Positions 1 to 52,549 of a stretch of DNA of 52,549 nucleotides are shown here, piece after piece. The position numbers were made by a program, and so were the translations under genes. The stretch is from Candidatus Gottesmanbacteria bacterium (GTDB taxonomy: Bacteria > Patescibacteriota > Microgenomatia > UBA10105): assembly GCA_023245415.1 (NCBI GenBank), contig JAHFKJ010000009.1, positions 1-52,549 of the forward strand. Reading direction: 5' to 3'. Position 1 is the first letter of the stretch; each line of letters opens with the position of its first letter. Under the pieces are notes generated by a model that was not told where the DNA came from, made no database searches, and saw nothing but the letters and a program-made list of their open reading frames with translations.

Positions 1-769
1 CCGTAATCAAAAATGGAATTAACTTTTTGAACGTTATCTTTAAACTACTATTACTGCTCTGATATCCTCTAATAATTAAATATGTTGATGTAAATCCTGT
101 TACATAAAGTGCTGTTTGCAAATGTCCGGCTAAAATCGTCGAAGTTTCGGAAAAAATTAAAACTGCCGCCCATTTAAGGCTGAATCGATTCAGCAATTTG
201 TCCTTTGAAAGTAAAACTAGGGGTAACCACAATGCGACTTGACCTAATGTGTTCCACGTCATCCAAACAGTCATAAATCCACTGAAAGCAAAACAAAGTG
301 CTCCGACGAAACAGGCTTTTTGCTCAAGACTATGATAACGTAAGTACCAATAGCAAAATAATCCTGCTAGTAACGGTTGTAATAAAATTTGTAGTGACCA
401 AGCTATTGGTGAATCAAATATCCAGTACAATAAATTCAGTGGATAAAACACAGCAGTTTGAATATTTGCAAGTAGTGGTGTACCAGAAAACGAGTATGGG
501 TTCCATAACGGCATTACTCCTCGTTTTAATTGCTCGATAGCTAATACCCTATACGGATATTGCTGTCGAACAGGATCTGTTATCAAGGGATTTTTGGATG
601 GATAACCTCGTGGAAATTCTTTCGCCAAAGAATCTCTAAATGGGTGGTATAAATTAACAATTGTGTCAGAAGGAATTGGCAGATTACCCTTTAGTAAAAA
701 TGGTGAAAATAGGATCAAGGTGAACACGACAAAAACCAACATCCACCTGTTATTTTTCAAGAATTTCAT
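1..769 (-). CDS. YfhO-like multi-pass membrane protein (N-terminal part, cut by window edge)
   Basis: An open frame runs from an ATG at 769 off the left edge with no stop, giving 256 N-terminal residues. It starts with a hydrophobic segment (about 9-26), then an extracytoplasmic loop with PSD at 33-35, and the motif PLWNPYSFSGTPL at 87-99. More membrane segments follow from about 108. The acidic loop and the PLWNPY-type motif are typical of bacterial YfhO-like proteins, GT-C-fold membrane proteins linked to glycosylation of surface polymers. The start overlaps the end of the preceding GT4 gene by 20 bp, so the gene is the distal member of this glycan operon. No Shine-Dalgarno sequence is visible; an in-frame ATG nine codons later is possible. 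The substrate is unknown. Confidence 0.75.
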   Translation of the reverse strand, partial: MKFLKNNRWMLVFVVFTLILFSPFLLKGNLPIPSDTIVNLYHPFRDSLAKEFPRGYPSKNPLITDPVRQQYPYRVLAIEQLKRGVMPLWNPYSFSGTPLLANIQTAVFYPLNLLYWIFDSPIAWSLQILLQPLLAGLFCYWYLRYHSLEQKACFVGALCFAFSGFMTVWMTWNTLGQVALWLPLVLLSKDKLLNRFSLKWAAVLIFSETSTILAGHLQTALYVTGFTSTYLIIRGYQSSNSSLKITFKKLIPFLIT

Positions 770-1799
770 TTAGTTGGTCGCAAAAATTTTCCAGATTATA
801 GTTCATGGCTGACCTGAATGCCTTTTGTGCTATACGATCACGCATGGATTCGTTTCGCAATAGTTCTCGGGTATATTTACCAAGCTCTGCTTCAGCTTTC
901 CAAAGAAATCCGGTTGCTCCATTATCAATAATTTCTAATTGCCCTCCTCCCGCAAATACGACTGGAACAACGTAGTGTGACATTGCTTCTAACGTAGATA
1001 CTCCAAAATGCTCAGCTCTTTCGGGAAAAAGTATTAAATTTTCTCCGTACCCGGCACAGTGCCAATAAATCTTCGCGTATCCATAAAGCCGATTCAGCTC
1101 TTCATATGTCGCGTTGGTAATAATCTTAATCGGATATTTTCCAATAATACTTTTAACTCCATTGTAATATTCTTCGCCTCCTGGATCTACTGATCCTACC
1201 AAGAGTAGATGTGTATCGGTTAAACCTTCATCGACAAGTTTTTGAAACATGTAAACCATTTCTTTCTGTTTTTTATTATGCAGATGCGGAAAAAAACGCC
1301 CTACAGATATAATTAAGTTTTTTTTATAACTCTGTGCTGGAGATGGTTTTTCAATAGGTACAAATAACGTGTCTGCCTTAATATTCAATCTATTTTTTAT
1401 AATATCTGCAATAAAATGGGAGTAACAAACTACTCTCCAATTATTTAGTTTCAATAAGTTTACTAAAGTTTTTTTAGGAATATGAACCGGTGACTGAATA
1501 ATTAATATATTTTTTTTAGCCGAAGAGAAAAATAAACTTCCATCAGTAACATAATAAACTGTATCAAAATTTTTAAGTAAGGAATCTCGTTCATTTCTAT
1601 TTTTTCCCCAAACTGTAGTTTTAAATAAATTTGTTTTAAATCCAAATTTTAAAGCAGCTTTCACAAGATATTCTGGCTTATCTAAACAAATCGTAATTTG
1701 ATTTCCCTGGCTTTCTAAACAACTGGCTATAGCAAGAACATATTTTTCACCACCTCCTAAAATATGAAAATAGGGATCATAAATTCCGATTTTGTTCAT
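750..1799 (-). CDS. GT4-family glycosyltransferase (GT-B fold)
   Basis: This 349-residue protein looks like a retaining cytoplasmic sugar transferase using a nucleotide sugar. The N-terminal acceptor-side glycine loop is GGGEKYV (15-21). The C-terminal donor-site block is EHFGVSTLEAM (263-273), followed by the GGG at 284-286 and NGATGFLW (293-300). That is the usual GT4 pattern, closest in flavour to ALG11/mannosyltransferase-like members. No membrane segment is obvious. It lies between a GT2 gene (14 bp gap) and the YfhO-like gene, at the end of a GT operon reading leftwards. Family assignment is secure; donor and acceptor sugars cannot be read from sequence. Confidence 0.88.
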   Translation of the reverse strand: MNKIGIYDPYFHILGGGEKYVLAIASCLESQGNQITICLDKPEYLVKAALKFGFKTNLFKTTVWGKNRNERDSLLKNFDTVYYVTDGSLFFSSAKKNILIIQSPVHIPKKTLVNLLKLNNWRVVCYSHFIADIIKNRLNIKADTLFVPIEKPSPAQSYKKNLIISVGRFFPHLHNKKQKEMVYMFQKLVDEGLTDTHLLLVGSVDPGGEEYYNGVKSIIGKYPIKIITNATYEELNRLYGYAKIYWHCAGYGENLILFPERAEHFGVSTLEAMSHYVVPVVFAGGGQLEIIDNGATGFLWKAEAELGKYTRELLRNESMRDRIAQKAFRSAMNYNLENFCDQLNEILEK

Positions 1800-1812
1800 T
1801 CTGGTAATTTAA

Positions 1813-2574
1813 TTAATATGTTTTTTGCTGCATCTCCCATAACAAAGCGTAAGTAATAAAGATGCTAAACGATTGATAAATACTTTCAATAAGTCCAACA
1901 GTTCCTACTTTCCAGCCATTCTGAACTATAAAATAATCTATAAATACGGGCAACATAACTCTCGGAAACCTCCACCAGTAGACAGATGGATGGCCGGAGT
2001 CGAAACGCAATTTTGCTTCCATCACCGACCAGACTAGTGTAGTTTGAACCATATCAGTTAGACTTCGATGAGTATAATGAACCAACTGTCCTTTTAAATC
2101 ACTTATTTTGCCCTTTACTTTTGGTGACTCGTGTATTGTTCCATACCATGTTTCTAAATTGCGTTTATAAAAAAGTCGTGTAATCTTTTCATCTTTCGGC
2201 CAACGTTTTCCTAAATAATAGTTAACTCGCCTCAATCTATATGTCTGATAATCAATAGGAAAACGGTTTACGACATTTTTAATTTCTAATGCAAGCTCAC
2301 TTGAAATACGCTCATCAGCATCAATATATAAAATCCATAAACCTTGAGCTTTCTGAAAACCGAAATTTCGAGCTTCCGCGAAATTTTTTTTCAGATGACT
2401 ATATACATGAACACCCAAGTTTTTGGAAATAGCAACGGTTTTATCGGTAGATTCATCATCAATAACGATAATCTCTAAAGGCGACAATAAACGAGCGGAT
2501 AAAATGCAATTTCCGATCATACTCGCTTCGTTTTTGGCTATTATAAGTACACTTAATTCATTTACGCTTCCCAT
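1813..2574 (-). CDS. GT2-family glycosyltransferase, WaaE/KdtX-like
   Basis: A 253-residue GT-A enzyme. It begins with the strand-loop LSVLIIAKNEASMI, has VIDDESTDKT at 37-46 (nucleotide binding) and the metal-binding DADE at 85-88. The arrangement, including a C-terminal amphipathic/hydrophobic stretch, resembles the WaaE/KdtX-type glucosyltransferases that act on lipid-linked cores. The first 17 bp overlap the end of the neighbouring GT2 gene, so the two are probably translated together. It is related to the GT2 protein at 4178-5089. Sugar specificity is unknown. Confidence 0.87.
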   Translation of the reverse strand: MGSVNELSVLIIAKNEASMIGNCILSARLLSPLEIIVIDDESTDKTVAISKNLGVHVYSHLKKNFAEARNFGFQKAQGLWILYIDADERISSELALEIKNVVNRFPIDYQTYRLRRVNYYLGKRWPKDEKITRLFYKRNLETWYGTIHESPKVKGKISDLKGQLVHYTHRSLTDMVQTTLVWSVMEAKLRFDSGHPSVYWWRFPRVMLPVFIDYFIVQNGWKVGTVGLIESIYQSFSIFITYALLWEMQQKTY

Positions 2575-3460
2575 ACCGTCTTCTTAAATAATCTCCAATT
2601 GCCTGTTTTTGAGTTTCAGTACCATGCCTTAGCAAGTTTAAAGATTCACGAAATAATGCTAATTTGGTTTTCCAAGGGGCATAACGCATTCCGAATAATA
2701 TTCTGTTACGTGTAATATAATACGATTGCAAATCAGATCCAGTTCCGCCAGCTGCCTTCGCGTTATCATGCCAAACATGAGCTTCAGGTACGTAATAAAG
2801 CTCATAACCTTTTTTTACTGCCCTTTGGCATAAATCGACATCTTCATAATATAAGTAATAACGTTTATCAAGAAGACCTGCTTTTTCAAATACCTCCCTA
2901 TGCACAAACATCGCGCATCCGGATATGAAATCAGTTTTTTGAATTAGGTTGTACTTACCCACATCTACCTCATCGACTCCTCGATGAGATCCTAAAACAT
3001 TGTCCCAGTCAATTATTCCTCCCCCGTACCATAAGACATTTCCTAACTGTTTATTAGTGTATTTACTTTTATGTGTTTCGTGTTCTCTTGTAAAATAAAT
3101 TTTCGGACCAAAAATTCCCCCTTTCGGATGTGTTATTGCAGCTTCGATAAGACACTGTAATAAATCTCTATCGACAGACGTATCATTATTAAGTAACAAT
3201 ACATATTCGTTTTTTTCTTTGAGGGAAAAACGAATACCTACATTGTTACCTTCGGCAAAACCAAGATTGTCCTGATTTACCAAAAGAATTACTTCAGGGT
3301 ATTCAAGTTGAATATTCTCAATATTCCCATCCGTAGAAGCATTATCAACGACTATTATCTGCAGGGTGATATTCGTTGTATTTAGGGATTTTATTGAATT
3401 AATAAGTTGAACAGTACGACCTTTGCCGTTGAAATTGAGTACGATAACTGCAACTTTCAT
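2558..3460 (-). CDS. GT2-family glycosyltransferase, rhamnosyltransferase-like
   Basis: A 300-residue GT-A enzyme. The nucleotide-binding motif VVDNASTDG is at 37-45, followed by the NLGFAEGNN block typical of WbbL/RfbN-type rhamnosyltransferases, the metal-site NNDT at 91-94, and a later YYEDVDLCQRA block supplying the catalytic acidic residues. The rmlABD genes further upstream in the locus would supply dTDP-L-rhamnose, which fits the assignment but does not prove it. It sits 5 bp from the following hypothetical gene and overlaps the next GT2 gene by 17 bp. No transmembrane segment is evident. Confidence 0.87.
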   Translation of the reverse strand: MKVAVIVLNFNGKGRTVQLINSIKSLNTTNITLQIIVVDNASTDGNIENIQLEYPEVILLVNQDNLGFAEGNNVGIRFSLKEKNEYVLLLNNDTSVDRDLLQCLIEAAITHPKGGIFGPKIYFTREHETHKSKYTNKQLGNVLWYGGGIIDWDNVLGSHRGVDEVDVGKYNLIQKTDFISGCAMFVHREVFEKAGLLDKRYYLYYEDVDLCQRAVKKGYELYYVPEAHVWHDNAKAAGGTGSDLQSYYITRNRILFGMRYAPWKTKLALFRESLNLLRHGTETQKQAIGDYLRRRYGKRK

Positions 3461-3465
3461 AATAA

Positions 3466-4170
3466 TTACTCAACATAAATTTTTATTCTAGCACTTTCAA
3501 TAAGTGCAGCAGCTTCTAGCGTTGATTTAAGTTGAACACGATACAGCTTTGTTTTTGCAGGAACGGGAATTTTTCCAGATGAAACTAAACCTCCATTCCC
3601 TTCATGAAATATTTCACTTTCCACTAACCCTATGTTATCAGTAACATTTCTGAGCCGGGCATATATGCGACCGTTACCTGTGGGTATGCTTAAACTTGCT
3701 TCAAAATACATCTGCCTGATGACTCCATAATTACTCGGGTCAATATATGCCTCGATTCCAATTATGTCGTTCCAGTCACCCGCAGACGATGATCCAGAAC
3801 CTAAAGGTATGATATATTCACGCACTTTGTGCGATAATGTATTCGTAAAGTTTTCTGATTTACCAGAATAAACAGCTTTGGATAAAGTATCAACTTTTTG
3901 AGTTAATGCCGCTGTTGATTCACGAATTTGATCAAATACCGGTTCCATATTCACACTGCTACTTGCTATAGAAAGATATTTATTTTCTTCTAATTCTGTG
4001 GGGAAAGATTTGTCTGAAATGCGTGTAATATTGATGCTTTTATTCTGAGGCAGAATCTCATTTTTTAATCCGGATAAATACCACTGATAATTCAGATATA
4101 CAAGGTTAATAATAATAAGCACTAAAAGAAGCGTAAGAGTTAACCAAGACCACTTATAAGAAATGCGCAT
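3466..4170 (-). CDS. hypothetical single-pass exported protein
   Basis: 234 residues, function not recognised. Residues about 9-28 form one N-terminal membrane anchor preceded by a short basic stretch, giving an outside orientation. Residues about 60-100 look helical. The C-terminal half (about 115-234) is rich in alternating hydrophobic residues, Gly and Tyr, with no Cys, suggesting a beta-sandwich. It lies inside a run of glycosyltransferases with 5-7 bp spacing on both sides, so it is co-expressed with them. It could be a glycan-binding or assembly scaffold, or a glycosylated surface protein; the sequence does not decide. Confidence 0.7.
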   Translation of the reverse strand: MRISYKWSWLTLTLLLVLIIINLVYLNYQWYLSGLKNEILPQNKSINITRISDKSFPTELEENKYLSIASSSVNMEPVFDQIRESTAALTQKVDTLSKAVYSGKSENFTNTLSHKVREYIIPLGSGSSSAGDWNDIIGIEAYIDPSNYGVIRQMYFEASLSIPTGNGRIYARLRNVTDNIGLVESEIFHEGNGGLVSSGKIPVPAKTKLYRVQLKSTLEAAALIESARIKIYVE

Positions 4171-4177
4171 AAGTATA

Positions 4178-5089
4178 TTAAATTCGAAGTTTTGAACGAA
4201 TCTTATAATACATTTTTGTGACTATTGAAGTAACTTGCTCTTGCTTCATAAGGTAATACCAATAAAGAACATCTCTATATATATTTTCTAGGGTTGCCAT
4301 TAAATCTTCTAAAAGATTATTAGTATTATTTTGGCTGTACTGCAATCCTTCCCATAATTTAACCTGTACTACAAAAACAGAAAAAGCTTGAAGTAATGAT
4401 AGTGACAATCCGTATAAACCATCTTTATAACCTTCAAGAGCAAAAAAACGGCTAATAAATTCCCCGGCCGGTTTAGACAATAGATTTGTCCATTTGAAAA
4501 TATGCTCATTTTCTAGCAATAGCTTCGCCTCATACGTAGTATAGCAATTTAGTCTTTCGATAAACTGACTAACAGTCTGATAATTATAATGTATAATCGC
4601 TTCATGCTCATCTGCAGCTAAATCTAACCCCGTACCCGTAGTTATTGGCACACTATGAATTTCATCCTGCCATGTTACTGTTCCTTTATTGAAAAATCTG
4701 ACCTGGTAATCCGGCCACCATCCGCAATGTCGAATCCACTTTCCGAAAATTATATTTTTACGCGCAATCCGATAAAATGATACCGTACTGCTGTTCGTTA
4801 GATTTCTTAACTGCAAACCAAGTTTTTCAGAAATTGTTTCATCAGCGTCCAGAATGAATATCCAGGGATATTTGGCTTTCTCTATGGCAAAGTTGCGCGC
4901 GGGTTCAACATATCCAAGCCTAGGATGAAGATAGATTTTTTGGGTAAAACTGTGGGCAATTTCACGAGTTTTATCGTCAGAATTCATGTCCACGACAATC
5001 ACTTCATCAACATAAGGCAGTATACTCCTTAGACAGCGCGCGATATTCCTCTCTTCGTTATGGGTATTAATTACTGCTGATATTTCCAC
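4178..5089 (-). CDS. GT2-family glycosyltransferase (GTG start)
   Basis: A 303-residue GT-A enzyme: SAVINTHNEERNI near the N terminus, VVDMNSDDKT at 32-41 and the metal-binding DADE at 81-84. The Trp-rich block around residues 125-145 (HCGWWPDYQVRFF) is shared with WaaE-like GT2 enzymes. It has a longer C-terminal tail than the paralogue at 1813-2574. The start codon is GTG at 5089; there is no Shine-Dalgarno sequence, but a good promoter ends only 6 nt upstream, so this is probably the first gene of a leaderless transcript covering the genes down to 1. Sugar specificity is unknown. Confidence 0.86.
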   Translation of the reverse strand: MEISAVINTHNEERNIARCLRSILPYVDEVIVVDMNSDDKTREIAHSFTQKIYLHPRLGYVEPARNFAIEKAKYPWIFILDADETISEKLGLQLRNLTNSSTVSFYRIARKNIIFGKWIRHCGWWPDYQVRFFNKGTVTWQDEIHSVPITTGTGLDLAADEHEAIIHYNYQTVSQFIERLNCYTTYEAKLLLENEHIFKWTNLLSKPAGEFISRFFALEGYKDGLYGLSLSLLQAFSVFVVQVKLWEGLQYSQNNTNNLLEDLMATLENIYRDVLYWYYLMKQEQVTSIVTKMYYKIRSKLRI

Positions 5090-5130
5090 CCGTTCATTGT
5101 AGCATTGTTAGATCCTGTTTCAAAAGTTAA
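5090..5130 (-). promoter_or_regulatory. sigma70-like promoter giving a leaderless start for the GT2 gene at 5089
   Basis: Read on the minus strand: -35 TTGAAA (5118-5123), 16-bp spacer, -10 TACAAT (5096-5101), then 6 nt to the GTG start at 5089. Each box matches the consensus at five of six bases. The expected transcription start falls on or next to the start codon. The rest of the 141-bp gap (5131-5230) shows only AT-rich sequence and no convincing terminator. Confidence 0.5.
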
Positions 5131-5230
5131 GTTTACCTTAAAATCAATTTATAATCATAAACTATATAAAAATCGTTTCAACTTTGAATAACCAGCAATC
5201 AATTTGCCTCTTAGAGAAAATCTACATTTT

Positions 5231-6703
5231 TTAAGAATATTTACGAAAGAACAACTGAATATAAGGCAGAAGTTCTACGCTCATTAGCTGATAAATCACA
5301 CTTATATAAATTATTGCCCCGATAAATACACTGGTTAAAATTTGCAATAAGGGATTTAAATGCAACAAAGAAAGCATAATTAAAACAAGGGTTAAAAAAC
5401 TTGCTGCAATCGTTGGTCGTATCAATTGCTTTAAGAATGAAAAACACACAATTTTCTTTACAAATATTATCGGTATGAATGAAGTTAATCCTATAATAGT
5501 TGCAACTATAGCATATCCATTAAATCCAACTAAACGAACTGTTATGGGAACAAGTAACCACGTGAGAACTGTCCACATAATCATTAAGTAAAATGTATAT
5601 TTCACTTTACCTAGAGCGTTTAGCGCGTTGAACAAAGGACTTGAAATTGTAGCTAGAATGGCTGATATGGTAAATAAATAGAAAGAAATTAAGGCTGGTT
5701 GCCATTTACTATAAGAAGGAATTATCATAGTAAATGGCTTGATTAAGAACATCATGCCTATAGCTATTGGAAATGTCACCAGAACCAAAAATGTAAGTGA
5801 TTTCTCTATTCCCTTTGCTAAAATCGCAGATTCATTCTGAAGCCGAGAAAACATAGGAAATGTTACTTTAATAATATTATCCATAAATAACCGCAATGCG
5901 ATTTCTGACCATTTTTTTGCCCAACCAATATATCCAATTTGTGTAAATGGCAAAATGATACCTAAGTATGCGATTAACAAATCGTCTTTGAGGAGTGCTA
6001 AAAAAGACGTCGTCTGATATGGTATTCCAAATGATAATAAATTTTTTGCACTTTGCATTTTAATTTTGAACTCTGGTTTCCAGGGTGCAATTAGATATAA
6101 AACAATTACTCCGGTAAGTCCGCGCGCAAGTGCTGCCCAAGCGTAGCTTTGAACTCCTAATCCTTTAAGAGCTAATAATATGGCTATAATATAAAATACA
6201 ACAGTTTCCGCAATTTGCGGCAAAATGAGTTTATGAAAATCTAATTTTCTTTCTAATATAATAGAGGGAATAGTTTTTAGAGAAGATAGCATAAAAGAAA
6301 TTACCATGGCTCTGAATAAAAAAACGCCATTATTTCCAAATTTATACAATTTGTCGATGTGAAAAGAAAATAATAAGGCTACAAAAACAGCAATACCTAC
6401 TAGAAATTGCTGAATTGTAAATGTAGTTGCTAAATCATCTGGGGATGGCTCATCTTTTTTTTGAATCAATGCACCAGCTAACCCAATATCTGAAAAATAA
6501 TTTAAAAAATTTACAGAAGCAGTAACTACGATAAATATTCCGTAAGCTTCAGTCGATAGAATCACCGACAAAACGAATTGAGCTATAAGAGTGATTACTT
6601 GCAAAACAATATTTCGCGAAGTTAGTACGGCAACTCCAATAAACGATTTACGTTTAATTTCCTCAGTATTTATGCCTGTTTTTATAGGAATTTCTTTATC
6701 CAT
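5231..6703 (-). CDS. Wzx-like oligosaccharide flippase (MOP superfamily)
   Basis: 490 residues with about 12-14 hydrophobic helices and a short cytoplasmic N-terminal tail. The early block containing LSTEAYGIFIVV and FSDIGLAGALIQKKD is typical of the polysaccharide-exporter branch of the MOP flippases (TuaB/Wzx type), which move polyprenyl-diphosphate-linked oligosaccharides across the membrane. It is the only flippase candidate in the locus, placed between the cytoplasmic GT2/GT4 enzymes and the GT-C membrane transferases, which fits that job. The start at 6703 follows the previous stop by 7 bp; a perfect TATAAT overlaps that stop. An O-antigen-type Wzy polymerase was not recognised nearby. 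Confidence 0.87.
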   Translation of the reverse strand: MDKEIPIKTGINTEEIKRKSFIGVAVLTSRNIVLQVITLIAQFVLSVILSTEAYGIFIVVTASVNFLNYFSDIGLAGALIQKKDEPSPDDLATTFTIQQFLVGIAVFVALLFSFHIDKLYKFGNNGVFLFRAMVISFMLSSLKTIPSIILERKLDFHKLILPQIAETVVFYIIAILLALKGLGVQSYAWAALARGLTGVIVLYLIAPWKPEFKIKMQSAKNLLSFGIPYQTTSFLALLKDDLLIAYLGIILPFTQIGYIGWAKKWSEIALRLFMDNIIKVTFPMFSRLQNESAILAKGIEKSLTFLVLVTFPIAIGMMFLIKPFTMIIPSYSKWQPALISFYLFTISAILATISSPLFNALNALGKVKYTFYLMIMWTVLTWLLVPITVRLVGFNGYAIVATIIGLTSFIPIIFVKKIVCFSFLKQLIRPTIAASFLTLVLIMLSLLHLNPLLQILTSVFIGAIIYISVIYQLMSVELLPYIQLFFRKYS

Positions 6704-6709
6704 TTATAT

Positions 6710-6715
6710 ATTATA
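6710..6715 (-). promoter_or_regulatory. possible -10 element directly upstream of the flippase gene
   Basis: TATAAT on the minus strand, 6 nt before the ATG at 6703. Its central TAA is also the stop codon of the gene at 6711-7850. No good -35 box is visible, so this may be a by-product of tight gene packing. Confidence 0.25.
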
Positions 6716-7850
6716 CCCTACGTAATCGTAGCCATCGCAATATAACTGATTTTATAATGTTTACACAATTTACTGAAATTATTACTAAAAAAGGGTAAAC
6801 CGGAAGTAAATAGCGAGCTACCCCAACAGTTCCAATGCCTAAATAAACCAAAAAAACGATACAAAGACTCCCTAAATATAATAGGCAGTTGAGTTTATGT
6901 TTAATTGCAAAAAGTCCGCCTAATAATGCTAAAATTACAAGAGCAGGAATTGCTACCGTCCACTGTGTATCAATAACCTGCTTTTGATCCCACCAGTTAA
7001 TATATTTTCCCATTAAGATTGTGCGAAAAATATTTCCCGCAACTATTGGATTGCCTAAACGCCAGGCAATCAAATATTTTTGATATTTTAGAAAATTTAT
7101 TAATGAGGGATGGTATATAAAAAATGAGATATAAGAAAATAAGTAAACTAATGGGATTGTTGCTAATGAAACAATCCACAATTTCAAATTAGCCCGAAAC
7201 TGTTTATATACATATACAAGTTGTACGAATAGTACAATTACAACTGCAGGAAAAAATTTGGTAGCACAGGCACATCCTAAAAACACCGACGAAATTACAT
7301 AATCCTGAAAACTGTTTTTAGATTTTAGGAAAAATAACTGACTTAACAGCAAAAACATAGTTAAAGGCAAATCCAATAATGTTACGCTCAATTGGTCTGA
7401 TGAAGTAGGTATATATTGAATTTTAAACATCTGTGAATTTAATAGTATAAATACGCTAAAAGAGGCCATAAATTTATTTCTATATATAAATAGTGCTAAT
7501 AAATATGTGGCAATCGCGATAATTAACGCATATAATATATATATCGTATTTTCATTTTGAAAAATAAAAATAGATAGTCCTATTAAATATTTTCCTAACG
7601 GTGGATTTTCAAAATTAACTTGCGAAGGGTCTCCAACGTTAAAATAATAATCCCCTGCAAATGCATATAACCCATCGTCTCCGATGCCTGATCCTCCTGA
7701 TCCTTTTACATATTGAGAATTAGAGTATTTTTGGGCGACCAGTTGACGGTTATAGACACGGGTATAAAAATTCATATTCTTAATAATTGGCAATAAAAAA
7801 ATAGTAGTAGATATAAGAATTAAGAAGACTAACGAAACTTTGTTAATCAT
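6711..7850 (-). CDS. GT-C membrane glycosyltransferase, GT39/PMT-like
   Basis: 379 residues with about nine hydrophobic segments. The first long extracytoplasmic loop carries an acidic pair in GDDG (57-60) and the motif NPPLGK (82-87). This is the DE...PPLxK layout of PMT/ArnT-type enzymes that take sugar from a polyprenyl phosphate outside the membrane. It is shorter than typical PMT proteins (500+ residues) and lacks a large soluble C-terminal domain. The start shares an ATGA junction with the stop of the upstream gene (7847-9307), suggesting coupled translation. The acceptor (protein, lipid or glycan) is unknown. Confidence 0.78.
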   Translation of the reverse strand: MINKVSLVFLILISTTIFLLPIIKNMNFYTRVYNRQLVAQKYSNSQYVKGSGGSGIGDDGLYAFAGDYYFNVGDPSQVNFENPPLGKYLIGLSIFIFQNENTIYILYALIIAIATYLLALFIYRNKFMASFSVFILLNSQMFKIQYIPTSSDQLSVTLLDLPLTMFLLLSQLFFLKSKNSFQDYVISSVFLGCACATKFFPAVVIVLFVQLVYVYKQFRANLKLWIVSLATIPLVYLFSYISFFIYHPSLINFLKYQKYLIAWRLGNPIVAGNIFRTILMGKYINWWDQKQVIDTQWTVAIPALVILALLGGLFAIKHKLNCLLYLGSLCIVFLVYLGIGTVGVARYLLPVYPFLVIISVNCVNIIKSVILRWLRLRRV

Positions 7851-9307
7851 AGTCTAAACACAGATCGATTCGAATTATTAAGTTCAAAGCTTTTTAAGAT
7901 CTCTTCGTTATTTCGATACAATGTTTGAATTGATGTATCTGCGTAAATCACGTGAAGTGCGTTTTGATCGCCTAATGCCCATTTTATTTCTTCTTCTTCG
8001 CTTCGATTAGTGGAAATTTCAAAAATTGAATTTTGCGGCAGCGTATTATATTTAGATTTAATATTCGTTAACAATTCTTTTGATAGTAGACTGCGGCGAG
8101 GAGCCCAATGAGTTAACAGGTCAAAATGAATTGTTTGCCAACTCGTATATAACCAATATAATACGAAAATTATAAGTGTTAACTTATAAACCTTTCTGCT
8201 CTTTGAAGATATTTTTAGTGTATCTATCGCAGAAATAAAGCACAGTATAAACCCAAACAATGGTATCGGCAAATAATAACTAAAAGCGTGTTGAGAATAA
8301 AATAAGACCGGTAATAAACTTATTATAAACCAACCTAATCCGAAAATCAGTATTTTTGTAGTTTTTTTTAGTGGAAAAAATCCTGATTCAAATATAATTC
8401 TGATGAATATCAGCGTGAAACCGCAAACGAATACTAACAAATTGATTGAAAGAAGTACTATATAAAATCCAAAATCTTTTAGAAACTGGCCATTCAAAAG
8501 AATAAATGAAGTAAACTGGTTGTGAATTTCATCTGGCCAATTAAGAGCCCATAAACAATAATCACGGAGGTTTATGAAAAATTGCTTCAGACTAATTAAT
8601 GTTTGGTAGTCTTTGATTTGTGGCAAAGGCGCAAATGAAAACCGGAAAAAAATGTAAAAAATGGACAGTAAAAAAAACAAAGATAGCTTTTTGTATAATA
8701 TGCTTTTTCCAAAAAGGTAATTGTAAATGAAGAGCGACAAAGGCAGGGTCACAAGCATTTCGTTTGTGAATAATCCAATTACAAAAGTACCTATCGCTAA
8801 TTTGAATTTGTTTTTCATATACAAAAGACTCGTGACAAAATACCACATAGGGCCTAAAACAAATGCAAAAGTGGCTGCCCAATAAAAAATAATAATATGA
8901 GTAGCTGAAGTTACATAAATAATTGCACCAAGTAATGAAAGTTTACGGTTTTTTAAAACGCAATCTAATAAAGTTAATATTAAATAACCGTTAAGCAGGT
9001 GAATAAAAAAAGTGGCGATCCGAAAAGGAAGAGGATTCACTCCAAAAAGTATTTGAAAAGCATAAAATGGCAGTTGCATACCCAAAGGCCGGTAGTAGAT
9101 AACATCCTTTCGCGGAATAAAAAACTTAAAAATTTTAAATAATGAGACTTTACTTATCGATAAAGAAAACCAGTCATCCTGAAAAAAGAAACTTGAGAAA
9201 GAATCCTTAAAAAGGAGATAAATGAGCAGTCCGGTAATTACTGCAAATACTATAAAATTAGATTTGCGCCAAGAATTTTTTGTTGAATCCGCCGCAAATT
9301 CTTTCAT
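7847..9307 (-). CDS. GT-C-like multi-pass membrane protein
   Basis: 486 residues with about ten membrane segments. The first extracytoplasmic loop contains FQDDW (42-46) and YYRPLGM (71-77). An acidic pair followed by a YRP motif is seen in the PMT/TMTC-like group of GT-C transferases. A soluble stretch of about 80 residues ends the protein. It is coupled on both sides: its ATG overlaps the upstream stop in a TAATG junction at 9307, and its TGA overlaps the next ATG. It probably uses a lipid-linked sugar made by the DPM1-like enzyme encoded immediately upstream. Confidence 0.72.
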   Translation of the reverse strand: MKEFAADSTKNSWRKSNFIVFAVITGLLIYLLFKDSFSSFFFQDDWFSLSISKVSLFKIFKFFIPRKDVIYYRPLGMQLPFYAFQILFGVNPLPFRIATFFIHLLNGYLILTLLDCVLKNRKLSLLGAIIYVTSATHIIIFYWAATFAFVLGPMWYFVTSLLYMKNKFKLAIGTFVIGLFTNEMLVTLPLSLFIYNYLFGKSILYKKLSLFFLLSIFYIFFRFSFAPLPQIKDYQTLISLKQFFINLRDYCLWALNWPDEIHNQFTSFILLNGQFLKDFGFYIVLLSINLLVFVCGFTLIFIRIIFESGFFPLKKTTKILIFGLGWFIISLLPVLFYSQHAFSYYLPIPLFGFILCFISAIDTLKISSKSRKVYKLTLIIFVLYWLYTSWQTIHFDLLTHWAPRRSLLSKELLTNIKSKYNTLPQNSIFEISTNRSEEEEIKWALGDQNALHVIYADTSIQTLYRNNEEILKSFELNNSNRSVFRL

Positions 9308-10038
9308 TAAACAGATTTTCCCAGTATTTTATTTAAGAACAACCGCAAATAGATTCTTAAGTATGCCAGTGACATTCTCCACAGTTTAAAATTGGAAACA
9401 CCTTCAACACGTTTATTATAAATAGTCGGAACTTCAGCTAACTTATAACCTGACAAATGAGCTTTAACTGCAAATTCTGGTGAAATCGCGTAACCCGATG
9501 ATTCAAGTTTAATTTTATGTAATAATTCTTTTTTGAAACCTCGAAAAGCGTTCGTTATATCATGGACAGGCACTCCAAATAAAATACGAGCTAAAATAGT
9601 TCCGCGCGATGATAAAAATGCCTTCGTTGGATCCAATGATCCCCATGTTCCACCTGATATATATCGAGACCCGAATACCATATCATAGCCTTGATTAATT
9701 TTGGCGATAATTTCTCCATATGTTTTTGGCTCATCTGACAAATCACCCATCGTCCAGATAATAATCGTGCCCTGGGCCAGTTTTGAACCTTCAAGTAATG
9801 CTTTTCCCATCGAGTTACCCATCTTTTCCAAATCCTGCGCTCTAGAAATTGGATTTATATATTTATATTTATGTGCATATTTATCAAGAACTTTCGCCGT
9901 CCCGTCAGAACTGCGGTCATTTACCGGAATAATTTCAAAATCCAATTTTTGCTTTAAACAATACTGCATCACTTGCTCAAGCATCGGACCAACGTTTTTT
10001 TCCTCGTTATGAAAAGGTATCACAAATGAAACATTCAT
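9307..10038 (-). CDS. GT2 polyprenyl-phosphate sugar synthase, DPM1-like
   Basis: A 243-residue GT-A enzyme of the dolichyl/undecaprenyl-phosphate sugar synthase group. Visible blocks are VIPFHNEEKNV (6-16), VNDRSSDGT (39-47), MGDLSDEP (97-104) in place of the more common DADLSD, and FGSRYISGG. The M-x-D-L-S-D form is known in a DPM1-like subfamily, so I do not read it as inactivation. The product would be a polyprenyl-phosphate hexose for the GT-C enzymes encoded downstream. ATGA coupling to the upstream epimerase and TAATG coupling to the downstream GT-C gene tie the three together. Confidence 0.84.
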   Translation of the reverse strand: MNVSFVIPFHNEEKNVGPMLEQVMQYCLKQKLDFEIIPVNDRSSDGTAKVLDKYAHKYKYINPISRAQDLEKMGNSMGKALLEGSKLAQGTIIIWTMGDLSDEPKTYGEIIAKINQGYDMVFGSRYISGGTWGSLDPTKAFLSSRGTILARILFGVPVHDITNAFRGFKKELLHKIKLESSGYAISPEFAVKAHLSGYKLAEVPTIYNKRVEGVSNFKLWRMSLAYLRIYLRLFLNKILGKSV

Positions 10039-11159
10039 TGCAGTTGTCTTTTAGATAGTTCCCCAAGTGCATCATCAACTAAATCTACGGCTGTTTCTCG
10101 TTTAGACCACTCGTAAACTTCAAACATACCGTCTCTAAATGATATTCTAGGTTTCCATCCTAAAAGTTTAGTTAATTTTGAGATGTCGGCATAACAATGC
10201 CGAATATCAAAGGGCCTAAACTTACCGGTAAGTTGAGGAGTTATACGACTATCACATAAACTGAGCACTGTTTTAGCAACATCGTTTATTGTTATAGGGA
10301 TACCCGATCCGACATTAAATATTTCATAATCTGCCTTTGAATTTTTTATACACAATTCAACAGCATTTACGATATCCTTAATATGAATGAAGTCTCGAGT
10401 TTGTGCGCCATCCTCATTAATTATAGGCTGTTTATTATTTTTTACACGACTCAAAAAAATCGCTGCGACTCCGTTATACGGATTTGACAAGCTTTGGCGT
10501 GTACCAAACGCGTTAAAAAACCTCAATGATACAACCGGAATACGATAAGCTTTTCCTACTGACATCATAAGATCTTCCTGGTTTTTTTTAGTTATCGCGT
10601 AAACTGACGGGCTTTGTAGTTTGGCTTCTTCACTTGTTGGCATCGGCTGCAGCATCGCAGCACAATTTATACAACTAGGTTCCCATTTACACTTTTGTAA
10701 ATCCCGCAAAAGCCGAAGCTGTGGCTGCTGCAAAAGATGACAACCGGGACACTTGTACATTCCTTCACCGAAAGAACTCATACTGGCAGCAATAAGCATT
10801 TTTTTAACTTTGTGTCGCTCATTTGCTAGAATGTCTAGTAATATTGCCGTCCCTAAGCTATTATCTCTCACGTACCTTTCAATTTGATACATACTTTGAC
10901 CAACACCAACTGCTGCCGCAAAATGTATCACTACTTCGATATCTTTTAATGATTTTTGCCAGTCGTTACGATTTGTTACGTCGCCTTTAATAAACTCAGC
11001 GTGAGAATTTAAATATAAAGGAGGTTTCCCATTTAGATGAATTTGTGAATGTAGATTGTCTAAGATTCTTACCTTTTTTTTTAGTTTCACTAAATGGTCA
11101 ACAATATGAGAACCGATAAACCCTGCTCCACCTGTTACAAGAATTCGTTGGTAATTCAT
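10035..11159 (-). CDS. SDR nucleotide-sugar epimerase, dTDP-L-rhamnose 4-epimerase-like (WbiB type)
   Basis: 374 residues, extended short-chain dehydrogenase fold. NAD-binding GGAGFIG is at 10-16 and the catalytic YAITK at 187-191. Between strands there is a 45-residue insertion with CPGC (137-140) and CINC (163-166), a probable zinc ribbon. It is followed by FFNAFGTRQSLSNPYNGVA, which matches WbiB-type dTDP-L-rhamnose 4-epimerases that make dTDP-6-deoxy-L-talose. rmlABD in the same locus would supply the substrate. Substrate assignment is by resemblance; another dTDP- or GDP-6-deoxysugar is possible. Confidence 0.72.
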   Translation of the reverse strand: MNYQRILVTGGAGFIGSHIVDHLVKLKKKVRILDNLHSQIHLNGKPPLYLNSHAEFIKGDVTNRNDWQKSLKDIEVVIHFAAAVGVGQSMYQIERYVRDNSLGTAILLDILANERHKVKKMLIAASMSSFGEGMYKCPGCHLLQQPQLRLLRDLQKCKWEPSCINCAAMLQPMPTSEEAKLQSPSVYAITKKNQEDLMMSVGKAYRIPVVSLRFFNAFGTRQSLSNPYNGVAAIFLSRVKNNKQPIINEDGAQTRDFIHIKDIVNAVELCIKNSKADYEIFNVGSGIPITINDVAKTVLSLCDSRITPQLTGKFRPFDIRHCYADISKLTKLLGWKPRISFRDGMFEVYEWSKRETAVDLVDDALGELSKRQLQ

Positions 11160-11161
11160 AG

Positions 11162-12220
11162 CTAAGTAAAATGTCCGTATCTACAGATATCTTCTATTAT
11201 TTGGTCGTTATTATAAGTAAAGTTCCATTTCGGGAAGTGTTCTTTAAACTTGGAAACGTCGGAAATATACCATTTATGATCACCAGATCTTGGCTGGTTT
11301 ACATATTTGACTACTGATTTTTTTCGCAAAATTTTTTCTGTTTTTGCAATCGCTTCCAATATTGATGTATTACTAGTACGTGACCCTCCTATATTATAAA
11401 CTTCACCGCATCGCGGATTTTGATATATGTGAAAAAAAGCATTTACCAGATCAAAGGAATGAATATTATCGCGTACTTGTTTACCTTGGTAGCCAATAAT
11501 AGTATATGGCTCACTACGTGCAATGCACCGGATAAGATATGCTAAAAATCCATGTAATTTAGTGCCAGAATGTGCCGGACCGGTTAAGCAGCCTCCGCGG
11601 AATATATGGGTTTTAAGTCCAAAATATTTTCCATATTCCTGCACCATCACATCAGCCGCAACTTTTGAAGCGCCAAATATACTATGTTTACTATTATCTA
11701 TCGACATCGATTCGTTAATTCCTTTATAAAAACTATGATTTTTAGGCAGTTCCCAACGAGTATCCATTTCGATAAAAGGTAAATAATTTGGGGTATCGCC
11801 ATAAACTTTGTTGGTAGAAGTAAAAATAAAGACTGCTTCCGGTGAATATTTACGCGTGCATTCAAGAAGCAAAAGCGTGGCAGTTGCGTTGATTGAAAAA
11901 TCAGTTAACGGTTCTTTAACAGACCAATCATGTGAGGGTTGTGCTGCGGTATGAATAATAAGGTTATATTTGAATTTTTTAAACAATTTTTCCATCTCTG
12001 CTTCATCACGAACGTCAAGTGTATAATGAATATAGTTTTTGTATTTATTTTCGAGCTGCTTACGGTTCCAATCTGTACTCGCCTCTGATCCAAAAAAGTA
12101 CCGCCGCATATCATTATCTATTCCAACAACTTCATATTCACGGTCGCAAAAAAATTTAACTGATTCACTTCCGATTAGTCCTGCAGATCCGGTGACCAAT
12201 ATTTTTTGAATTTTGCCCAT
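11162..12220 (-). CDS. SDR epimerase related to CDP-paratose 2-epimerase (Tyv/RfbE-like)
   Basis: 352 residues. NAD-binding GSAGLIG is at 11-17 (VTGSAGLIG), the NDMRRYFFG block at 36-44, TSTNKVYG at 134-141, and [12 protein letters not shown] further on. These are hallmarks of the Tyv/CDP-paratose 2-epimerase group. The active-site motif reads FGASK at 182-186, so the usual YxxxK tyrosine is phenylalanine. I recall this same substitution in bacterial relatives, so it may mark a subfamily rather than decay. No CDP-sugar synthesis genes are present here, so the true substrate is open. The gene lies 2 bp from the neighbouring epimerase. Confidence 0.7.
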
Positions 12221-12225
12221 ATTAG

Positions 12226-13905
12226 CTAGAGCGCCGATTTGAATTTTATAAAACGGTTACTAATCATCACCAATTCAAATATAATAGCCAATATCGTTAT
12301 AAGATTACTAATAGTTCTCACAGGTGTATTTTCAAATAAAACCGTCATCTGATGGTTTCCCTGCGGCACTGATAAAGTAATCAACCCTTCTTGTATTTCT
12401 GGTAATACTTTATTGCCATCCAATACAATATTCCACCCCGGAAAATATGCAATTGAAAAACGAATCTTACCTGCAAGATTAGCCTTAAATTTTAAACTTA
12501 CTCTTTGTGGGGATATGTCATCAGATTCAAGTATTATACCATCAGGAATTTGAATTTTCTCCTGTGCAGTTTCTTTTTTCGTCTGAGGTATTGGAAAATC
12601 TTGCGGTAAATATTCATCAGAAATTTTCGAAATCTTCCATCGCAAATTTGACTCGCTTGTATAATCGGCATCTGTTTTAAGATCATGTAACTCCGGTTGG
12701 AAATATTTACCATTAAAGCCCAAAAAAACCATAATCATTAGAACCGCGAATATTATTTTTATAGACTTATTAAAATCTCGCATAATTTGCGTCAGACCGC
12801 CTATGAAAAGGGTCATTAATATACCGGAAAAAGTTAGAAAACGCCACGGATATTGTATAAAAGCGAATAAAGGATGGAGCTGCCATATAAAATCTGACCA
12901 AGTCAACATCATAAAAACTGAAACTAATAATGCCAATCCACTCCAATATAAAAAGAGATTAAATTTATTTTTTATTTTTCGTACCAGAATTAAGCTTATA
13001 GCTATTCCTGCAGTTATTACATGTAATTTACCGAGTTTAAACGACATACCATCATTACGTCCCGACGCTGATCCCGCAAATCCCCAAGGCGAATCCCAAA
13101 GTTGATCCAAATAAACGAAGTGCAATTTGTAATTGTTACTACCTTGAGTAAGAAAATTCACTTTCGTAAAATTCGCTTCTTTTAATGCCGGTAACCAAAA
13201 AAAAGCCGCTATGGCGATCCCACAAATAATCATTTTGAAAGTATTACTAAATTTTGAGAAAGTTTCATGTTTTAGTAAAATCGACACCAATAAGAAAGTT
13301 AACCAGGTACCAAGTAGACCAAACAATATAAGACCGGTAATATTATGAGATAAAATAACCGCGGCAAAAGCAAGACTTCCAACGATGATTCCAAATTGCG
13401 GTGTCTCATTCAACTCAAGCAAGCCATAAAAAACCAATGGCAATAAGCCATATGCCCAATATTCACCTACTGCTCCACGAACGTAAATCTGTACAGCGTG
13501 ATAAGGTAGCATTACATATGCCAACGATGTAATAAGCCCACCTATTTTCCCCCAAAGTTTACAGCCAAGCAAATACATGGTTACCGCAGATAGCAATGCT
13601 CCAATAACAAACATAAGTTTCGTCGCAACAATGACATTTAATCCTAATAACACACCAACAGCACCTACGTAATAAGGCAATGGGGCATAAAAATTGAAGA
13701 GTGGATATCCGTATCCATACCCTAAGTGATCAACCCAACGAACAGGAAATTGTCCTTGTTTTAAAGCATCTGCCATTACAAAAACTCTACTGGGCTGAGT
13801 ATCATCATGCATCGGGAAAAATCCGCTTTTAAAAAGCGGATTTACTGCATACAAAGATATCATCAGTGTAATTAAGATTGGAATAATTTTTTTGAATAAA
13901 GGCAT
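12226..13905 (-). CDS. PTPS-related multi-pass membrane protein (GT-C/YfhO-like)
   Basis: 559 residues with about 11-12 membrane helices and a C-terminal extracytoplasmic beta domain. Motifs: FFPMHDD (29-35) in the first loop, [16 protein letters not shown] (64-79), [20 protein letters not shown], and C-terminal YFPGWN followed by NTPVR. These define the 6-pyruvoyl-tetrahydropterin-synthase-related membrane family, whose name is historical. The fold is GT-C-like and the role is probably glycosyl transfer outside the membrane. It is a paralogue of the next gene upstream, with a 34-bp overlap. The hexamer TATAGT lies 6 nt before its ATG. Confidence 0.82.
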
Positions 13906-15476
13906 ATTCCTACTATAGTTAATAGAGCACTTAGGCTAAGTAAATCGGAGATTATCCGCACTGGAGTTTTATTGAATTTCAATTCAACTGTATGATATCC
14001 ATTTTCAATATTCAGACTCATGAGTCCAGTATTTTCCGTTATTTTGAGAATTCTTTTTTTACTATCAACATATGCATCCCAACCTGGAAAATATACTTGA
14101 TTAACAATCAACGTATTACTCGACTTTGATTGTACTGAAAATGAAAAATAATCGCTAAGAATTTTCTTATTAAAGACATTCGTATTCATAGGATTAATAA
14201 ATACAGCTAAATCGGGTGCTCTATTTTTCGGTTTTATATGTACCCAAACAGGCATTAACTCATCTGCCGATGTAGTCGTCGCATCGTTTGTTTCATAATA
14301 TTCATCAGATTTACGCACTAAAGGTTGTGTTTGAATATACTGTAGGTTATACACTATTACACTCATCACAATTAAACACGACATCACTGGTTTGAATAGC
14401 AATTTAGATATACTTCCAACGCTTACCGATAACATAAACATCGATATACCTAACATCCTCCAAGGAAAGTCTATTTCTTTGAAGAGTGGTAATTTCCAGT
14501 ACGAATATGAAAACGGCAATATTAAAAAAATGGTAATTATTGTAGAAAAAATAAAAAAAAGTTGTAACAACAGTTTATTCTTTCTAATAAAAATTAGCAC
14601 AATTGTACCGATAAATAAAAATGTGTGAAGTACTCCCAACTGTAATGGTGGACGCACAGAATCAAGTGACCATTTAGAATTTATCAGTTCTTGAATGGTT
14701 ACAAAATTATCACTAATGTTAGTTAATGAAATTTTGTTTAAACTTATATATTTTTTTTCTATGATAACTGGCAACCAAAAATAGGCAGATAAAGCTATTC
14801 CAACTCCCAAAGTTACAAGGATGAATTTTGAAAATTTAATTTTATCTGCACATTCGAAATACAAAATTAATAACCAAAAAACTAAAAAGGGTGCAAATAG
14901 TAAAGCCATAGCGTTGTGTGTTATTATCAATAAAGCTAATCCAAAAGCACCTAGACACATCCACTTAAACGCAGGTTTTGCGTAAAGCTCATAAAACCCT
15001 AAGAAAATTAAAGGTAATAATACAAACGTAAAGGATTCTCCGAGTGAACCTCTTATATACAGATTGACTAACCTGTAGGGTGCATAAATATAAAGTGTCG
15101 CTGAAAGTAATCCTCCCCATTTCCCCCATAATTTGGAAGTAAATATATACATCGATACGGCCGATCCTAATACAGAGAATATAAATAAAATTTTAATGCT
15201 ACTTACATAGCCTAATCCAAGTAGGTGCAAAAATGATCCTAGGTAATAAGGAAAAGGGTACGTAAATAAAAACAATGGATACCCGAATCCATGATTTAAA
15301 AAAGTAGACATACGCGGCGGAATCTGTAAGTCTTTTATCTCCCTCACCATCTCTGTTAATCTAACTATTGCCCATTCACCATCATGCGTAGGGAAAAAAC
15401 CTGACTGTATAAATGGATATAAAAGCGGTAGACAAAGAAGAATTAGAGTAAGACTGACTAATATTCTTTGTTTCAT
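13872..15476 (-). CDS. PTPS-related multi-pass membrane protein, second copy
   Basis: 534 residues from the ATG at 15476, which forms an ATGA junction with the stop of the upstream gene. A longer in-frame reading to 15557 exists but would overlap that gene by more than 80 bp, so I reject it. Motifs parallel the neighbour at 12226: FFPTHDG (27-33), FGYPLFLFTYPFPYY (64-78), IRGSLGESFTFVLLPLIFLG, and C-terminal YFPGWD followed by KTPVR. It has about 11-12 helices. The tandem pair probably arose by duplication; the low overall identity visible by eye suggests it is old. Confidence 0.82.
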   Translation of the reverse strand: MKQRILVSLTLILLCLPLLYPFIQSGFFPTHDGEWAIVRLTEMVREIKDLQIPPRMSTFLNHGFGYPLFLFTYPFPYYLGSFLHLLGLGYVSSIKILFIFSVLGSAVSMYIFTSKLWGKWGGLLSATLYIYAPYRLVNLYIRGSLGESFTFVLLPLIFLGFYELYAKPAFKWMCLGAFGLALLIITHNAMALLFAPFLVFWLLILYFECADKIKFSKFILVTLGVGIALSAYFWLPVIIEKKYISLNKISLTNISDNFVTIQELINSKWSLDSVRPPLQLGVLHTFLFIGTIVLIFIRKNKLLLQLFFIFSTIITIFLILPFSYSYWKLPLFKEIDFPWRMLGISMFMLSVSVGSISKLLFKPVMSCLIVMSVIVYNLQYIQTQPLVRKSDEYYETNDATTTSADELMPVWVHIKPKNRAPDLAVFINPMNTNVFNKKILSDYFSFSVQSKSSNTLIVNQVYFPGWDAYVDSKKRILKITENTGLMSLNIENGYHTVELKFNKTPVRIISDLLSLSALLTIVGICLYSKKLFQS

Positions 15477-16969
15477 GTATTTGCTATAACCCGATAAAAT
15501 TTGAGATAAGTCGGTCCATCTCCACGACGATACTCTTGTATTAATTGTATCGGCCAATTTACTGGAATATTTTGTTTTTCTTTAAAAACTAAGAATACTT
15601 TCTTTGTTCGTGCCAGCTGTAATAATTCCTGGGGAAAATCAGATAACGGCCAGTATGCTTTTACGGTTACATTTACATTTTTTCCTAAGTAAAGTTCTAC
15701 TGCCATCGGAAACAATCCAAAAGTTCCTTCTGTAGCCAGTATAACGGGCCCATTTCTGGATTCAGAATCAATGTACGTTACAACTTCTTTAATTCCATAT
15801 CCTGCAGGCCAGTCATTAATAAGTTGTTGACGATCAGCATAGGGCAAAGGCGCCGTAACGGGACTGGTCAATAATTTATAGTCAAAAAATATCAGCGGGA
15901 TCGAAATAATTAAAAATATTGGAACAATAATTCTTCTTTCGGCAAATCTAGCGCATAGAAATAACGTATACACAACACCTGGGATTAATAACGGTGGAGT
16001 CATAAAGAGCAAAAATCTTGGGTAAATTACCTTACCAAAGAATGCCAGAGCAATAAATGGAATTCCAAACCAACCTAAAAAAAATAAACCTTCTTTCCTA
16101 TTCTTAGTAAAAAACCATATCAAACTCACTAATAAATAAATAAAAAGTGGCAGAGTGAGATACCCGATTAACCACCCTAACATGCCATGTAAATTTCCCG
16201 TAACACTTCGCAGGGGATTTACAAAAAACTCCTTTAAGCTGTAAATAAAGGATAAATTTTTTTGACCGATAATGTATCGAAACTCAGATAACCTTAAGAT
16301 ATTCTCATAAATTTGGGATTGCATATAAACAATTAAGCCTAATCCTAACCATTTACCAAAAATCTTGACTTTATAACCCTTTTTCCAATTTACTAATAAC
16401 AAAGTTAAAGGATATAACAAAAGGAAAAAGTTCGAATATGATTTTGTTAGAAGACCAAATCCCGTAACAGTTCCTAAAAGTAAGGCAACGTCGAACCTTA
16501 AAGTTCGTCCTAAGATAAAACTTAAACACAATGCTGAAATTGAAAAAATCAAGAATAATGCTTCATATAGTGCTAAACGGTCATAAACCAAAAAAAATGG
16601 CAATATGAGATAAAATATGAACCCAGTTATAAATCCCCAATAAGATTTCGTTTTATATAAACTTAAGATGGCTAATATCAGTGCTGCAGTTAAACCCGCG
16701 AATATCGATACTATTCTTCCAGCAATCAGCGGATCTGTAATTATTTTTAAAACAGGAAGTAATATCCAAATAAATAACGGTTGTTTGCCGTCAATCAATG
16801 ATATAAATCGCCATCTCGGATCAGCAAGAGCTATTTGCGCCCATCGCAGATAAATCGCTTCATCAGTGAAAATTGGAATATTGGTTAAATTAATAAATCT
16901 GGTCAAAAGAAAAATTCCTACCAAACTAATAGGTAACGTCACATATAATAATCTTCTGCTCAATTTCAA
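15473..16969 (-). CDS. GT39/ArnT-like membrane glycosyltransferase (TTG start)
   Basis: 498 residues with about 11-12 helices. The acidic motif FTDEAIY (34-40) and KQPLFIW (62-68) in the first extracytoplasmic loop match PMT/ArnT-type GT-C enzymes, which transfer sugars from polyprenyl phosphate. A soluble C-terminal part of about 100 residues follows the last helix. The start is TTG at 16969, supported by a strong AAAGGAGAT five nt upstream. It is probably the first gene of a translation-coupled set, as its stop overlaps the ATG of the next gene. The donor is likely made by a DPM/ALG5-like enzyme of the locus. Confidence 0.83.
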   Translation of the reverse strand: MKLSRRLLYVTLPISLVGIFLLTRFINLTNIPIFTDEAIYLRWAQIALADPRWRFISLIDGKQPLFIWILLPVLKIITDPLIAGRIVSIFAGLTAALILAILSLYKTKSYWGFITGFIFYLILPFFLVYDRLALYEALFLIFSISALCLSFILGRTLRFDVALLLGTVTGFGLLTKSYSNFFLLLYPLTLLLVNWKKGYKVKIFGKWLGLGLIVYMQSQIYENILRLSEFRYIIGQKNLSFIYSLKEFFVNPLRSVTGNLHGMLGWLIGYLTLPLFIYLLVSLIWFFTKNRKEGLFFLGWFGIPFIALAFFGKVIYPRFLLFMTPPLLIPGVVYTLFLCARFAERRIIVPIFLIISIPLIFFDYKLLTSPVTAPLPYADRQQLINDWPAGYGIKEVVTYIDSESRNGPVILATEGTFGLFPMAVELYLGKNVNVTVKAYWPLSDFPQELLQLARTKKVFLVFKEKQNIPVNWPIQLIQEYRRGDGPTYLKFYRVIANT

Positions 16970-16974
16970 TCTAA

Positions 16975-16983
16975 ATCTCCTTT
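16975..16983 (-). promoter_or_regulatory. strong Shine-Dalgarno deciding a TTG start
   Basis: AAAGGAGAT on the minus strand ends 5 nt before the TTG at 16969. It is one of few clear ribosome binding sites in the window and shows that this genome can use canonical anti-SD pairing. Confidence 0.7.
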
Positions 16984-17037
16984 AATTAACTATTTTAACA
17001 TCCACTAGTTTCAGTCTCAATTAATTGAGAATATCGA

Positions 17038-18177
17038 TCAGTTTTCCCAGGATAAATATTGTTTCTTACCTATAAATAATATTAGACCTATAACAAGGGT
17101 CGCACCAAGAAAACTGATCTCTTGATAATAACGAGTTACTGCACTATATTCCCCAAATAGTAGAATTGGAAAATAACGAATCAATAAACCTAGACTTAAA
17201 GAAATAGTTATGAGAGCAAGCCATTTGAACCTAGTGCTTATAGCACACAGACCTATAATAGGTATAAAATACCAACTATAAGGCTCTCTACTTAGGTATA
17301 GTGGAATTAAACATAACATCCACAACCACCATAAACTGGTTAGGTAATATTTCGAGCTTCGATTAACTATCCAGCTCCATGGAAGAATTATAAAGCTAAT
17401 ATATTTAATTCCGACAGATAAAATTATCGCAAGTACAAATAGAACTATTCGGTTGCGCAATAGAAAATATAATCCGAGCAGTGTGAATGTTAGCATTACC
17501 ACCTCGTTATGGGGACTAATTAAAGACTCAATGAGTATCAAGGGATTAAACGCATAAAAAATAACGTTGGCATAATGATGTCGTGAATTTATTATGCGGG
17601 CGATTTTTAAGATCAACCAAATATTACAAAGGTGAAATGCTAAGAAGGTAAGTTTGAATAATGTCAAAGTCCAAACAAATTTATTCAGGCCAATATAAGA
17701 AGGAATCAAAGTTAACCATAACCAAAAAGGACCATAGGGGTAATAACGATGTGTCCAATGCATAAATCGTACCCAAGTATCATCGGGAAAATCCAAAGCT
17801 TTAAAAAACGATGGCGATAATCCATAATGAATCACAATACGCCCGTCAAATATATAATTAAATAAATCGTGTGAAAAAGCAGGATATGCAAACACTAAAA
17901 AACTCGAAATTATTACAAGTATTGCAAGATTTTTCCCAGAAATTTTATGCTTAAAAGCAGCGCACAAAAGTAAACAATATCCAGTGTAGCTAAGGAATAA
18001 GATTATTAAAAAAAACGCCGATGACAGAGGTCTTTGAAAATAACCAACTTGAATTAATCCTTGTTGAATACGCTGATATAAGGTATTTGCAGAAATAGTT
18101 AGATTTAGATCAATCTGAGTATAAGAATATATAGCAAAAGTAATAACGTATACTGAATAATAAATTATTAATAACAT
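17038..18177 (-). CDS. GT-C membrane mannosyltransferase-like protein (MptA/GT87 flavour)
   Basis: 379 residues with about ten helices. The first long loop has SHDLFNYIFDGR (102-113), in which a His-Asp pair stands where PMT enzymes have DE. Later come FYAFNPLILIESLISPHNE and GIKYISF. These features recall polyprenol-phosphate-mannose dependent transferases. It is encoded 5 bp downstream of an ALG5/DPM-like enzyme, so the two probably form a donor-synthase / donor-user pair. Family placement is moderate, specificity unknown. Confidence 0.73.
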   Translation of the reverse strand: MLLIIYYSVYVITFAIYSYTQIDLNLTISANTLYQRIQQGLIQVGYFQRPLSSAFFLIILFLSYTGYCLLLCAAFKHKISGKNLAILVIISSFLVFAYPAFSHDLFNYIFDGRIVIHYGLSPSFFKALDFPDDTWVRFMHWTHRYYPYGPFWLWLTLIPSYIGLNKFVWTLTLFKLTFLAFHLCNIWLILKIARIINSRHHYANVIFYAFNPLILIESLISPHNEVVMLTFTLLGLYFLLRNRIVLFVLAIILSVGIKYISFIILPWSWIVNRSSKYYLTSLWWLWMLCLIPLYLSREPYSWYFIPIIGLCAISTRFKWLALITISLSLGLLIRYFPILLFGEYSAVTRYYQEISFLGATLVIGLILFIGKKQYLSWEN

Positions 18178-18182
18178 AATTT

Positions 18183-18953
18183 CTACTCATTATTTTGGAC
18201 TTTCGATTCGTATTCTTTTCGTAAATCCTTTATTCGAATTTTGACGATGTCAATAAGTGCATCTAGAGAGTCCATCAAAGGACTGACTCGACGTGTATCT
18301 ACATAATGCCAATCAACTGCGACTTCTTTTATTTTATACCCTAGTTTAATTCCAATAAATAATACTTCTACATCAAATCCGGCTGTTACTCGCGGACCGC
18401 TTATTTCTTTTTGATTACTAAAAATTCGTAAACGGGAAAAAATATCTCTAGATGATTTTCGCGTGAAAAGTTTAAAACCGCATTGCGTATCCTGTATAAC
18501 TCCCAAACCTAATATTAGATTTCTTACAAACATAAATCCTGGACCCATGACTCGCCTAAATAAAGGTGCTCCTTTTCTAATACCTTTTCTTGATCCAATA
18601 ACCACATCAAACCCATTGTGAACCCAGGGAAAAAGCTTTTCCAACTGATCAACAGGTGTAGCCTGATCTAGATCAGTAAATAAAATTACAGCTCCCTGTG
18701 CACTTAACATTCCTCTTACTACTGTGCCAGCTTTCCCTTGATGAAAACTTTCGATTAATTTAATACTCGAGTTCTGAATAATAAATTCTTTTATAAGAGA
18801 AACGCTTTCGTCTTTCGAGCCGTCATCAACAATGATCATTTCCCACTTATATGACTGCTTTTCAAGATATCTAACGACCTTATCGAGAGCTCCTAATCTG
18901 ATATTTTGTTCCTCGTTATAACATGGTATTACCACTGAAAGTTCTATTTTCAT
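18183..18953 (-). CDS. GT2 polyprenyl-phosphate glucosyl/mannosyltransferase, ALG5-like
   Basis: A 256-residue GT-A enzyme. VVIPCYNEEQNI is at the N terminus, VDDGSKDES at 42-50 and the metal-site DLDQATP at 94-100. Then come IGSRKGIRKGAP and the QCGFKLF block, which are ALG5/dolichyl-phosphate beta-glucosyltransferase signatures. It would charge a nucleotide sugar onto polyprenyl phosphate at the inner face of the membrane. No transmembrane helix beyond a hydrophobic patch near 130-150. It is immediately upstream of a GT-C gene. Whether the sugar is Glc, Man or another hexose cannot be told. Confidence 0.84.
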   Translation of the reverse strand: MKIELSVVIPCYNEEQNIRLGALDKVVRYLEKQSYKWEMIIVDDGSKDESVSLIKEFIIQNSSIKLIESFHQGKAGTVVRGMLSAQGAVILFTDLDQATPVDQLEKLFPWVHNGFDVVIGSRKGIRKGAPLFRRVMGPGFMFVRNLILGLGVIQDTQCGFKLFTRKSSRDIFSRLRIFSNQKEISGPRVTAGFDVEVLFIGIKLGYKIKEVAVDWHYVDTRRVSPLMDSLDALIDIVKIRIKDLRKEYESKVQNNE

Positions 18954-18987
18954 TAAATTTTTTTGAAATTGTCTAGTCTGTTAATTT

Positions 18988-20487
18988 TCATTTTACTTTA
19001 TAATGAACGAGTTTGAATACTTTAAATAACCCGACAGTCGACTCTTGAACAATTTCAGCTCTTCCAAAACCTGCGATCTCCCATAGTGGATGACCTAATG
19101 GCTGACAAACCTTTTCTTCACAAACTACAAGTAACTGCTCAGTTACACTGACCCTCTCTGGATCTTCGATTGGGTTTTTTAATATCACCGGAGGATGCCC
19201 TTCAATTTCTAAAAAATATCGATAGGCATGATCTGAATTCATATTAGCCATAAGAGCAAAATTATAAGGAAGATTATTTGCCTGAACTAACACGAATTTA
19301 GCAATTTCTTGTGTTTGTGTAGCTAATCTATTTGGAGGTTTACTAATAGGAGTATTTTTAAGCTCAAAGTAAATGAGACACGAGAGTATAAAAACAGTTA
19401 CTAGTTTTCCGAACCATTTTTTAGATAAATAGGAAAGAGAAATTCCGGTTAACAAAAAAGGTAAAGGAAAAATAAACATTAGATAGTAATCAAATATATT
19501 TCCTGTATATAAACTCAATAACCCTATTCCTAATACAAACCATATTATAAATATGTGTAAGATGATGCGTTTTTCCGCAGTTTTATTCGATTTCCAGTAA
19601 ATATAACTACATAACCCAAAAACTAAAAACATAAATATAATAGCTATTTCAGCGTTTTCAATCACGACAAGCCTCCAAAAAAGTCGGACACTTAAATCCC
19701 AAAATCGTTCAATAATATTGAAAAATTCGAACGTTTTTGCATTTCCTGTCCTAGATACAAATTTAATTATTGATAAGGTATTGACAAACTTGTTCCTTAG
19801 TTCGAAAAAAATAAAAGGAGAAAACGATATCATAAAACCTATCAATAAAAGGTTGAGTGGTTTAATTCCGATTTTTTTTCGGTTTAACAAGATAACTCCT
19901 AGGATTATCGGTAAAAATACTAATGCGACATAATGAAGTTGAATTGCAATTCCAAACGCTAAACCGGTAACAAATAACCAACCCACATTTTCTTTAGTTA
20001 CATTCAACTTCAAAAGACTATAGATAATAAGCAGACTCCAAAATGGCAAAATGTTCGGATTCCACGAAGAGTGCGAAAAAATAATTACAAGGGGTGAACA
20101 TGCGTACAATAGTGATGCGATTAATCCCGATTTCGGATCAAAATAATCAGTGCAAATTTTCCAGATTAAAAAAATTGTTGCTAATGAAAAAAGCGCTACC
20201 ATGATGGCTGGTCCTACCGGATCCAATAGTGTAAGTGCTAGAAAAGGCATCATGAAATAGTAATACATAGGCCCTAAATGCATAAGACCAACGCTCGTTA
20301 TTGGACCTAATAAGGTGAATTTATGATCAACTAACATGCGTTTAACTACCAATGCGTCGCGTCCTTCATCTCCTAAGAAACCCAAGTAGTCCCGAATACG
20401 ATAGAGTCTTAATACCGCACCTAATAAAATAATGCACAGTAGGCAAATTATATGAAAATTACGTTTAAAGTGGGGGAAATTTTTCAT
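18988..20487 (-). CDS. GT39/PMT-like membrane glycosyltransferase
   Basis: 499 residues with about 11-12 helices and a soluble C-terminal region from about residue 390. The first loop carries LGDEGRD (38-44), the catalytic-type acidic motif, followed by a Gly/Pro-rich LGPMYYYFM stretch where most PMT-like proteins have HPPL. This variant is common among GT-C proteins annotated as family 39. It sits between the DPM1-GtrA and ALG5-like genes with 29- to 34-bp gaps. No Shine-Dalgarno sequence is visible. It probably uses one of the lipid-linked sugars made by its neighbours. Confidence 0.78.
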   Translation of the reverse strand: MKNFPHFKRNFHIICLLCIILLGAVLRLYRIRDYLGFLGDEGRDALVVKRMLVDHKFTLLGPITSVGLMHLGPMYYYFMMPFLALTLLDPVGPAIMVALFSLATIFLIWKICTDYFDPKSGLIASLLYACSPLVIIFSHSSWNPNILPFWSLLIIYSLLKLNVTKENVGWLFVTGLAFGIAIQLHYVALVFLPIILGVILLNRKKIGIKPLNLLLIGFMISFSPFIFFELRNKFVNTLSIIKFVSRTGNAKTFEFFNIIERFWDLSVRLFWRLVVIENAEIAIIFMFLVFGLCSYIYWKSNKTAEKRIILHIFIIWFVLGIGLLSLYTGNIFDYYLMFIFPLPFLLTGISLSYLSKKWFGKLVTVFILSCLIYFELKNTPISKPPNRLATQTQEIAKFVLVQANNLPYNFALMANMNSDHAYRYFLEIEGHPPVILKNPIEDPERVSVTEQLLVVCEEKVCQPLGHPLWEIAGFGRAEIVQESTVGLFKVFKLVHYKVK

Positions 20488-20516
20488 TAATTTATTGATT
20501 CGAGTAATGAAGTTGA

Positions 20517-21623
20517 CTAATCGAGAGTCTTTTTCCAGATAAGTCGATTGTAAATAAAGTAATTATATGGAATAACCAAAAAAATAATTGCGAAAGTCAT
20601 TAATAAAAACCAAGCATTATCTCCCCAGAAATATACTCCAACACTTACTACGATAAACTGAATAACCACTGCACCAATTGAAGTTGCAATAAAATGGGTG
20701 AACTTTTTTAACAATTTTGACGCTCCGCTAATCTTATTATGAGAAAATGTCCATAAATTATTTCCAATAAAATTAGCTGAAATTGCAAAAAACGAACTTA
20801 CTGCAACAGCAATTCCTGGAAAAACTTTGAAAGTAATAAGTAGTTTTGTAAGTAACGTCTGCAAAGTGAAGCCAATAATACCAATAATTAAATACTTTAA
20901 AAATATCGAATTATTCAAAATATAAATTAATAAATTTTTAATATAGTCTAAAGGTGCAATTTTGCTGCGTCCATGTATTCGGTCAACAAATTGAAGAGGT
21001 ACTTCAGCAATTTTGTATCCGGCAGTTTTAGCGTTACGTAAGAATGCTACCTGAAAAGTATAACCGGAATATTTTTCTAAGCCGTATCCTACTTTGCGAA
21101 ATACGTCGCTTTTATATAATCGATACCCTGATGTCCAATCAAATGGCGTCATCATACCCAGGCCAATTCTAACAATCGCATTTCCAGCTATACTATAAAT
21201 TTTACGATTGATTCCCCAATTTATTGGAATCGATCCTCCCTTTATATAACGGCTTCCGATTACAAAGTCAGCACCTTTTTCTAAACAATTAAAAAAAGCA
21301 GGCAAAAGTTCCGGGTTATGTTGCCAGTCAGCATCAATTTGTATAAATAATTCCGGACTAAAGTATTTAAATGCATAATTGACGCCATAAATAATGGCAG
21401 CTCCCAATCCTTCTTTTTTTTTGGAAATTAAGGCTATATTCTGAAATTTTGCTGTTAATCTTTCAACCACTTTTGCAGTGCCATCAGGAGAAAAATCATC
21501 TACTACCAAAATCTGCAATTGATACTGACCTAACTTTTGAAATACTTTTTGAATCGAAATGATAAGTGTTTCAATATTGTCTTTTTCGTTATATGTCGGA
21601 AGAATAAGTACAACTCGCTTCAT
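20517..21623 (-). CDS. GT2 polyprenyl-phosphate mannose synthase fused to GtrA
   Basis: 368 residues in two parts. Residues 1-230 are a DPM1-like GT-A domain: ILPTYNEKDNI (7-17), VDDFSPDGT (41-49), DADWQHNPE (97-105), GSRYIKGG. Residues about 235-365 form a GtrA domain with four helices, including FISANF-type residues and a basic C-terminal end. GtrA proteins are thought to help move the lipid-linked sugar across the membrane. The fusion therefore suggests synthesis and flipping of polyprenyl-phosphate hexose by one polypeptide. Fusions of this type are known in bacteria and archaea. ATGA coupling to the upstream SDR gene. Confidence 0.87.
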   Translation of the reverse strand: MKRVVLILPTYNEKDNIETLIISIQKVFQKLGQYQLQILVVDDFSPDGTAKVVERLTAKFQNIALISKKKEGLGAAIIYGVNYAFKYFSPELFIQIDADWQHNPELLPAFFNCLEKGADFVIGSRYIKGGSIPINWGINRKIYSIAGNAIVRIGLGMMTPFDWTSGYRLYKSDVFRKVGYGLEKYSGYTFQVAFLRNAKTAGYKIAEVPLQFVDRIHGRSKIAPLDYIKNLLIYILNNSIFLKYLIIGIIGFTLQTLLTKLLITFKVFPGIAVAVSSFFAISANFIGNNLWTFSHNKISGASKLLKKFTHFIATSIGAVVIQFIVVSVGVYFWGDNAWFLLMTFAIIFLVIPYNYFIYNRLIWKKTLD

Positions 21624-22558
21624 ACACTGTTGGTTTTAAAATACTCAATAGTATTTATTAGTCCTTGATCCAGTGAGACTTCCGGCTCCCAATGAAGTCT
21701 ATTCTTAATTTTTGTAATATCTGGTCTTCTTCGGGCGGGGTCATCCTGTGGCATTGAATTGTATTGTATATTTCCATGGTTATTTGTTAAGTTTTGCACT
21801 TTTTGTGCCAAACTTAATATTGTAATTTCTGTTTCATTACCTAAGTTAAACACTTCACCCTTTAAATCTTCGGTTAATCCTATCAACAAGATTCCTTTTA
21901 CTAAATCTGTAATATAACAAAAACTCCGCGTTTGATTTCCGTCACCATTAATAGTTATGGGTTTATTATTCAATATTTCTTGAATAAAGTTAGTAATAAC
22001 CCTTCCATCGTTAATATCCATACGTGGCCCATATGTATTGAATATACGAATTATTCTTCCATCTAATCCAAACTTTCTTACATTAGTCATTACTATTGAC
22101 TCACCTAATCGCTTACTCTCATCATAACAAGATCTTTCTCCTGTAGGGTTAACGTTTCCCCAATAGGTTTCTCGTTGTGGATGTTCTTGAGGGTCTCCGT
22201 AAATTTCAGAAGTTGAAGCGAAAATAAAACTGGCGTTATTTTGCTTAGCCAGTTCTACTAAGTTATATGTACCGAGAGAATTCACCAAAAGTGTTTCTAA
22301 TGGGAATTGTTGATATTTTGGTGGACTTGCCGGACTCGCGAAGTGAAATATCAGCTCTACTTTTTCTCTTAGAGCTAATGGTTTACTGCAATCAAACTCC
22401 ATGAAGTGAAATTTAGAATTTAACCGTAAATGGCGAAGGTTCTTTTTGAAACCTGTTATGAAATTGTCGACACAAATCACTTCATGCCCTTGGGCAAGTA
22501 AATGTTCACATAAATAAGATCCAATAAATCCAGCCCCACCAGTTATTAAACATTTCAT
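21620..22558 (-). CDS. UDP-glucuronate decarboxylase (UDP-xylose synthase)-like SDR
   Basis: 312 residues from the ATG at 22558, which overlaps the upstream TAA as TAATG; six extra in-frame codons upstream are unlikely to be used. NAD-binding GGAGFIG is at 7-13. FASPASPPKY (73-82), STSEIYGDPQEHPQ (115-128) and the catalytic YDESK (145-149) are the recognised signature of UDP-xylose synthase, which oxidises and decarboxylates UDP-glucuronate. ugd, two genes upstream, would make that substrate. Related dTDP-glucose dehydratase-like SDRs are less likely given the ASPASP motif. Confidence 0.83.
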   Translation of the reverse strand: MKCLITGGAGFIGSYLCEHLLAQGHEVICVDNFITGFKKNLRHLRLNSKFHFMEFDCSKPLALREKVELIFHFASPASPPKYQQFPLETLLVNSLGTYNLVELAKQNNASFIFASTSEIYGDPQEHPQRETYWGNVNPTGERSCYDESKRLGESIVMTNVRKFGLDGRIIRIFNTYGPRMDINDGRVITNFIQEILNNKPITINGDGNQTRSFCYITDLVKGILLIGLTEDLKGEVFNLGNETEITILSLAQKVQNLTNNHGNIQYNSMPQDDPARRRPDITKIKNRLHWEPEVSLDQGLINTIEYFKTNSV

Positions 22559-23520
22559 TAGACGTTCTCTCGCCAATAGTTAAGTAAATCTTCCATGGTT
22601 TTCTCAAAACGAATTTCTGGTTGCCACCCGGTTTGTTTTACGAATTTAGAATTGTTGCCGATCAAAATTTCAACATCTGAAGGCCGCATTCTCGCCGGAT
22701 CTGACTTTATTTCAACTTTTACTTTTGACATGCTGATTAGCAACTTGAGCACGTCATTAATTCGCCATGCTGTACCCGTCGCAATATTATAAACTTCCCC
22801 TGGTTCACATTTTTGCACCGATAGATAATAAGCTCTAACCATATCTCTTACATCTGTATAATCTCTTTGAGCTTCTAAATTTCCCACATGCACAACTGGT
22901 TCGCGTTTACCCTTTTCAATCTCTGCGATTTGTTTAGCAAAACTGGATTCAGCAAAAACTTCACCTCGCCTTGGTCCAGTGTGATTAAAACCCCGAGTAC
23001 GAATAATATTCATATTATAGCTTTCATGATACTGGTATCCTAAATAATCCATAGCAAGTTTTGAAACTGCATAGGGAGATAATGGCCGCAACGGATTCGT
23101 TTCTTTTATAGGTACTTCATTGGGTAGAACTTTACCATATTCTTCTGAAGAACAAGCAATTTGAATCGTTATCGGTAAATCAGTTTTACGTACGGCTTCG
23201 AATAAATGTGCAGTTCCGATTATATTTACTTCTAATGTTTGAGTCGGTGAAGCCCATGACGATTGAACAAAAGATTGCGCAGCTAAATGGAATATATAAT
23301 CGGGTTTTATCTTATCAATGACTGAATATAAAGAATGCGCATCCAGCAAGTCGGCCTCCTCTATTTTTACCTTATCTTTAATGTCTTCCATATTCTCGGT
23401 TTTCGATCGCCATCTTTGAATTCCATAAACATCAACACTTTCTCTAAGCAATAATTCCGCAAGATGGCTGCCTGCAAAACCGGTGATTCCGGTAATAAGT
23501 GCTTTCTTTTTCTTAGTCAT
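22558..23520 (-). CDS. gmd: GDP-mannose 4,6-dehydratase / GDP-6-deoxyhexulose reductase-type SDR
   Basis: 320 residues. TGITGFAGSHL is at 10-20, SSEEYG at 124-129 and the catalytic YAVSK at 150-154. Then come FNHTGPRRGEVF and the VGNLEAQRDYTDVRD block. The last two blocks occur in both GMD and RMD; the shorter length (GMD is usually 340-370) and the missing GQDG motif lean towards the RMD reductase side, although relatives in these lineages are usually called GMD. Either way it works on GDP-mannose-derived 6-deoxyhexoses. No GDP-mannose pyrophosphorylase is in the window. A good GAAAGGGG ribosome site is 5 nt before the ATG. Confidence 0.72.
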   Translation of the reverse strand: MTKKKKALITGITGFAGSHLAELLLRESVDVYGIQRWRSKTENMEDIKDKVKIEEADLLDAHSLYSVIDKIKPDYIFHLAAQSFVQSSWASPTQTLEVNIIGTAHLFEAVRKTDLPITIQIACSSEEYGKVLPNEVPIKETNPLRPLSPYAVSKLAMDYLGYQYHESYNMNIIRTRGFNHTGPRRGEVFAESSFAKQIAEIEKGKREPVVHVGNLEAQRDYTDVRDMVRAYYLSVQKCEPGEVYNIATGTAWRINDVLKLLISMSKVKVEIKSDPARMRPSDVEILIGNNSKFVKQTGWQPEIRFEKTMEDLLNYWRENV

Positions 23521-23525
23521 GAATA

Positions 23526-23533
23526 CCCCTTTC
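23526..23533 (-). promoter_or_regulatory. Shine-Dalgarno for the gmd-like gene
   Basis: GAAAGGGG on the minus strand, 5 nt before the ATG at 23520. It lies in the 36-bp gap after ugd and supports the chosen start. Confidence 0.6.
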
Positions 23534-23556
23534 TAATATAATCATTTTACAAAATA

Positions 23557-24852
23557 TTAATTTTTCCTGCCAACACCATAATAATTAAAACCCATTTGCT
23601 TAAGTATTACAGGATCATAAATATTACGGCCATCAAATATATTTGGTGATTTTAATAAAGACATAATTTTATTTAAGTCCAACTGCCGAAATTCATTCCA
23701 TTCTGTCACAATTACCAGTCCGTGACTTCCACTAGCAGCGTCATAAGCGTTTTTGCAAAATGTCACGTCCTGGAGAAGTTTATTAGCATTTGCCATAGCG
23801 ATAGGATCGTAAACTTTAATATTTACACCTTCTTTTTGTAAAGCCTGGATGATTATTAACGCCGGTGCCTCACGCATATCATCAGTATTAGGTTTAAACG
23901 CTAATCCTAAAATAGCCACAGTTTTTCCCTGAAGTGGTTTAAGCGTACGCTTTATCTTCCCAACGAAATTCCTACTGGCTTGCACATTGATTTCATCTAC
24001 TGCCTTTAACAAAGTAAAATTGTATCCTAACTTATCAGCAAGAGCGATCAATGCTTTTACATCTTTGGGGAAACAACTTCCACCATATCCAACACCCGGG
24101 TATAAAAATGCTCTACCGAGACGCTTATCTAGTCCAACTCCTTCCAACACTACCTCAGCATCCGCTCCAACTTTTTCGCACAGTAATGCGATCGCATTAG
24201 CAAACGAAATTTTAGTCGAAAGAAGAGAATTGGAGGCATACTTAATCATTTCAGCAGTTTCGACATTACACACAACATATTTGCCGTTGATAGGTTTATG
24301 CAGATCGATAAGTATTTTTTTAGCTTTCTCACTTTCTGTTCCTATTACAACTCGATCCGGCTGCAGTGTGTCTTGCAATGCAGTCCCTTCACGTAAAAAT
24401 TCCGGACAGGATGCTATATCAAACTTGACATGATCAGATTTAACTTTATTGATTAACTCATTAACCCTTTTATTCGTACCTGGTGGAACTGTACTTTTAG
24501 TAACTACAACAGCATATTTTTCTAAATTTTTGCCGATTTCATTAGCTGCAATAAAAACAGACGTCAGATCTGCTTCTCCATTTTTTTTGGGTGGTGTACC
24601 AACTGCTATAAAAATCACCTCTGAAGAAGATACCGCTTCTTGATAATTAACCGTGAACCTCATTCTTTTAGCGCTTAAATTTCTTCTCACCGTTTCCTCA
24701 AGCCCAGGCTCATAAAATGGCATAATACCTTGCTTTAAATTTTCTATTTTTTCATTAGTTCTACCGACAATCCATACAGTATTACCTAAATCTGCAAATA
24801 CTGCAGCAGTAACAAGCCCTACATAACCATGCCCGATAAAAGATATGTTCAT
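23557..24852 (-). CDS. ugd: UDP-glucose 6-dehydrogenase
   Basis: 431 residues, full length for the family. It oxidises UDP-glucose to UDP-glucuronate with two NAD+. NAD-binding GHGYVG is at 7-12, AVGTPPKKNGEADL at 83-96, the KSTVPPGT loop at 119-126, and the catalytic cysteine in GGSCFPKD is C260. A C-terminal UDP-binding domain carries GLAFKPNTDDMREAP. It is coupled by ATGA to the upstream rmlD-like gene and feeds the UDP-xylose-synthase-like enzyme two genes downstream. A UDP-ManNAc dehydrogenase is less likely given the GGSCFPKD context and linkage. Confidence 0.92.
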   Translation of the reverse strand: MNISFIGHGYVGLVTAAVFADLGNTVWIVGRTNEKIENLKQGIMPFYEPGLEETVRRNLSAKRMRFTVNYQEAVSSSEVIFIAVGTPPKKNGEADLTSVFIAANEIGKNLEKYAVVVTKSTVPPGTNKRVNELINKVKSDHVKFDIASCPEFLREGTALQDTLQPDRVVIGTESEKAKKILIDLHKPINGKYVVCNVETAEMIKYASNSLLSTKISFANAIALLCEKVGADAEVVLEGVGLDKRLGRAFLYPGVGYGGSCFPKDVKALIALADKLGYNFTLLKAVDEINVQASRNFVGKIKRTLKPLQGKTVAILGLAFKPNTDDMREAPALIIIQALQKEGVNIKVYDPIAMANANKLLQDVTFCKNAYDAASGSHGLVIVTEWNEFRQLDLNKIMSLLKSPNIFDGRNIYDPVILKQMGFNYYGVGRKN

Positions 24853-25724
24853 ATTTTTACTCCCTGTTCTTTGACTTGGTGTATACCTTGGGAAAATGTG
24901 TTCATAGAGATACCTAAGTCTTTTATTCTATCATTTTTAAGCCGCAATTTAAACGGGCGCGGCGCTTGGTTTTTGAAATAATCATTCATCAAAACTGGCA
25001 TTATTAATTCGGATGACAATTCAAACTCCTCGGCAATTTTATGGGCAGCTTGAAATGGAGTAAGAAATTCACTCCCAACTACATGGAAAATTCCGTTACA
25101 ATTAAGTTTAATAATTTCACCGACAGCTCGCGCAATATCATCGATAAATGTTGGTGTAATAATGTGATCTTCTAACGCTATAACTTTGTTTCCCGTAGAA
25201 AGTTTTTGCAGAATTGAACGGAAAAAATCTTTCTTAGGATTAAACTTGGACCGGTAAGTATAAGCAATTCTCATTACCACGTGACCACTATCTTCCATTA
25301 CTAATTTTTCTCCTTCATATTTAGTTTGGGCATACCAATTAATAGGGTGAGGGTTATCAATTTCGGTATATATATCTTTTGTACCATCGAAAACAAAATC
25401 TGTAGAAATATATATAATCTTTTTCTTTATTTGAGAAGCTGCAGAAACAATATTACGTGTAGCTTCTACGTTAATCTGCCAAGCAGATCCATTTATACCG
25501 AACGCTTTATCTTGCTCACATGCTTCTACATCGGCTTTTGCAGCCAAATGTAAAATCCAATCCGCACTTGATCGAACAACTCTCTCAATTACTAAATCGT
25601 GTTGAGTTATGTCAACTCCTGTAGCTAAACTCAGGTCTTCAAATTCATATTCGTTTGCTAATAATTCTACAATTCGACTCCCTACCATACCTGAAAGACC
25701 AGTCCCTAATATTTTTTGTTTCAT
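24849..25724 (-). CDS. rmlD: dTDP-4-dehydrorhamnose reductase
   Basis: 291 residues of the RmlD subfamily of SDRs. It reduces dTDP-4-keto-L-rhamnose to dTDP-L-rhamnose. The NAD(P) loop is GTGLSGMVG (7-15), then LHLAAKADVEACE (59-70), STDFVFDG (107-114) and catalytic YAQTK (131-135). Length matches the family (about 285-300). Its start and stop both form ATGA junctions (25721 and 24849), between rmlB and ugd. The substrate is inferred from linkage to rmlA and rmlB; a close relative acting on another 4-keto sugar cannot be excluded. Confidence 0.85.
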   Translation of the reverse strand: MKQKILGTGLSGMVGSRIVELLANEYEFEDLSLATGVDITQHDLVIERVVRSSADWILHLAAKADVEACEQDKAFGINGSAWQINVEATRNIVSAASQIKKKIIYISTDFVFDGTKDIYTEIDNPHPINWYAQTKYEGEKLVMEDSGHVVMRIAYTYRSKFNPKKDFFRSILQKLSTGNKVIALEDHIITPTFIDDIARAVGEIIKLNCNGIFHVVGSEFLTPFQAAHKIAEEFELSSELIMPVLMNDYFKNQAPRPFKLRLKNDRIKDLGISMNTFSQGIHQVKEQGVKI

Positions 25725-26731
25725 TCCTGGTATTGTTTTTTATAATAATTTGTGTATTCACCATTTTTAACATGTGTCCACCATTCATGGTTTTTTTCAT
25801 ACCAGGAGATCGTTTGTACTAAATAGGTATCGAAATCATAAAGTGGTTTCCAATCAAACTCTGTTTCGATTTTTTTACAATCTACTGCGTAGCGTCGATC
25901 GTGACCCGGCCGATCTTTTACGTACTCAATCACAGATTCGCTTTTACCCATAATTTTGAGAATTCGTTTAACTACTTCAAGATTTGAGATTTCATCTGTC
26001 ATTCCTCCCACACAATACGTTTCTCCAATTCTGCCCTTTGTCAATACCAATTCTATAGCACGACAATGATCTTTCACATATAACCAGTCCCGCACATATA
26101 AACCATCACCATAGATAGGTACTTTTTTACCTTCTAAAACATTCGTAATCGCAAGTGGTATTAGTTTTTCTGGATGCTGGTAAGGTCCGAAGTTATTGGT
26201 ACAATTTGTAATAGTAACAGGCAATTTATAGGTAAAAAAATAAGCGCGCACTAAATGGTCTGAAGCAGCTTTACTCGCAGCATAAGGACTACGTGGATTA
26301 TAGGCGGAATATTCATTAAATTTCGTTTGAGAATGTAACTGCAGAGATCCGTATACTTCGTCAGTCGAAATATGATGAAATCTTTTCACTTTATGTTTTA
26401 AGGCAACTTCTAGGAGAATTTCTGTTCCTAAAACATTCGTTTTCATAAAATCTGCAGGTTTACGAATAGATCGATCAACATGTGACTCGGCAGCAAAATG
26501 TACTACAATATCAATGCCTGGCATGATTTTATCTAATAATTCAATTTCTGTAATATCGCCTTGATTGAATTTATAATGAGGATTATGTTCAACTGATAGA
26601 AGATTTTCCAAATTACCTGCGTATGTCAAGGAATCCAAATTGACAATTTCATCTTGGGCATGATGATTTAGCCAATAATGGATAAAGTTTGAACCAATAA
26701 AACCCGCGCCTCCGGTAACTAATAATTTCAT
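25721..26731 (-). CDS. rmlB: dTDP-glucose 4,6-dehydratase
   Basis: 336 residues, typical length. It converts dTDP-glucose to dTDP-4-keto-6-deoxyglucose. NAD-binding GGAGFIGSNF is at 7-16, AAESHVDRSI at 80-89, the catalytic TDEVYG at 123-128 with its Asp/Glu pair, and YAASK at 150-154, followed by NNFGPYQHPEKLIP. These are definitive RmlB motifs. An 85-bp gap precedes it. That gap holds a weak TTGAGC / TATTTT pair ending 5 nt before the ATG, so rmlB may have its own promoter besides read-through from rmlA. Confidence 0.93.
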   Translation of the reverse strand: MKLLVTGGAGFIGSNFIHYWLNHHAQDEIVNLDSLTYAGNLENLLSVEHNPHYKFNQGDITEIELLDKIMPGIDIVVHFAAESHVDRSIRKPADFMKTNVLGTEILLEVALKHKVKRFHHISTDEVYGSLQLHSQTKFNEYSAYNPRSPYAASKAASDHLVRAYFFTYKLPVTITNCTNNFGPYQHPEKLIPLAITNVLEGKKVPIYGDGLYVRDWLYVKDHCRAIELVLTKGRIGETYCVGGMTDEISNLEVVKRILKIMGKSESVIEYVKDRPGHDRRYAVDCKKIETEFDWKPLYDFDTYLVQTISWYEKNHEWWTHVKNGEYTNYYKKQYQE

Positions 26732-26816
26732 AGCTGAAAATAATTTGAGGATCTAAGTGCTCAAAAGAAATATTATTTTTTAATAAAAAAGTCAGACTGA
26801 TACAATTTCGTTATAT

Positions 26817-27227
26817 TTATATTTTATCAAGATCTCCCTCATTATAATCAACCTGTTCGTCTTTAACTATAGGATCATATTGTGGATCTGGATAATTAAC
26901 GAGCCAAGCTTCTTCTGTCCCTATGTTTTCAAGTCCAGTAGGAATATTTTTTGGAATATATATTCGATCACCGACCTTTAATATATGTTCTTTTTTCACT
27001 TTGTTTATGTAGAGAATTATTTTCATAGTTCCTTTAATACAAACATACCGGGCAGCTCTAATGCGATGCAAATGGTAGCCTTTAAATGCACCTGGAATAG
27101 CTGCAGATAGATATGCAACAGTTTTATCTCCATCTTTAAATAACTCCATTAAAAAACCGTTTTCTTTCCCGGACAAATCGTATGTTTTGACTATTTTAGC
27201 TTTTTCTTCCTTAACGTCCAAGATCAT
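26817..27227 (-). CDS. short RmlC-like cupin (putative dTDP-4-keto sugar 3,5-epimerase)
   Basis: 136 residues, one cupin barrel. KGYHLHRIR around residues 48-56 parallels the RGLHxQ active-site strand of RmlC. GDRIYIPKNIPTG and a C-terminal YDP...DYNEGDL segment also echo RmlC, which is normally about 180 residues. Position between rmlA and rmlB (11 bp after rmlA) makes a role as the missing 3,5-epimerase likely. A FdtA-type 3,4-ketoisomerase or a non-catalytic cupin are alternatives. No other rmlC candidate is in the window. Confidence 0.7.
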   Translation of the reverse strand: MILDVKEEKAKIVKTYDLSGKENGFLMELFKDGDKTVAYLSAAIPGAFKGYHLHRIRAARYVCIKGTMKIILYINKVKKEHILKVGDRIYIPKNIPTGLENIGTEEAWLVNYPDPQYDPIVKDEQVDYNEGDLDKI

Positions 27228-27238
27228 ATTCGTACCAT

Positions 27239-27979
27239 TTAATGTTTTCCACTTTTAATAAGTTCGGCAACTAAATTGTTGGCACGCAGTAACTCATCAA
27301 ATGAAGTTCCTGCATCCGCCCACCAGCCCTCCATAATTTCACACGTCATAGTTCCTTGCTTCACATAGCAATTGTTAAGATCCGTTACTTCAAGCTCATT
27401 TCGACCGGATGGCTTAAGTTTCCTAATAAAATCATATACTTGAATATCATACATATAAATTCCCGTTTGCGCCAAATCCGATTTGGGGTTTTCTGGTTTT
27501 TCTTCAATTGAAAGTACTTTTCCGTGATTGTTAAGTTCTACCACTCCATATTGCTTATTTTCCGTAGGCATTCGTTTGGTAAATACTTTCGCCCCTTTTA
27601 GCTGTTTTTCAAAATCCCTAACCGCTGATGTTAAATTATGGGTAAAAATATTGTCGCCTAAACAGACAAGTATTTTTTGCCCAGCGGCAAAATCTTCTGC
27701 AAGTGATATAGCTTGAGCGATACCGCCACCCGCATCTTCCTGAATTGCATAAGAAAGTTTCAGTTGAAAATCTTTTCCTGCTTTGAGCAGATTAATAAAG
27801 TGAGGCAAATGTTCTGCAGAGCTGGTTATCAAAACATCTTGAATATTGGCACGCTGCATTGATTCAAGCGGATAATAAATCATGGGTTTATTATATATTG
27901 GCAATAGATGCTTATTGGTCACCCAAGTTAAAGGCCGAAGTCTCGTGGCCCTACCGCCGGCTAGAATTACACCTTTCAT
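27239..27979 (-). CDS. rmlA: glucose-1-phosphate thymidylyltransferase
   Basis: 246 residues, the short form without the extra C-terminal helices. It makes dTDP-glucose from Glc-1-P and dTTP. The nucleotide loop LAGGRATRLRPLT is at 6-18, NKPMIYYPLE at 30-39, QEDAGGGIAQA near 80, LGDNIF near 107 and EEKPENPKSD near 160. It heads the dTDP-rhamnose genes rmlA, cupin, rmlB, rmlD. A different NDP-sugar specificity is possible for short forms, but linkage favours dTDP-glucose. Confidence 0.9.
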   Translation of the reverse strand: MKGVILAGGRATRLRPLTWVTNKHLLPIYNKPMIYYPLESMQRANIQDVLITSSAEHLPHFINLLKAGKDFQLKLSYAIQEDAGGGIAQAISLAEDFAAGQKILVCLGDNIFTHNLTSAVRDFEKQLKGAKVFTKRMPTENKQYGVVELNNHGKVLSIEEKPENPKSDLAQTGIYMYDIQVYDFIRKLKPSGRNELEVTDLNNCYVKQGTMTCEIMEGWWADAGTSFDELLRANNLVAELIKSGKH

Positions 27980-27986
27980 AATAATT

Positions 27987-28262
27987 TCATGTTAAAGATA
28001 GAATACTCCACAAAATACCCAATCCTAGAAGTGATACAGCTGTATATTCTATCACAATTTTCATTCTTAGATCATGATTGTAGATGTGATGAAACATACC
28101 CCATAGTATATAAGCAGATACCGTCACACTCCCGATTTGAAGCTGTTTTTCGGGAACCCCTTGACTTTTTTCAAATGCGAAAAAACTTACTACTAACAAT
28201 AGCAATAAAACTAGATATTGCAGAATATGATAATGATTGTGCTGATGACGGGAAATATTCAT
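27987..28262 (-). CDS. small three-helix membrane protein
   Basis: 91 residues, not recognised. Three hydrophobic segments are visible (about 13-30, 44-60 and 68-89) with His-rich residues at the N terminus and a HHIYNHD loop between helices two and three. It is 8 bp from the CAP-domain gene and 7 bp from rmlA, so probably cotranscribed with both. TATAAA lies 7 nt before its ATG. An equally long frame on the opposite strand exists but is composition-poor and has no family resemblance, so the minus frame is preferred. Confidence 0.6.
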   Translation of the reverse strand: MNISRHQHNHYHILQYLVLLLLLVVSFFAFEKSQGVPEKQLQIGSVTVSAYILWGMFHHIYNHDLRMKIVIEYTAVSLLGLGILWSILSLT

Positions 28263-28270
28263 AGACTCAT

Positions 28271-29200
28271 TTATATAATTTTACCTATTGAAAGGAACCA
28301 TATCAATTCTGTAACTGCAAATAAGAAAAGCAGATGCGCTAAATTTCTTCCGCTTATACGTATTATTTTCCGTCTCCAAATATAAATCCCGTCAACAACT
28401 AACGCAAGAATTAATCCTGTGGTTATTCCCAATAATGCCTTTTTAGTGGTATCAAATATATCGATGATTGGTTTACGAATAACTGATGAAGCAGATTCTG
28501 TCAGGACAACATTATTATTTAAAGGCGAACCGATTTGTGGTAATACTGTATTATTAATTTTAATCTCCGGATTAGATTTGGTTTTAACAACCGCGCTCAC
28601 AGTTGAGGATTCGAGATTTACGATTGAAACCGAATCTTGCAACCGTTTCCCGAACATTTGTACAACTAATGTAGTTTCTTCACCATTTAACTTTCCGTTA
28701 ACGACAGCGAAACCAATGTCTTCATATTGTTCGCGTAAAATATTTTCTCGATGTGAAGGAGAGTTCATCCATGCCTCAGTTACTCCATCAGAGTTAGAAA
28801 AGTTTTTAGCTAAGTTTTCACCTGCGAGCGCATAAACGTACCCTGATTCATTAATAAACACCCAGGGCGTAGTACCATCCGGAGCAGTATGGGCCCAAAA
28901 ATTATGTAAAAACATATAATTGGCTTTTTGAGTTGCAGCTTGAGAGAGTTGCGAGTTAAGTTTCAACATATTTAAACCTGACTCTTCTCTTTTTTTATTG
29001 GTCAACTCTAATAGTTTTTCTATTCGTATATCAGTTGCGAAACCCAATATATCTGGATTAAATCTATGCAGTATTCTCATACTCAAAACAAATATGAAGA
29101 AAACAACGATGTATAATGCAATAAAATCTGTATGAAGCACCTTAGCTCTAAAATTATTGGTATGGTGAGGCAATAATAAATGTCTTAAAAAATAACTCAT
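28271..29200 (-). CDS. CAP-domain (SCP/PR1) membrane protein
   Basis: 309 residues. One membrane helix (about 27-45) precedes a CAP domain at roughly 63-190. The domain has LTNKKREESGL, HNFWAHTAPDGTTPW, AGENLAKNF and WMNSPSHRENIL, carrying the two His and two Glu of the CAP cavity. A linker follows, then two helices near the C terminus (about 255-275 and 287-306). Bacterial CAP proteins are secreted or surface proteins of varied function. It lies next to the end of the glycan locus and may be a substrate or partner of it, which is speculation. Confidence 0.85.
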   Translation of the reverse strand: MSYFLRHLLLPHHTNNFRAKVLHTDFIALYIVVFFIFVLSMRILHRFNPDILGFATDIRIEKLLELTNKKREESGLNMLKLNSQLSQAATQKANYMFLHNFWAHTAPDGTTPWVFINESGYVYALAGENLAKNFSNSDGVTEAWMNSPSHRENILREQYEDIGFAVVNGKLNGEETTLVVQMFGKRLQDSVSIVNLESSTVSAVVKTKSNPEIKINNTVLPQIGSPLNNNVVLTESASSVIRKPIIDIFDTTKKALLGITTGLILALVVDGIYIWRRKIIRISGRNLAHLLFLFAVTELIWFLSIGKII

Positions 29201-29324
29201 AACGGTTCTACTAACAGATTACCTTAAGCTTCAAATGTTTAGCAAGTAGTTCTAATCTAATACGTAAACGGAACTGTTAAGTTAAGAAGATTCTTTGTGA
29301 TATCGAACTGAAAATAAAACGATC
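29201..29324. other. 124-bp intergenic gap
   Basis: This gap separates the FNR-like gene from the CAP-domain gene on the minus strand. I see no hairpin with a T-tract and no small gene. A weak -35/-10 pair (TTGCTA and TAATCT) could serve the CAP gene, but I would not rely on it. Confidence 0.35.
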
Positions 29325-30269
29325 TTATGATTTCCAATAAGGATTTTTCAGATACTGATAACATCCATTGACAGCAGCTGCAGCTGAACCTACTGCGACA
29401 GAAATACGTTTATATTTACCAGTCTGAATAACCAAATCACCACAGGCGAAAACACCCTTACTGCTAGTTTGCATATTTGCATCAAGTTTTACCGCTTGTT
29501 TCTCAATTACCAATTCCAGTTTAGTTATTAGTGATGAGTCCAATTCCATGCCAATTGAAACACATACATAATCAACTGACAATAATGTGTGTGTACCGCT
29601 ATTTTTGATAATCTCGATATTTTCGACATGATCAGTTCCGGAAATAGCCACTATTTCTGCTGACAAATACATTGGAATTGATAGGGAATGAGCTTTTTCG
29701 ACGGTTTTTTCAAGTGCGCGAAAACTTCCTTTTCGATGAACAATCATGACGGATGCGCCTTTTTCTGTAGCCGATACAGCCGTCTCTAGCGCTGTATCGC
29801 CGCCGCCAATTATAATAATACGTTTTCCTAATACTTTTTCAGGAAGATTTTGATAATATATTCCTAAATTTTGAAATTCTTTTTCACCTGGAATTCCTAA
29901 TTTTCGGGGTGCAAAACTACCTGCTCCGGTTGCTAAAATTACTGAGTGTGAATTGAAACCTGCATTTTTAGTACTAACTCTAAATTGATCAGATTCTGCT
30001 TTAAATTCATAGACTTCCATACCTGTTCTTAGAGCAACCCCCGCAGCCTGCGCATGGGTGAACAATTTTTGACCTAATTCTTTAGCTTTAATATCAGAAT
30101 AAGAAGGGTAGTCATATATATCCTTATCCTGATATAAGGTCATAAGTTGTCCTCCGGGAATATTACCCTCGAGCAAGAGTGTGTTTAATCTGCGCTCAAC
30201 AGCATAAATACCAGCTGCTAGTCCGGCAGGTCCAGCTCCAATAATAATCACATCATAAATATTTGACAT
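29325..30269 (-). CDS. ferredoxin/flavodoxin-NADP+ reductase of thioredoxin-reductase type
   Basis: 314 residues. The FAD-binding GAGPAG is at 11-16, GGQL at 39-42, ATGAGSFAPRKLG at 113-125, the NADPH-binding GGGDTA at 155-160, and the FAD-binding CGDL near 273-276. Thioredoxin reductases have a CxxC just before the NADPH motif; here that position reads YYQNLPEKV (138-146) with no cysteine. This is the signature of the YumC-type ferredoxin-NADP+ reductases. It would pass electrons from NADPH to a small redox protein. It lies downstream of the t6A genes without obvious functional link. TATGAT is 6 nt before the ATG. Confidence 0.82.
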   Translation of the reverse strand: MSNIYDVIIIGAGPAGLAAGIYAVERRLNTLLLEGNIPGGQLMTLYQDKDIYDYPSYSDIKAKELGQKLFTHAQAAGVALRTGMEVYEFKAESDQFRVSTKNAGFNSHSVILATGAGSFAPRKLGIPGEKEFQNLGIYYQNLPEKVLGKRIIIIGGGDTALETAVSATEKGASVMIVHRKGSFRALEKTVEKAHSLSIPMYLSAEIVAISGTDHVENIEIIKNSGTHTLLSVDYVCVSIGMELDSSLITKLELVIEKQAVKLDANMQTSSKGVFACGDLVIQTGKYKRISVAVGSAAAAVNGCYQYLKNPYWKS

Positions 30270-30275
30270 ATATTC

Positions 30276-30281
30276 ATCATA
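30276..30281 (-). promoter_or_regulatory. possible -10 element 6 nt upstream of the FNR-like gene
   Basis: TATGAT on the minus strand, five of six consensus bases, with 6 nt to the ATG at 30269 and no Shine-Dalgarno sequence. It lies in the 33-bp gap after tsaB. The -35 region is poor. Confidence 0.3.
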
Positions 30282-30302
30282 ACAGAGGTTATGAGTTAAC
30301 TA

Positions 30303-30641
30303 CTAGTCAAATTTAGAAGATGAGTAGCGGGGTACTATAAATTTTTCGTTGTTAACCGGAATGTTGAGTGCCCACGCTAATGTATTAGCCACTGTTATAA
30401 CAATGCGAATACCGGTAAATGATCCTCCATTCGTTTGTATTTCAATAGAGGATAGTTCGTTAATTGAAATTTGTCGTTTTCTAATAACTTTACTGATAAG
30501 AATTAGTAGATTATGTGAATGTTTGAGTTTCGATTTTTCTTTAACAACATATTCATTATCCGCAGATCGTAAAGAAATTATCACTTCTTGTGGGTTTGAA
30601 GAATTAATTATGAGGCAATTTTTCATATAATATTTGGACAT
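30303..30641 (-). CDS. tsaB: TsaB-like protein, half length (t6A synthesis)
   Basis: 112 residues from the ATG at 30641, chosen because AAGGAAG lies 5 nt upstream; a longer in-frame reading lacks support. The NGGSFTGIRI segment (71-80) and the following ANTLAWALNIP match the TsaB signature GPGSFTGLRI...GLALALGIP. TsaB is normally about 220-230 residues with two ASKHA subdomains; only the first is present, and the next gene starts 34 bp later, so the second cannot follow. TsaB partners TsaD in adding threonylcarbamoyl to A37 of ANN-decoding tRNAs. It overlaps tsaC by 38 bp. Confidence 0.78.
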   Translation of the reverse strand: MSKYYMKNCLIINSSNPQEVIISLRSADNEYVVKEKSKLKHSHNLLILISKVIRKRQISINELSSIEIQTNGGSFTGIRIVITVANTLAWALNIPVNNEKFIVPRYSSSKFD

Positions 30642-31209
30642 GAACACTTCCTTGACGAAGGATTTTCCATTCATCCTTCGAACAATCGATAACCGTTGAT
30701 GGCATTTTAGTTTTACACGTTCCATCAACAACACCGTCTACCAGTTGTACTAGTTGCGGATCAAGGTTTGATATGGAAAAGGGAGTTGGCTCTTCGTGAA
30801 AATTGGCGGATGGACCTAAAATAGGTACGCCAACTTCTTCAATCATGTGTAAAGTTTGTATATTATTCGGCATACGTACACCCAGAGTTAACCCACCTCC
30901 ACGAGCAAGCAATGGTACAGCTTTGATCATACATGGATAAACTATAGTCAATCCTCCCGGCCAATATTTTATCATCAAGTTCTTAACTCTACTAGATAAA
31001 GGAGTTAAGTATTTTTTAGCCATTTCTATAGATGAAACTAGAACAGGAGTAGCTTGAGTTTGGGGACGCTTACGAATTTCAAATAAACGCGAGATGCTTT
31101 CAGAAGCATCAATCCGACAACCTACCCCAAAAGTTGTATCGGTTGGATAAATTACGATACCTCCTTGTCTGAAAATACTTACGGCTTTTTCAACGTCAAT
31201 CGTTTTCAT
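30604..31209 (-). CDS. tsaC: L-threonylcarbamoyladenylate synthase (TsaC/Sua5 short form)
   Basis: 201 residues, YrdC-like fold. It makes threonylcarbamoyl-AMP from threonine, bicarbonate and ATP. IYPTDTTFGVGC is near the N terminus, KRPQTQATPVLVSS supplies the basic ATP-binding residues, and RMPNN and PILGPSANFHEEPTP form the C-terminal active-site wall. Length matches TsaC rather than the two-domain Sua5. It is coupled by ATGA to tsaE and overlaps tsaB, giving a compact tsaE-tsaC-tsaB set. tsaD is not in the window. Confidence 0.9.
   Translation of the reverse strand: MKTIDVEKAVSIFRQGGIVIYPTDTTFGVGCRIDASESISRLFEIRKRPQTQATPVLVSSIEMAKKYLTPLSSRVKNLMIKYWPGGLTIVYPCMIKAVPLLARGGGLTLGVRMPNNIQTLHMIEEVGVPILGPSANFHEEPTPFSISNLDPQLVQLVDGVVDGTCKTKMPSTVIDCSKDEWKILRQGSVHVQILYEKLPHN
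30647..30653 (-). promoter_or_regulatory. Shine-Dalgarno fixing the tsaB start
   Basis: AAGGAAG on the minus strand, 5 nt before the ATG at 30641 and inside the tsaC coding sequence. It argues for this start over an ATG five codons downstream. Confidence 0.5.
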
Positions 31210-31655
31210 AGCTTTTGGTTAATTTTAATTAAACGCAAGTTTTCATCCTTAATCGTAAACTCTAGTGAGAGTTTAGGTGCAATAGCTATTTCACGTAAAA
31301 TTTCGGGCCATTCTATAAAAAGTATATTGCCAGAATCTGCTAAAATTTCAGAAAATCCAAAAACAGCAAGTTCAACACTTTTTTTAATTCGATATAAATC
31401 AATGTGATATAGATAGTCGAAAACAGGAATTGATAAACTATATCTTTTTACAATTAAAAAAGTGGGGGAGAGAATTCGCTGGGGGAGACCAAATTCTTTG
31501 GCAACTCCTTGCACAAAAGAGGTTTTTCCACTCCCCAATTCTCCGATCAAAGTTATAACTGTAGCTTGCTTTCCCCTACCCCCTTTTATTAAATAATCTG
31601 CAATTTTTCGGCCCAAACTTTGAGTCTGACTGGCATCATAGGTAATAATTTCCAT
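31206..31655 (-). CDS. tsaE: TsaE-like ATPase (t6A synthesis)
   Basis: 149 residues from the ATG at 31655; a TTG four codons upstream is possible but unsupported. The P-loop GELGSGKT is at 38-45, then SPTFLIVKRY, the HIDLYRI strand and FIEWPE. All are standard TsaE motifs. TsaE binds TsaB-TsaD and its ATPase activity recycles the complex. The gene start lies 67 bp inside the 3' end of the VanZ-like gene, which has a longer than usual tail, and its stop overlaps tsaC as ATGA. Confidence 0.88.
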   Translation of the reverse strand: MEIITYDASQTQSLGRKIADYLIKGGRGKQATVITLIGELGSGKTSFVQGVAKEFGLPQRILSPTFLIVKRYSLSIPVFDYLYHIDLYRIKKSVELAVFGFSEILADSGNILFIEWPEILREIAIAPKLSLEFTIKDENLRLIKINQKL

Positions 31656-31999
31656 ATATATAAACAAGTTATGCTAATTGCGAAGCTGTCAATCAATACA
31701 TCGCGCATTCTCCCCTCTCTCGTAGGTACAAACACTTGGTGGATCTCATCAAATAAAGCATACATAATAGCCAATAATACGCTATGAAAATGATCCTTCC
31801 ATTCAGGATCATTTCGGGTATTACGAAAGGATCGATAAAACATAAGGTAGAGAAAAGCGTATTCAATTATGTGGAGTGATTTAAAAAATAAAAATTGGAT
31901 TGTAGCGCTATCCGAAACTTGCACATGAGGACGTGAAGAAAAGTAAAAAATAAGTGCCATCATGCAAAAAGACGGCCACCAGTATTTGATAATTCTCAT
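31589..31999 (-). CDS. VanZ-like membrane protein
   Basis: 136 residues with three to four hydrophobic segments. FYFSSRPH near residues 19-26 and the YALFDEIHQVFVPTREG(R) motif near 81-97, followed by DVLIDSFA, are the VanZ-family signature. The function of chromosomal VanZ-like proteins is not settled; VanZ itself raises teicoplanin resistance. The last 20 residues are basic and lie in the stretch overlapping tsaE. A perfect TATAAT stands 6 nt before the ATG. Confidence 0.82.
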   Translation of the reverse strand: MRIIKYWWPSFCMMALIFYFSSRPHVQVSDSATIQFLFFKSLHIIEYAFLYLMFYRSFRNTRNDPEWKDHFHSVLLAIMYALFDEIHQVFVPTREGRMRDVLIDSFAISITCLYIWKLLPMMPVRLKVWAEKLQII

Positions 32000-32005
32000 T
32001 TACAA

Positions 32006-32011
32006 ATTATA
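32006..32011 (-). promoter_or_regulatory. possible -10 element 6 nt upstream of the VanZ-like gene
   Basis: Perfect TATAAT on the minus strand, 6 nt from the ATG at 31999. Its TAA is the stop codon of the preceding gene, so gene packing alone could explain it; no good -35 box is visible. Confidence 0.3.
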
Positions 32012-32813
32012 CAGGAGTTCTTGGTTTTTTTACACGGAACGCCAGGAAACCCGCTCCACCCGATAATAATATACCGGTTATAACCATTATAATTCCAAAA
32101 GGAAAACTTCCCTGATTTTCCGCACTCGTTGAAGCTGTTAAAGACTCTGCAGAATCTGTCGAAACAACCTCATTTGTCGTCTCTCCTAAGATATCGGAAG
32201 AAGGCTCGGGACTAGACAGCACTTTACTTGAAGGCGATGGAGAGGGTTTTTTAGGAGACGCTACTGGTGAAACTGAAGGTGTTGGCGTAGATGTTGAAAC
32301 AGGTGAAGCGTTCGGAGTTGATGTTGGTTTTGGCGAAGTTGTAGGCACTGGAGTAGGTATAGGACCTGTGTTTGCGTTATCTTTTGTTTGAGAAGTAAGT
32401 GTATAGAAATCTCCAGTATTGTCTGGATATCTTCCTATTGAAACGTTTTCTCCTGGGTCTTTGGAATAAGTATATTTATCTACGATAGTGCCAGCGTTAT
32501 CGAATAAGACCACTGTATCTCCATCATTATTCAAAACTGAGCTTAAATCAATATGAGGAAAGGTATTACTATCTGTAACAAGATTGGTTAAAATTTTTTT
32601 GGCAGAACTACCTGAATCTTCTGAAAAGTTTTCGTCATCATCAATATAATAAGATTTTAAATATTCAGCGCTTGAACTTGCATTGTAGAATTCCACCCAC
32701 TCAGGAGTTGAATGCGCGCTAAATTCATTAATCTTCACCTGAGCCTGAGCAGATCGAACAAATAAAGCAAATAAAAATAAAAAACAAGCGCAAGAAATAA
32801 ATTGTTTGTACAT
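32007..32813 (-). CDS. secreted lamin-tail-domain protein with Ser/Thr/Pro stalk and C-terminal anchor
   Basis: 268 residues. A signal peptide (1-24, cleavage after AQA) is followed by a lamin-tail domain (about 25-150) with KINEFSAH, PEWVEFYN, LNNDGDTVVLFD and GRYPD. Residues about 150-225 are a low-complexity Pro/Ser/Thr linker. A single membrane helix (about 238-262) and a basic tail (RVKKPRTPV) end the protein. The layout is that of a wall-spanning surface protein; the stalk is a natural O-glycosylation target for the GT-C enzymes of the window, which is inference. Lamin-tail domains in bacteria are of unknown function. Confidence 0.85.
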   Translation of the reverse strand: MYKQFISCACFLFLFALFVRSAQAQVKINEFSAHSTPEWVEFYNASSSAEYLKSYYIDDDENFSEDSGSSAKKILTNLVTDSNTFPHIDLSSVLNNDGDTVVLFDNAGTIVDKYTYSKDPGENVSIGRYPDNTGDFYTLTSQTKDNANTGPIPTPVPTTSPKPTSTPNASPVSTSTPTPSVSPVASPKKPSPSPSSKVLSSPEPSSDILGETTNEVVSTDSAESLTASTSAENQGSFPFGIIMVITGILLSGGAGFLAFRVKKPRTPV

Positions 32814-32883
32814 ATTTGTATTTATGTACTGCGGAGTATACCTTATTATAGGTATTTATATAAAATGAAGGGTACAATAATAA
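32814..32883 (-). promoter_or_regulatory. intergenic gap with candidate promoter for the lamin-tail gene
   Basis: A TATACT hexamer with an 18-bp spacer to TTTATA lies about 25 nt upstream of the ATG at 32813, and TATAAT is found a few bases further upstream. The pair ATACC / GGTAT forms a small inverted repeat around it. All elements are AT-rich and weak individually. Confidence 0.3.
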
Positions 32884-32892
32884 TTATTGTAC
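32872..32892. repeat. 21-bp palindrome at the 3' end of the M23 gene
   Basis: Arms GTACAATAAT and ATTATTGTAC pair perfectly around a single A. The palindrome covers the stop codon of the M23 gene. It has no T-tract on the downstream (minus) side and low GC, so a terminator is doubtful; a regulator binding site or a chance AT-rich palindrome are alternatives. Confidence 0.4.
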
Positions 32893-34032
32893 GTGCAAGT
32901 ATAAACTTACCAATCCATCTCCGTGATCGATATATTTGATTTTAATAATACTCGTTCCGCCACAATTTTGCGAAGCTGAATAAAGCACCCCATCTTTTGG
33001 CGCACGAATAACCGTTGACGAGTTAGAATACATATCTATCCCAGTATGAATTCCTCCACTATATTGATAACGATATGACCAAGGTGTAACGCCATAGTAC
33101 TGTGTAATTGTGACGTCTCCAGTTAATGGCCAATCCCAATTACCCGACCCAACAGTCGCAATAACACCATTGTTTTGATTATCAGTAATTGATTTAGATT
33201 TAATGAAATCCGCTGGATTTATCCACTGATTATTTCTGCGAACTTCAAAATGAAGATGTGCTCCAGTAGAACACGCTGGGGCTCCCGTATTGCCTACAAG
33301 TGCGATAGGGTCACCGGCTTTTACTGGACCGACTCTATCACCATTGATAAGTGCGGCATCAATAGCTTGCTTTTCTGCAAGAGCTTGTTGCAACAAACTT
33401 TGGTAAGTAGCTTCATTATTCTTGGTCTCATTTAATAAAGTTTCTTTGGATCTACGCTGTTGATCTAACTTGGTAATTTGAATCTCCAGTTGTTTTTTTA
33501 GTTCTTCTAGCTGATGCTTCTTGAATTCCCGTAAATCTTTTTTTTCACTAAAATCTACTTTTGCAAGCTGGACCTCAACGAGCACCTGACGGTCATGTTC
33601 CTGGGCTTTTTGCAGGTATTTAAGCCGATATATTGCATCAGTAAGACCATGTGCTGATAATAACAACATAATTTTTGGGATCCGCTGTTGTTTATACGTA
33701 GCTATCACACGCTGAATAAGTAGCTGGGAAAGTTTCGAAAGAGTGGTGTCTAAATTAAAAATTTTTGTACCCAAATCTGCTATTTCTACAGTTAAATTAA
33801 CGATTTTGACCTTAGTTTCCGAAATTTCCAGTGTCGTTAACTTAATCTTATCGGTCATCGATGAGATCTCTGCTGAAAGCGTCCGTTCCTGAGTTTGTGC
33901 AGTTTCAAGCTTTTTTTTAAGTTCTTCTATTTGTTTTTCTAAATCACCCGTAGAATCTTGAGCATGAATACTCGAAGTGAGGCTAGTAAAAACAAGACAA
34001 AAAATCAATACCACGTTTACAATTTTTTTCAT
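32884..34032 (-). CDS. coiled-coil M23 (LytM) peptidase with circularly permuted catalytic domain, FtsEX partner candidate
   Basis: 382 residues. A signal peptide or anchor (1-24) precedes a long coiled coil (about 28-225), as in EnvC and PcsB. The M23 parts follow in swapped order. The segment that normally ends the domain, with GNTGAPACSTG and HLHFE (259-263) then WINPADF, comes first. The segment that normally starts it, WPLTGDVTITQYYG, HTGID (329-333), APKDG and YLH (378-380), comes last and ends the protein. All zinc and catalytic residues (H329, D333, H261, H259, H380) are present. It lies 12 bp downstream of ftsX, so FtsEX probably controls it at division. Confidence 0.85.
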   Translation of the reverse strand: MKKIVNVVLIFCLVFTSLTSSIHAQDSTGDLEKQIEELKKKLETAQTQERTLSAEISSMTDKIKLTTLEISETKVKIVNLTVEIADLGTKIFNLDTTLSKLSQLLIQRVIATYKQQRIPKIMLLLSAHGLTDAIYRLKYLQKAQEHDRQVLVEVQLAKVDFSEKKDLREFKKHQLEELKKQLEIQITKLDQQRRSKETLLNETKNNEATYQSLLQQALAEKQAIDAALINGDRVGPVKAGDPIALVGNTGAPACSTGAHLHFEVRRNNQWINPADFIKSKSITDNQNNGVIATVGSGNWDWPLTGDVTITQYYGVTPWSYRYQYSGGIHTGIDMYSNSSTVIRAPKDGVLYSASQNCGGTSIIKIKYIDHGDGLVSLYLHVQ

Positions 34033-34044
34033 GCATAGTAGAGT

Positions 34045-34911
34045 TTACCGCAAGTACCGATTTAAAGCCATGATGCTAGCTAACATCCCAAGTAATATAC
34101 CGCAAACTTCTATCACAGCTAAATACAGCACGTAAAACAGTGGAGAAATCGGAAAAATAGCCAATTCTGCAAACTTTGAACTTAAGTAAGGAGTAAGATA
34201 GAGTAATAATCCAACATTAATAAGCCACCCTATCAAAGCCCCACAGGCACCATAAAAAGCTCCCTCAACAATAAATGGGTTTCGAATATATGATGTGGTA
34301 GCTCCAACTAGCTGTAAAATTTCTATTTCATTTTTTCGCAAAGCTATTTTCATACTTATTACTGTCAATACGGTAAATAAAGAAGTTAGACCTAATAAAC
34401 TTACAAAGGTAATCCCAACAGTCCGAATTATAACGATCCAAGAACCTAAAGTATTTACAACATCTTCAGGAAATATTATTCCTTCAATATCGGATTCTAT
34501 ATTTAATGTTTTTGCGATTTCAGATAAATCTTCAATTTTTTTAGTCGCAACTGCTATCGAAGCAGGTAGTATATCAGTAGGGACCATCTCCAAAACTAAT
34601 GGATTTTTTAAGTATTGTTTTTTATTTTCTTCGAATGCTGCTTCTTTAGAGACATACTTAACTGAGGCGACCTGATCCATATTTTGGAGTTTCTCCTGAA
34701 GTTTCTTAATATCAGCTTCTTTTTTGGAATCCTTAAAAAACACCACAACTTCCGGTTTCCGCTCATAATATTCTATAAGAATTGATGATCCTATGCTTAC
34801 TAAAAAAAATAAACCGCCAACTAAAAAGGTCAGCAACATGATAGAAATCGCTGCGAATGCCTGGTACGGAGTCCTTCGTATATAATTGTTGGTATATTTG
34901 AGAATGTTCAT
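34045..34911 (-). CDS. ftsX: cell division protein FtsX
   Basis: 288 residues with four helices: one near 20-45 and three in the C-terminal half. The extracytoplasmic domain (about 50-165) lies between the first and second helix, the FtsX layout. EILQLVGATTSYIRNPFIVEGAFYG near residues 195-222 is the conserved coupling region. FtsX joins the ATPase FtsE and transmits its activity across the membrane to a coiled-coil peptidoglycan hydrolase or activator. ftsE lies immediately upstream (6 bp) and such a protein immediately downstream. Confidence 0.92.
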   Translation of the reverse strand: MNILKYTNNYIRRTPYQAFAAISIMLLTFLVGGLFFLVSIGSSILIEYYERKPEVVVFFKDSKKEADIKKLQEKLQNMDQVASVKYVSKEAAFEENKKQYLKNPLVLEMVPTDILPASIAVATKKIEDLSEIAKTLNIESDIEGIIFPEDVVNTLGSWIVIIRTVGITFVSLLGLTSLFTVLTVISMKIALRKNEIEILQLVGATTSYIRNPFIVEGAFYGACGALIGWLINVGLLLYLTPYLSSKFAELAIFPISPLFYVLYLAVIEVCGILLGMLASIMALNRYLR

Positions 34912-34917
34912 ATAAAT

Positions 34918-35595
34918 TTACTTATAGTTTCCTTGTTTTTGGTCTTTAACTATTTTTCCTTTTTCAAGAGCGATGACTCTTTTTTTCATACTATTTACAA
35001 CATCAACATTGTGCGTCGCCATAATGATCGTAGTTCCCAATTTATTTATTTCTTTAAGAATTTTCAGAATTTCACATGAATTTGTGGGATCAAGATTACC
35101 TGTTGGTTCATCCGCCAATACAAGTTTCGGTCCAGCAACTATAGCTCGAGCTATAGCTGTACGTTGTAATTCACCTTGAGAAAGCTGAACTGGGAATAAA
35201 TTGATTTTTTCAGCCAGTCCCACCAAATGTAATACTTCATGGACTTTCTTATAAATTTCATCACGCGGTCTACCGGTAATTTCTAAAGCTATGGCAACAT
35301 TCTCCTCAACGGTTCTATCAAATAAAATCTTAAAATCCTGGAATATCATACCTATATTCCGTCTTACGTGTGGGATTTGTGTTTTTTTTAGTTTAGTTAA
35401 ATTCAAATTGTCTATAAGTATATTTCCGCTTGAGGGTAAAACTTCTCGTAAAAGTAACTTAAGAATAGTAGTTTTACCTGCACCAGAATTACCCACTAAA
35501 AAAACGAAGTCGCCCTTATCAATCGTAAAGTGCACATTATCTAATGCGTATACCTTGCCATAGAGCTTAGAAACATGCTCAAAAGAAACTAACAT
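34918..35595 (-). CDS. ftsE: cell division ATP-binding protein FtsE
   Basis: 225 residues, single ABC domain. Walker A GNSGAGKT is at 35-42, the Q-loop FQDF at 85-88, the signature LSQGE at 138-142, Walker B LVLADE at 158-163, and the H-loop MATHN near 192-196. The opening FEHVSKLYG and the short length are typical of FtsE. It drives FtsX and hence septal peptidoglycan hydrolysis. It is 4 bp downstream of a small membrane protein gene. Confidence 0.94.
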   Translation of the reverse strand: MLVSFEHVSKLYGKVYALDNVHFTIDKGDFVFLVGNSGAGKTTILKLLLREVLPSSGNILIDNLNLTKLKKTQIPHVRRNIGMIFQDFKILFDRTVEENVAIALEITGRPRDEIYKKVHEVLHLVGLAEKINLFPVQLSQGELQRTAIARAIVAGPKLVLADEPTGNLDPTNSCEILKILKEINKLGTTIIMATHNVDVVNSMKKRVIALEKGKIVKDQKQGNYK

Positions 35596-35599
35596 AATT

Positions 35600-35857
35600 T
35601 TAACTCGAGGATCCGCGTAAGTATTTTATTTCACGAATTGTATCAACTCGTTTTTGCATGCGGGTTTTTTCTGCCTGTTGAATTTCCTGGGATATCTTTT
35701 CGATTTGCTGTAACTGATTTATGCGTATACTATAAGCTACAAATCCACCTGCTATTAACGCCAAACTAAAGGTGATGCAATAAATTTTTAACTTATTAGT
35801 TCGGGGACCGCTTTCGAGTGTTTTTTCCCACTGTTTTATAGTTGTTAAAACACTCAT
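35600..35857 (-). CDS. small bitopic membrane protein upstream of ftsE
   Basis: 85 residues, not recognised. A charged cytoplasmic segment (1-24) is followed by one helix (about 25-44) and a charged, probably coiled-coil tail (about 48-80). Topology and size resemble FtsL/DivIC-type proteins, but no sequence motif supports that. It is packed between ftsE (4 bp) and the anchored protein at 35873 (15 bp), so a role near the division module is plausible but unproven. Confidence 0.6.
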   Translation of the reverse strand: MSVLTTIKQWEKTLESGPRTNKLKIYCITFSLALIAGGFVAYSIRINQLQQIEKISQEIQQAEKTRMQKRVDTIREIKYLRGSSS

Positions 35858-35872
35858 ACTTTATTTACTGTT

Positions 35873-36361
35873 TTATTCAAGAAGTTCTAACCAACCAACG
35901 TCCATTAACCATCCTACACGTTCTGATCTAAGTGTTTGGCCACCAACTCGTACCTTCTTGTCATTGTACTCATCAAGCGCTACCACCGATGAAGTTAAAT
36001 ACACAAATTGAGAAGGACCACCCGGTCTTTCAATATGATGAGTACCTTCATTATTAATGCCACCTTCACGTAATATTCCTTCTGCAGTGTCAGGAAAATT
36101 TTTTTCGTCTTTTCTACCTACCATTTTTTTGGCGTCAACCCCTTTGGCTTGAGTCTGAGACTGGGTTCCTCCTTTCGAAGTCTGTTTACTATTCGTTTTA
36201 GCTAAAACAAAACCGGTAAATACCCCAAAACCAATTATAGCTATGAATAAAACTATTTTGGGCAGATCTACAGTGACTTGGGTTTCCCGTAAGGGTTCAA
36301 TATCTTTTACGATAGGAATTTCGTTCGAATGATCTGTTGATTTAAGTGGTATTTTTTGCAT
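35873..36361 (-). CDS. membrane-anchored protein with small C-terminal OB-like domain
   Basis: 162 residues from the ATG at 36361, chosen because a GGGAG ribosome site sits 4 nt upstream; a TTG six codons earlier would lie upstream of that site. One helix (about 36-55) follows a polar cytoplasmic tail. A Gly/Ser/Gln/Lys-rich linker (about 56-90) leads to a C-terminal domain (about 95-162). The stretch FVYLTSSVVALDEYNDKKVRVGGQT resembles the small nucleic-acid-binding-like OB folds seen in exported proteins of related genomes. Function unknown. Confidence 0.65.
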   Translation of the reverse strand: MQKIPLKSTDHSNEIPIVKDIEPLRETQVTVDLPKIVLFIAIIGFGVFTGFVLAKTNSKQTSKGGTQSQTQAKGVDAKKMVGRKDEKNFPDTAEGILREGGINNEGTHHIERPGGPSQFVYLTSSVVALDEYNDKKVRVGGQTLRSERVGWLMDVGWLELLE

Positions 36362-36365
36362 ATGT

Positions 36366-36373
36366 CTCCCTTC
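36366..36373 (-). promoter_or_regulatory. Shine-Dalgarno fixing the start at 36361
   Basis: GAAGGGAG on the minus strand, four nt before the ATG at 36361. It favours this ATG over the in-frame TTG at 36379. Confidence 0.5.
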
Positions 36374-36414
36374 ATTCAAGAATACTGATTTTTATAAATT
36401 TTTGCAAGTTGTGA

Positions 36415-37434
36415 TTAAAGCTGACGTAAACTGATTTTTTTTAAATTTGCTTCTATGAAAGGATCGAGTTGACCGTCCAAAACTGCATCTGTGTTGGTAG
36501 ATTCATGCCCAGTACGTACATCTTTTACCAGATGATACGGATGAAGCACATAATTACGAATTTGATTACTCCAGCCTGGTTTTTTATATACTCCGCGTAA
36601 ATCTTTTTGAGCAGAGGCACGTCTTTCTTCTTCAATCTCCCAGAGTTTAGCACGCAAAATCTTCAGCGCGTTCTCGCGGTTTTGACCCTGATATCGTTCC
36701 TGTTGACAAGTAACAACAATTCCAGTGGGTTTATGAGTAAGCCTGACTGCTGTTGAAACTTTGTTCACATTTTGACCTCCTTTCCCACCTGCCCGATAGA
36801 ATTCCCAACTTAGATCTCCTTCAGGAATGCCAACTTCAACGGTATTATCTATCATAGGCAGTACTTCAACCAGCGCAAATGAAGTTTGACGAAGTTTATC
36901 AGCATTAAAAGGCGACTGCCTCACCAATCTGTGCGTACCAGCTTCGCTTTTGAGCATTCCATAAGCAAATGTTCCTGATATGGTTATTACTACACTCTTA
37001 ATACCAGCCTCATCTCCTGCGGTTCGCTCTACTTCTTCCCATGTCCAACCCTTACTCTCAATATAGCGGGTATACATGCGAAAAAGAATTGAGGACCAGT
37101 CCATGGCTTCCGTACCGCCTTGTCCAGCATGGATTGCCACAATCGCATCATTGCGGTCGTATTTACCTGATAAATATACTTTAGTCTCGATCTTGGCTAA
37201 GACTTTTTTAAGTTCAGCCTCACCACCTGCATCAAGAAGTAATTCCAACTCCTTTACTTCATCAATTTCCTTTTGTAAACTTGCCAGCTCTTTCATTTTA
37301 CTGGTAGCTGTTTGATGGTCTTGCCAAAACACCGGATTAGAAGCTTCTTTTCCAAGTTCTTCGATTCTTCGTTTGGTATCAGTGATATTTATTTTAGTTA
37401 ACACATCTGCAACACGCTGATTCAATTCATCCAT
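36415..37434 (-). CDS. prfB: peptide chain release factor 2
   Basis: 339 residues. The stop-recognition tripeptide SPF is at 174-176, which reads UGA/UAA, and the peptidyl-hydrolysis motif GGQ is at 219-221 in [12 protein letters not shown]. The protein is in one continuous frame: the CUU-UGA shift site used by many bacteria near codon 25 is absent here and upstream of the ATG, where TAG closes the frame. The N-terminal domain is a little shorter than in E. coli (365). A specific UGA-reading factor fits the use of TGA as stop in this window. uppP lies upstream. Confidence 0.93.
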
Positions 37435-37482
37435 GTTGTAATGGTAGTCGATTTGAAGCTATAAAACAAGAAAGGTGCGTAT

Positions 37483-38316
37483 TTAAAATTTCAGGAAACC
37501 TAATATAAGCAAAACCAATCCCAACGCTATTCGATAAATAATGAAAGGATAAAGTGAATTTTTGGAGATGTACCGCAGGAAATATTTAATAGTTAAATAC
37601 CCGAATATTGCCGCCGTTACAATTCCAGTTATAAAAAAAAGCAGATCAGAAATGGTCAAACTGCCATGCAAAAACAATAGCAAAGTTTTCACTAGTTTCA
37701 ATCCTCCTGCCCCGGCAATAATAGGTGCGGACAATAAAAATGCGAATCGAGACGCTTCTTCACGGGTCAATCCTTCCCACATTCCTGTAGCCATAGTAAT
37801 TCCTGATCTGGATACACCTGGTATAAGAGCCAGAGATTGTGCAAGTCCAACCTTAACGCTCTCCCACCTATTCATACTATGAATCGATCGAGCTTTTTTA
37901 CCCGTTATTTCTACATAAATGAGTACTGATGAAAACACTATAAGCATCAACGCAACTAAGATGGGCGATCGGAATACTGTTTCAATTTTTTTCTCAAGCA
38001 ATAAACCAAAGATCATTCCCGGTATTGTTCCAATTATTAGTAAGATAACCAGTTTCTCAGAATCTGATCTGATTTGTCTTTTTTTGATAATTTCAATACC
38101 TGATATGAATAATTGCTGCCATTCTTTTTTGAAAAACAGCAGTAAAGCCACCAATGTTCCCATATGTAAAGCGGCATCAAATCCTAAACCGAATTTACTT
38201 TGGGAAATACCCAAAAAAATCTCAATAATAATCAAATGTCCTGTCGAAGACACAGGTAAAAATTCAGTTATTCCTTGAATTATTCCCAATATTCCTGATT
38301 TGATTAAGTCACTCAT
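37483..38316 (-). CDS. uppP: undecaprenyl-diphosphatase (UppP/BacA)
   Basis: 277 residues with about eight helices. QGITEFLPVSSTGH (14-27) and PGVSRSG (166-172) are the two inverted active-site motifs. The enzyme dephosphorylates undecaprenyl diphosphate, returning carrier lipid for peptidoglycan and for the polyprenyl-linked glycans that the first 28 kb of the window assembles. Length matches the family. A 48-bp gap separates it from prfB, and 54 bp from purM upstream; no clear promoter is visible. Confidence 0.94.
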   Translation of the reverse strand: MSDLIKSGILGIIQGITEFLPVSSTGHLIIIEIFLGISQSKFGLGFDAALHMGTLVALLLFFKKEWQQLFISGIEIIKKRQIRSDSEKLVILLIIGTIPGMIFGLLLEKKIETVFRSPILVALMLIVFSSVLIYVEITGKKARSIHSMNRWESVKVGLAQSLALIPGVSRSGITMATGMWEGLTREEASRFAFLLSAPIIAGAGGLKLVKTLLLFLHGSLTISDLLFFITGIVTAAIFGYLTIKYFLRYISKNSLYPFIIYRIALGLVLLILGFLKF

Positions 38317-38370
38317 GAAAGATAAGTAACTTTATATTCTTGAATTTCAAAAATCAAGTATTTAACCCTG

Positions 38371-39495
38371 TTAGCGCAATTCGAGCGACGATCCATCATA
38401 CACAAGATTTTTAGGTTTAATTATTACTTGTCGTTTACCTTGTTCTATAAAACCCGCATCAATCGATGCAAAACCAGATTGTTTGATAATTTTTTGTGTT
38501 CGTTCAATTTCTTTACTCGATAGATACAATGCGTAATCTGATCCCATATTGTATGTTTGATACATTTCATCATCAGATATATTGGCGTGAATCTGAATAA
38601 AAGCAAAAATTGGCTGTGGCTCAATCACCTGTTCTATTACGTATGTAAATTTGCCTCTCGCACGCATAAGTTTTCTTAAACCATGCCCTGTAATGTTTGA
38701 AATGTAATGAATATCGATACTGGCTTTTTGCAAGCTCTGAATGAGTCTAGCATAGATATTTGTTTTGGTAAGTAAACTTTCACCATAAGTTTTCCCATTT
38801 GGTAATTTTGTCGCGTAACCTTGCGGAAGTTTCTTCGCGATGACACGAGTCAACGATATGCCATTGGCATTTACTCCATTACTCTTTATAAGTAAAATTC
38901 TATCTCCAGCCTGTAGCTTATTATCAGTAATCAAGTGTTTTTTACTCCTAATAATTCCAATTGCCGACCCGCCAAGATCGATTGTGTCTGGAACAACTAT
39001 GCCTTTTAATGTTGGTGTTTCGCCTCCACCCCAGACCACTTGAGCTTCATTGCAAGCGTTTTTCCATCCAGCTACAAAATCTCTCATCCGTTTTTTATCC
39101 TGCAACCAGGAATTATCTTCTACCGCCCAATATGCATGAATAACCAAGGGTGTGGCTCCAACTGAAACAAGATCATTAATAATAGTTGCAACAGTATCAT
39201 GTGCGATAACGTCGTAGTAGGTTTTCCCAGTAATCTTCCGCATTCCATCTGCAACCAAATTTTTTGTTCCGAGTCCTTCAATTACAGACGCCATTAAAGG
39301 CGTCTGTTTATCCCGAGACGAACCGAGGGACCATACGAACGCTGATTCACCCCGACTATCTGATAATTCACGAAACCCATGCGTTATTAAGTTCTCACCT
39401 GTTTTTAGCGCCGCAGTTTGCGCAAGTATTTTAATCGGGTCTTTAATGGCGTAATTATCTCCAACTTGGGCATAGGTAATTGAATTCTTATTCAT
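38371..39495 (-). CDS. purM: phosphoribosylformylglycinamidine cyclo-ligase (PurM), divergent
   Basis: 374 residues of the PurM/PurL superfamily. It closes FGAM to AIR using ATP. TYAQVGDNYAIKDP replaces the usual YkDaGVd opening. Recognisable blocks are IAHDTVATIINDLVSVGATPL, WGGGETPTLKG with the substrate-binding GGET, and NGVNANGISLTR. It is longer than E. coli PurM (345) and clearly divergent; the NITGHGLRKL stretch is retained. Synteny with purC, purE and purK supports the call. A selenophosphate-synthase or thiamine-kinase relative is unlikely because of the GGET motif and neighbours. Confidence 0.85.
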   Translation of the reverse strand: MNKNSITYAQVGDNYAIKDPIKILAQTAALKTGENLITHGFRELSDSRGESAFVWSLGSSRDKQTPLMASVIEGLGTKNLVADGMRKITGKTYYDVIAHDTVATIINDLVSVGATPLVIHAYWAVEDNSWLQDKKRMRDFVAGWKNACNEAQVVWGGGETPTLKGIVVPDTIDLGGSAIGIIRSKKHLITDNKLQAGDRILLIKSNGVNANGISLTRVIAKKLPQGYATKLPNGKTYGESLLTKTNIYARLIQSLQKASIDIHYISNITGHGLRKLMRARGKFTYVIEQVIEPQPIFAFIQIHANISDDEMYQTYNMGSDYALYLSSKEIERTQKIIKQSGFASIDAGFIEQGKRQVIIKPKNLVYDGSSLELR

Positions 39496-39513
39496 AACTA
39501 CACAATCTTTAAC

Positions 39514-39534
39514 TTCGTAAAAGAATTTTACGAA
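39514..39534. repeat. inverted repeat between purC and purM
   Basis: Arms TTCGTAAAA and TTTTACGAA are perfectly complementary around a GAA loop. It lies in the 57-bp gap after the purC stop, on the way to the purM start. There is no T-tract on the minus-strand side, so I read it as a possible mRNA hairpin or operator, not a terminator. Confidence 0.4.
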
Positions 39535-39552
39535 AAGAAATGGTGAAATAAA

Positions 39553-40524
39553 TTAAATGTGAAGATTCAAGATAGAAGTACTAATTTCTTTTTCAATCGG
39601 ATATTTTTGCACTTTGAATATCTTTCCGGTGATTTTTTCATAGACTCCAATATACCGTTTTGCAAGCGCAACCACCAGTTCTATAGGCATCTCCGGCGGT
39701 TTTCCCTCACCTCGGTATCCCCTCTTAGCATACCAAAGCCGCAAAAATTCTTTGTCAAAATTTTCCGGTTCCAAGCCTTTTTTAAATCTTTGTAGGTAGG
39801 TTTTTGCGATCCAAAATCGGGAGGAATCAGGCGTGTGAATTTCATCAATCAGTGTCAGCTGTCCTTTGTACAAACCAAATTCATACTTAGTGTCAATAAG
39901 TATCAGCCCTCGTCGTTTACAAAACCGGCTTCCATAATCAAATAAATTGAGCGCCACTTTTTCCATTTGCTTATATAATTTTTCCGGAATTATTTTACGT
40001 TTTATGATTTCCTCCCTTGTCAGTCTTTCGTCATGCACAGTACTTCCGGCTTCCGGATGAGTGGTGGGAGTGATCACCGGATTGGGTAATTTTTGATTTT
40101 TCTTAAGTCCCTCAGGAAAGTTAATTCCATAAATAAGCCGTTCACCTTTTTCATAAGAATACCAAATACTCGTTTTGGTGACGCCTGATATATAACCGCG
40201 GACGACCATCTCGACCGGTAGCGGTACACAATCATTGGCAATTAGTACATTTGGATGAGGGACTTCAGTCAAATGATTGGGAATAATCTGCTTAGTTTTT
40301 TCAAACCAAAATGCTGCAAGCAGATTGAGGACTGCGCCTTTAAATGGAATGTGACCCAAAATCACATCAAAAGCTGATTGTCGGTCTGTGGTGATAAGAA
40401 TGCGTTTACCATCAACTTTATAAAAATCCCGTACTTTTCCCTGATATTTTTTACCCAGTCCAGGAACATCAATAGTTTCTAATACTGAGGTAAGCGCATG
40501 CAAGATCGTCTTTTTCTGTAACAT
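39553..40524 (-). CDS. purC: SAICAR synthase
   Basis: 323 residues, the longer yeast-like form rather than the 237-residue E. coli form. It ligates aspartate to CAIR. YQGKVRDFY near 24-32 is the ATP-binding start, ITTDRQSAFDVILG near 43-56, VVRGYISG near 106-113, TPTTHPEAG near 151-160, and LIDEIHTPDSSRFW near 230-243 carries the metal/substrate acidic residues. The next gene, purE, makes its substrate. The purE stop is 3 bp from the purC ATG. Confidence 0.93.
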   Translation of the reverse strand: MLQKKTILHALTSVLETIDVPGLGKKYQGKVRDFYKVDGKRILITTDRQSAFDVILGHIPFKGAVLNLLAAFWFEKTKQIIPNHLTEVPHPNVLIANDCVPLPVEMVVRGYISGVTKTSIWYSYEKGERLIYGINFPEGLKKNQKLPNPVITPTTHPEAGSTVHDERLTREEIIKRKIIPEKLYKQMEKVALNLFDYGSRFCKRRGLILIDTKYEFGLYKGQLTLIDEIHTPDSSRFWIAKTYLQRFKKGLEPENFDKEFLRLWYAKRGYRGEGKPPEMPIELVVALAKRYIGVYEKITGKIFKVQKYPIEKEISTSILNLHI

Positions 40525-40527
40525 AAA

Positions 40528-41052
40528 TTATTTTCCTGTTAACTTAAGGTATTGTCGAAACCCAAAGTCTTCAAGTTTATGTGCTTTATTTTCAACTTCT
40601 TTTTTAATTTTCTCTTTAAACGTAAGTATTTTATCAGAAACTCGTTTATCACTCGTACCAATAATTTCAGCTGCTAAAATTCCTGCATTTTTAGCACCGT
40701 TAACCGTGACTGTGGCAACAGGAACTCCAGACGGCATTTGCACAATTGAGTACAGCGAATCGATTCCAAAAAGAAATTTAGATTGAATAGGTACACCTAC
40801 TACCGGTAGTGTTGTTAATGCTGCAATCATCCCGGGTAAATGTGCAGATCCGCCCGCTCCGGCAATAATTACTTTCAATCCTCTCTCTGCTGCTTTTTTA
40901 GCATAATCGAACATTCTTTCTGGAGTACGATGTGCAGATACAATAGTTAATTCAAAATCTATATCAAATTCCTCAAGTACTTTGGCTGATTCCTGCATAA
41001 CAGGCAAATCTGAATCCGAACCCATTACTATTCCTACTAACAAATTTTTCAT
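40528..41052 (-). CDS. purE: N5-carboxyaminoimidazole ribonucleotide mutase (PurE class I)
   Basis: 174 residues. GSDSDLPVM is at 11-19, SAHRTPERM near 41-49, and AGGSAHLPGMIAALTTLPVVGVP follows, the full PurE active site. Presence of purK next door makes it the class I mutase that isomerises N5-CAIR to CAIR. A strong GAGGGGG ribosome site precedes it. Confidence 0.95.
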   Translation of the reverse strand: MKNLLVGIVMGSDSDLPVMQESAKVLEEFDIDFELTIVSAHRTPERMFDYAKKAAERGLKVIIAGAGGSAHLPGMIAALTTLPVVGVPIQSKFLFGIDSLYSIVQMPSGVPVATVTVNGAKNAGILAAEIIGTSDKRVSDKILTFKEKIKKEVENKAHKLEDFGFRQYLKLTGK

Positions 41053-41151
41053 TTTTAATCCCCCTCTTTTAAAAGATTAGTGGTAGGTGATACATAAACT
41101 ATATTTTTTGCATAATCCTTAATTTTCTCCCATCATAAGGAATTAAAGAAA
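41053..41151 (-). promoter_or_regulatory. purK-purE gap with strong Shine-Dalgarno
   Basis: This 99-bp gap contains GAGGGGG (41060-41066), 7 nt before the purE ATG. Further upstream TATAGT and GATTAT hexamers could be -10 boxes, but no matching -35 is convincing. The gap suggests purE-purC-purM may be transcribed separately from purK. Confidence 0.4.
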
Positions 41152-42279
41152 TTATATAGTAATAAACATCCTCGCCCGTTTGGCTTTTTTATACGCGTTT
41201 TGAATAGTTTTATCAATAGCAGTAATGTGTCCCATTTTGCGTTCCATCTTCGTATCTTTTTTGCCATAAATATGCACATATGTTTGTGGCAAGCGCAGCG
41301 CATCATCCATACCAGTTACCTGGGCCACACCTGTGCGCCCGCCTAAAATATTGATCATCACAGCAGCGGGCACAATCATATCAGTCTGACCCAAGGGCAA
41401 ACCAGTAATCGCGCGGATGTGCTGTTCAAATTGATTGGTGATACAAGCTTCAATAGTGTAATGTCCGCTGTTATGAACTCGCGGAGCGATTTCATTTACA
41501 AGTACTTGGCCTCTCTTTGTCAAAAACATTTCAATTCCAAACACACCCGCGCCTTGAAGTTGCTGCATGACTTTTTTGGCAAGTACCTGAGTTTTTTTAG
41601 AAATATTTTTCTTAATTGGTGCGGGTGCTTTGACTATATGGCAAATATTATTTTTGTGAATTGTTTCAACTACCGGATACGTCGCAATTTCCCCCTCGGT
41701 ATTTCGGGCTACCATAATAGCCAACTCTTTTACAAAAGGCACGAATTTTTCGACATAGAGACCCGAGCCCTGCAGTGAATTGAGACTTTTATCAATATCA
41801 CTGGCCTTTCGAATAAGGGCGTTTCCGCGACCATCATAGGCAAAACGGCGGGTTTTGAGAAAGATGGGATAGCCAAATTTTTTGACAGCTTTCAATATGT
41901 CCTCTTTATTTTCAACCTCAAGAAAATCAGCGACAGGTATACCATTTTTTTTGAAAAATTCTTTTTGCAGATATTTATCGTTAATGAGTTTAAACGACGT
42001 GATCGATGGATGAATAACAGCCCCGTTTTCGATTAAGTTGTCAAAAATATCTGAGTTCTCAAGTTCGATTTCGTAGGTAATCACATCTGATTTTTTAGCA
42101 AGCTTAGTAAGTGCCTGTTTATCAGAGTATTGGGCAACAATCTGTTCATCAGCAACTTGACCAGCCGGACTCTCGGGTGTCGGATCAAGAATGGTGACCC
42201 GAAAACCCATTTTGTGAGCCTCAAAAGCCATCATCCGTCCCAGTTGTCCTCCGCCAACTATACCAATTCTATTTTTCAT
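41152..42279 (-). CDS. purK: N5-carboxyaminoimidazole ribonucleotide synthase
   Basis: 375 residues, ATP-grasp fold. It makes N5-CAIR from AIR, bicarbonate and ATP. GIVGGGQLGRMMA at the N terminus, FLKTRRFAYDGRGN near 145-158 (ATP lid) and NEIAPRVHNSGHYTIEAC near 265-282 are all canonical PurK blocks. It is the first minus-strand gene left of the plus-strand peptidase, so the 84-bp divergent gap should carry its promoter; TATTAT at 42302-42307 with a distant TTTACA is the best candidate. Confidence 0.94.
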   Translation of the reverse strand: MKNRIGIVGGGQLGRMMAFEAHKMGFRVTILDPTPESPAGQVADEQIVAQYSDKQALTKLAKKSDVITYEIELENSDIFDNLIENGAVIHPSITSFKLINDKYLQKEFFKKNGIPVADFLEVENKEDILKAVKKFGYPIFLKTRRFAYDGRGNALIRKASDIDKSLNSLQGSGLYVEKFVPFVKELAIMVARNTEGEIATYPVVETIHKNNICHIVKAPAPIKKNISKKTQVLAKKVMQQLQGAGVFGIEMFLTKRGQVLVNEIAPRVHNSGHYTIEACITNQFEQHIRAITGLPLGQTDMIVPAAVMINILGGRTGVAQVTGMDDALRLPQTYVHIYGKKDTKMERKMGHITAIDKTIQNAYKKAKRARMFITI

Positions 42280-42301
42280 TAATTAATTACATCTTATAGA
42301 G

Positions 42302-42307
42302 ATAATA
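42302..42307 (-). promoter_or_regulatory. possible -10 element for purK
   Basis: TATTAT on the minus strand, with TTTACA about 20 bp upstream, in the divergent gap between purK and the plus-strand gene. The spacer is longer than ideal, so confidence is low. Confidence 0.25.
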
Positions 42308-42326
42308 CTGATGTTTATTTTTTTTG

Positions 42327-42355
42327 TTGTAAACAAAAATATATTAGCATATAAT
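42327..42355 (+). promoter_or_regulatory. promoter of the plus-strand peptidase, predicted leaderless
   Basis: Perfect -10 TATAAT at 42350-42355; -35 TTGTAA at 42327-42332 with a 17-bp spacer. The ATG at 42364 begins 8 nt after the -10, where transcription should start, and no Shine-Dalgarno sequence exists. This is the clearest leaderless layout in the window. Confidence 0.6.
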
Positions 42356-42363
42356 CGCTTTGC

Positions 42364-43575
42364 ATGACAACACCAGATCAAACATATTCAGATAAATTCG
42401 CAGAAATCGTACCAAATTTACAAGATTTATATGCTCTTACCCAACAGCTTATAACTCCTGAAATGGTTTACACTCTTACACAGCGGCTTGCTTCTGTATA
42501 TGCACCTACCGGAACTGTAGCATTTACCATCGGCCCTGTGTTAAATCAAATTGCTGCGGAGTTTCCCGGATATAATAGAATTACTGTATATCCTCATTAT
42601 TTAGACACACCCAGTCCTGCATTTGACGTAAACTGTGTTACTAAAAATACTCCCGTTTTTTTCACACACGCGGATGAAATTTCGTATGATGTCAAAACTA
42701 TGGGCTCTGGCGAAGTACCTTTGACTCCTCTATGTGCGCATCGGCAACAACCAAACATGCAGTTTCCCGGTGTTGTTCTTCGTTACAAAGATACAAAGGG
42801 TGAGCAGATACTTGAACAAATAGCTGAAGGATTTGTCCAAACAAAACCAGATAGTACAGTGATTTTCACCACTCAACATGGCTCTGAAGGAAAAATAAAA
42901 GCAGGAGATCGCGTTGTATTCAATCCCGAACAACGCTTAGCACTTGCCACAGATGGAGATACAATGACCGGAATTATAGATAACCGAGCTGGAATGGCTA
43001 TCGCTTTAGCAGTGATTCAGGTATTGGCCAATCCAGATCAGAAAATTAATCACCTTAGGGAAACGGCAGCAACTTTTATTGCAACTGATGGTGAAGAGGG
43101 AGTCGCAGATCCTCCAGTTTTTGCCTGGGGAGCTCGAGAGGTTGCATTGGCGCTACGAGAGAAATATGCGGATCAGTCGCCGATGATCGTTACCGATGGA
43201 CATGATTTTAATCGGGATAGCATTATTCCACCACAGGCATTAATTGCCCGCGTGGTTTCAAACGGTAAGGGTCCGGTCATTCAACCCGACAGGTTGCATC
43301 GAGTAAGATTACTGGTTGAAGCAATCGAAACTATTACAGGTCAACAAATGGCTGCAGAAACAGATACCGTAGGAGGCACAACGTCTAGAAGTGATGATGA
43401 AGGTTTACGGCGAGGCGGTATAGCCGGACGTTTAATTTATCCAATTGGTTATGGTGTAAAAGCAGCCCACCATGATGATGGAGAACCTGCAGCAGCATCG
43501 TTGAATAACTTAGTTACAACTGCCCGATTCTTAACTCTAGCTGTCTACGCAGCAAATAAAGGATTGCTGTATTAA
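42364..43575 (+). CDS. M42-like binuclear metallopeptidase, the only plus-strand gene
   Basis: 403 residues. Spaced metal-site motifs fit the M42/M28 di-zinc aminopeptidase fold: HAD (102-104), IDNRAG (205-210), catalytic EE (244-245), TDGHD (277-281) and HH (369-370). Extra blocks not usual in M42 are CAHR (124-127), GKGPVI (301-306), SRSDD (341-345) and HDDGEPAAASLNNL. All recur in the paralogue at 50947-52083. No signal peptide is seen, so it is cytoplasmic. A deacylase or amidohydrolase role is possible. It sits in the purine cluster against the common orientation and has its own promoter and terminator. Confidence 0.75.
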   Translation: MTTPDQTYSDKFAEIVPNLQDLYALTQQLITPEMVYTLTQRLASVYAPTGTVAFTIGPVLNQIAAEFPGYNRITVYPHYLDTPSPAFDVNCVTKNTPVFFTHADEISYDVKTMGSGEVPLTPLCAHRQQPNMQFPGVVLRYKDTKGEQILEQIAEGFVQTKPDSTVIFTTQHGSEGKIKAGDRVVFNPEQRLALATDGDTMTGIIDNRAGMAIALAVIQVLANPDQKINHLRETAATFIATDGEEGVADPPVFAWGAREVALALREKYADQSPMIVTDGHDFNRDSIIPPQALIARVVSNGKGPVIQPDRLHRVRLLVEAIETITGQQMAAETDTVGGTTSRSDDEGLRRGGIAGRLIYPIGYGVKAAHHDDGEPAAASLNNLVTTARFLTLAVYAANKGLLY

Positions 43576-43613
43576 TTGGTAGACTCTGCAGATCAACCAT
43601 TAATTGTTTTTTT
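43571..43613 (+). terminator. intrinsic terminator between convergent genes
   Basis: ATTAATTGGT (43571-43580) pairs with ACCATTAAT (43596-43604) with one bulged T; a TCTGCAGA self-complementary segment lies in the loop. Seven T follow at 43607-43613. It starts at the plus-strand stop codon and runs into the end of purB, ending the peptidase transcript. GC in the stem is low, so efficiency is uncertain. Confidence 0.5.
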
Positions 43614-45005
43614 GGCAATCTTTTTAATTTGTTTGACGAGCGTTAGTGCTCGTTCTGGGGCGTCGCCAATGTAGTGTGACACATCAAGTAGGCTTTTAAT
43701 TTGTTCTTGAGTTAAATATTTGTGCAATGTGTCGCTTTCCAACAGTAAACTGTGCAGAGGATTGGGCTGGCCTTTTTGAATTGCCGACCAAGCCGGCAAA
43801 GATAATTCACGTAATAATTCATGTAATTCTTGCCGATTGCCGCCATTTTTAACAGCTGACATCAAAATCGTTTCAGTTGCAGCAAACGGACCATATTGGT
43901 CTAAATTGTATGCAATTCGTTCTAAGTTGATAACTAACCCCGTGATAATTTTTTCAGCAGTTTCAAGTATTTCATCAAGGACTATAAAAGCCTCGGAAAT
44001 TATGATGCGTTTATTTGCACTATCATCTAAGGTGCGTTCCAAATAAGAATGCGTCGCATTTTCCAATACGACCGGAGGCAACTGCTGTAAATATCTAGCC
44101 AGCGAACAAATTTTCTCACTATTTACGGGATTTTTCTTAAACGGCATCGCTGATGAGCCTACTTGTTTACTCCCAAACGGTTCACTCCACTCTCCCACAG
44201 GCGGAGACTGTAAAATTCGTAAATCTGAGGCAAATTTACCCACAGAGGAAGCAATACTGGCAAGCAGGGTTAATGCTAGATAGTCATATTTACGTGGATA
44301 AACCTGGGTAGCGATAAGCGTCCCTTCAATACCTAAAAGTTTCATTACATTATCATCCAGCACTTGTGCGGACATTTTCGTACCTTCAAGAAGTGCTTTG
44401 TAACTGGCTCTTGTTCCAACAGCACCTTTCATACCTTTTGCTTTAATATAGCTTTTAACGCTTTGCAACAAATTAAAATCAGTTAATAAATCATTGGCAT
44501 AAACTGACAATCGATACCCGACTGTTGTTGGCTCTGCAGGCTGAATATGTGTAAAACCTATGCAGGGCACACACGCATATTTTTCAATTTTGTCAGCAAA
44601 AAGTTTCAATAGTTGCAGCAATTTATTTTCTATAATGACAAAAGCTTCTTGAACTCTGAGTGCATCAGCATTATCTACTACATCCATGCTTGTGGCGCCC
44701 AAATGAATTTTGCCTCCGCCGATCTTAGCTTTTTCTGCAAATTCTTTGATTGCCGCCATTACGTCGTGTCGGGTTTCTTTTTCTATTTCTAATATCCGAG
44801 CGATGTCTATATCTTTTTCATGAGTACTTAAATCAACAAGTTCATCGTCACTTACTATACCTGCTTCGTGCTGGACTTTCGCCAGAGTAACCCAAATTCT
44901 CCGCCACAAACGATATTTATATTCTTCACTAAAAATATACCGCATTTCTTTTGACCCATAACGCCAGGAAAGGGGCGACATGTAATTTGAAAAATCAATA
45001 TTCAT
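43593..45005 (-). CDS. purB: adenylosuccinate lyase
   Basis: 470 residues. It splits SAICAR to AICAR plus fumarate and adenylosuccinate to AMP. YMSPLSWRYGS at the N terminus, GATSMDVVDNAD near 103-114, GFTHIQPAEPTTVGYR near 150-165 (catalytic His) and the flexible signature loop GSSAMPFKKNPVNSEKI near residue 285 identify the family. It lies 13 bp downstream of the purP pair, whose enzymes use its product AICAR, a sensible order. It runs convergently into the plus-strand peptidase. Confidence 0.94.
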   Translation of the reverse strand: MNIDFSNYMSPLSWRYGSKEMRYIFSEEYKYRLWRRIWVTLAKVQHEAGIVSDDELVDLSTHEKDIDIARILEIEKETRHDVMAAIKEFAEKAKIGGGKIHLGATSMDVVDNADALRVQEAFVIIENKLLQLLKLFADKIEKYACVPCIGFTHIQPAEPTTVGYRLSVYANDLLTDFNLLQSVKSYIKAKGMKGAVGTRASYKALLEGTKMSAQVLDDNVMKLLGIEGTLIATQVYPRKYDYLALTLLASIASSVGKFASDLRILQSPPVGEWSEPFGSKQVGSSAMPFKKNPVNSEKICSLARYLQQLPPVVLENATHSYLERTLDDSANKRIIISEAFIVLDEILETAEKIITGLVINLERIAYNLDQYGPFAATETILMSAVKNGGNRQELHELLRELSLPAWSAIQKGQPNPLHSLLLESDTLHKYLTQEQIKSLLDVSHYIGDAPERALTLVKQIKKIAKKTING

Positions 45006-45018
45006 ACGTCTAATACAC

Positions 45019-46140
45019 TTACGTTAAAATTAAGTTCAATTTATTTAACCCAATTGCAGCTTGTATTTCCATAGCCACGCGCATTCCCATTGAAATAGGT
45101 TCTCCATATAAATATGTAGAATAAGGGGTCGCGTTAATACCCGGTGATCCCGGCATACGTGCAGATACATCAATAACGACGATATCTTTTTTCGGTGGAC
45201 CGGCCGTTATCATAGATTGCAGTGCGAATGGCCCGATAATTCCCGGAGGACATAATTCCTGGGTCGCTTGAATGAAGCGCTTACCCAATTCAAATGCTTT
45301 TTCGAGCAGCGACTCAAGCACCGTAACCGCAATGTGCCCGGCTTCCTCATATGTTACTGAATGTCCGGCTAAAATTTCACTTTGGCTTATCGCAGGTAAA
45401 CGTAATATTCCTTCCAAGTTTGTCTGCCGGCGAGTATCAGTACCAATAAGTTCTAATCGATCAGAGACTGGCGAATAAAAAAAGTTGAAATTCACACTTG
45501 CGCCCAATACAAACTCTTCAATAATTGCCTTATCTAATGCCTCTTGAGTAATTTTTCCGGAACTAATCATTTGATTACTTTTTTGCTTGTACTCTGTGTA
45601 TGAACTACTTAAGAAAAACGCCCTTTCATACTCCCGAGCTTTTTCTGAGACTTTTATTATACACAAGCGATCGATACTTTGTGGGTCTCTAAAATGTTTG
45701 GGAAAACGAATTTCAGCATTCTGCAAGATATTATATTGATTAGGAGTCTGATCCCGTTCCTCCAGACTTAGCAAATACTTATTGCCGAATATCGGAACGT
45801 TAAATTTATTTTTAATCGATTCATAATCAAATTTAAGATATGCTTCAAATGAACGGTTGGGTATAAAAATAGTTGACTTCAATTTATCCTGTATTTCGGG
45901 CTTTAATATATCGTAAAAACGTTCAAGAATTAGACACTCATCAACACATCCAATAGTATCGAAGGTTTGACTCCCACCCGCGTGGGTATGACGAGAAAAA
46001 GAAGTTTTATAATACTCTGTGTAAGTTTTTTCTCTGCCTTTTTGTGTTACCACAAGCGTCTTAAATCCTAAGTTTTTCGCCCCGCGGCAAATATCAAGTG
46101 CGCTGTGACTACCCAAAACCGAGATAATTTGTGGATTCAT
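45019..46140 (-). CDS. purP: PurP-like FAICAR synthetase, copy 1 (divergent ATP loop)
   Basis: 373 residues from the ATG at 46140; an in-frame TTG six codons upstream would overlap the previous gene and is less likely. GSHSALDICRGAKN (10-23) is the PurP opening, then VVTQKGREKTY. Canonical PurP ligates formate to AICAR with ATP, replacing the folate-dependent step. Here the ATP-loop region reads IIKVSEKAREYERAFFL instead of the glycine-rich IVKSYGAEGGTGYF of the neighbour, and a short His/Gly-rich insertion follows the first strand block. It is probably a paralogue with altered or partner function. GPFALQ and the C-terminal SMGMRVAMEI are retained. Confidence 0.8.
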   Translation of the reverse strand: MNPQIISVLGSHSALDICRGAKNLGFKTLVVTQKGREKTYTEYYKTSFSRHTHAGGSQTFDTIGCVDECLILERFYDILKPEIQDKLKSTIFIPNRSFEAYLKFDYESIKNKFNVPIFGNKYLLSLEERDQTPNQYNILQNAEIRFPKHFRDPQSIDRLCIIKVSEKAREYERAFFLSSSYTEYKQKSNQMISSGKITQEALDKAIIEEFVLGASVNFNFFYSPVSDRLELIGTDTRRQTNLEGILRLPAISQSEILAGHSVTYEEAGHIAVTVLESLLEKAFELGKRFIQATQELCPPGIIGPFALQSMITAGPPKKDIVVIDVSARMPGSPGINATPYSTYLYGEPISMGMRVAMEIQAAIGLNKLNLILT

Positions 46141-46150
46141 TTGTGTCTGG

Positions 46151-47161
46151 TTAATCAAGTATTTCAGCTAATTTATTTCGTTTAATTGCGATGTTAATTT
46201 CCCGGGCGATCCTTCTTCCGGTACTCATAGGTTCTGAATAGAAAAATGCGGCATAGAGAGAACTATCTATAAAGAGATTCGTGCCTGCTACAATGCGACA
46301 TGAAAGTTCTATAACATAAAATTTTTGATCGGGTGTAATGATCGTTTCCAAACAAAATGGCCCCCATAATCCGCGCTTATCTATAAGCTTTTTCGATGCA
46401 TGAATAAGTTGTTCAGCCATATCATAGGCTTTTGGCATCAAGGATTCACGAAGTGCAAGTGGACTATTGCCGACAACTACAAATGATGGCGTGATATCAA
46501 TTGATTCCTGATGTGCAAGAGGCAGTCTCCCCAACGAATCAACATTTGTTTCATAACGACGATCACAGCTTAACAATTCAAGCGATTTTGTAATCGGTGA
46601 ATAAAAAAAATGAAGATACATCGGAACTCCGATGATATATTCCTGTACTAAATAATGCTTTTTAAGAAATGATTTTATTTTGTGAGTAAAATCCTTCTTG
46701 TTATGAGCAACAAAATACCCAGTTCCACCCTCTGCTCCATATGATTTGACAATCACCGGCCGATCAATATGGTCTTTTGGTTCAAACACATGAGGCGTGA
46801 GCAATCCGGCAGTTTGCATCCACCTCAACTGCTGGTGCCGATTTCTTTCCCATTCCAAGACATTTTTGTTTCCAAAATAAGGTGAAGTAATTTTTTTATT
46901 TCCGTCGATTCCTAAATATGCCACAAATGACCCATGCGGTATCAAAATCAGATTTTTATTTTGGAGTTTTTTTTCAGCAACTAACAACTGTGTGTATGAT
47001 TTAATTTCGACAAAATCATCTATAAATGTGAAGCGCTGATAAAATTTAATGCGATCGCTGGTTGCTATGATTAATGTTTTAAATCCTTCATCTTTTGCCC
47101 CTTTAAGAATTTGCAGTGCAGAATGGCTACCTAAAGTCGCAATGGTATATTTTTTTTCCAT
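46151..47161 (-). CDS. purP: PurP-like FAICAR synthetase, copy 2 (canonical)
   Basis: 336 residues, ATP-grasp. GSHSALQILKGAKDEGF is at 11-27, IPHGSFVAYLG near 75-85, the ATP loop IVKSYGAEGGTGYF near 137-150, CDRRYETN near 205-212, GPFCLETI near 274-281 and SMGRRIAREI near 316-325. These match archaeal PurP (5-formaminoimidazole-4-carboxamide ribonucleotide synthetase, formate dependent). It is likely the active copy. It sits 13 bp after purQ and 10 bp before the other copy. The family is mainly archaeal, so transfer is likely at some point in this lineage. Confidence 0.85.
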   Translation of the reverse strand: MEKKYTIATLGSHSALQILKGAKDEGFKTLIIATSDRIKFYQRFTFIDDFVEIKSYTQLLVAEKKLQNKNLILIPHGSFVAYLGIDGNKKITSPYFGNKNVLEWERNRHQQLRWMQTAGLLTPHVFEPKDHIDRPVIVKSYGAEGGTGYFVAHNKKDFTHKIKSFLKKHYLVQEYIIGVPMYLHFFYSPITKSLELLSCDRRYETNVDSLGRLPLAHQESIDITPSFVVVGNSPLALRESLMPKAYDMAEQLIHASKKLIDKRGLWGPFCLETIITPDQKFYVIELSCRIVAGTNLFIDSSLYAAFFYSEPMSTGRRIAREINIAIKRNKLAEILD

Positions 47162-47174
47162 ATCTATTTACTTT

Positions 47175-47972
47175 TTACTGATAAAATCTGACTGCATTTT
47201 TAAAAATCTGTAACCCTGGCCCGAATGTCGGTACTGTCTTCTTATTTCTCAGATAAGTTTCTTTGAGTAATGGCCAGTTCGGCAGCTGTGTAAAAAATAA
47301 CGCCCGTTCTGGATGGGGCATCAACCCAAAAACTCTGCCTGTTTCATCAGTAACTGCGGCAATATCCGATAAGGTTCCAGTTGGATTTGCTGGTAAATTT
47401 TGGTAGTTACACATTTCACCTTTGAAGTAACGCAGTGCGATCAACTTTCTTTTTTTTAGCTCTTGCAAAGTCTCAGCGGTGGCATACAATTTACCTTCTC
47501 CATGAGCAATAGGAGCTGAAAATGATTTGATGTCCTTAAGCCAAGGCGAATTACTTTCATTTTTTAGATCTACCCAGCGATCTATATAGCGCGCAGTTTC
47601 ATTATGAAGTAACGCCACCTGTCTCTTTCCATATTGCAAATTAATCCCCGGCAATAAGCCTAAGTTTATGAGTATTTGACACCCATTACAAATGCCTATC
47701 ACGAGATTGTTACCTTTTAAGTATTGCTCAATTTCAGGCCATAAATGGTTTCTGATCTTTTGCGCATAGGCATTTCCACTACCGATATCATCGCCGTACG
47801 CAAATCCTCCTGGGAAAACCAATATCTGAAACCGGGAAAATAACGTTTTCTTTGCGATAAGATCGTTAATATGAATAATTTGAGCAGTTGCGCCGGCCGT
47901 TTCAAATGCAAAGGCTGTTTCCTCTTCACAGTTCAAACCATATCCTGAAAATATCAGGGCTTTCGGTTTCAT
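47175..47972 (-). CDS. purQ: FGAM synthase glutaminase subunit (PurQ)
   Basis: 265 residues, class I glutamine amidotransferase. FPGGFAYGDD is at 53-62, the nucleophile C95 lies in GICNGCQ (93-99), and the His-Glu pair is in PHPERA (219-224; H220, E222). It releases ammonia for PurL. It is longer than Bacillus PurQ (227) and closer to the C-terminal glutaminase domain of the large single-chain enzyme. purL lies 3 bp upstream. Confidence 0.94.
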   Translation of the reverse strand: MKPKALIFSGYGLNCEEETAFAFETAGATAQIIHINDLIAKKTLFSRFQILVFPGGFAYGDDIGSGNAYAQKIRNHLWPEIEQYLKGNNLVIGICNGCQILINLGLLPGINLQYGKRQVALLHNETARYIDRWVDLKNESNSPWLKDIKSFSAPIAHGEGKLYATAETLQELKKRKLIALRYFKGEMCNYQNLPANPTGTLSDIAAVTDETGRVFGLMPHPERALFFTQLPNWPLLKETYLRNKKTVPTFGPGLQIFKNAVRFYQ

Positions 47973-47975
47973 AAT

Positions 47976-50933
47976 TTAATAATCTTTAAATGTCTGCTTA
48001 TACGCTTCTAATACCGTGTCCATATCCATATTTACAATTTTCTTACCTTTAATACCCTTAATTACCACTTTTTGATCTGCAGTCACAATTCCCAGTAACC
48101 CATAGGGTATTCCAGACATGGTTTTTTCAAATTCTTTTTTATTTTGAGGAGCAATACTCAATACAATTCTACCCTGACTTTCAGAGAAAAGGACAAAATC
48201 GTCGCGACTAAAGCTGCCGGGTAATTTATTTAACTCAATATTTATTCCCAGCAAACCTCCCATCGCCATTTTTAGGATCGCCACTCCCAGCCCAGCGCGT
48301 CCTACACTCTGGGCTGAAGTAATGAGTCCTTTTCGGACACAGCTATGAAAAGCTCGATAAATTTTTGTATTTTTATAAGCATCAACATGAGGCACTGAGT
48401 TACCAATGTCAATCCCTCGGTCATGATCGAGTAAATAAAAATATTCACTTGCACCCAGTTCTTCATGAGTCTCACCAATTACATATAGAAGATCTCCGGG
48501 AAACTTAACATCGAGTGAAACTGCCTGCACTATATCATTTATTATCCCCACGGCAGAAATTAACAATGTCGGAGGTACAGAAATTATAAGCGGATTACCT
48601 TGATCATCATATCCCTTAAAATCATTAAACATACTGTCTTTCCCTGAAATAAATGGAGTTTCATAAACAGTTGCGATATCGTAACAAGCTTTAACTGCCC
48701 GCTTAAGTTGTCCCAACCGCTCCGGATCCGTAGAACTGCACCAGCAAAAATTATCAAGAAGCGCTATACGCGCGGGATCGGCTCCAGCCGCCACACAATT
48801 GCGTACCGCCGTATCAATCGCCGCAGCTACCATATGATATGTATCAATATCGCTATATGACGGATATAATCCTTGCGAGATGACTAAACCTTTGTTGGAA
48901 CTCAGAAGCGGTCGCATCACGGAAGCGTCTCCATTTACTCTCCCCCTTCCCTGAAGCGGTTTGATGATAGAGGTCCCTTGCACCTCATGATCATACTGGG
49001 TTGAGATAAATTCGAAACTCGTTATATTGGGTCGGGCAAGTATTTTTAAGAGTGAGTTATTAAGATTTTCAGATGTTGCCAGCTGAGGTTCTGAATGTTT
49101 TACTTGGGTAAATGTCGTCGTTAACTTTCTCCGAGGTAAGCCATTGTGCAAAAAATTCATATCCATATCCATAATCTTTTCTTTATGGTAGTAAACGCTG
49201 CATTTCCCCGAATGGGTAAATTCACCAATCACTGTGGCTTCGACACCTCTTCGTTTCATGAGTTCTGCAAATTTTTTCCATTTGCGCTTAGGTACCGCCA
49301 AGGTCATCCGTTCCTGTGATTCAGATATCCAGATTTGCCAGGGAGCAAGTCCTGGATATTTTACCGGAACTTTATTCAGCCTCACCTCACACCCGCGACT
49401 CTCTTTGGCCATTTCAGCAACAGAACAGGACAACCCACCCGCACCGTTATCAGTAATACTGTTATATAATCCGAGATTTCTGGCCTCTTTAACCAATGCG
49501 TCGGAAAGTTTTTTTTGCGTAATCGGATCTCCGATTTGCACCGCAGTTGCCGGGCTACCGCTATCCATGGCTTCTGATGAAAACGTCGCCCCATGAATTC
49601 CATCCAATCCCACTCTTCCGCCAACTATCACTATATAATCTCCGGGTCTGGCTTTTTTAACATACATTTTTTTGCCTTTGTTTTTTTTAGGAATGATTCC
49701 TACCGTTCCCACAAATACCAAAGGCTTACCTTTGAAACGTACATCAAAATTTAAAAAGCCTTGCGGGGTAGGAATTCCGGAACAGTTTCCACCGGAATTG
49801 ACTCCGGCTATAACTCCGTCCATGATTCTTCTTGGTGACAACATCGGTTGGGTTTTATTGGGTCCTTTATACAAGAGTGTATTATCATCTGGAGGAGCAA
49901 AACAAAATCCATATGTGTTGGCAATCGGTTTGGCTCCCAATCCAAAACCAATTGCGTCGCGATTTACGCCCACAATTCCGGTGATTGAACCGCCAAATGG
50001 ATCAAGTGCGCTCGGACTGTTGTGAGTTTCGACTTTGTGAGTTACCAAAAAATCTTTGTCAAATTCAATCGCCCCAGAATTATCTGTAAAAATAGAAACA
50101 CAAAAATCTCCTCTACCCAGCTTTTTTCTGATATCACTAGTTGCTTTTTTGATATACGTTTTATAAAGTCCGTCCTTTAAGTCATCAATCGGATCGGCAA
50201 ATATCGTATGTTTGCAATGTTCAGACCACGTCTGTGCTAGAGATTCAAGTTCAAGATCAGTCGGATTCCGTTTCTTCGTATCAAAATACGCACGGATCGT
50301 TTTCAAGTACAATAAATCCAACGCCAGCGGCCCTCGCCTAGTTCCATCTGCATCCGGAATGCCTGACTTACCCAATCTGACAAGTTCTTCATCAGAAATA
50401 TGCAGATCTACGCTGTCGACTTTTTGCGTCGCCGTCAGTTTCACTCGCGGCACGATCCTATCCATTCCCCTATCTCTTAGATATTTTGAATAACTTTTAG
50501 TTGAGGCTCGTTGGATAACTGGATTATATAAGCTATGTGCAATACGCCCAGTGTCTTCTTTAGAGATATTTCCTGAAATAAATATTACCTGAGATGTATA
50601 AACCCCATCATGTAGTGAGAATTTTACTTTTAAAAAATCTTCAATCATTTCGCGCGCTGTACTTGCGACATTATCAGTCACTCCCGGAAGAAATCCGATT
50701 TCGATCGCATAATCAAAATGCAGTTCTTGAAGAGTCAGAAGTTGCTGGGTGACGGGATTGACGAACATCTCCTGGATTTGGGAAAGTTGGGTGCGCTTAA
50801 GAGATGAATCGATCGTATAAATATCGGCAATGGCCACACTCTTAACCGCAAATTTTTGTGCTGTAAATTTTTTGGCAAGCGACGTAGCCCGTGCATCTAC
50901 AATTTTTGATATAACTTCGATTCTTTCTGCCAT
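47976..50933 (-). CDS. purL: FGAM synthase synthetase subunit (PurL), intermediate length with PurS-like N terminus
   Basis: 985 residues. Residues about 1-165 contain PurS-like segments (RIEVISKIVDARA and a second related part). A linker with SDEELVRLGKSG follows, then TWSEHCKHT (235-243), KVETHNSPSALDPFGGSITG, the SEAMDSGSPATAVQIGDP block, and a second PurM-like half with GKDSMFNDF. Small PurL is about 740 residues and needs separate PurS; large PurL is about 1300 with PurQ fused. This one has PurS fused but PurQ separate. It converts FGAR to FGAM with ammonia from PurQ. Confidence 0.93.
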   Translation of the reverse strand: MAERIEVISKIVDARATSLAKKFTAQKFAVKSVAIADIYTIDSSLKRTQLSQIQEMFVNPVTQQLLTLQELHFDYAIEIGFLPGVTDNVASTAREMIEDFLKVKFSLHDGVYTSQVIFISGNISKEDTGRIAHSLYNPVIQRASTKSYSKYLRDRGMDRIVPRVKLTATQKVDSVDLHISDEELVRLGKSGIPDADGTRRGPLALDLLYLKTIRAYFDTKKRNPTDLELESLAQTWSEHCKHTIFADPIDDLKDGLYKTYIKKATSDIRKKLGRGDFCVSIFTDNSGAIEFDKDFLVTHKVETHNSPSALDPFGGSITGIVGVNRDAIGFGLGAKPIANTYGFCFAPPDDNTLLYKGPNKTQPMLSPRRIMDGVIAGVNSGGNCSGIPTPQGFLNFDVRFKGKPLVFVGTVGIIPKKNKGKKMYVKKARPGDYIVIVGGRVGLDGIHGATFSSEAMDSGSPATAVQIGDPITQKKLSDALVKEARNLGLYNSITDNGAGGLSCSVAEMAKESRGCEVRLNKVPVKYPGLAPWQIWISESQERMTLAVPKRKWKKFAELMKRRGVEATVIGEFTHSGKCSVYYHKEKIMDMDMNFLHNGLPRRKLTTTFTQVKHSEPQLATSENLNNSLLKILARPNITSFEFISTQYDHEVQGTSIIKPLQGRGRVNGDASVMRPLLSSNKGLVISQGLYPSYSDIDTYHMVAAAIDTAVRNCVAAGADPARIALLDNFCWCSSTDPERLGQLKRAVKACYDIATVYETPFISGKDSMFNDFKGYDDQGNPLIISVPPTLLISAVGIINDIVQAVSLDVKFPGDLLYVIGETHEELGASEYFYLLDHDRGIDIGNSVPHVDAYKNTKIYRAFHSCVRKGLITSAQSVGRAGLGVAILKMAMGGLLGINIELNKLPGSFSRDDFVLFSESQGRIVLSIAPQNKKEFEKTMSGIPYGLLGIVTADQKVVIKGIKGKKIVNMDMDTVLEAYKQTFKDY

Positions 50934-50946
50934 ATTTTTAAGATTC

Positions 50947-52083
50947 TCATCTAGGCATTTCTGCTGCTATCCAAGCTACTGCTTTTGCGGTCTGAACTAA
51001 CCCTTTTAAATTCGCAGTTGGTCGTCCATCATTAAAATGTGGATCGCGCACGTCATATCCAATAGGCATGATATTCTCCATCACTTCCATATATGCAGCA
51101 TCATCGCTTCTAGAAACCGCTGCGCCATCTTCTGTCATTCGTGACGACACACTATATGGAACTACACTCGTCAAGAATGATTCAAATTCTGCATATACAT
51201 CTGGAGGAATGACCGGACCTTTATTGGCTGAAACATATGCTGCATATCTAACAACAGGTTGAGGATCCATGGTATCATGACCATCAACATTTACAACTCT
51301 TTCAGGCAACTTCCCTGCAAAACCTGCTCGGTTGATGATAGCTCGCGCACCTCGTGAAAAATATGCCGGATCATGTTCTAATCCTTCTTCAGAATCAGGA
51401 AATACAAATCCGACTCCTAAGTCGGTTAATGTAATGCCATTTTTCTGAGCAACTGCACTAAGTGCTCTAAGACTTGCCAAACAAACTGCTAGTCCAGCGG
51501 CATTATCCATATTTCCTGTAACTAATTCATTTTCCAAGGTAAATGCAGGCGTATAAACTACCCTATCGGAAGGTTTAAAACCGTCTTTTGGTTTTTCCGA
51601 AGCCGTATAGTATGGCTTAAATTCCTGCTCACGGCTCCCTGTTGATCCGATAACTCCCTCACTTACTCGCTCATATCCATCTAGACTTTTATTCCAACGA
51701 AGAACTGCTGCAGGAAATTCGCGCGCCACACGTGGACGATGTGCACAGTTTGGCAATATCGGAGACGATGGTTCATTCGTTGATCTAGGGAATAAATAAC
51801 TAATGGTATCCGCATGCGCATCAAACCATAATGGCTGCCTAACACTTAACAAAACTGCAGGAGAACGAGTGCCTAAGAAATGGACGCTAAAGTGTTCCGT
51901 AGGAATACCCGCCTCAAGAGCTAGCTGCTGAAGTATAGGTGTTCTAGTGTGCAAAACTGTTCCCGAAGGAGCTGGTTCTTGAAGTTGTTTTAACAAAGTT
52001 AATACAGTCTCCTCAGTAATAATCGCATTTATTATTAGCGCAGTTTCATCCATTCTCAAATCTCTATGTGCTTCTACTGTCAT
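50947..52083 (-). CDS. M42-like binuclear metallopeptidase, paralogue of the 42364 gene
   Basis: 378 residues. Metal-site motifs line up with the plus-strand copy: HAD (90-92), MDNAAG (192-197), EE (232-233), VDGHD (266-270) and H349 in DPHFNDGRP. The shared extra blocks are CAHR (113-116), NKGPVI (287-292), SRSDD (324-328) and PIGYD. Identity is modest, so the duplication is old. No signal peptide. It lies 13 bp upstream of purL and 25 bp from the HAD gene, so it is transcribed with the purine genes. Substrate unknown; an internal ATG at codon 11 is an alternative start. Confidence 0.72.
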   Translation of the reverse strand: MTVEAHRDLRMDETALIINAIITEETVLTLLKQLQEPAPSGTVLHTRTPILQQLALEAGIPTEHFSVHFLGTRSPAVLLSVRQPLWFDAHADTISYLFPRSTNEPSSPILPNCAHRPRVAREFPAAVLRWNKSLDGYERVSEGVIGSTGSREQEFKPYYTASEKPKDGFKPSDRVVYTPAFTLENELVTGNMDNAAGLAVCLASLRALSAVAQKNGITLTDLGVGFVFPDSEEGLEHDPAYFSRGARAIINRAGFAGKLPERVVNVDGHDTMDPQPVVRYAAYVSANKGPVIPPDVYAEFESFLTSVVPYSVSSRMTEDGAAVSRSDDAAYMEVMENIMPIGYDVRDPHFNDGRPTANLKGLVQTAKAVAWIAAEMPR

Positions 52084-52108
52084 AGCTATCTTGTAAAGAT
52101 TTTATAAA

Positions 52109-52549
52109 TCAACATCTGGATAATATACTCCAGGCCAGTCTTTGTAAAGTATTGATAACCAAATCAGCGTTTGAAAAGTCTTGATTTTGGGTAAATCGAT
52201 TCGGAATAACAATGACATTCATCCCTGCATCTTTGGCAGCATTGACTCCTGACTCTGTGTCTTCCAGAACCAAACACTTTGCAGGAAGAACTCTCAGTCG
52301 TCTCGCTGTTTCTTCAAATACATCAGGAAAAGGCTTACCTTTCTGCACCATATCTCCAGAAACGATGACCTCAAAATAGTCTCTAATATTTAATCTAGAA
52401 AGGACAAGATCAATATGTTTCAAGTTTGAAGAAGATGCCAATGCAATTTTTACCTTGTGTTTTTTAAGTAATGCAAGAAGCTCTAATAATCCCGGCATAG
52501 GTTTGATTTCTGTTTCTAAAAGTTGACCGTATATGGCTCGTCTCTTTTC
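52109..52549 (-). CDS. HAD-family phosphatase, beta-phosphoglucomutase-like (5' end outside window)
   Basis: The frame is open to the right edge, giving 146 residues. The C-terminal part of a HAD subfamily IA enzyme is visible: KPMPGLLELLALLKK, motif II in ALASSSN, motif III lysine in KGKPFPDVF, and motif IV in LEDTESGVNAAKDAGM. The catalytic DxD motif I and the cap domain would lie outside the window. This type dephosphorylates or isomerises small sugar or nucleotide phosphates; which one cannot be told. Confidence 0.85.
   Translation of the reverse strand, partial: EKRRAIYGQLLETEIKPMPGLLELLALLKKHKVKIALASSSNLKHIDLVLSRLNIRDYFEVIVSGDMVQKGKPFPDVFEETARRLRVLPAKCLVLEDTESGVNAAKDAGMNVIVIPNRFTQNQDFSNADLVINTLQRLAWSILSRC

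Follow-up and report, generated by a model that had tools for sequence, protein, structure and literature searches.

A permuted M23 peptidase domain in FtsEX-linked coiled-coil proteins of Patescibacteria

The window, the whole stretch of 52,549 nt that we have analyzed, contains on its minus strand a gene coding for a coiled-coil protein of 382 amino acids. This protein ends in an M23 domain whose two halves appear in swapped order. The genes ftsE and ftsX are found directly upstream on the same strand. Their position agrees with an earlier note on this DNA, to which only the strand has to be added. Genes for a lamin-tail-domain protein and a VanZ-family membrane protein come next. These features are listed below; conservation values refer to 90 distinct permuted domains, three of which have a gap at H380.

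31589..31999, minus strand: VanZ-family membrane protein, second gene after the peptidase (VanZ, 2.6e-13)
32007..32813, minus strand: lamin-tail-domain protein, next gene (LTD, 2.9e-12)
32884..34032, minus strand: FtsEX-linked coiled-coil peptidase with a permuted M23 domain (382 aa; the coordinates include the stop codon)
32887..33144, minus strand: canonical first M23 half, here last, residues 297–382 approximately (profile positions 2–56)
32893..32901, minus strand: YLH, residues 378–380, with the catalytic His just before the last two residues (H380 in 87/87)
33034..33048, minus strand: HTGID, residues 329–333, with the zinc ligands His and Asp (H329 in 86/90, D333 in 89/90)
33145..33189, minus strand: linker between the old C-terminus and the old N-terminus, residues 282–296 approximately (from the profile boundaries)
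33190..33339, minus strand: canonical second M23 half, here first, residues 232–281 approximately (profile positions 62–96)
33250..33258, minus strand: HLH, residues 259–261, with a catalytic His and a zinc His (H259 in 90/90, H261 in 89/90)
33343..33414, minus strand: arm helix, residues 207–230, past a conserved hinge (AlphaFold2 model and hinge comparison)
33424..33957, minus strand: coiled coil, residues 26–203, similar to EnvC, RipC and PcsB (AlphaFold2 model and Foldseek)
33958..34032, minus strand: N-terminal signal-peptide-like stretch, residues 1–25 (by eye; low pLDDT)
34045..34911, minus strand: ftsX (FtsX_ECD 1.8e-16 and FtsX 1.7e-10, both above cut-off)
34918..35595, minus strand: ftsE (TIGR02673, 1.6e-83, above cut-off)
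G000:C42:6510-6806 and G000:C57:9589-9876, same genome: canonical M23 domains (L001 and L002, profile search)

The last two domains belong to other proteins and cover profile positions 2–96. The product of ftsX also matches the NCBIfam FtsX models (3.5e-50), yet it lies below their cut-offs. The closest named relatives over the permuted domain, among the matches listed, are UBA10118 Patescibacteria bacterium (69% identity) and a Microgenomates group bacterium (57%). The bacterium of the window is a Patescibacterium, probably of the class Microgenomates. Proteins resembling the VanZ and LTD proteins of the window are found in 22 and 19, respectively, of 35 loci of this class, several of which are cut by contig ends. 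The window also codes for a CAP-domain protein (PF00188) with several hydrophobic stretches (28271-29200, minus strand).

Among peptidoglycan hydrolases, the M23 fold is very common. The Pfam model Peptidase_M23 (PF01551) matches the protein in two stretches, with 59.3 bits against a cut-off of 28.7 (4.3e-16 overall). In a DNA profile search, residues 236–273 fit positions 62–96 of the profile, while the stretch from residue 328 to the protein end fits positions 2–56. The two halves are thus complementary and swapped, since the stretch for positions 62–96 precedes that for positions 2–56. The permuted order proposed in the earlier note is therefore correct, and so are the positions it gave for the motifs: HLHFE at 259–263, HTGID at 329–333 and YLH at 378–380. 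The protein ends with the residues VQ after H380, at residue 382. In canonical M23 domains the H(x)nD motif comes before HxH. This order is reversed in our protein, which is therefore a permuted variant and not an ordinary member of the family. The complete set of M23 zinc and catalytic residues is present, as had also been claimed: H329, D333, H259, H261 and H380. By homology to LytM, water would be activated by two histidines, H259 and H380 (PMC4594094). H329, D333 and H261 would be the zinc ligands; the motifs are those described in PMC9662197, and the pairing with residues is our own.

The AlphaFold2 model obtained for the whole chain from 39 sequences has a mean pLDDT of 84.6 and a pTM of 0.69, and that for the domain alone, from 90 sequences, a pLDDT of 94.5 and a pTM of 0.90. 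The first contains helices at residues 52–116 and 130–203, a break, a helix at 207–230 and then a strand at 232–237, so that the last helix of the coiled coil is predicted to run directly into the catalytic domain. In the second model the domain is one compact unit: Both halves are predicted to fold together, with their relative placement confident. This prediction bears indirectly on a refutation named in the earlier note, a fold in which the halves do not form one zinc site.

The best Foldseek match of the whole chain is the V. cholerae FtsEX-EnvC structure (8tzl, 5.5e-5), followed by EnvC bound to FtsX, a chain from M. tuberculosis FtsEX-RipC and PcsB, which appears twice. These five matches point to a coiled-coil hairpin of the EnvC/PcsB/RipC type, with low TM-scores (just 0.24–0.42) and only the two EnvC entries at E <= 0.001. 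VIA-align finds unrelated long helices, PI3K iSH2 among them, which align mainly with residues 50–205. The PcsB model NF046104 gives a weak match to residues 2–227 (2.8e-4, far below its cut-off), and the EnvC equivalog PRK11637 reaches 37.6 bits against a curated cut-off of 270. When the domain alone was compared with the PDB, Foldseek gave nothing at E <= 0.001 and no M23 entry among the best 50 of 200 matches. VIA-align gave nothing with Z >= 5, and the best BFVD match had an E of 0.023, none reaching 0.001. These searches thus gave no independent fold match for the domain. Foldseek and VIA-align probably retain chain order, and an absence of M23 would be expected of such aligners. A permuted M23 domain is easily overlooked, because tools which follow chain order split it or miss it.

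The swapped order is not restricted to the window. Within the class, 58 of 59 genomes, including that of the window, match the peptidase. An intact or nearly intact homologue is found in 56; the other cases are a fragment at a contig end (L062), a different gene with a canonical M23 domain (L063) and the one genome without a match. Among these 56, swapped M23 domains are found in 39 (again counting the genome of the window), and the other 17 have a different C-terminal domain. H259, H261, H329 and D333 are identical in all 39 permuted proteins. H380 is kept in the 38 which reach that far, and the chain stops 2–4 residues later.

We have extended the search to the phylum, with 379 genomes. One uninterrupted match over both halves in swapped order was found in at least 87 of them, in 39 families: 21 genomes (12 families) within the class and 66 genomes (27 families) outside it. 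This figure is a lower bound, taken from the matches listed; it counts stop-free rows running from position 20 or earlier to position 150 or later, out of 163. The 30 best loci of this search are all permuted, and so are 20 further places analyzed with their surroundings, which were picked to spread over families. Counting distinct domains over all loci, we have 90 permuted, all of them from Patescibacteria, 33 canonical from Patescibacteria and 81 canonical from elsewhere. Similar layouts in other CPR proteins, mentioned tentatively in the earlier note, do occur. A Tyr is present eight residues or fewer before H329 in 78 of the 90 permuted domains, and the linker between the halves is variable, 1–26 residues in 87/90 as judged from the HMM boundaries. 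Only the canonical and the fully swapped order appear among the half orders of all these domains, with no duplication intermediates of the ABA or BAB type.

A few permuted domains deviate at the active site. Pro is aligned at the zinc ligand H329 in four of the 90 (GWPGGID), which by eye include L199, L200 and L227, and Asp replaces H261 in one, L194. These may possibly be degenerate, EnvC-like members.

Outside Patescibacteria the swapped order was not seen among the loci and matches listed. A genome scan gave at least 591 pattern matches and 382 relatives, from which the best 80 loci were retained. Two of these are Patescibacterial, and both are permuted. In the other 78 loci the half-order test reads 81 ORFs as canonical, one as a single half and none as permuted; a general M23 layout with swapped halves is accordingly unsupported. 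Among the matches listed, none spans both swapped halves in the genomes to which 44 of the 78 loci belong (1e-5), in 201 Chloroflexota genomes (1e-16) or in 199 Bacillota genomes (1e-18). A search of 200 Pseudomonadota genomes, made without a positive control, gave no match at all at 1e-18. About 640 non-Patescibacterial genomes were covered overall, three of the 44 recurring in the phylum samples; phylum labels were taken from the database records of the genomes. These thresholds could miss divergent permuted copies, since with alignment A2 some of the Patescibacterial matches that span both halves were no better than about 5e-13.

The swapped order may have a single origin, judging from sequence comparison. 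Several independent origins, for example one in the class of the window and another in other Patescibacteria, appear to us possible but doubtful. Filters for length and identity left 25 of the 85 permuted domains, 24 of the 27 canonical ones from Patescibacteria and 8 of the 62 from elsewhere, and we have built trees with these. A free tree of the re-ordered domains needs at least five state changes, as several origins would predict, with weak support throughout. A tree constrained to group the permuted rows without L210 is worse by 5.91 log units (p-AU 0.413). However, when the constraint covers all 25 permuted rows, the tree improves on the free search by 2.08 log units (p-AU 0.55), and the starred branches of the free tree force only one change. 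The break point also speaks against several origins: The frame ends at most four residues from the first-half model in 85 of the 90 permuted domains.

The linkage to ftsX is a frequent feature of these genes. FtsX was detected in 366 of the 379 genomes of the phylum. We have considered a gene as linked when an FtsX match on the same strand ends at most 400 nt ahead of the open frame or at most 700 nt into it. By this measure ftsX is directly upstream in 82 of the 88 permuted loci with enough room to tell. Six of the 88 have no adjacent ftsX, among them L201, where it lies 654 nt upstream, and L196, where it lies 2153 nt upstream. The permuted M23 domain is not wholly confined to an FtsEX partner, since the protein of L196 (210 residues; L196:4263-4892, plus strand) has the permuted domain without a coiled coil and away from ftsX.

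Conversely, other domains occupy the same place. In 13 of 32 canonical Patescibacterial M23 genes the next gene upstream is ftsX, a biased figure, as most of the 13 come from a search started from ftsX. We have also analyzed 120 further ftsX loci, picked mostly from families in which the permuted order had not been seen, so that their counts do not represent prevalence. The next frame codes for a permuted M23 domain in 5, a canonical M23 domain in 12, a CHAP-like domain in 13, a C39-like domain in 11 and half an M23 domain in 3; it has no recognised hydrolase in 60, and there is no frame in 16. One of the three half domains, L333, is by eye a permuted gene cut by a contig end. CHAP and C39 were assigned by motif, and Pfam confirms CHAP in L264 and L326 and C39_2 in L342. 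The 60 loci without a recognised hydrolase are an overcount, because the motif missed at least one domain that is CHAP by Pfam (L228). By eye, these up to 60 next frames include CTP synthase- and RecO-like proteins; in such loci the FtsEX partner may be elsewhere or missing.

In the class, the 17 proteins without a swapped M23 domain have by eye a C39-like C-terminal domain (L043–L046, L048–L055, L057–L061), and the two that we scanned, L045 and L057, match Peptidase_C39_2 of Pfam. We have discarded the possibility that the permuted order is the sole kind found beside ftsX, as 12 of the 120 sampled loci have a canonical M23 domain there. Linkage to FtsEX does not require the permutation, since in other Patescibacteria this position beside ftsX is taken by canonical M23, CHAP or C39-like domains. 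The FtsEX-linked coiled coil looks like a plug-in place for unrelated hydrolases.

The helix at residues 207–230 is preceded by a hinge which is conserved and reads T-K-N-N-E-A-T-Y-Q in the window. The distance from this hinge to the start of the domain is 29–42 residues in 76 of 90 permuted proteins and 47–78 residues in 17 of 33 canonical Patescibacterial proteins. The two ranges do not overlap; they cover the proteins with a hinge motif, leaving out 14 permuted and 16 canonical ones, and the absolute distances depend on where the half-models begin. In canonical M23 domains the gap between half-models is short (6–15 residues in 112 of 114). The new chain ends should therefore lie near each other and near the active site, and one of them is indeed two residues from the catalytic H380.

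We think it probable that the protein is an FtsEX-dependent peptidoglycan hydrolase, in which a coiled coil similar to those of EnvC, PcsB and RipC is joined to a permuted M23 domain, and that this enzyme would be active and regulated by FtsEX. The zinc endopeptidase would cut the peptides of peptidoglycan. The coiled-coil arm would hold the enzyme off until FtsEX moves the coiled coil and releases it, as described for EnvC, PcsB and RipC. To judge from the topology, the arm would enter the domain beside the active site, with no long tether left. The coupling should be stiffer than in the canonical cousins, because the chain opens right after the catalytic YxH. FtsEX would then gate an active M23 endopeptidase by means of a short, stiff arm.

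A more tentative possibility is that the permutation itself is the gate. The end of the arm helix and the C-terminus would both lie beside the cleft, and a movement of FtsEX could open or distort the active site directly. Neither a displaceable restraining arm nor a flexible tether would be needed, and such a design would have spread to much of the Patescibacteria.

The EnvC LytM domain has its halves in canonical order, unlike the swapped M23 domain of the window. LytM and lysostaphin are also canonical, and they are not known to have an FtsEX coiled coil. They belong to M23B and share with our protein the H(x)nD and HxH motifs, the further catalytic His and a Tyr before the first His (PMC9662197, PMC4594094). 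The EnvC proteins of E. coli and V. cholerae resemble it in their coiled-coil hairpin, arm helix, C-terminal LytM/M23 domain and FtsX partner, the latter indicated here by gene linkage. In EnvC, the groove is closed by a helix placed between the coiled coil and the LytM domain, and it becomes free when the coil is moved by FtsEX (PMC7668044, PMC11627006). PcsB and RipC are likewise described as autoinhibited. The LytM domain of EnvC is catalytically degenerate and activates amidases (PMC11627006), whereas the active site is intact in the window. PcsB of S. pneumoniae and RipC of M. tuberculosis also combine a coiled coil with a C-terminal enzyme under the control of FtsEX, which in our case is suggested by gene linkage. 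Their enzymes are a CHAP and an NlpC/P60 domain, respectively, attached via linkers (PMC11627006), while in the window a permuted M23 domain comes straight after the arm. Natural permutation of a hydrolase fold is also found in the YaeF- and LRAT-like NlpC/P60 families (PMC6403190), which differ in fold and catalytic chemistry from the M23 domain described here.

Three other readings have to be weighed against an FtsEX-regulated hydrolase. It is unlikely that the permuted domain is folded but acts mainly as an activator or scaffold, like the LytM domain of EnvC, while another enzyme does the cutting. EnvC is the nearest fold match and its LytM domain is degenerate (PMC11627006), and the four domains with Pro at H329 and the one with Asp at H261 would fit such a role. 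However, the window protein and nearly all its relatives retain the five residues, while EnvC has no zinc ligands, and the CHAP and C39-like (papain-like) domains at the same place after ftsX suggest that this is a place for an enzyme. Even less probable is a domain-swapped dimer, with the halves pairing between chains. At high concentration PcsB reportedly forms a dimer that inhibits itself (PMC11627006), and some relatives have a very short linker, but a single chain gives one confident domain in AlphaFold2 (pTM 0.90, with a monomer as the only input). A frameshift or an assembly join, mentioned in the earlier note, or a chance likeness of the halves may be rejected as practically negligible: The frame is intact, the same order is conserved in at least 39 families, and the same half-order test reads 81 ORFs as canonical and none as permuted in 78 loci of other groups.

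The operon has been described before. A 2025 paper reports VanZ, an ABC system, an LTD protein and a papain-like or M23 coiled-coil peptidase, and all these parts are present in the window. FtsX, FtsE and EnvC are absent from its main text; in the portion available to us, permutation is used only of Lipocone domains and no permuted M23 domain appears. The available text of a 2022 review on M23 contains no word starting with "permut" (PMC9662197), and that of a paper on a CPR predator does not mention FtsX, FtsE or M23 (PMC8080830). A search of full texts, a scope which excludes bioRxiv and most subscription papers, gave among the matches listed no report of a natural circular permutant of M23, LytM or lysostaphin. 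There was also no report of a permuted M23 domain among the best full-text matches for FtsEX or hydrolases together with CPR or Patescibacteria. The permuted FtsEX-linked M23 domain is real and widespread, and apparently it has not been described as a permutation.

The swapped order beside FtsEX may bear on how the division switch controls a cell-wall cutter. Related coiled coils beside one transporter carry canonical M23, permuted M23, CHAP and C39-like enzymes, and their exchange on one scaffold would make the coupling of force from FtsEX to the hydrolase directly testable. In one genome (L193, G115:C2) three genes are found in a row, ftsX and those for a permuted and a canonical M23 peptidase, both with coiled coils. 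The positions of the matches indicate that the same row is probably present in G141:C37 and G194:C1. This arrangement is possibly the trace of a duplication.

Follow-up and report, generated by a model that had tools for sequence, protein, structure and literature searches.

Two adjacent genes in the pur cluster of a Patescibacteria contig encode a cluster I and a cluster II PurP (PurP-I and PurP-II), and we consider with moderate confidence that the pair is a single AICAR-to-IMP module standing in place of PurH, in which PurP-I would carry out the formylation and PurP-II would act as its partner and perhaps as the cyclising protein. Contig C46 of genome G000 (1.55 Mb in 60 contigs, 96.1% complete) carries both genes on its minus strand, in the window, by which we mean the whole stretch of 52,549 nucleotides that was analysed.

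The pair had been picked out originally as adjacent ATP-grasp PurP proteins, and both reading frames were recovered on the minus strand at the positions in Table 1, each with GSHSAL as its N-terminal block. PurP-II can be read from an ATG at 46140, giving 373 amino acids, or from an upstream TTG at 46158, giving 379 amino acids and an overlap of 8 nt with PurP-I. Both proteins matched PF06849 and PF06973 far over the curated cut-offs (139.4 and 207.5 bits for PurP-I, compared to cut-offs of 25 and 23.8), and the NCBIfam PurP equivalogs were the best family for the cluster I copy, but at 360.6 against a lineage-specific cut-off of 580. Between them the two proteins share 31% identity (E 2e-51), and their nearest solved structures are P. 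furiosus PF1517 for PurP-I (2r84, E 2.7e-97) and M. jannaschii MJ0136 for PurP-II (E 9e-65). AlphaFold2 models (mean pLDDT 86.9 for PurP-I and 88.8 for PurP-II) likewise gave PurP structures as top Foldseek matches (2r86/2r84/2r7m and 2r7m/2r7l respectively).

Table 1. Positions in the window of the PurP pair, the remodelled loop and the accompanying pur genes, with the basis for each assignment.
Feature	Position	Strand	Basis and remarks
purL (FGAM synthase, 985 aa)	47976..50933	-	TIGR01736 516.7 bits, slightly below curated cut-off; AIRS/AIRS_C/linker
purQ	47175..47972	-	PRK01175/TIGR01737, under curated cut-offs
PurP-I (cluster I, Ib-like), ATP-grasp FAICAR synthetase homologue	46151..47161	-	336 aa; Pfam, 2r84, motifs, tree
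PurP-II (cluster II), paralogue with altered loop and carboxamide-contact His	45019..46158	-	Pfam, MJ0136, N258H, tree
Remodelled PurP-II loop, residues 161-176, IIKVSEKAREYERAFF	45613..45660	-	alignment; numbered from ATG 46140; replaces glycine-rich ATP loop
purB (adenylosuccinate lyase), immediately downstream of PurP-II	43593..45005	-	TIGR00928 394.8 bits, over cut-off
purK	41152..42279	-	TIGR01161 445 bits
purE	40528..41052	-	TIGR01162 223.5 bits
purC (SAICAR synthetase)	39553..40524	-	PRK12607 394 bits
purM (AIR synthetase family)	38371..39495	-	TIGR00878 179.8 bits, under cut-off; AIRS domains

The setting is a bacterial pur cluster, as had been proposed: family profiles recovered purM, purC, purE, purK, purB, purQ and purL, with the PurP pair placed between purQ/purL and purB, and other genes on the contig are bacterial (RF2, BacA/UppP, an FtsE-like ABC ATPase beside FtsX, and TsaE). 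The PurL protein has about 200 N-terminal residues without a Pfam match, and a PurS-like fusion is possible. Two related M28-peptidase-like proteins are also encoded here, one of 403 aa that lies between purK and purB in the opposite orientation (42364-43575, +) and one of 378 aa upstream of purL (50947-52083, -); both gave marginal Pfam matches only and no NCBIfam match, and no such protein was seen in the pur clusters of the related genomes G388 and G407. Elsewhere in the window a run of glycosyltransferase, nucleotide-sugar epimerase, flippase-like and membrane mannosyltransferase-like ORFs (750-28000) is probably a cell-surface polysaccharide cluster, judging by eye from the translations.

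For archaea, Brown et al. (2011) described cluster I PurPs, with an ATP loop and Asn258, and cluster II PurPs, with a loop two residues longer and His258, a species with a cluster II protein always having one of cluster Ib as well; in these enzymes His27 and Arg314 contact the formyl group and Asn258 contacts the carboxamide (PMC3261824). PurP-I retains H27, S94, N258, S266 and R314 in M. jannaschii (MJ) numbering, its own H13, N232, S240 and R289 being MJ H27, N258, S266 and R314, and it resembles MJ0136 (cluster Ia; 2r7k-2r7n) in fold, substrate contacts and ATP loop. Scored against the cluster I reference consensus (K/R)GG(K/R)G, PurP-I has the ATP loop, its GAEGGTG retaining the central and final glycines with the flanking K/R changed to E and T. 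At the position where PurP-I has VIVKSYGAEGGTGYF, PurP-II aligns with IIKVSEKAREYERAFF, a loop that is two residues longer and charged, with most glycines gone (KVSEKAREYERAFF vs KSYGAEGGTGYF), and H269 of PurP-II is the His at position 258 (M. jannaschii numbering) where cluster I has Asn. Judged on sequence, PurP-I is a fit to each feature of cluster I and PurP-II to each feature of cluster II.

This division held when proteins of Patescibacteria, Woesearchaeota and Thermoplasmatota were surveyed (66 of type I, 67 of type II), with Asn at position 258 in 66/66 type I proteins and His in 66/66 of the type II proteins having that column. The type II loop has a motif of its own (Arg164 in 67/67, an inserted Glu and Arg/Lys162 in nearly all), Arg93, Asn208, Gln297 and Asp310 are further type II-specific residues, and His27, Ser266, Arg314, Lys156, Asp226 and Arg228 are common to both types. 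Because this motif is conserved across 67 sequences, type II is under its own constraint and is no broken type I, which rules out PurP-II as a decaying pseudoenzyme. The original prediction had spoken of a lost ATP loop; the glycine-rich loop has indeed been replaced, but what stands there is a conserved loop proper to type II, accompanied by the Asn-to-His swap.

In a census of draft genomes (match threshold E 0.001), PurP was found in 38 of 380 Patescibacteria genomes, 37 of them with exactly two copies. All 26 carriers in the Nanoarchaeota sample had exactly two (a 27th match was a fragment), as did 84 of the 93 Thermoplasmatota carriers, where five had three copies and four had one. Each of the 64 genomes examined at sequence level had one type I and one type II protein, and G000 itself has one of each. 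Type I preceded type II, adjacent and on the same strand, in every stretch holding both from Patescibacteria (40/40) and Nanoarchaeota (13/13); type II preceded type I in the four Thermoplasmatota stretches examined, most Thermoplasmatota copies being on different contigs. That the pair's neighbourhood is preserved though the order differs counts for joint action of the two proteins. One Patescibacteria genome (G234, 99% complete) has a lone type II, whose branch is longer than any other of type II and in which His27 is gone, and such a drifted copy would be the expected residue of an obligate partnership. The earlier idea that the copies form a hetero-oligomer or have split functions is consistent with this strict I/II pairing, which suits joint and split function alike, and PurP-I and PurP-II probably act together.

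A PurP tree of 134 rows, built by a quick method for which the number and direction of archaea-bacteria transfers are out of reach, placed clusters I and II in separate clades (SH-aLRT 99 for the type II clade), with PurP-I of the window among type I (support 95); the proposed presence of the archaeal two-type PurP in a bacterium was upheld, one copy falling in each clade. Patescibacteria formed two main groups inside each type, near Woesearchaeota and Thermoplasmatota; PurP-II of the window grouped with those of G388 and G407, and PurP-I with the same two genomes and Roizmanbacterium G381. The PurPs of another genome of the same phylum, G004, are nearly identical to those of Peribacteria, and this, with the grouping of Roizmanbacterium with PurP-I of the window, is the basis on which G000 was assigned to Patescibacteria. 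As the two types are separate and sequences group similarly within each of them, the pair appears to be older than these lineages and to have moved together.

The genome search for purH or purO suggested with the original prediction found neither in G000. The AICARFT profile (PF01808) gave no match there, with 12 of 14 genomes matched by the same profile as a control; in the search for an IMP cyclohydrolase, PF02142 matched only as the MGS domain of carB and PF07826 (PurO) gave none. No PurO was found in 80 other genomes searched either, nearly all of them PurP carriers. AICARFT, MGS-type IMP cyclohydrolase and PurO were likewise absent from G388 (same family, 94% complete), from G407 (same order, 82%) and from five Thermoplasmatota with the pair (G426, G428, G437, G446 and G473), Roizmanbacterium G381 has the pair with no PurH, PurH2 or PurO, and four Nanoarchaeota had no MGS-type cyclohydrolase in a search for MGS alone. 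By these profile searches the pair is the sole known candidate for AICAR formylation in PurH-less genomes, and the IMP cyclohydrolase is missing. Folate-free synthesis of FAICAR, as originally proposed, gains from this result for the step itself, formate-dependent AICAR formylation being the sole known route left in a genome with no purH or purO, but does not imply a folate-free pathway as a whole, given that in the Roizmanbacterium relative the operon holding the pair also includes a purN gene, of the formyltransferase family. A purH together with loss of binding residues in both PurP copies, the combination named beforehand as contrary evidence, was not what G000 contained, and the missing IMP cyclohydrolase step, which the prediction did not mention, is the more interesting gap.

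Several reading frames resembling PurH were considered and rejected. The MGS ORFs of PurH size in G381 proved to be C-terminal MGS-like domains fused to argininosuccinate synthase-like and class II tRNA synthetase-like proteins encoded by neighbouring genes (L141 926-2542, -, and 2750-4294, +), the MGS ORFs of G437 and G446 are methylglyoxal-synthase-like and that of G473 is part of carB (by eye), and a short PurH2 in G455 is a contig-end truncation whose remainder is on another contig. The G407 operon reads purF-purN-like-purD-purL-purQ-purP1-purP2-purB-purE-purC-purM, with no purK seen and no known gene for FAICAR to IMP. Its purN-like gene, between purF and purD (L119 2351-3274, +), encodes 308 aa with a weak PurN match (TIGR00639, E 5e-5) and may be a PurN that has diverged strongly or another kind of GAR formyltransferase. 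In G388, purC and purM are seemingly fused in one 721-aa frame (L118 12795-14957, +). No third gene near the pair common to the PurH-less operons was found.

PurH is also present in 35 of the 38 Patescibacteria PurP carriers (odds ratio for the PurP-PurH association in Patescibacteria 79, Fisher p ~5e-24, kinship ignored), which rules out its absence as a general explanation of the pair, and because most pair carriers retain PurH the pair is no simple substitute for it. PurH beside the pair is either fused or split into adjacent genes, with both domains present; split PurH2 and PurH1 genes were observed in two Patescibacteria (L142, L143) and eight Nanoarchaeota (L184, L186, L187, L189, L191, L194, L195, L197). 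The stand-alone PurH2 of these eight was weighed as counter-evidence to a cyclohydrolase role of the pair and dismissed, as PurH1 adjoins it in 8/8. Where sequence was read, both PurH active sites were intact by motif alignment (E. coli PurH numbering); a pattern scan had hinted that one active site was lost, but the alignment showed every key motif present. No PurH2-only remnant lay alongside the pair in the stretches examined, and this lack of PurH2 without PurH1 favours a pair able to perform both steps. In G178 and G227 purH comes immediately after the pair, a place occupied by purB in the window. Genomes carry the pair, PurH or both, and in terms of gene content the two behave as alternative complete modules.

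We propose that the pair was inherited together by a Patescibacteria lineage and installed in the pur operon, where it would have replaced PurH in this clade. PurP-I, with its ATP loop and AICAR contacts intact, would convert AICAR to FAICAR using ATP and formate, and PurP-II, which retains the nucleotide site as well as the His and Arg that contact the formyl group, would partner it, most likely as a hetero-oligomer, and may carry out an ATP-independent cyclisation of FAICAR to IMP. Ring closure to IMP requires no ATP and proceeds by attack of the carboxamide nitrogen on the formyl carbon, so that loop loss and His258 in PurP-II are changes that could be expected of a cyclohydrolase with this fold, which is no more than suggestive. 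That the pair makes FAICAR in this clade is very likely; that it also supplies IMP cyclohydrolase activity is quite possible, and a cyclohydrolase active site residing in PurP-II is a tentative suggestion. The fullest form of the proposal, a two-protein AICAR-to-IMP complex in which PurP-II, an ATP-grasp paralogue minus the ATP loop, would be a third type of IMP cyclohydrolase, is put forward with similar reserve. Bifunctional PurH (AICAR formyltransferase/IMP cyclohydrolase) would do the work of both steps, but the proteins are unrelated and it is absent from G000 and from the other pair carriers of its order. MJ0136 also differs from PurP-I in working alone, with PurO, the partner of PurP in methanogens and undetected in G000, as the cyclohydrolase. 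PF1517 (cluster Ib; 2r84-2r87) is the closest solved relative of PurP-I and its crystals bind ATP/AMP and AICAR, yet it was reported to have no AICAR formyltransferase activity when assayed, as was PF0421 (PMC3261824); that both are inactive singly, though PF1517 binds ATP and AICAR, is consistent with a partner requirement. Counting against the module, 35/38 Patescibacteria carriers have an apparently intact PurH and so leave no gap for the pair to fill, and Archaeoglobus has, in addition to the pair, an active PurH2 as a separate protein (PMC3261824, PMC6797443), a redundancy if FAICAR is already cyclised by the pair.

The pair may instead be a heteromeric FAICAR synthetase only, with IMP arising through an unrelated enzyme or through slow uncatalysed closure, which we think rather unlikely. 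Strict I/II pairing even where PurH supplies the IMP cyclohydrolase would suit it, as would the reported single inactivity of PF1517 and PF0421 and the addition of PurH2 in Archaeoglobus (PMC3261824), but it leaves at least nine genomes, from two phyla and several separate places in the tree, without any IMP cyclohydrolase, and the stretches examined had no PurH2-only remnants beside the pair. It is improbable that PurP-II alone is the missing cyclohydrolase, active without PurP-I. It does keep the formyl contacts H27 and R314 (PMC3261824) and S266, with the ATP loop gone, it has a His at the contact position for the carboxamide, the attacker of the formyl carbon, and all nine genomes that lack another IMP cyclohydrolase have it; against this, it was never seen without PurP-I in genomes keeping PurH1, a combination that would work, the single copy in G234 has drifted, and in many PurH-bearing genomes it would be redundant. 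PurP-II as a catalytically dead regulatory subunit, or as an enzyme for another substrate outside IMP synthesis, would agree with the replaced ATP loop and with no cluster II activity having been established (PMC3261824), but the fact that it sits in pur operons of several phyla and conserves the substrate-contact residues makes this highly improbable. That an ordinary purH lies on an unsequenced stretch of G000 (60 contigs, 96.1% complete), leaving the pair redundant as in same-class Patescibacteria which have both, is hardly credible, as purH is likewise missing from two further genomes of its order, G388 (94%) and G407 (82%), and from Roizmanbacterium, and purB stands in G000 where G178 and G227 have purH directly after the pair.

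The bacterial pair of PurP-I and PurP-II has its closest counterpart in the archaeal I/II pair of Sulfolobales, Pyrobaculum, Pyrococcus and Korarchaeum, which also comprises two paralogues, the cluster II one with a longer loop and N258H, often adjacent and beside purB, in Crenarchaeota and Pyrococcus without a known IMP cyclohydrolase. It differs in that the hosts here are Patescibacteria, most relatives of which also have PurH, and in that pairing was counted over about 160 genomes. Our statements on Crenarchaeota, methanogens and Archaeoglobus draw on the cited papers and on three control genomes (Methanocaldococcus, Sulfolobus and Methanosarcina). The idea that one PurP may be the missing cyclohydrolase was published in 2011 by Brown et al., who regarded the co-occurrence across species of two PurPs with a missing IMP cyclohydrolase as imperfect and had no experimental support (PMC3261824); the ring-closing enzyme is still missing in Crenarchaeota and Pyrococcus (PMC6797443), and a 2014 survey gave PurP as exclusively archaeal (PMC4177761). 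A literature search of partial coverage found no publication on the PurP pair in bacteria or Patescibacteria. The pair, its residue signature and the missing cyclohydrolase are already known, and the NCBIfam PurP models match below cut-off; the present analysis contributes the pair's presence in bacteria, a tally of pairing across about 160 genomes, and a clade of bacteria that has the pair but lacks any known cyclohydrolase.

The pairing data turn the 2011 speculation into a clear prediction that I and II function together and not singly. The bacterial host is presumably not hyperthermophilic, so that spontaneous closure at high temperature is a weaker escape here, and E. coli is likely to express the bacterial proteins. 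Nearly all life makes purines, and the bacterial pair offers a testable case of the final step, for which some archaea have no known enzyme; if the proposal is true, the same PurP-I/II complex would serve Patescibacteria, DPANN, Thermoplasmatota, Crenarchaeota and Pyrococcus.
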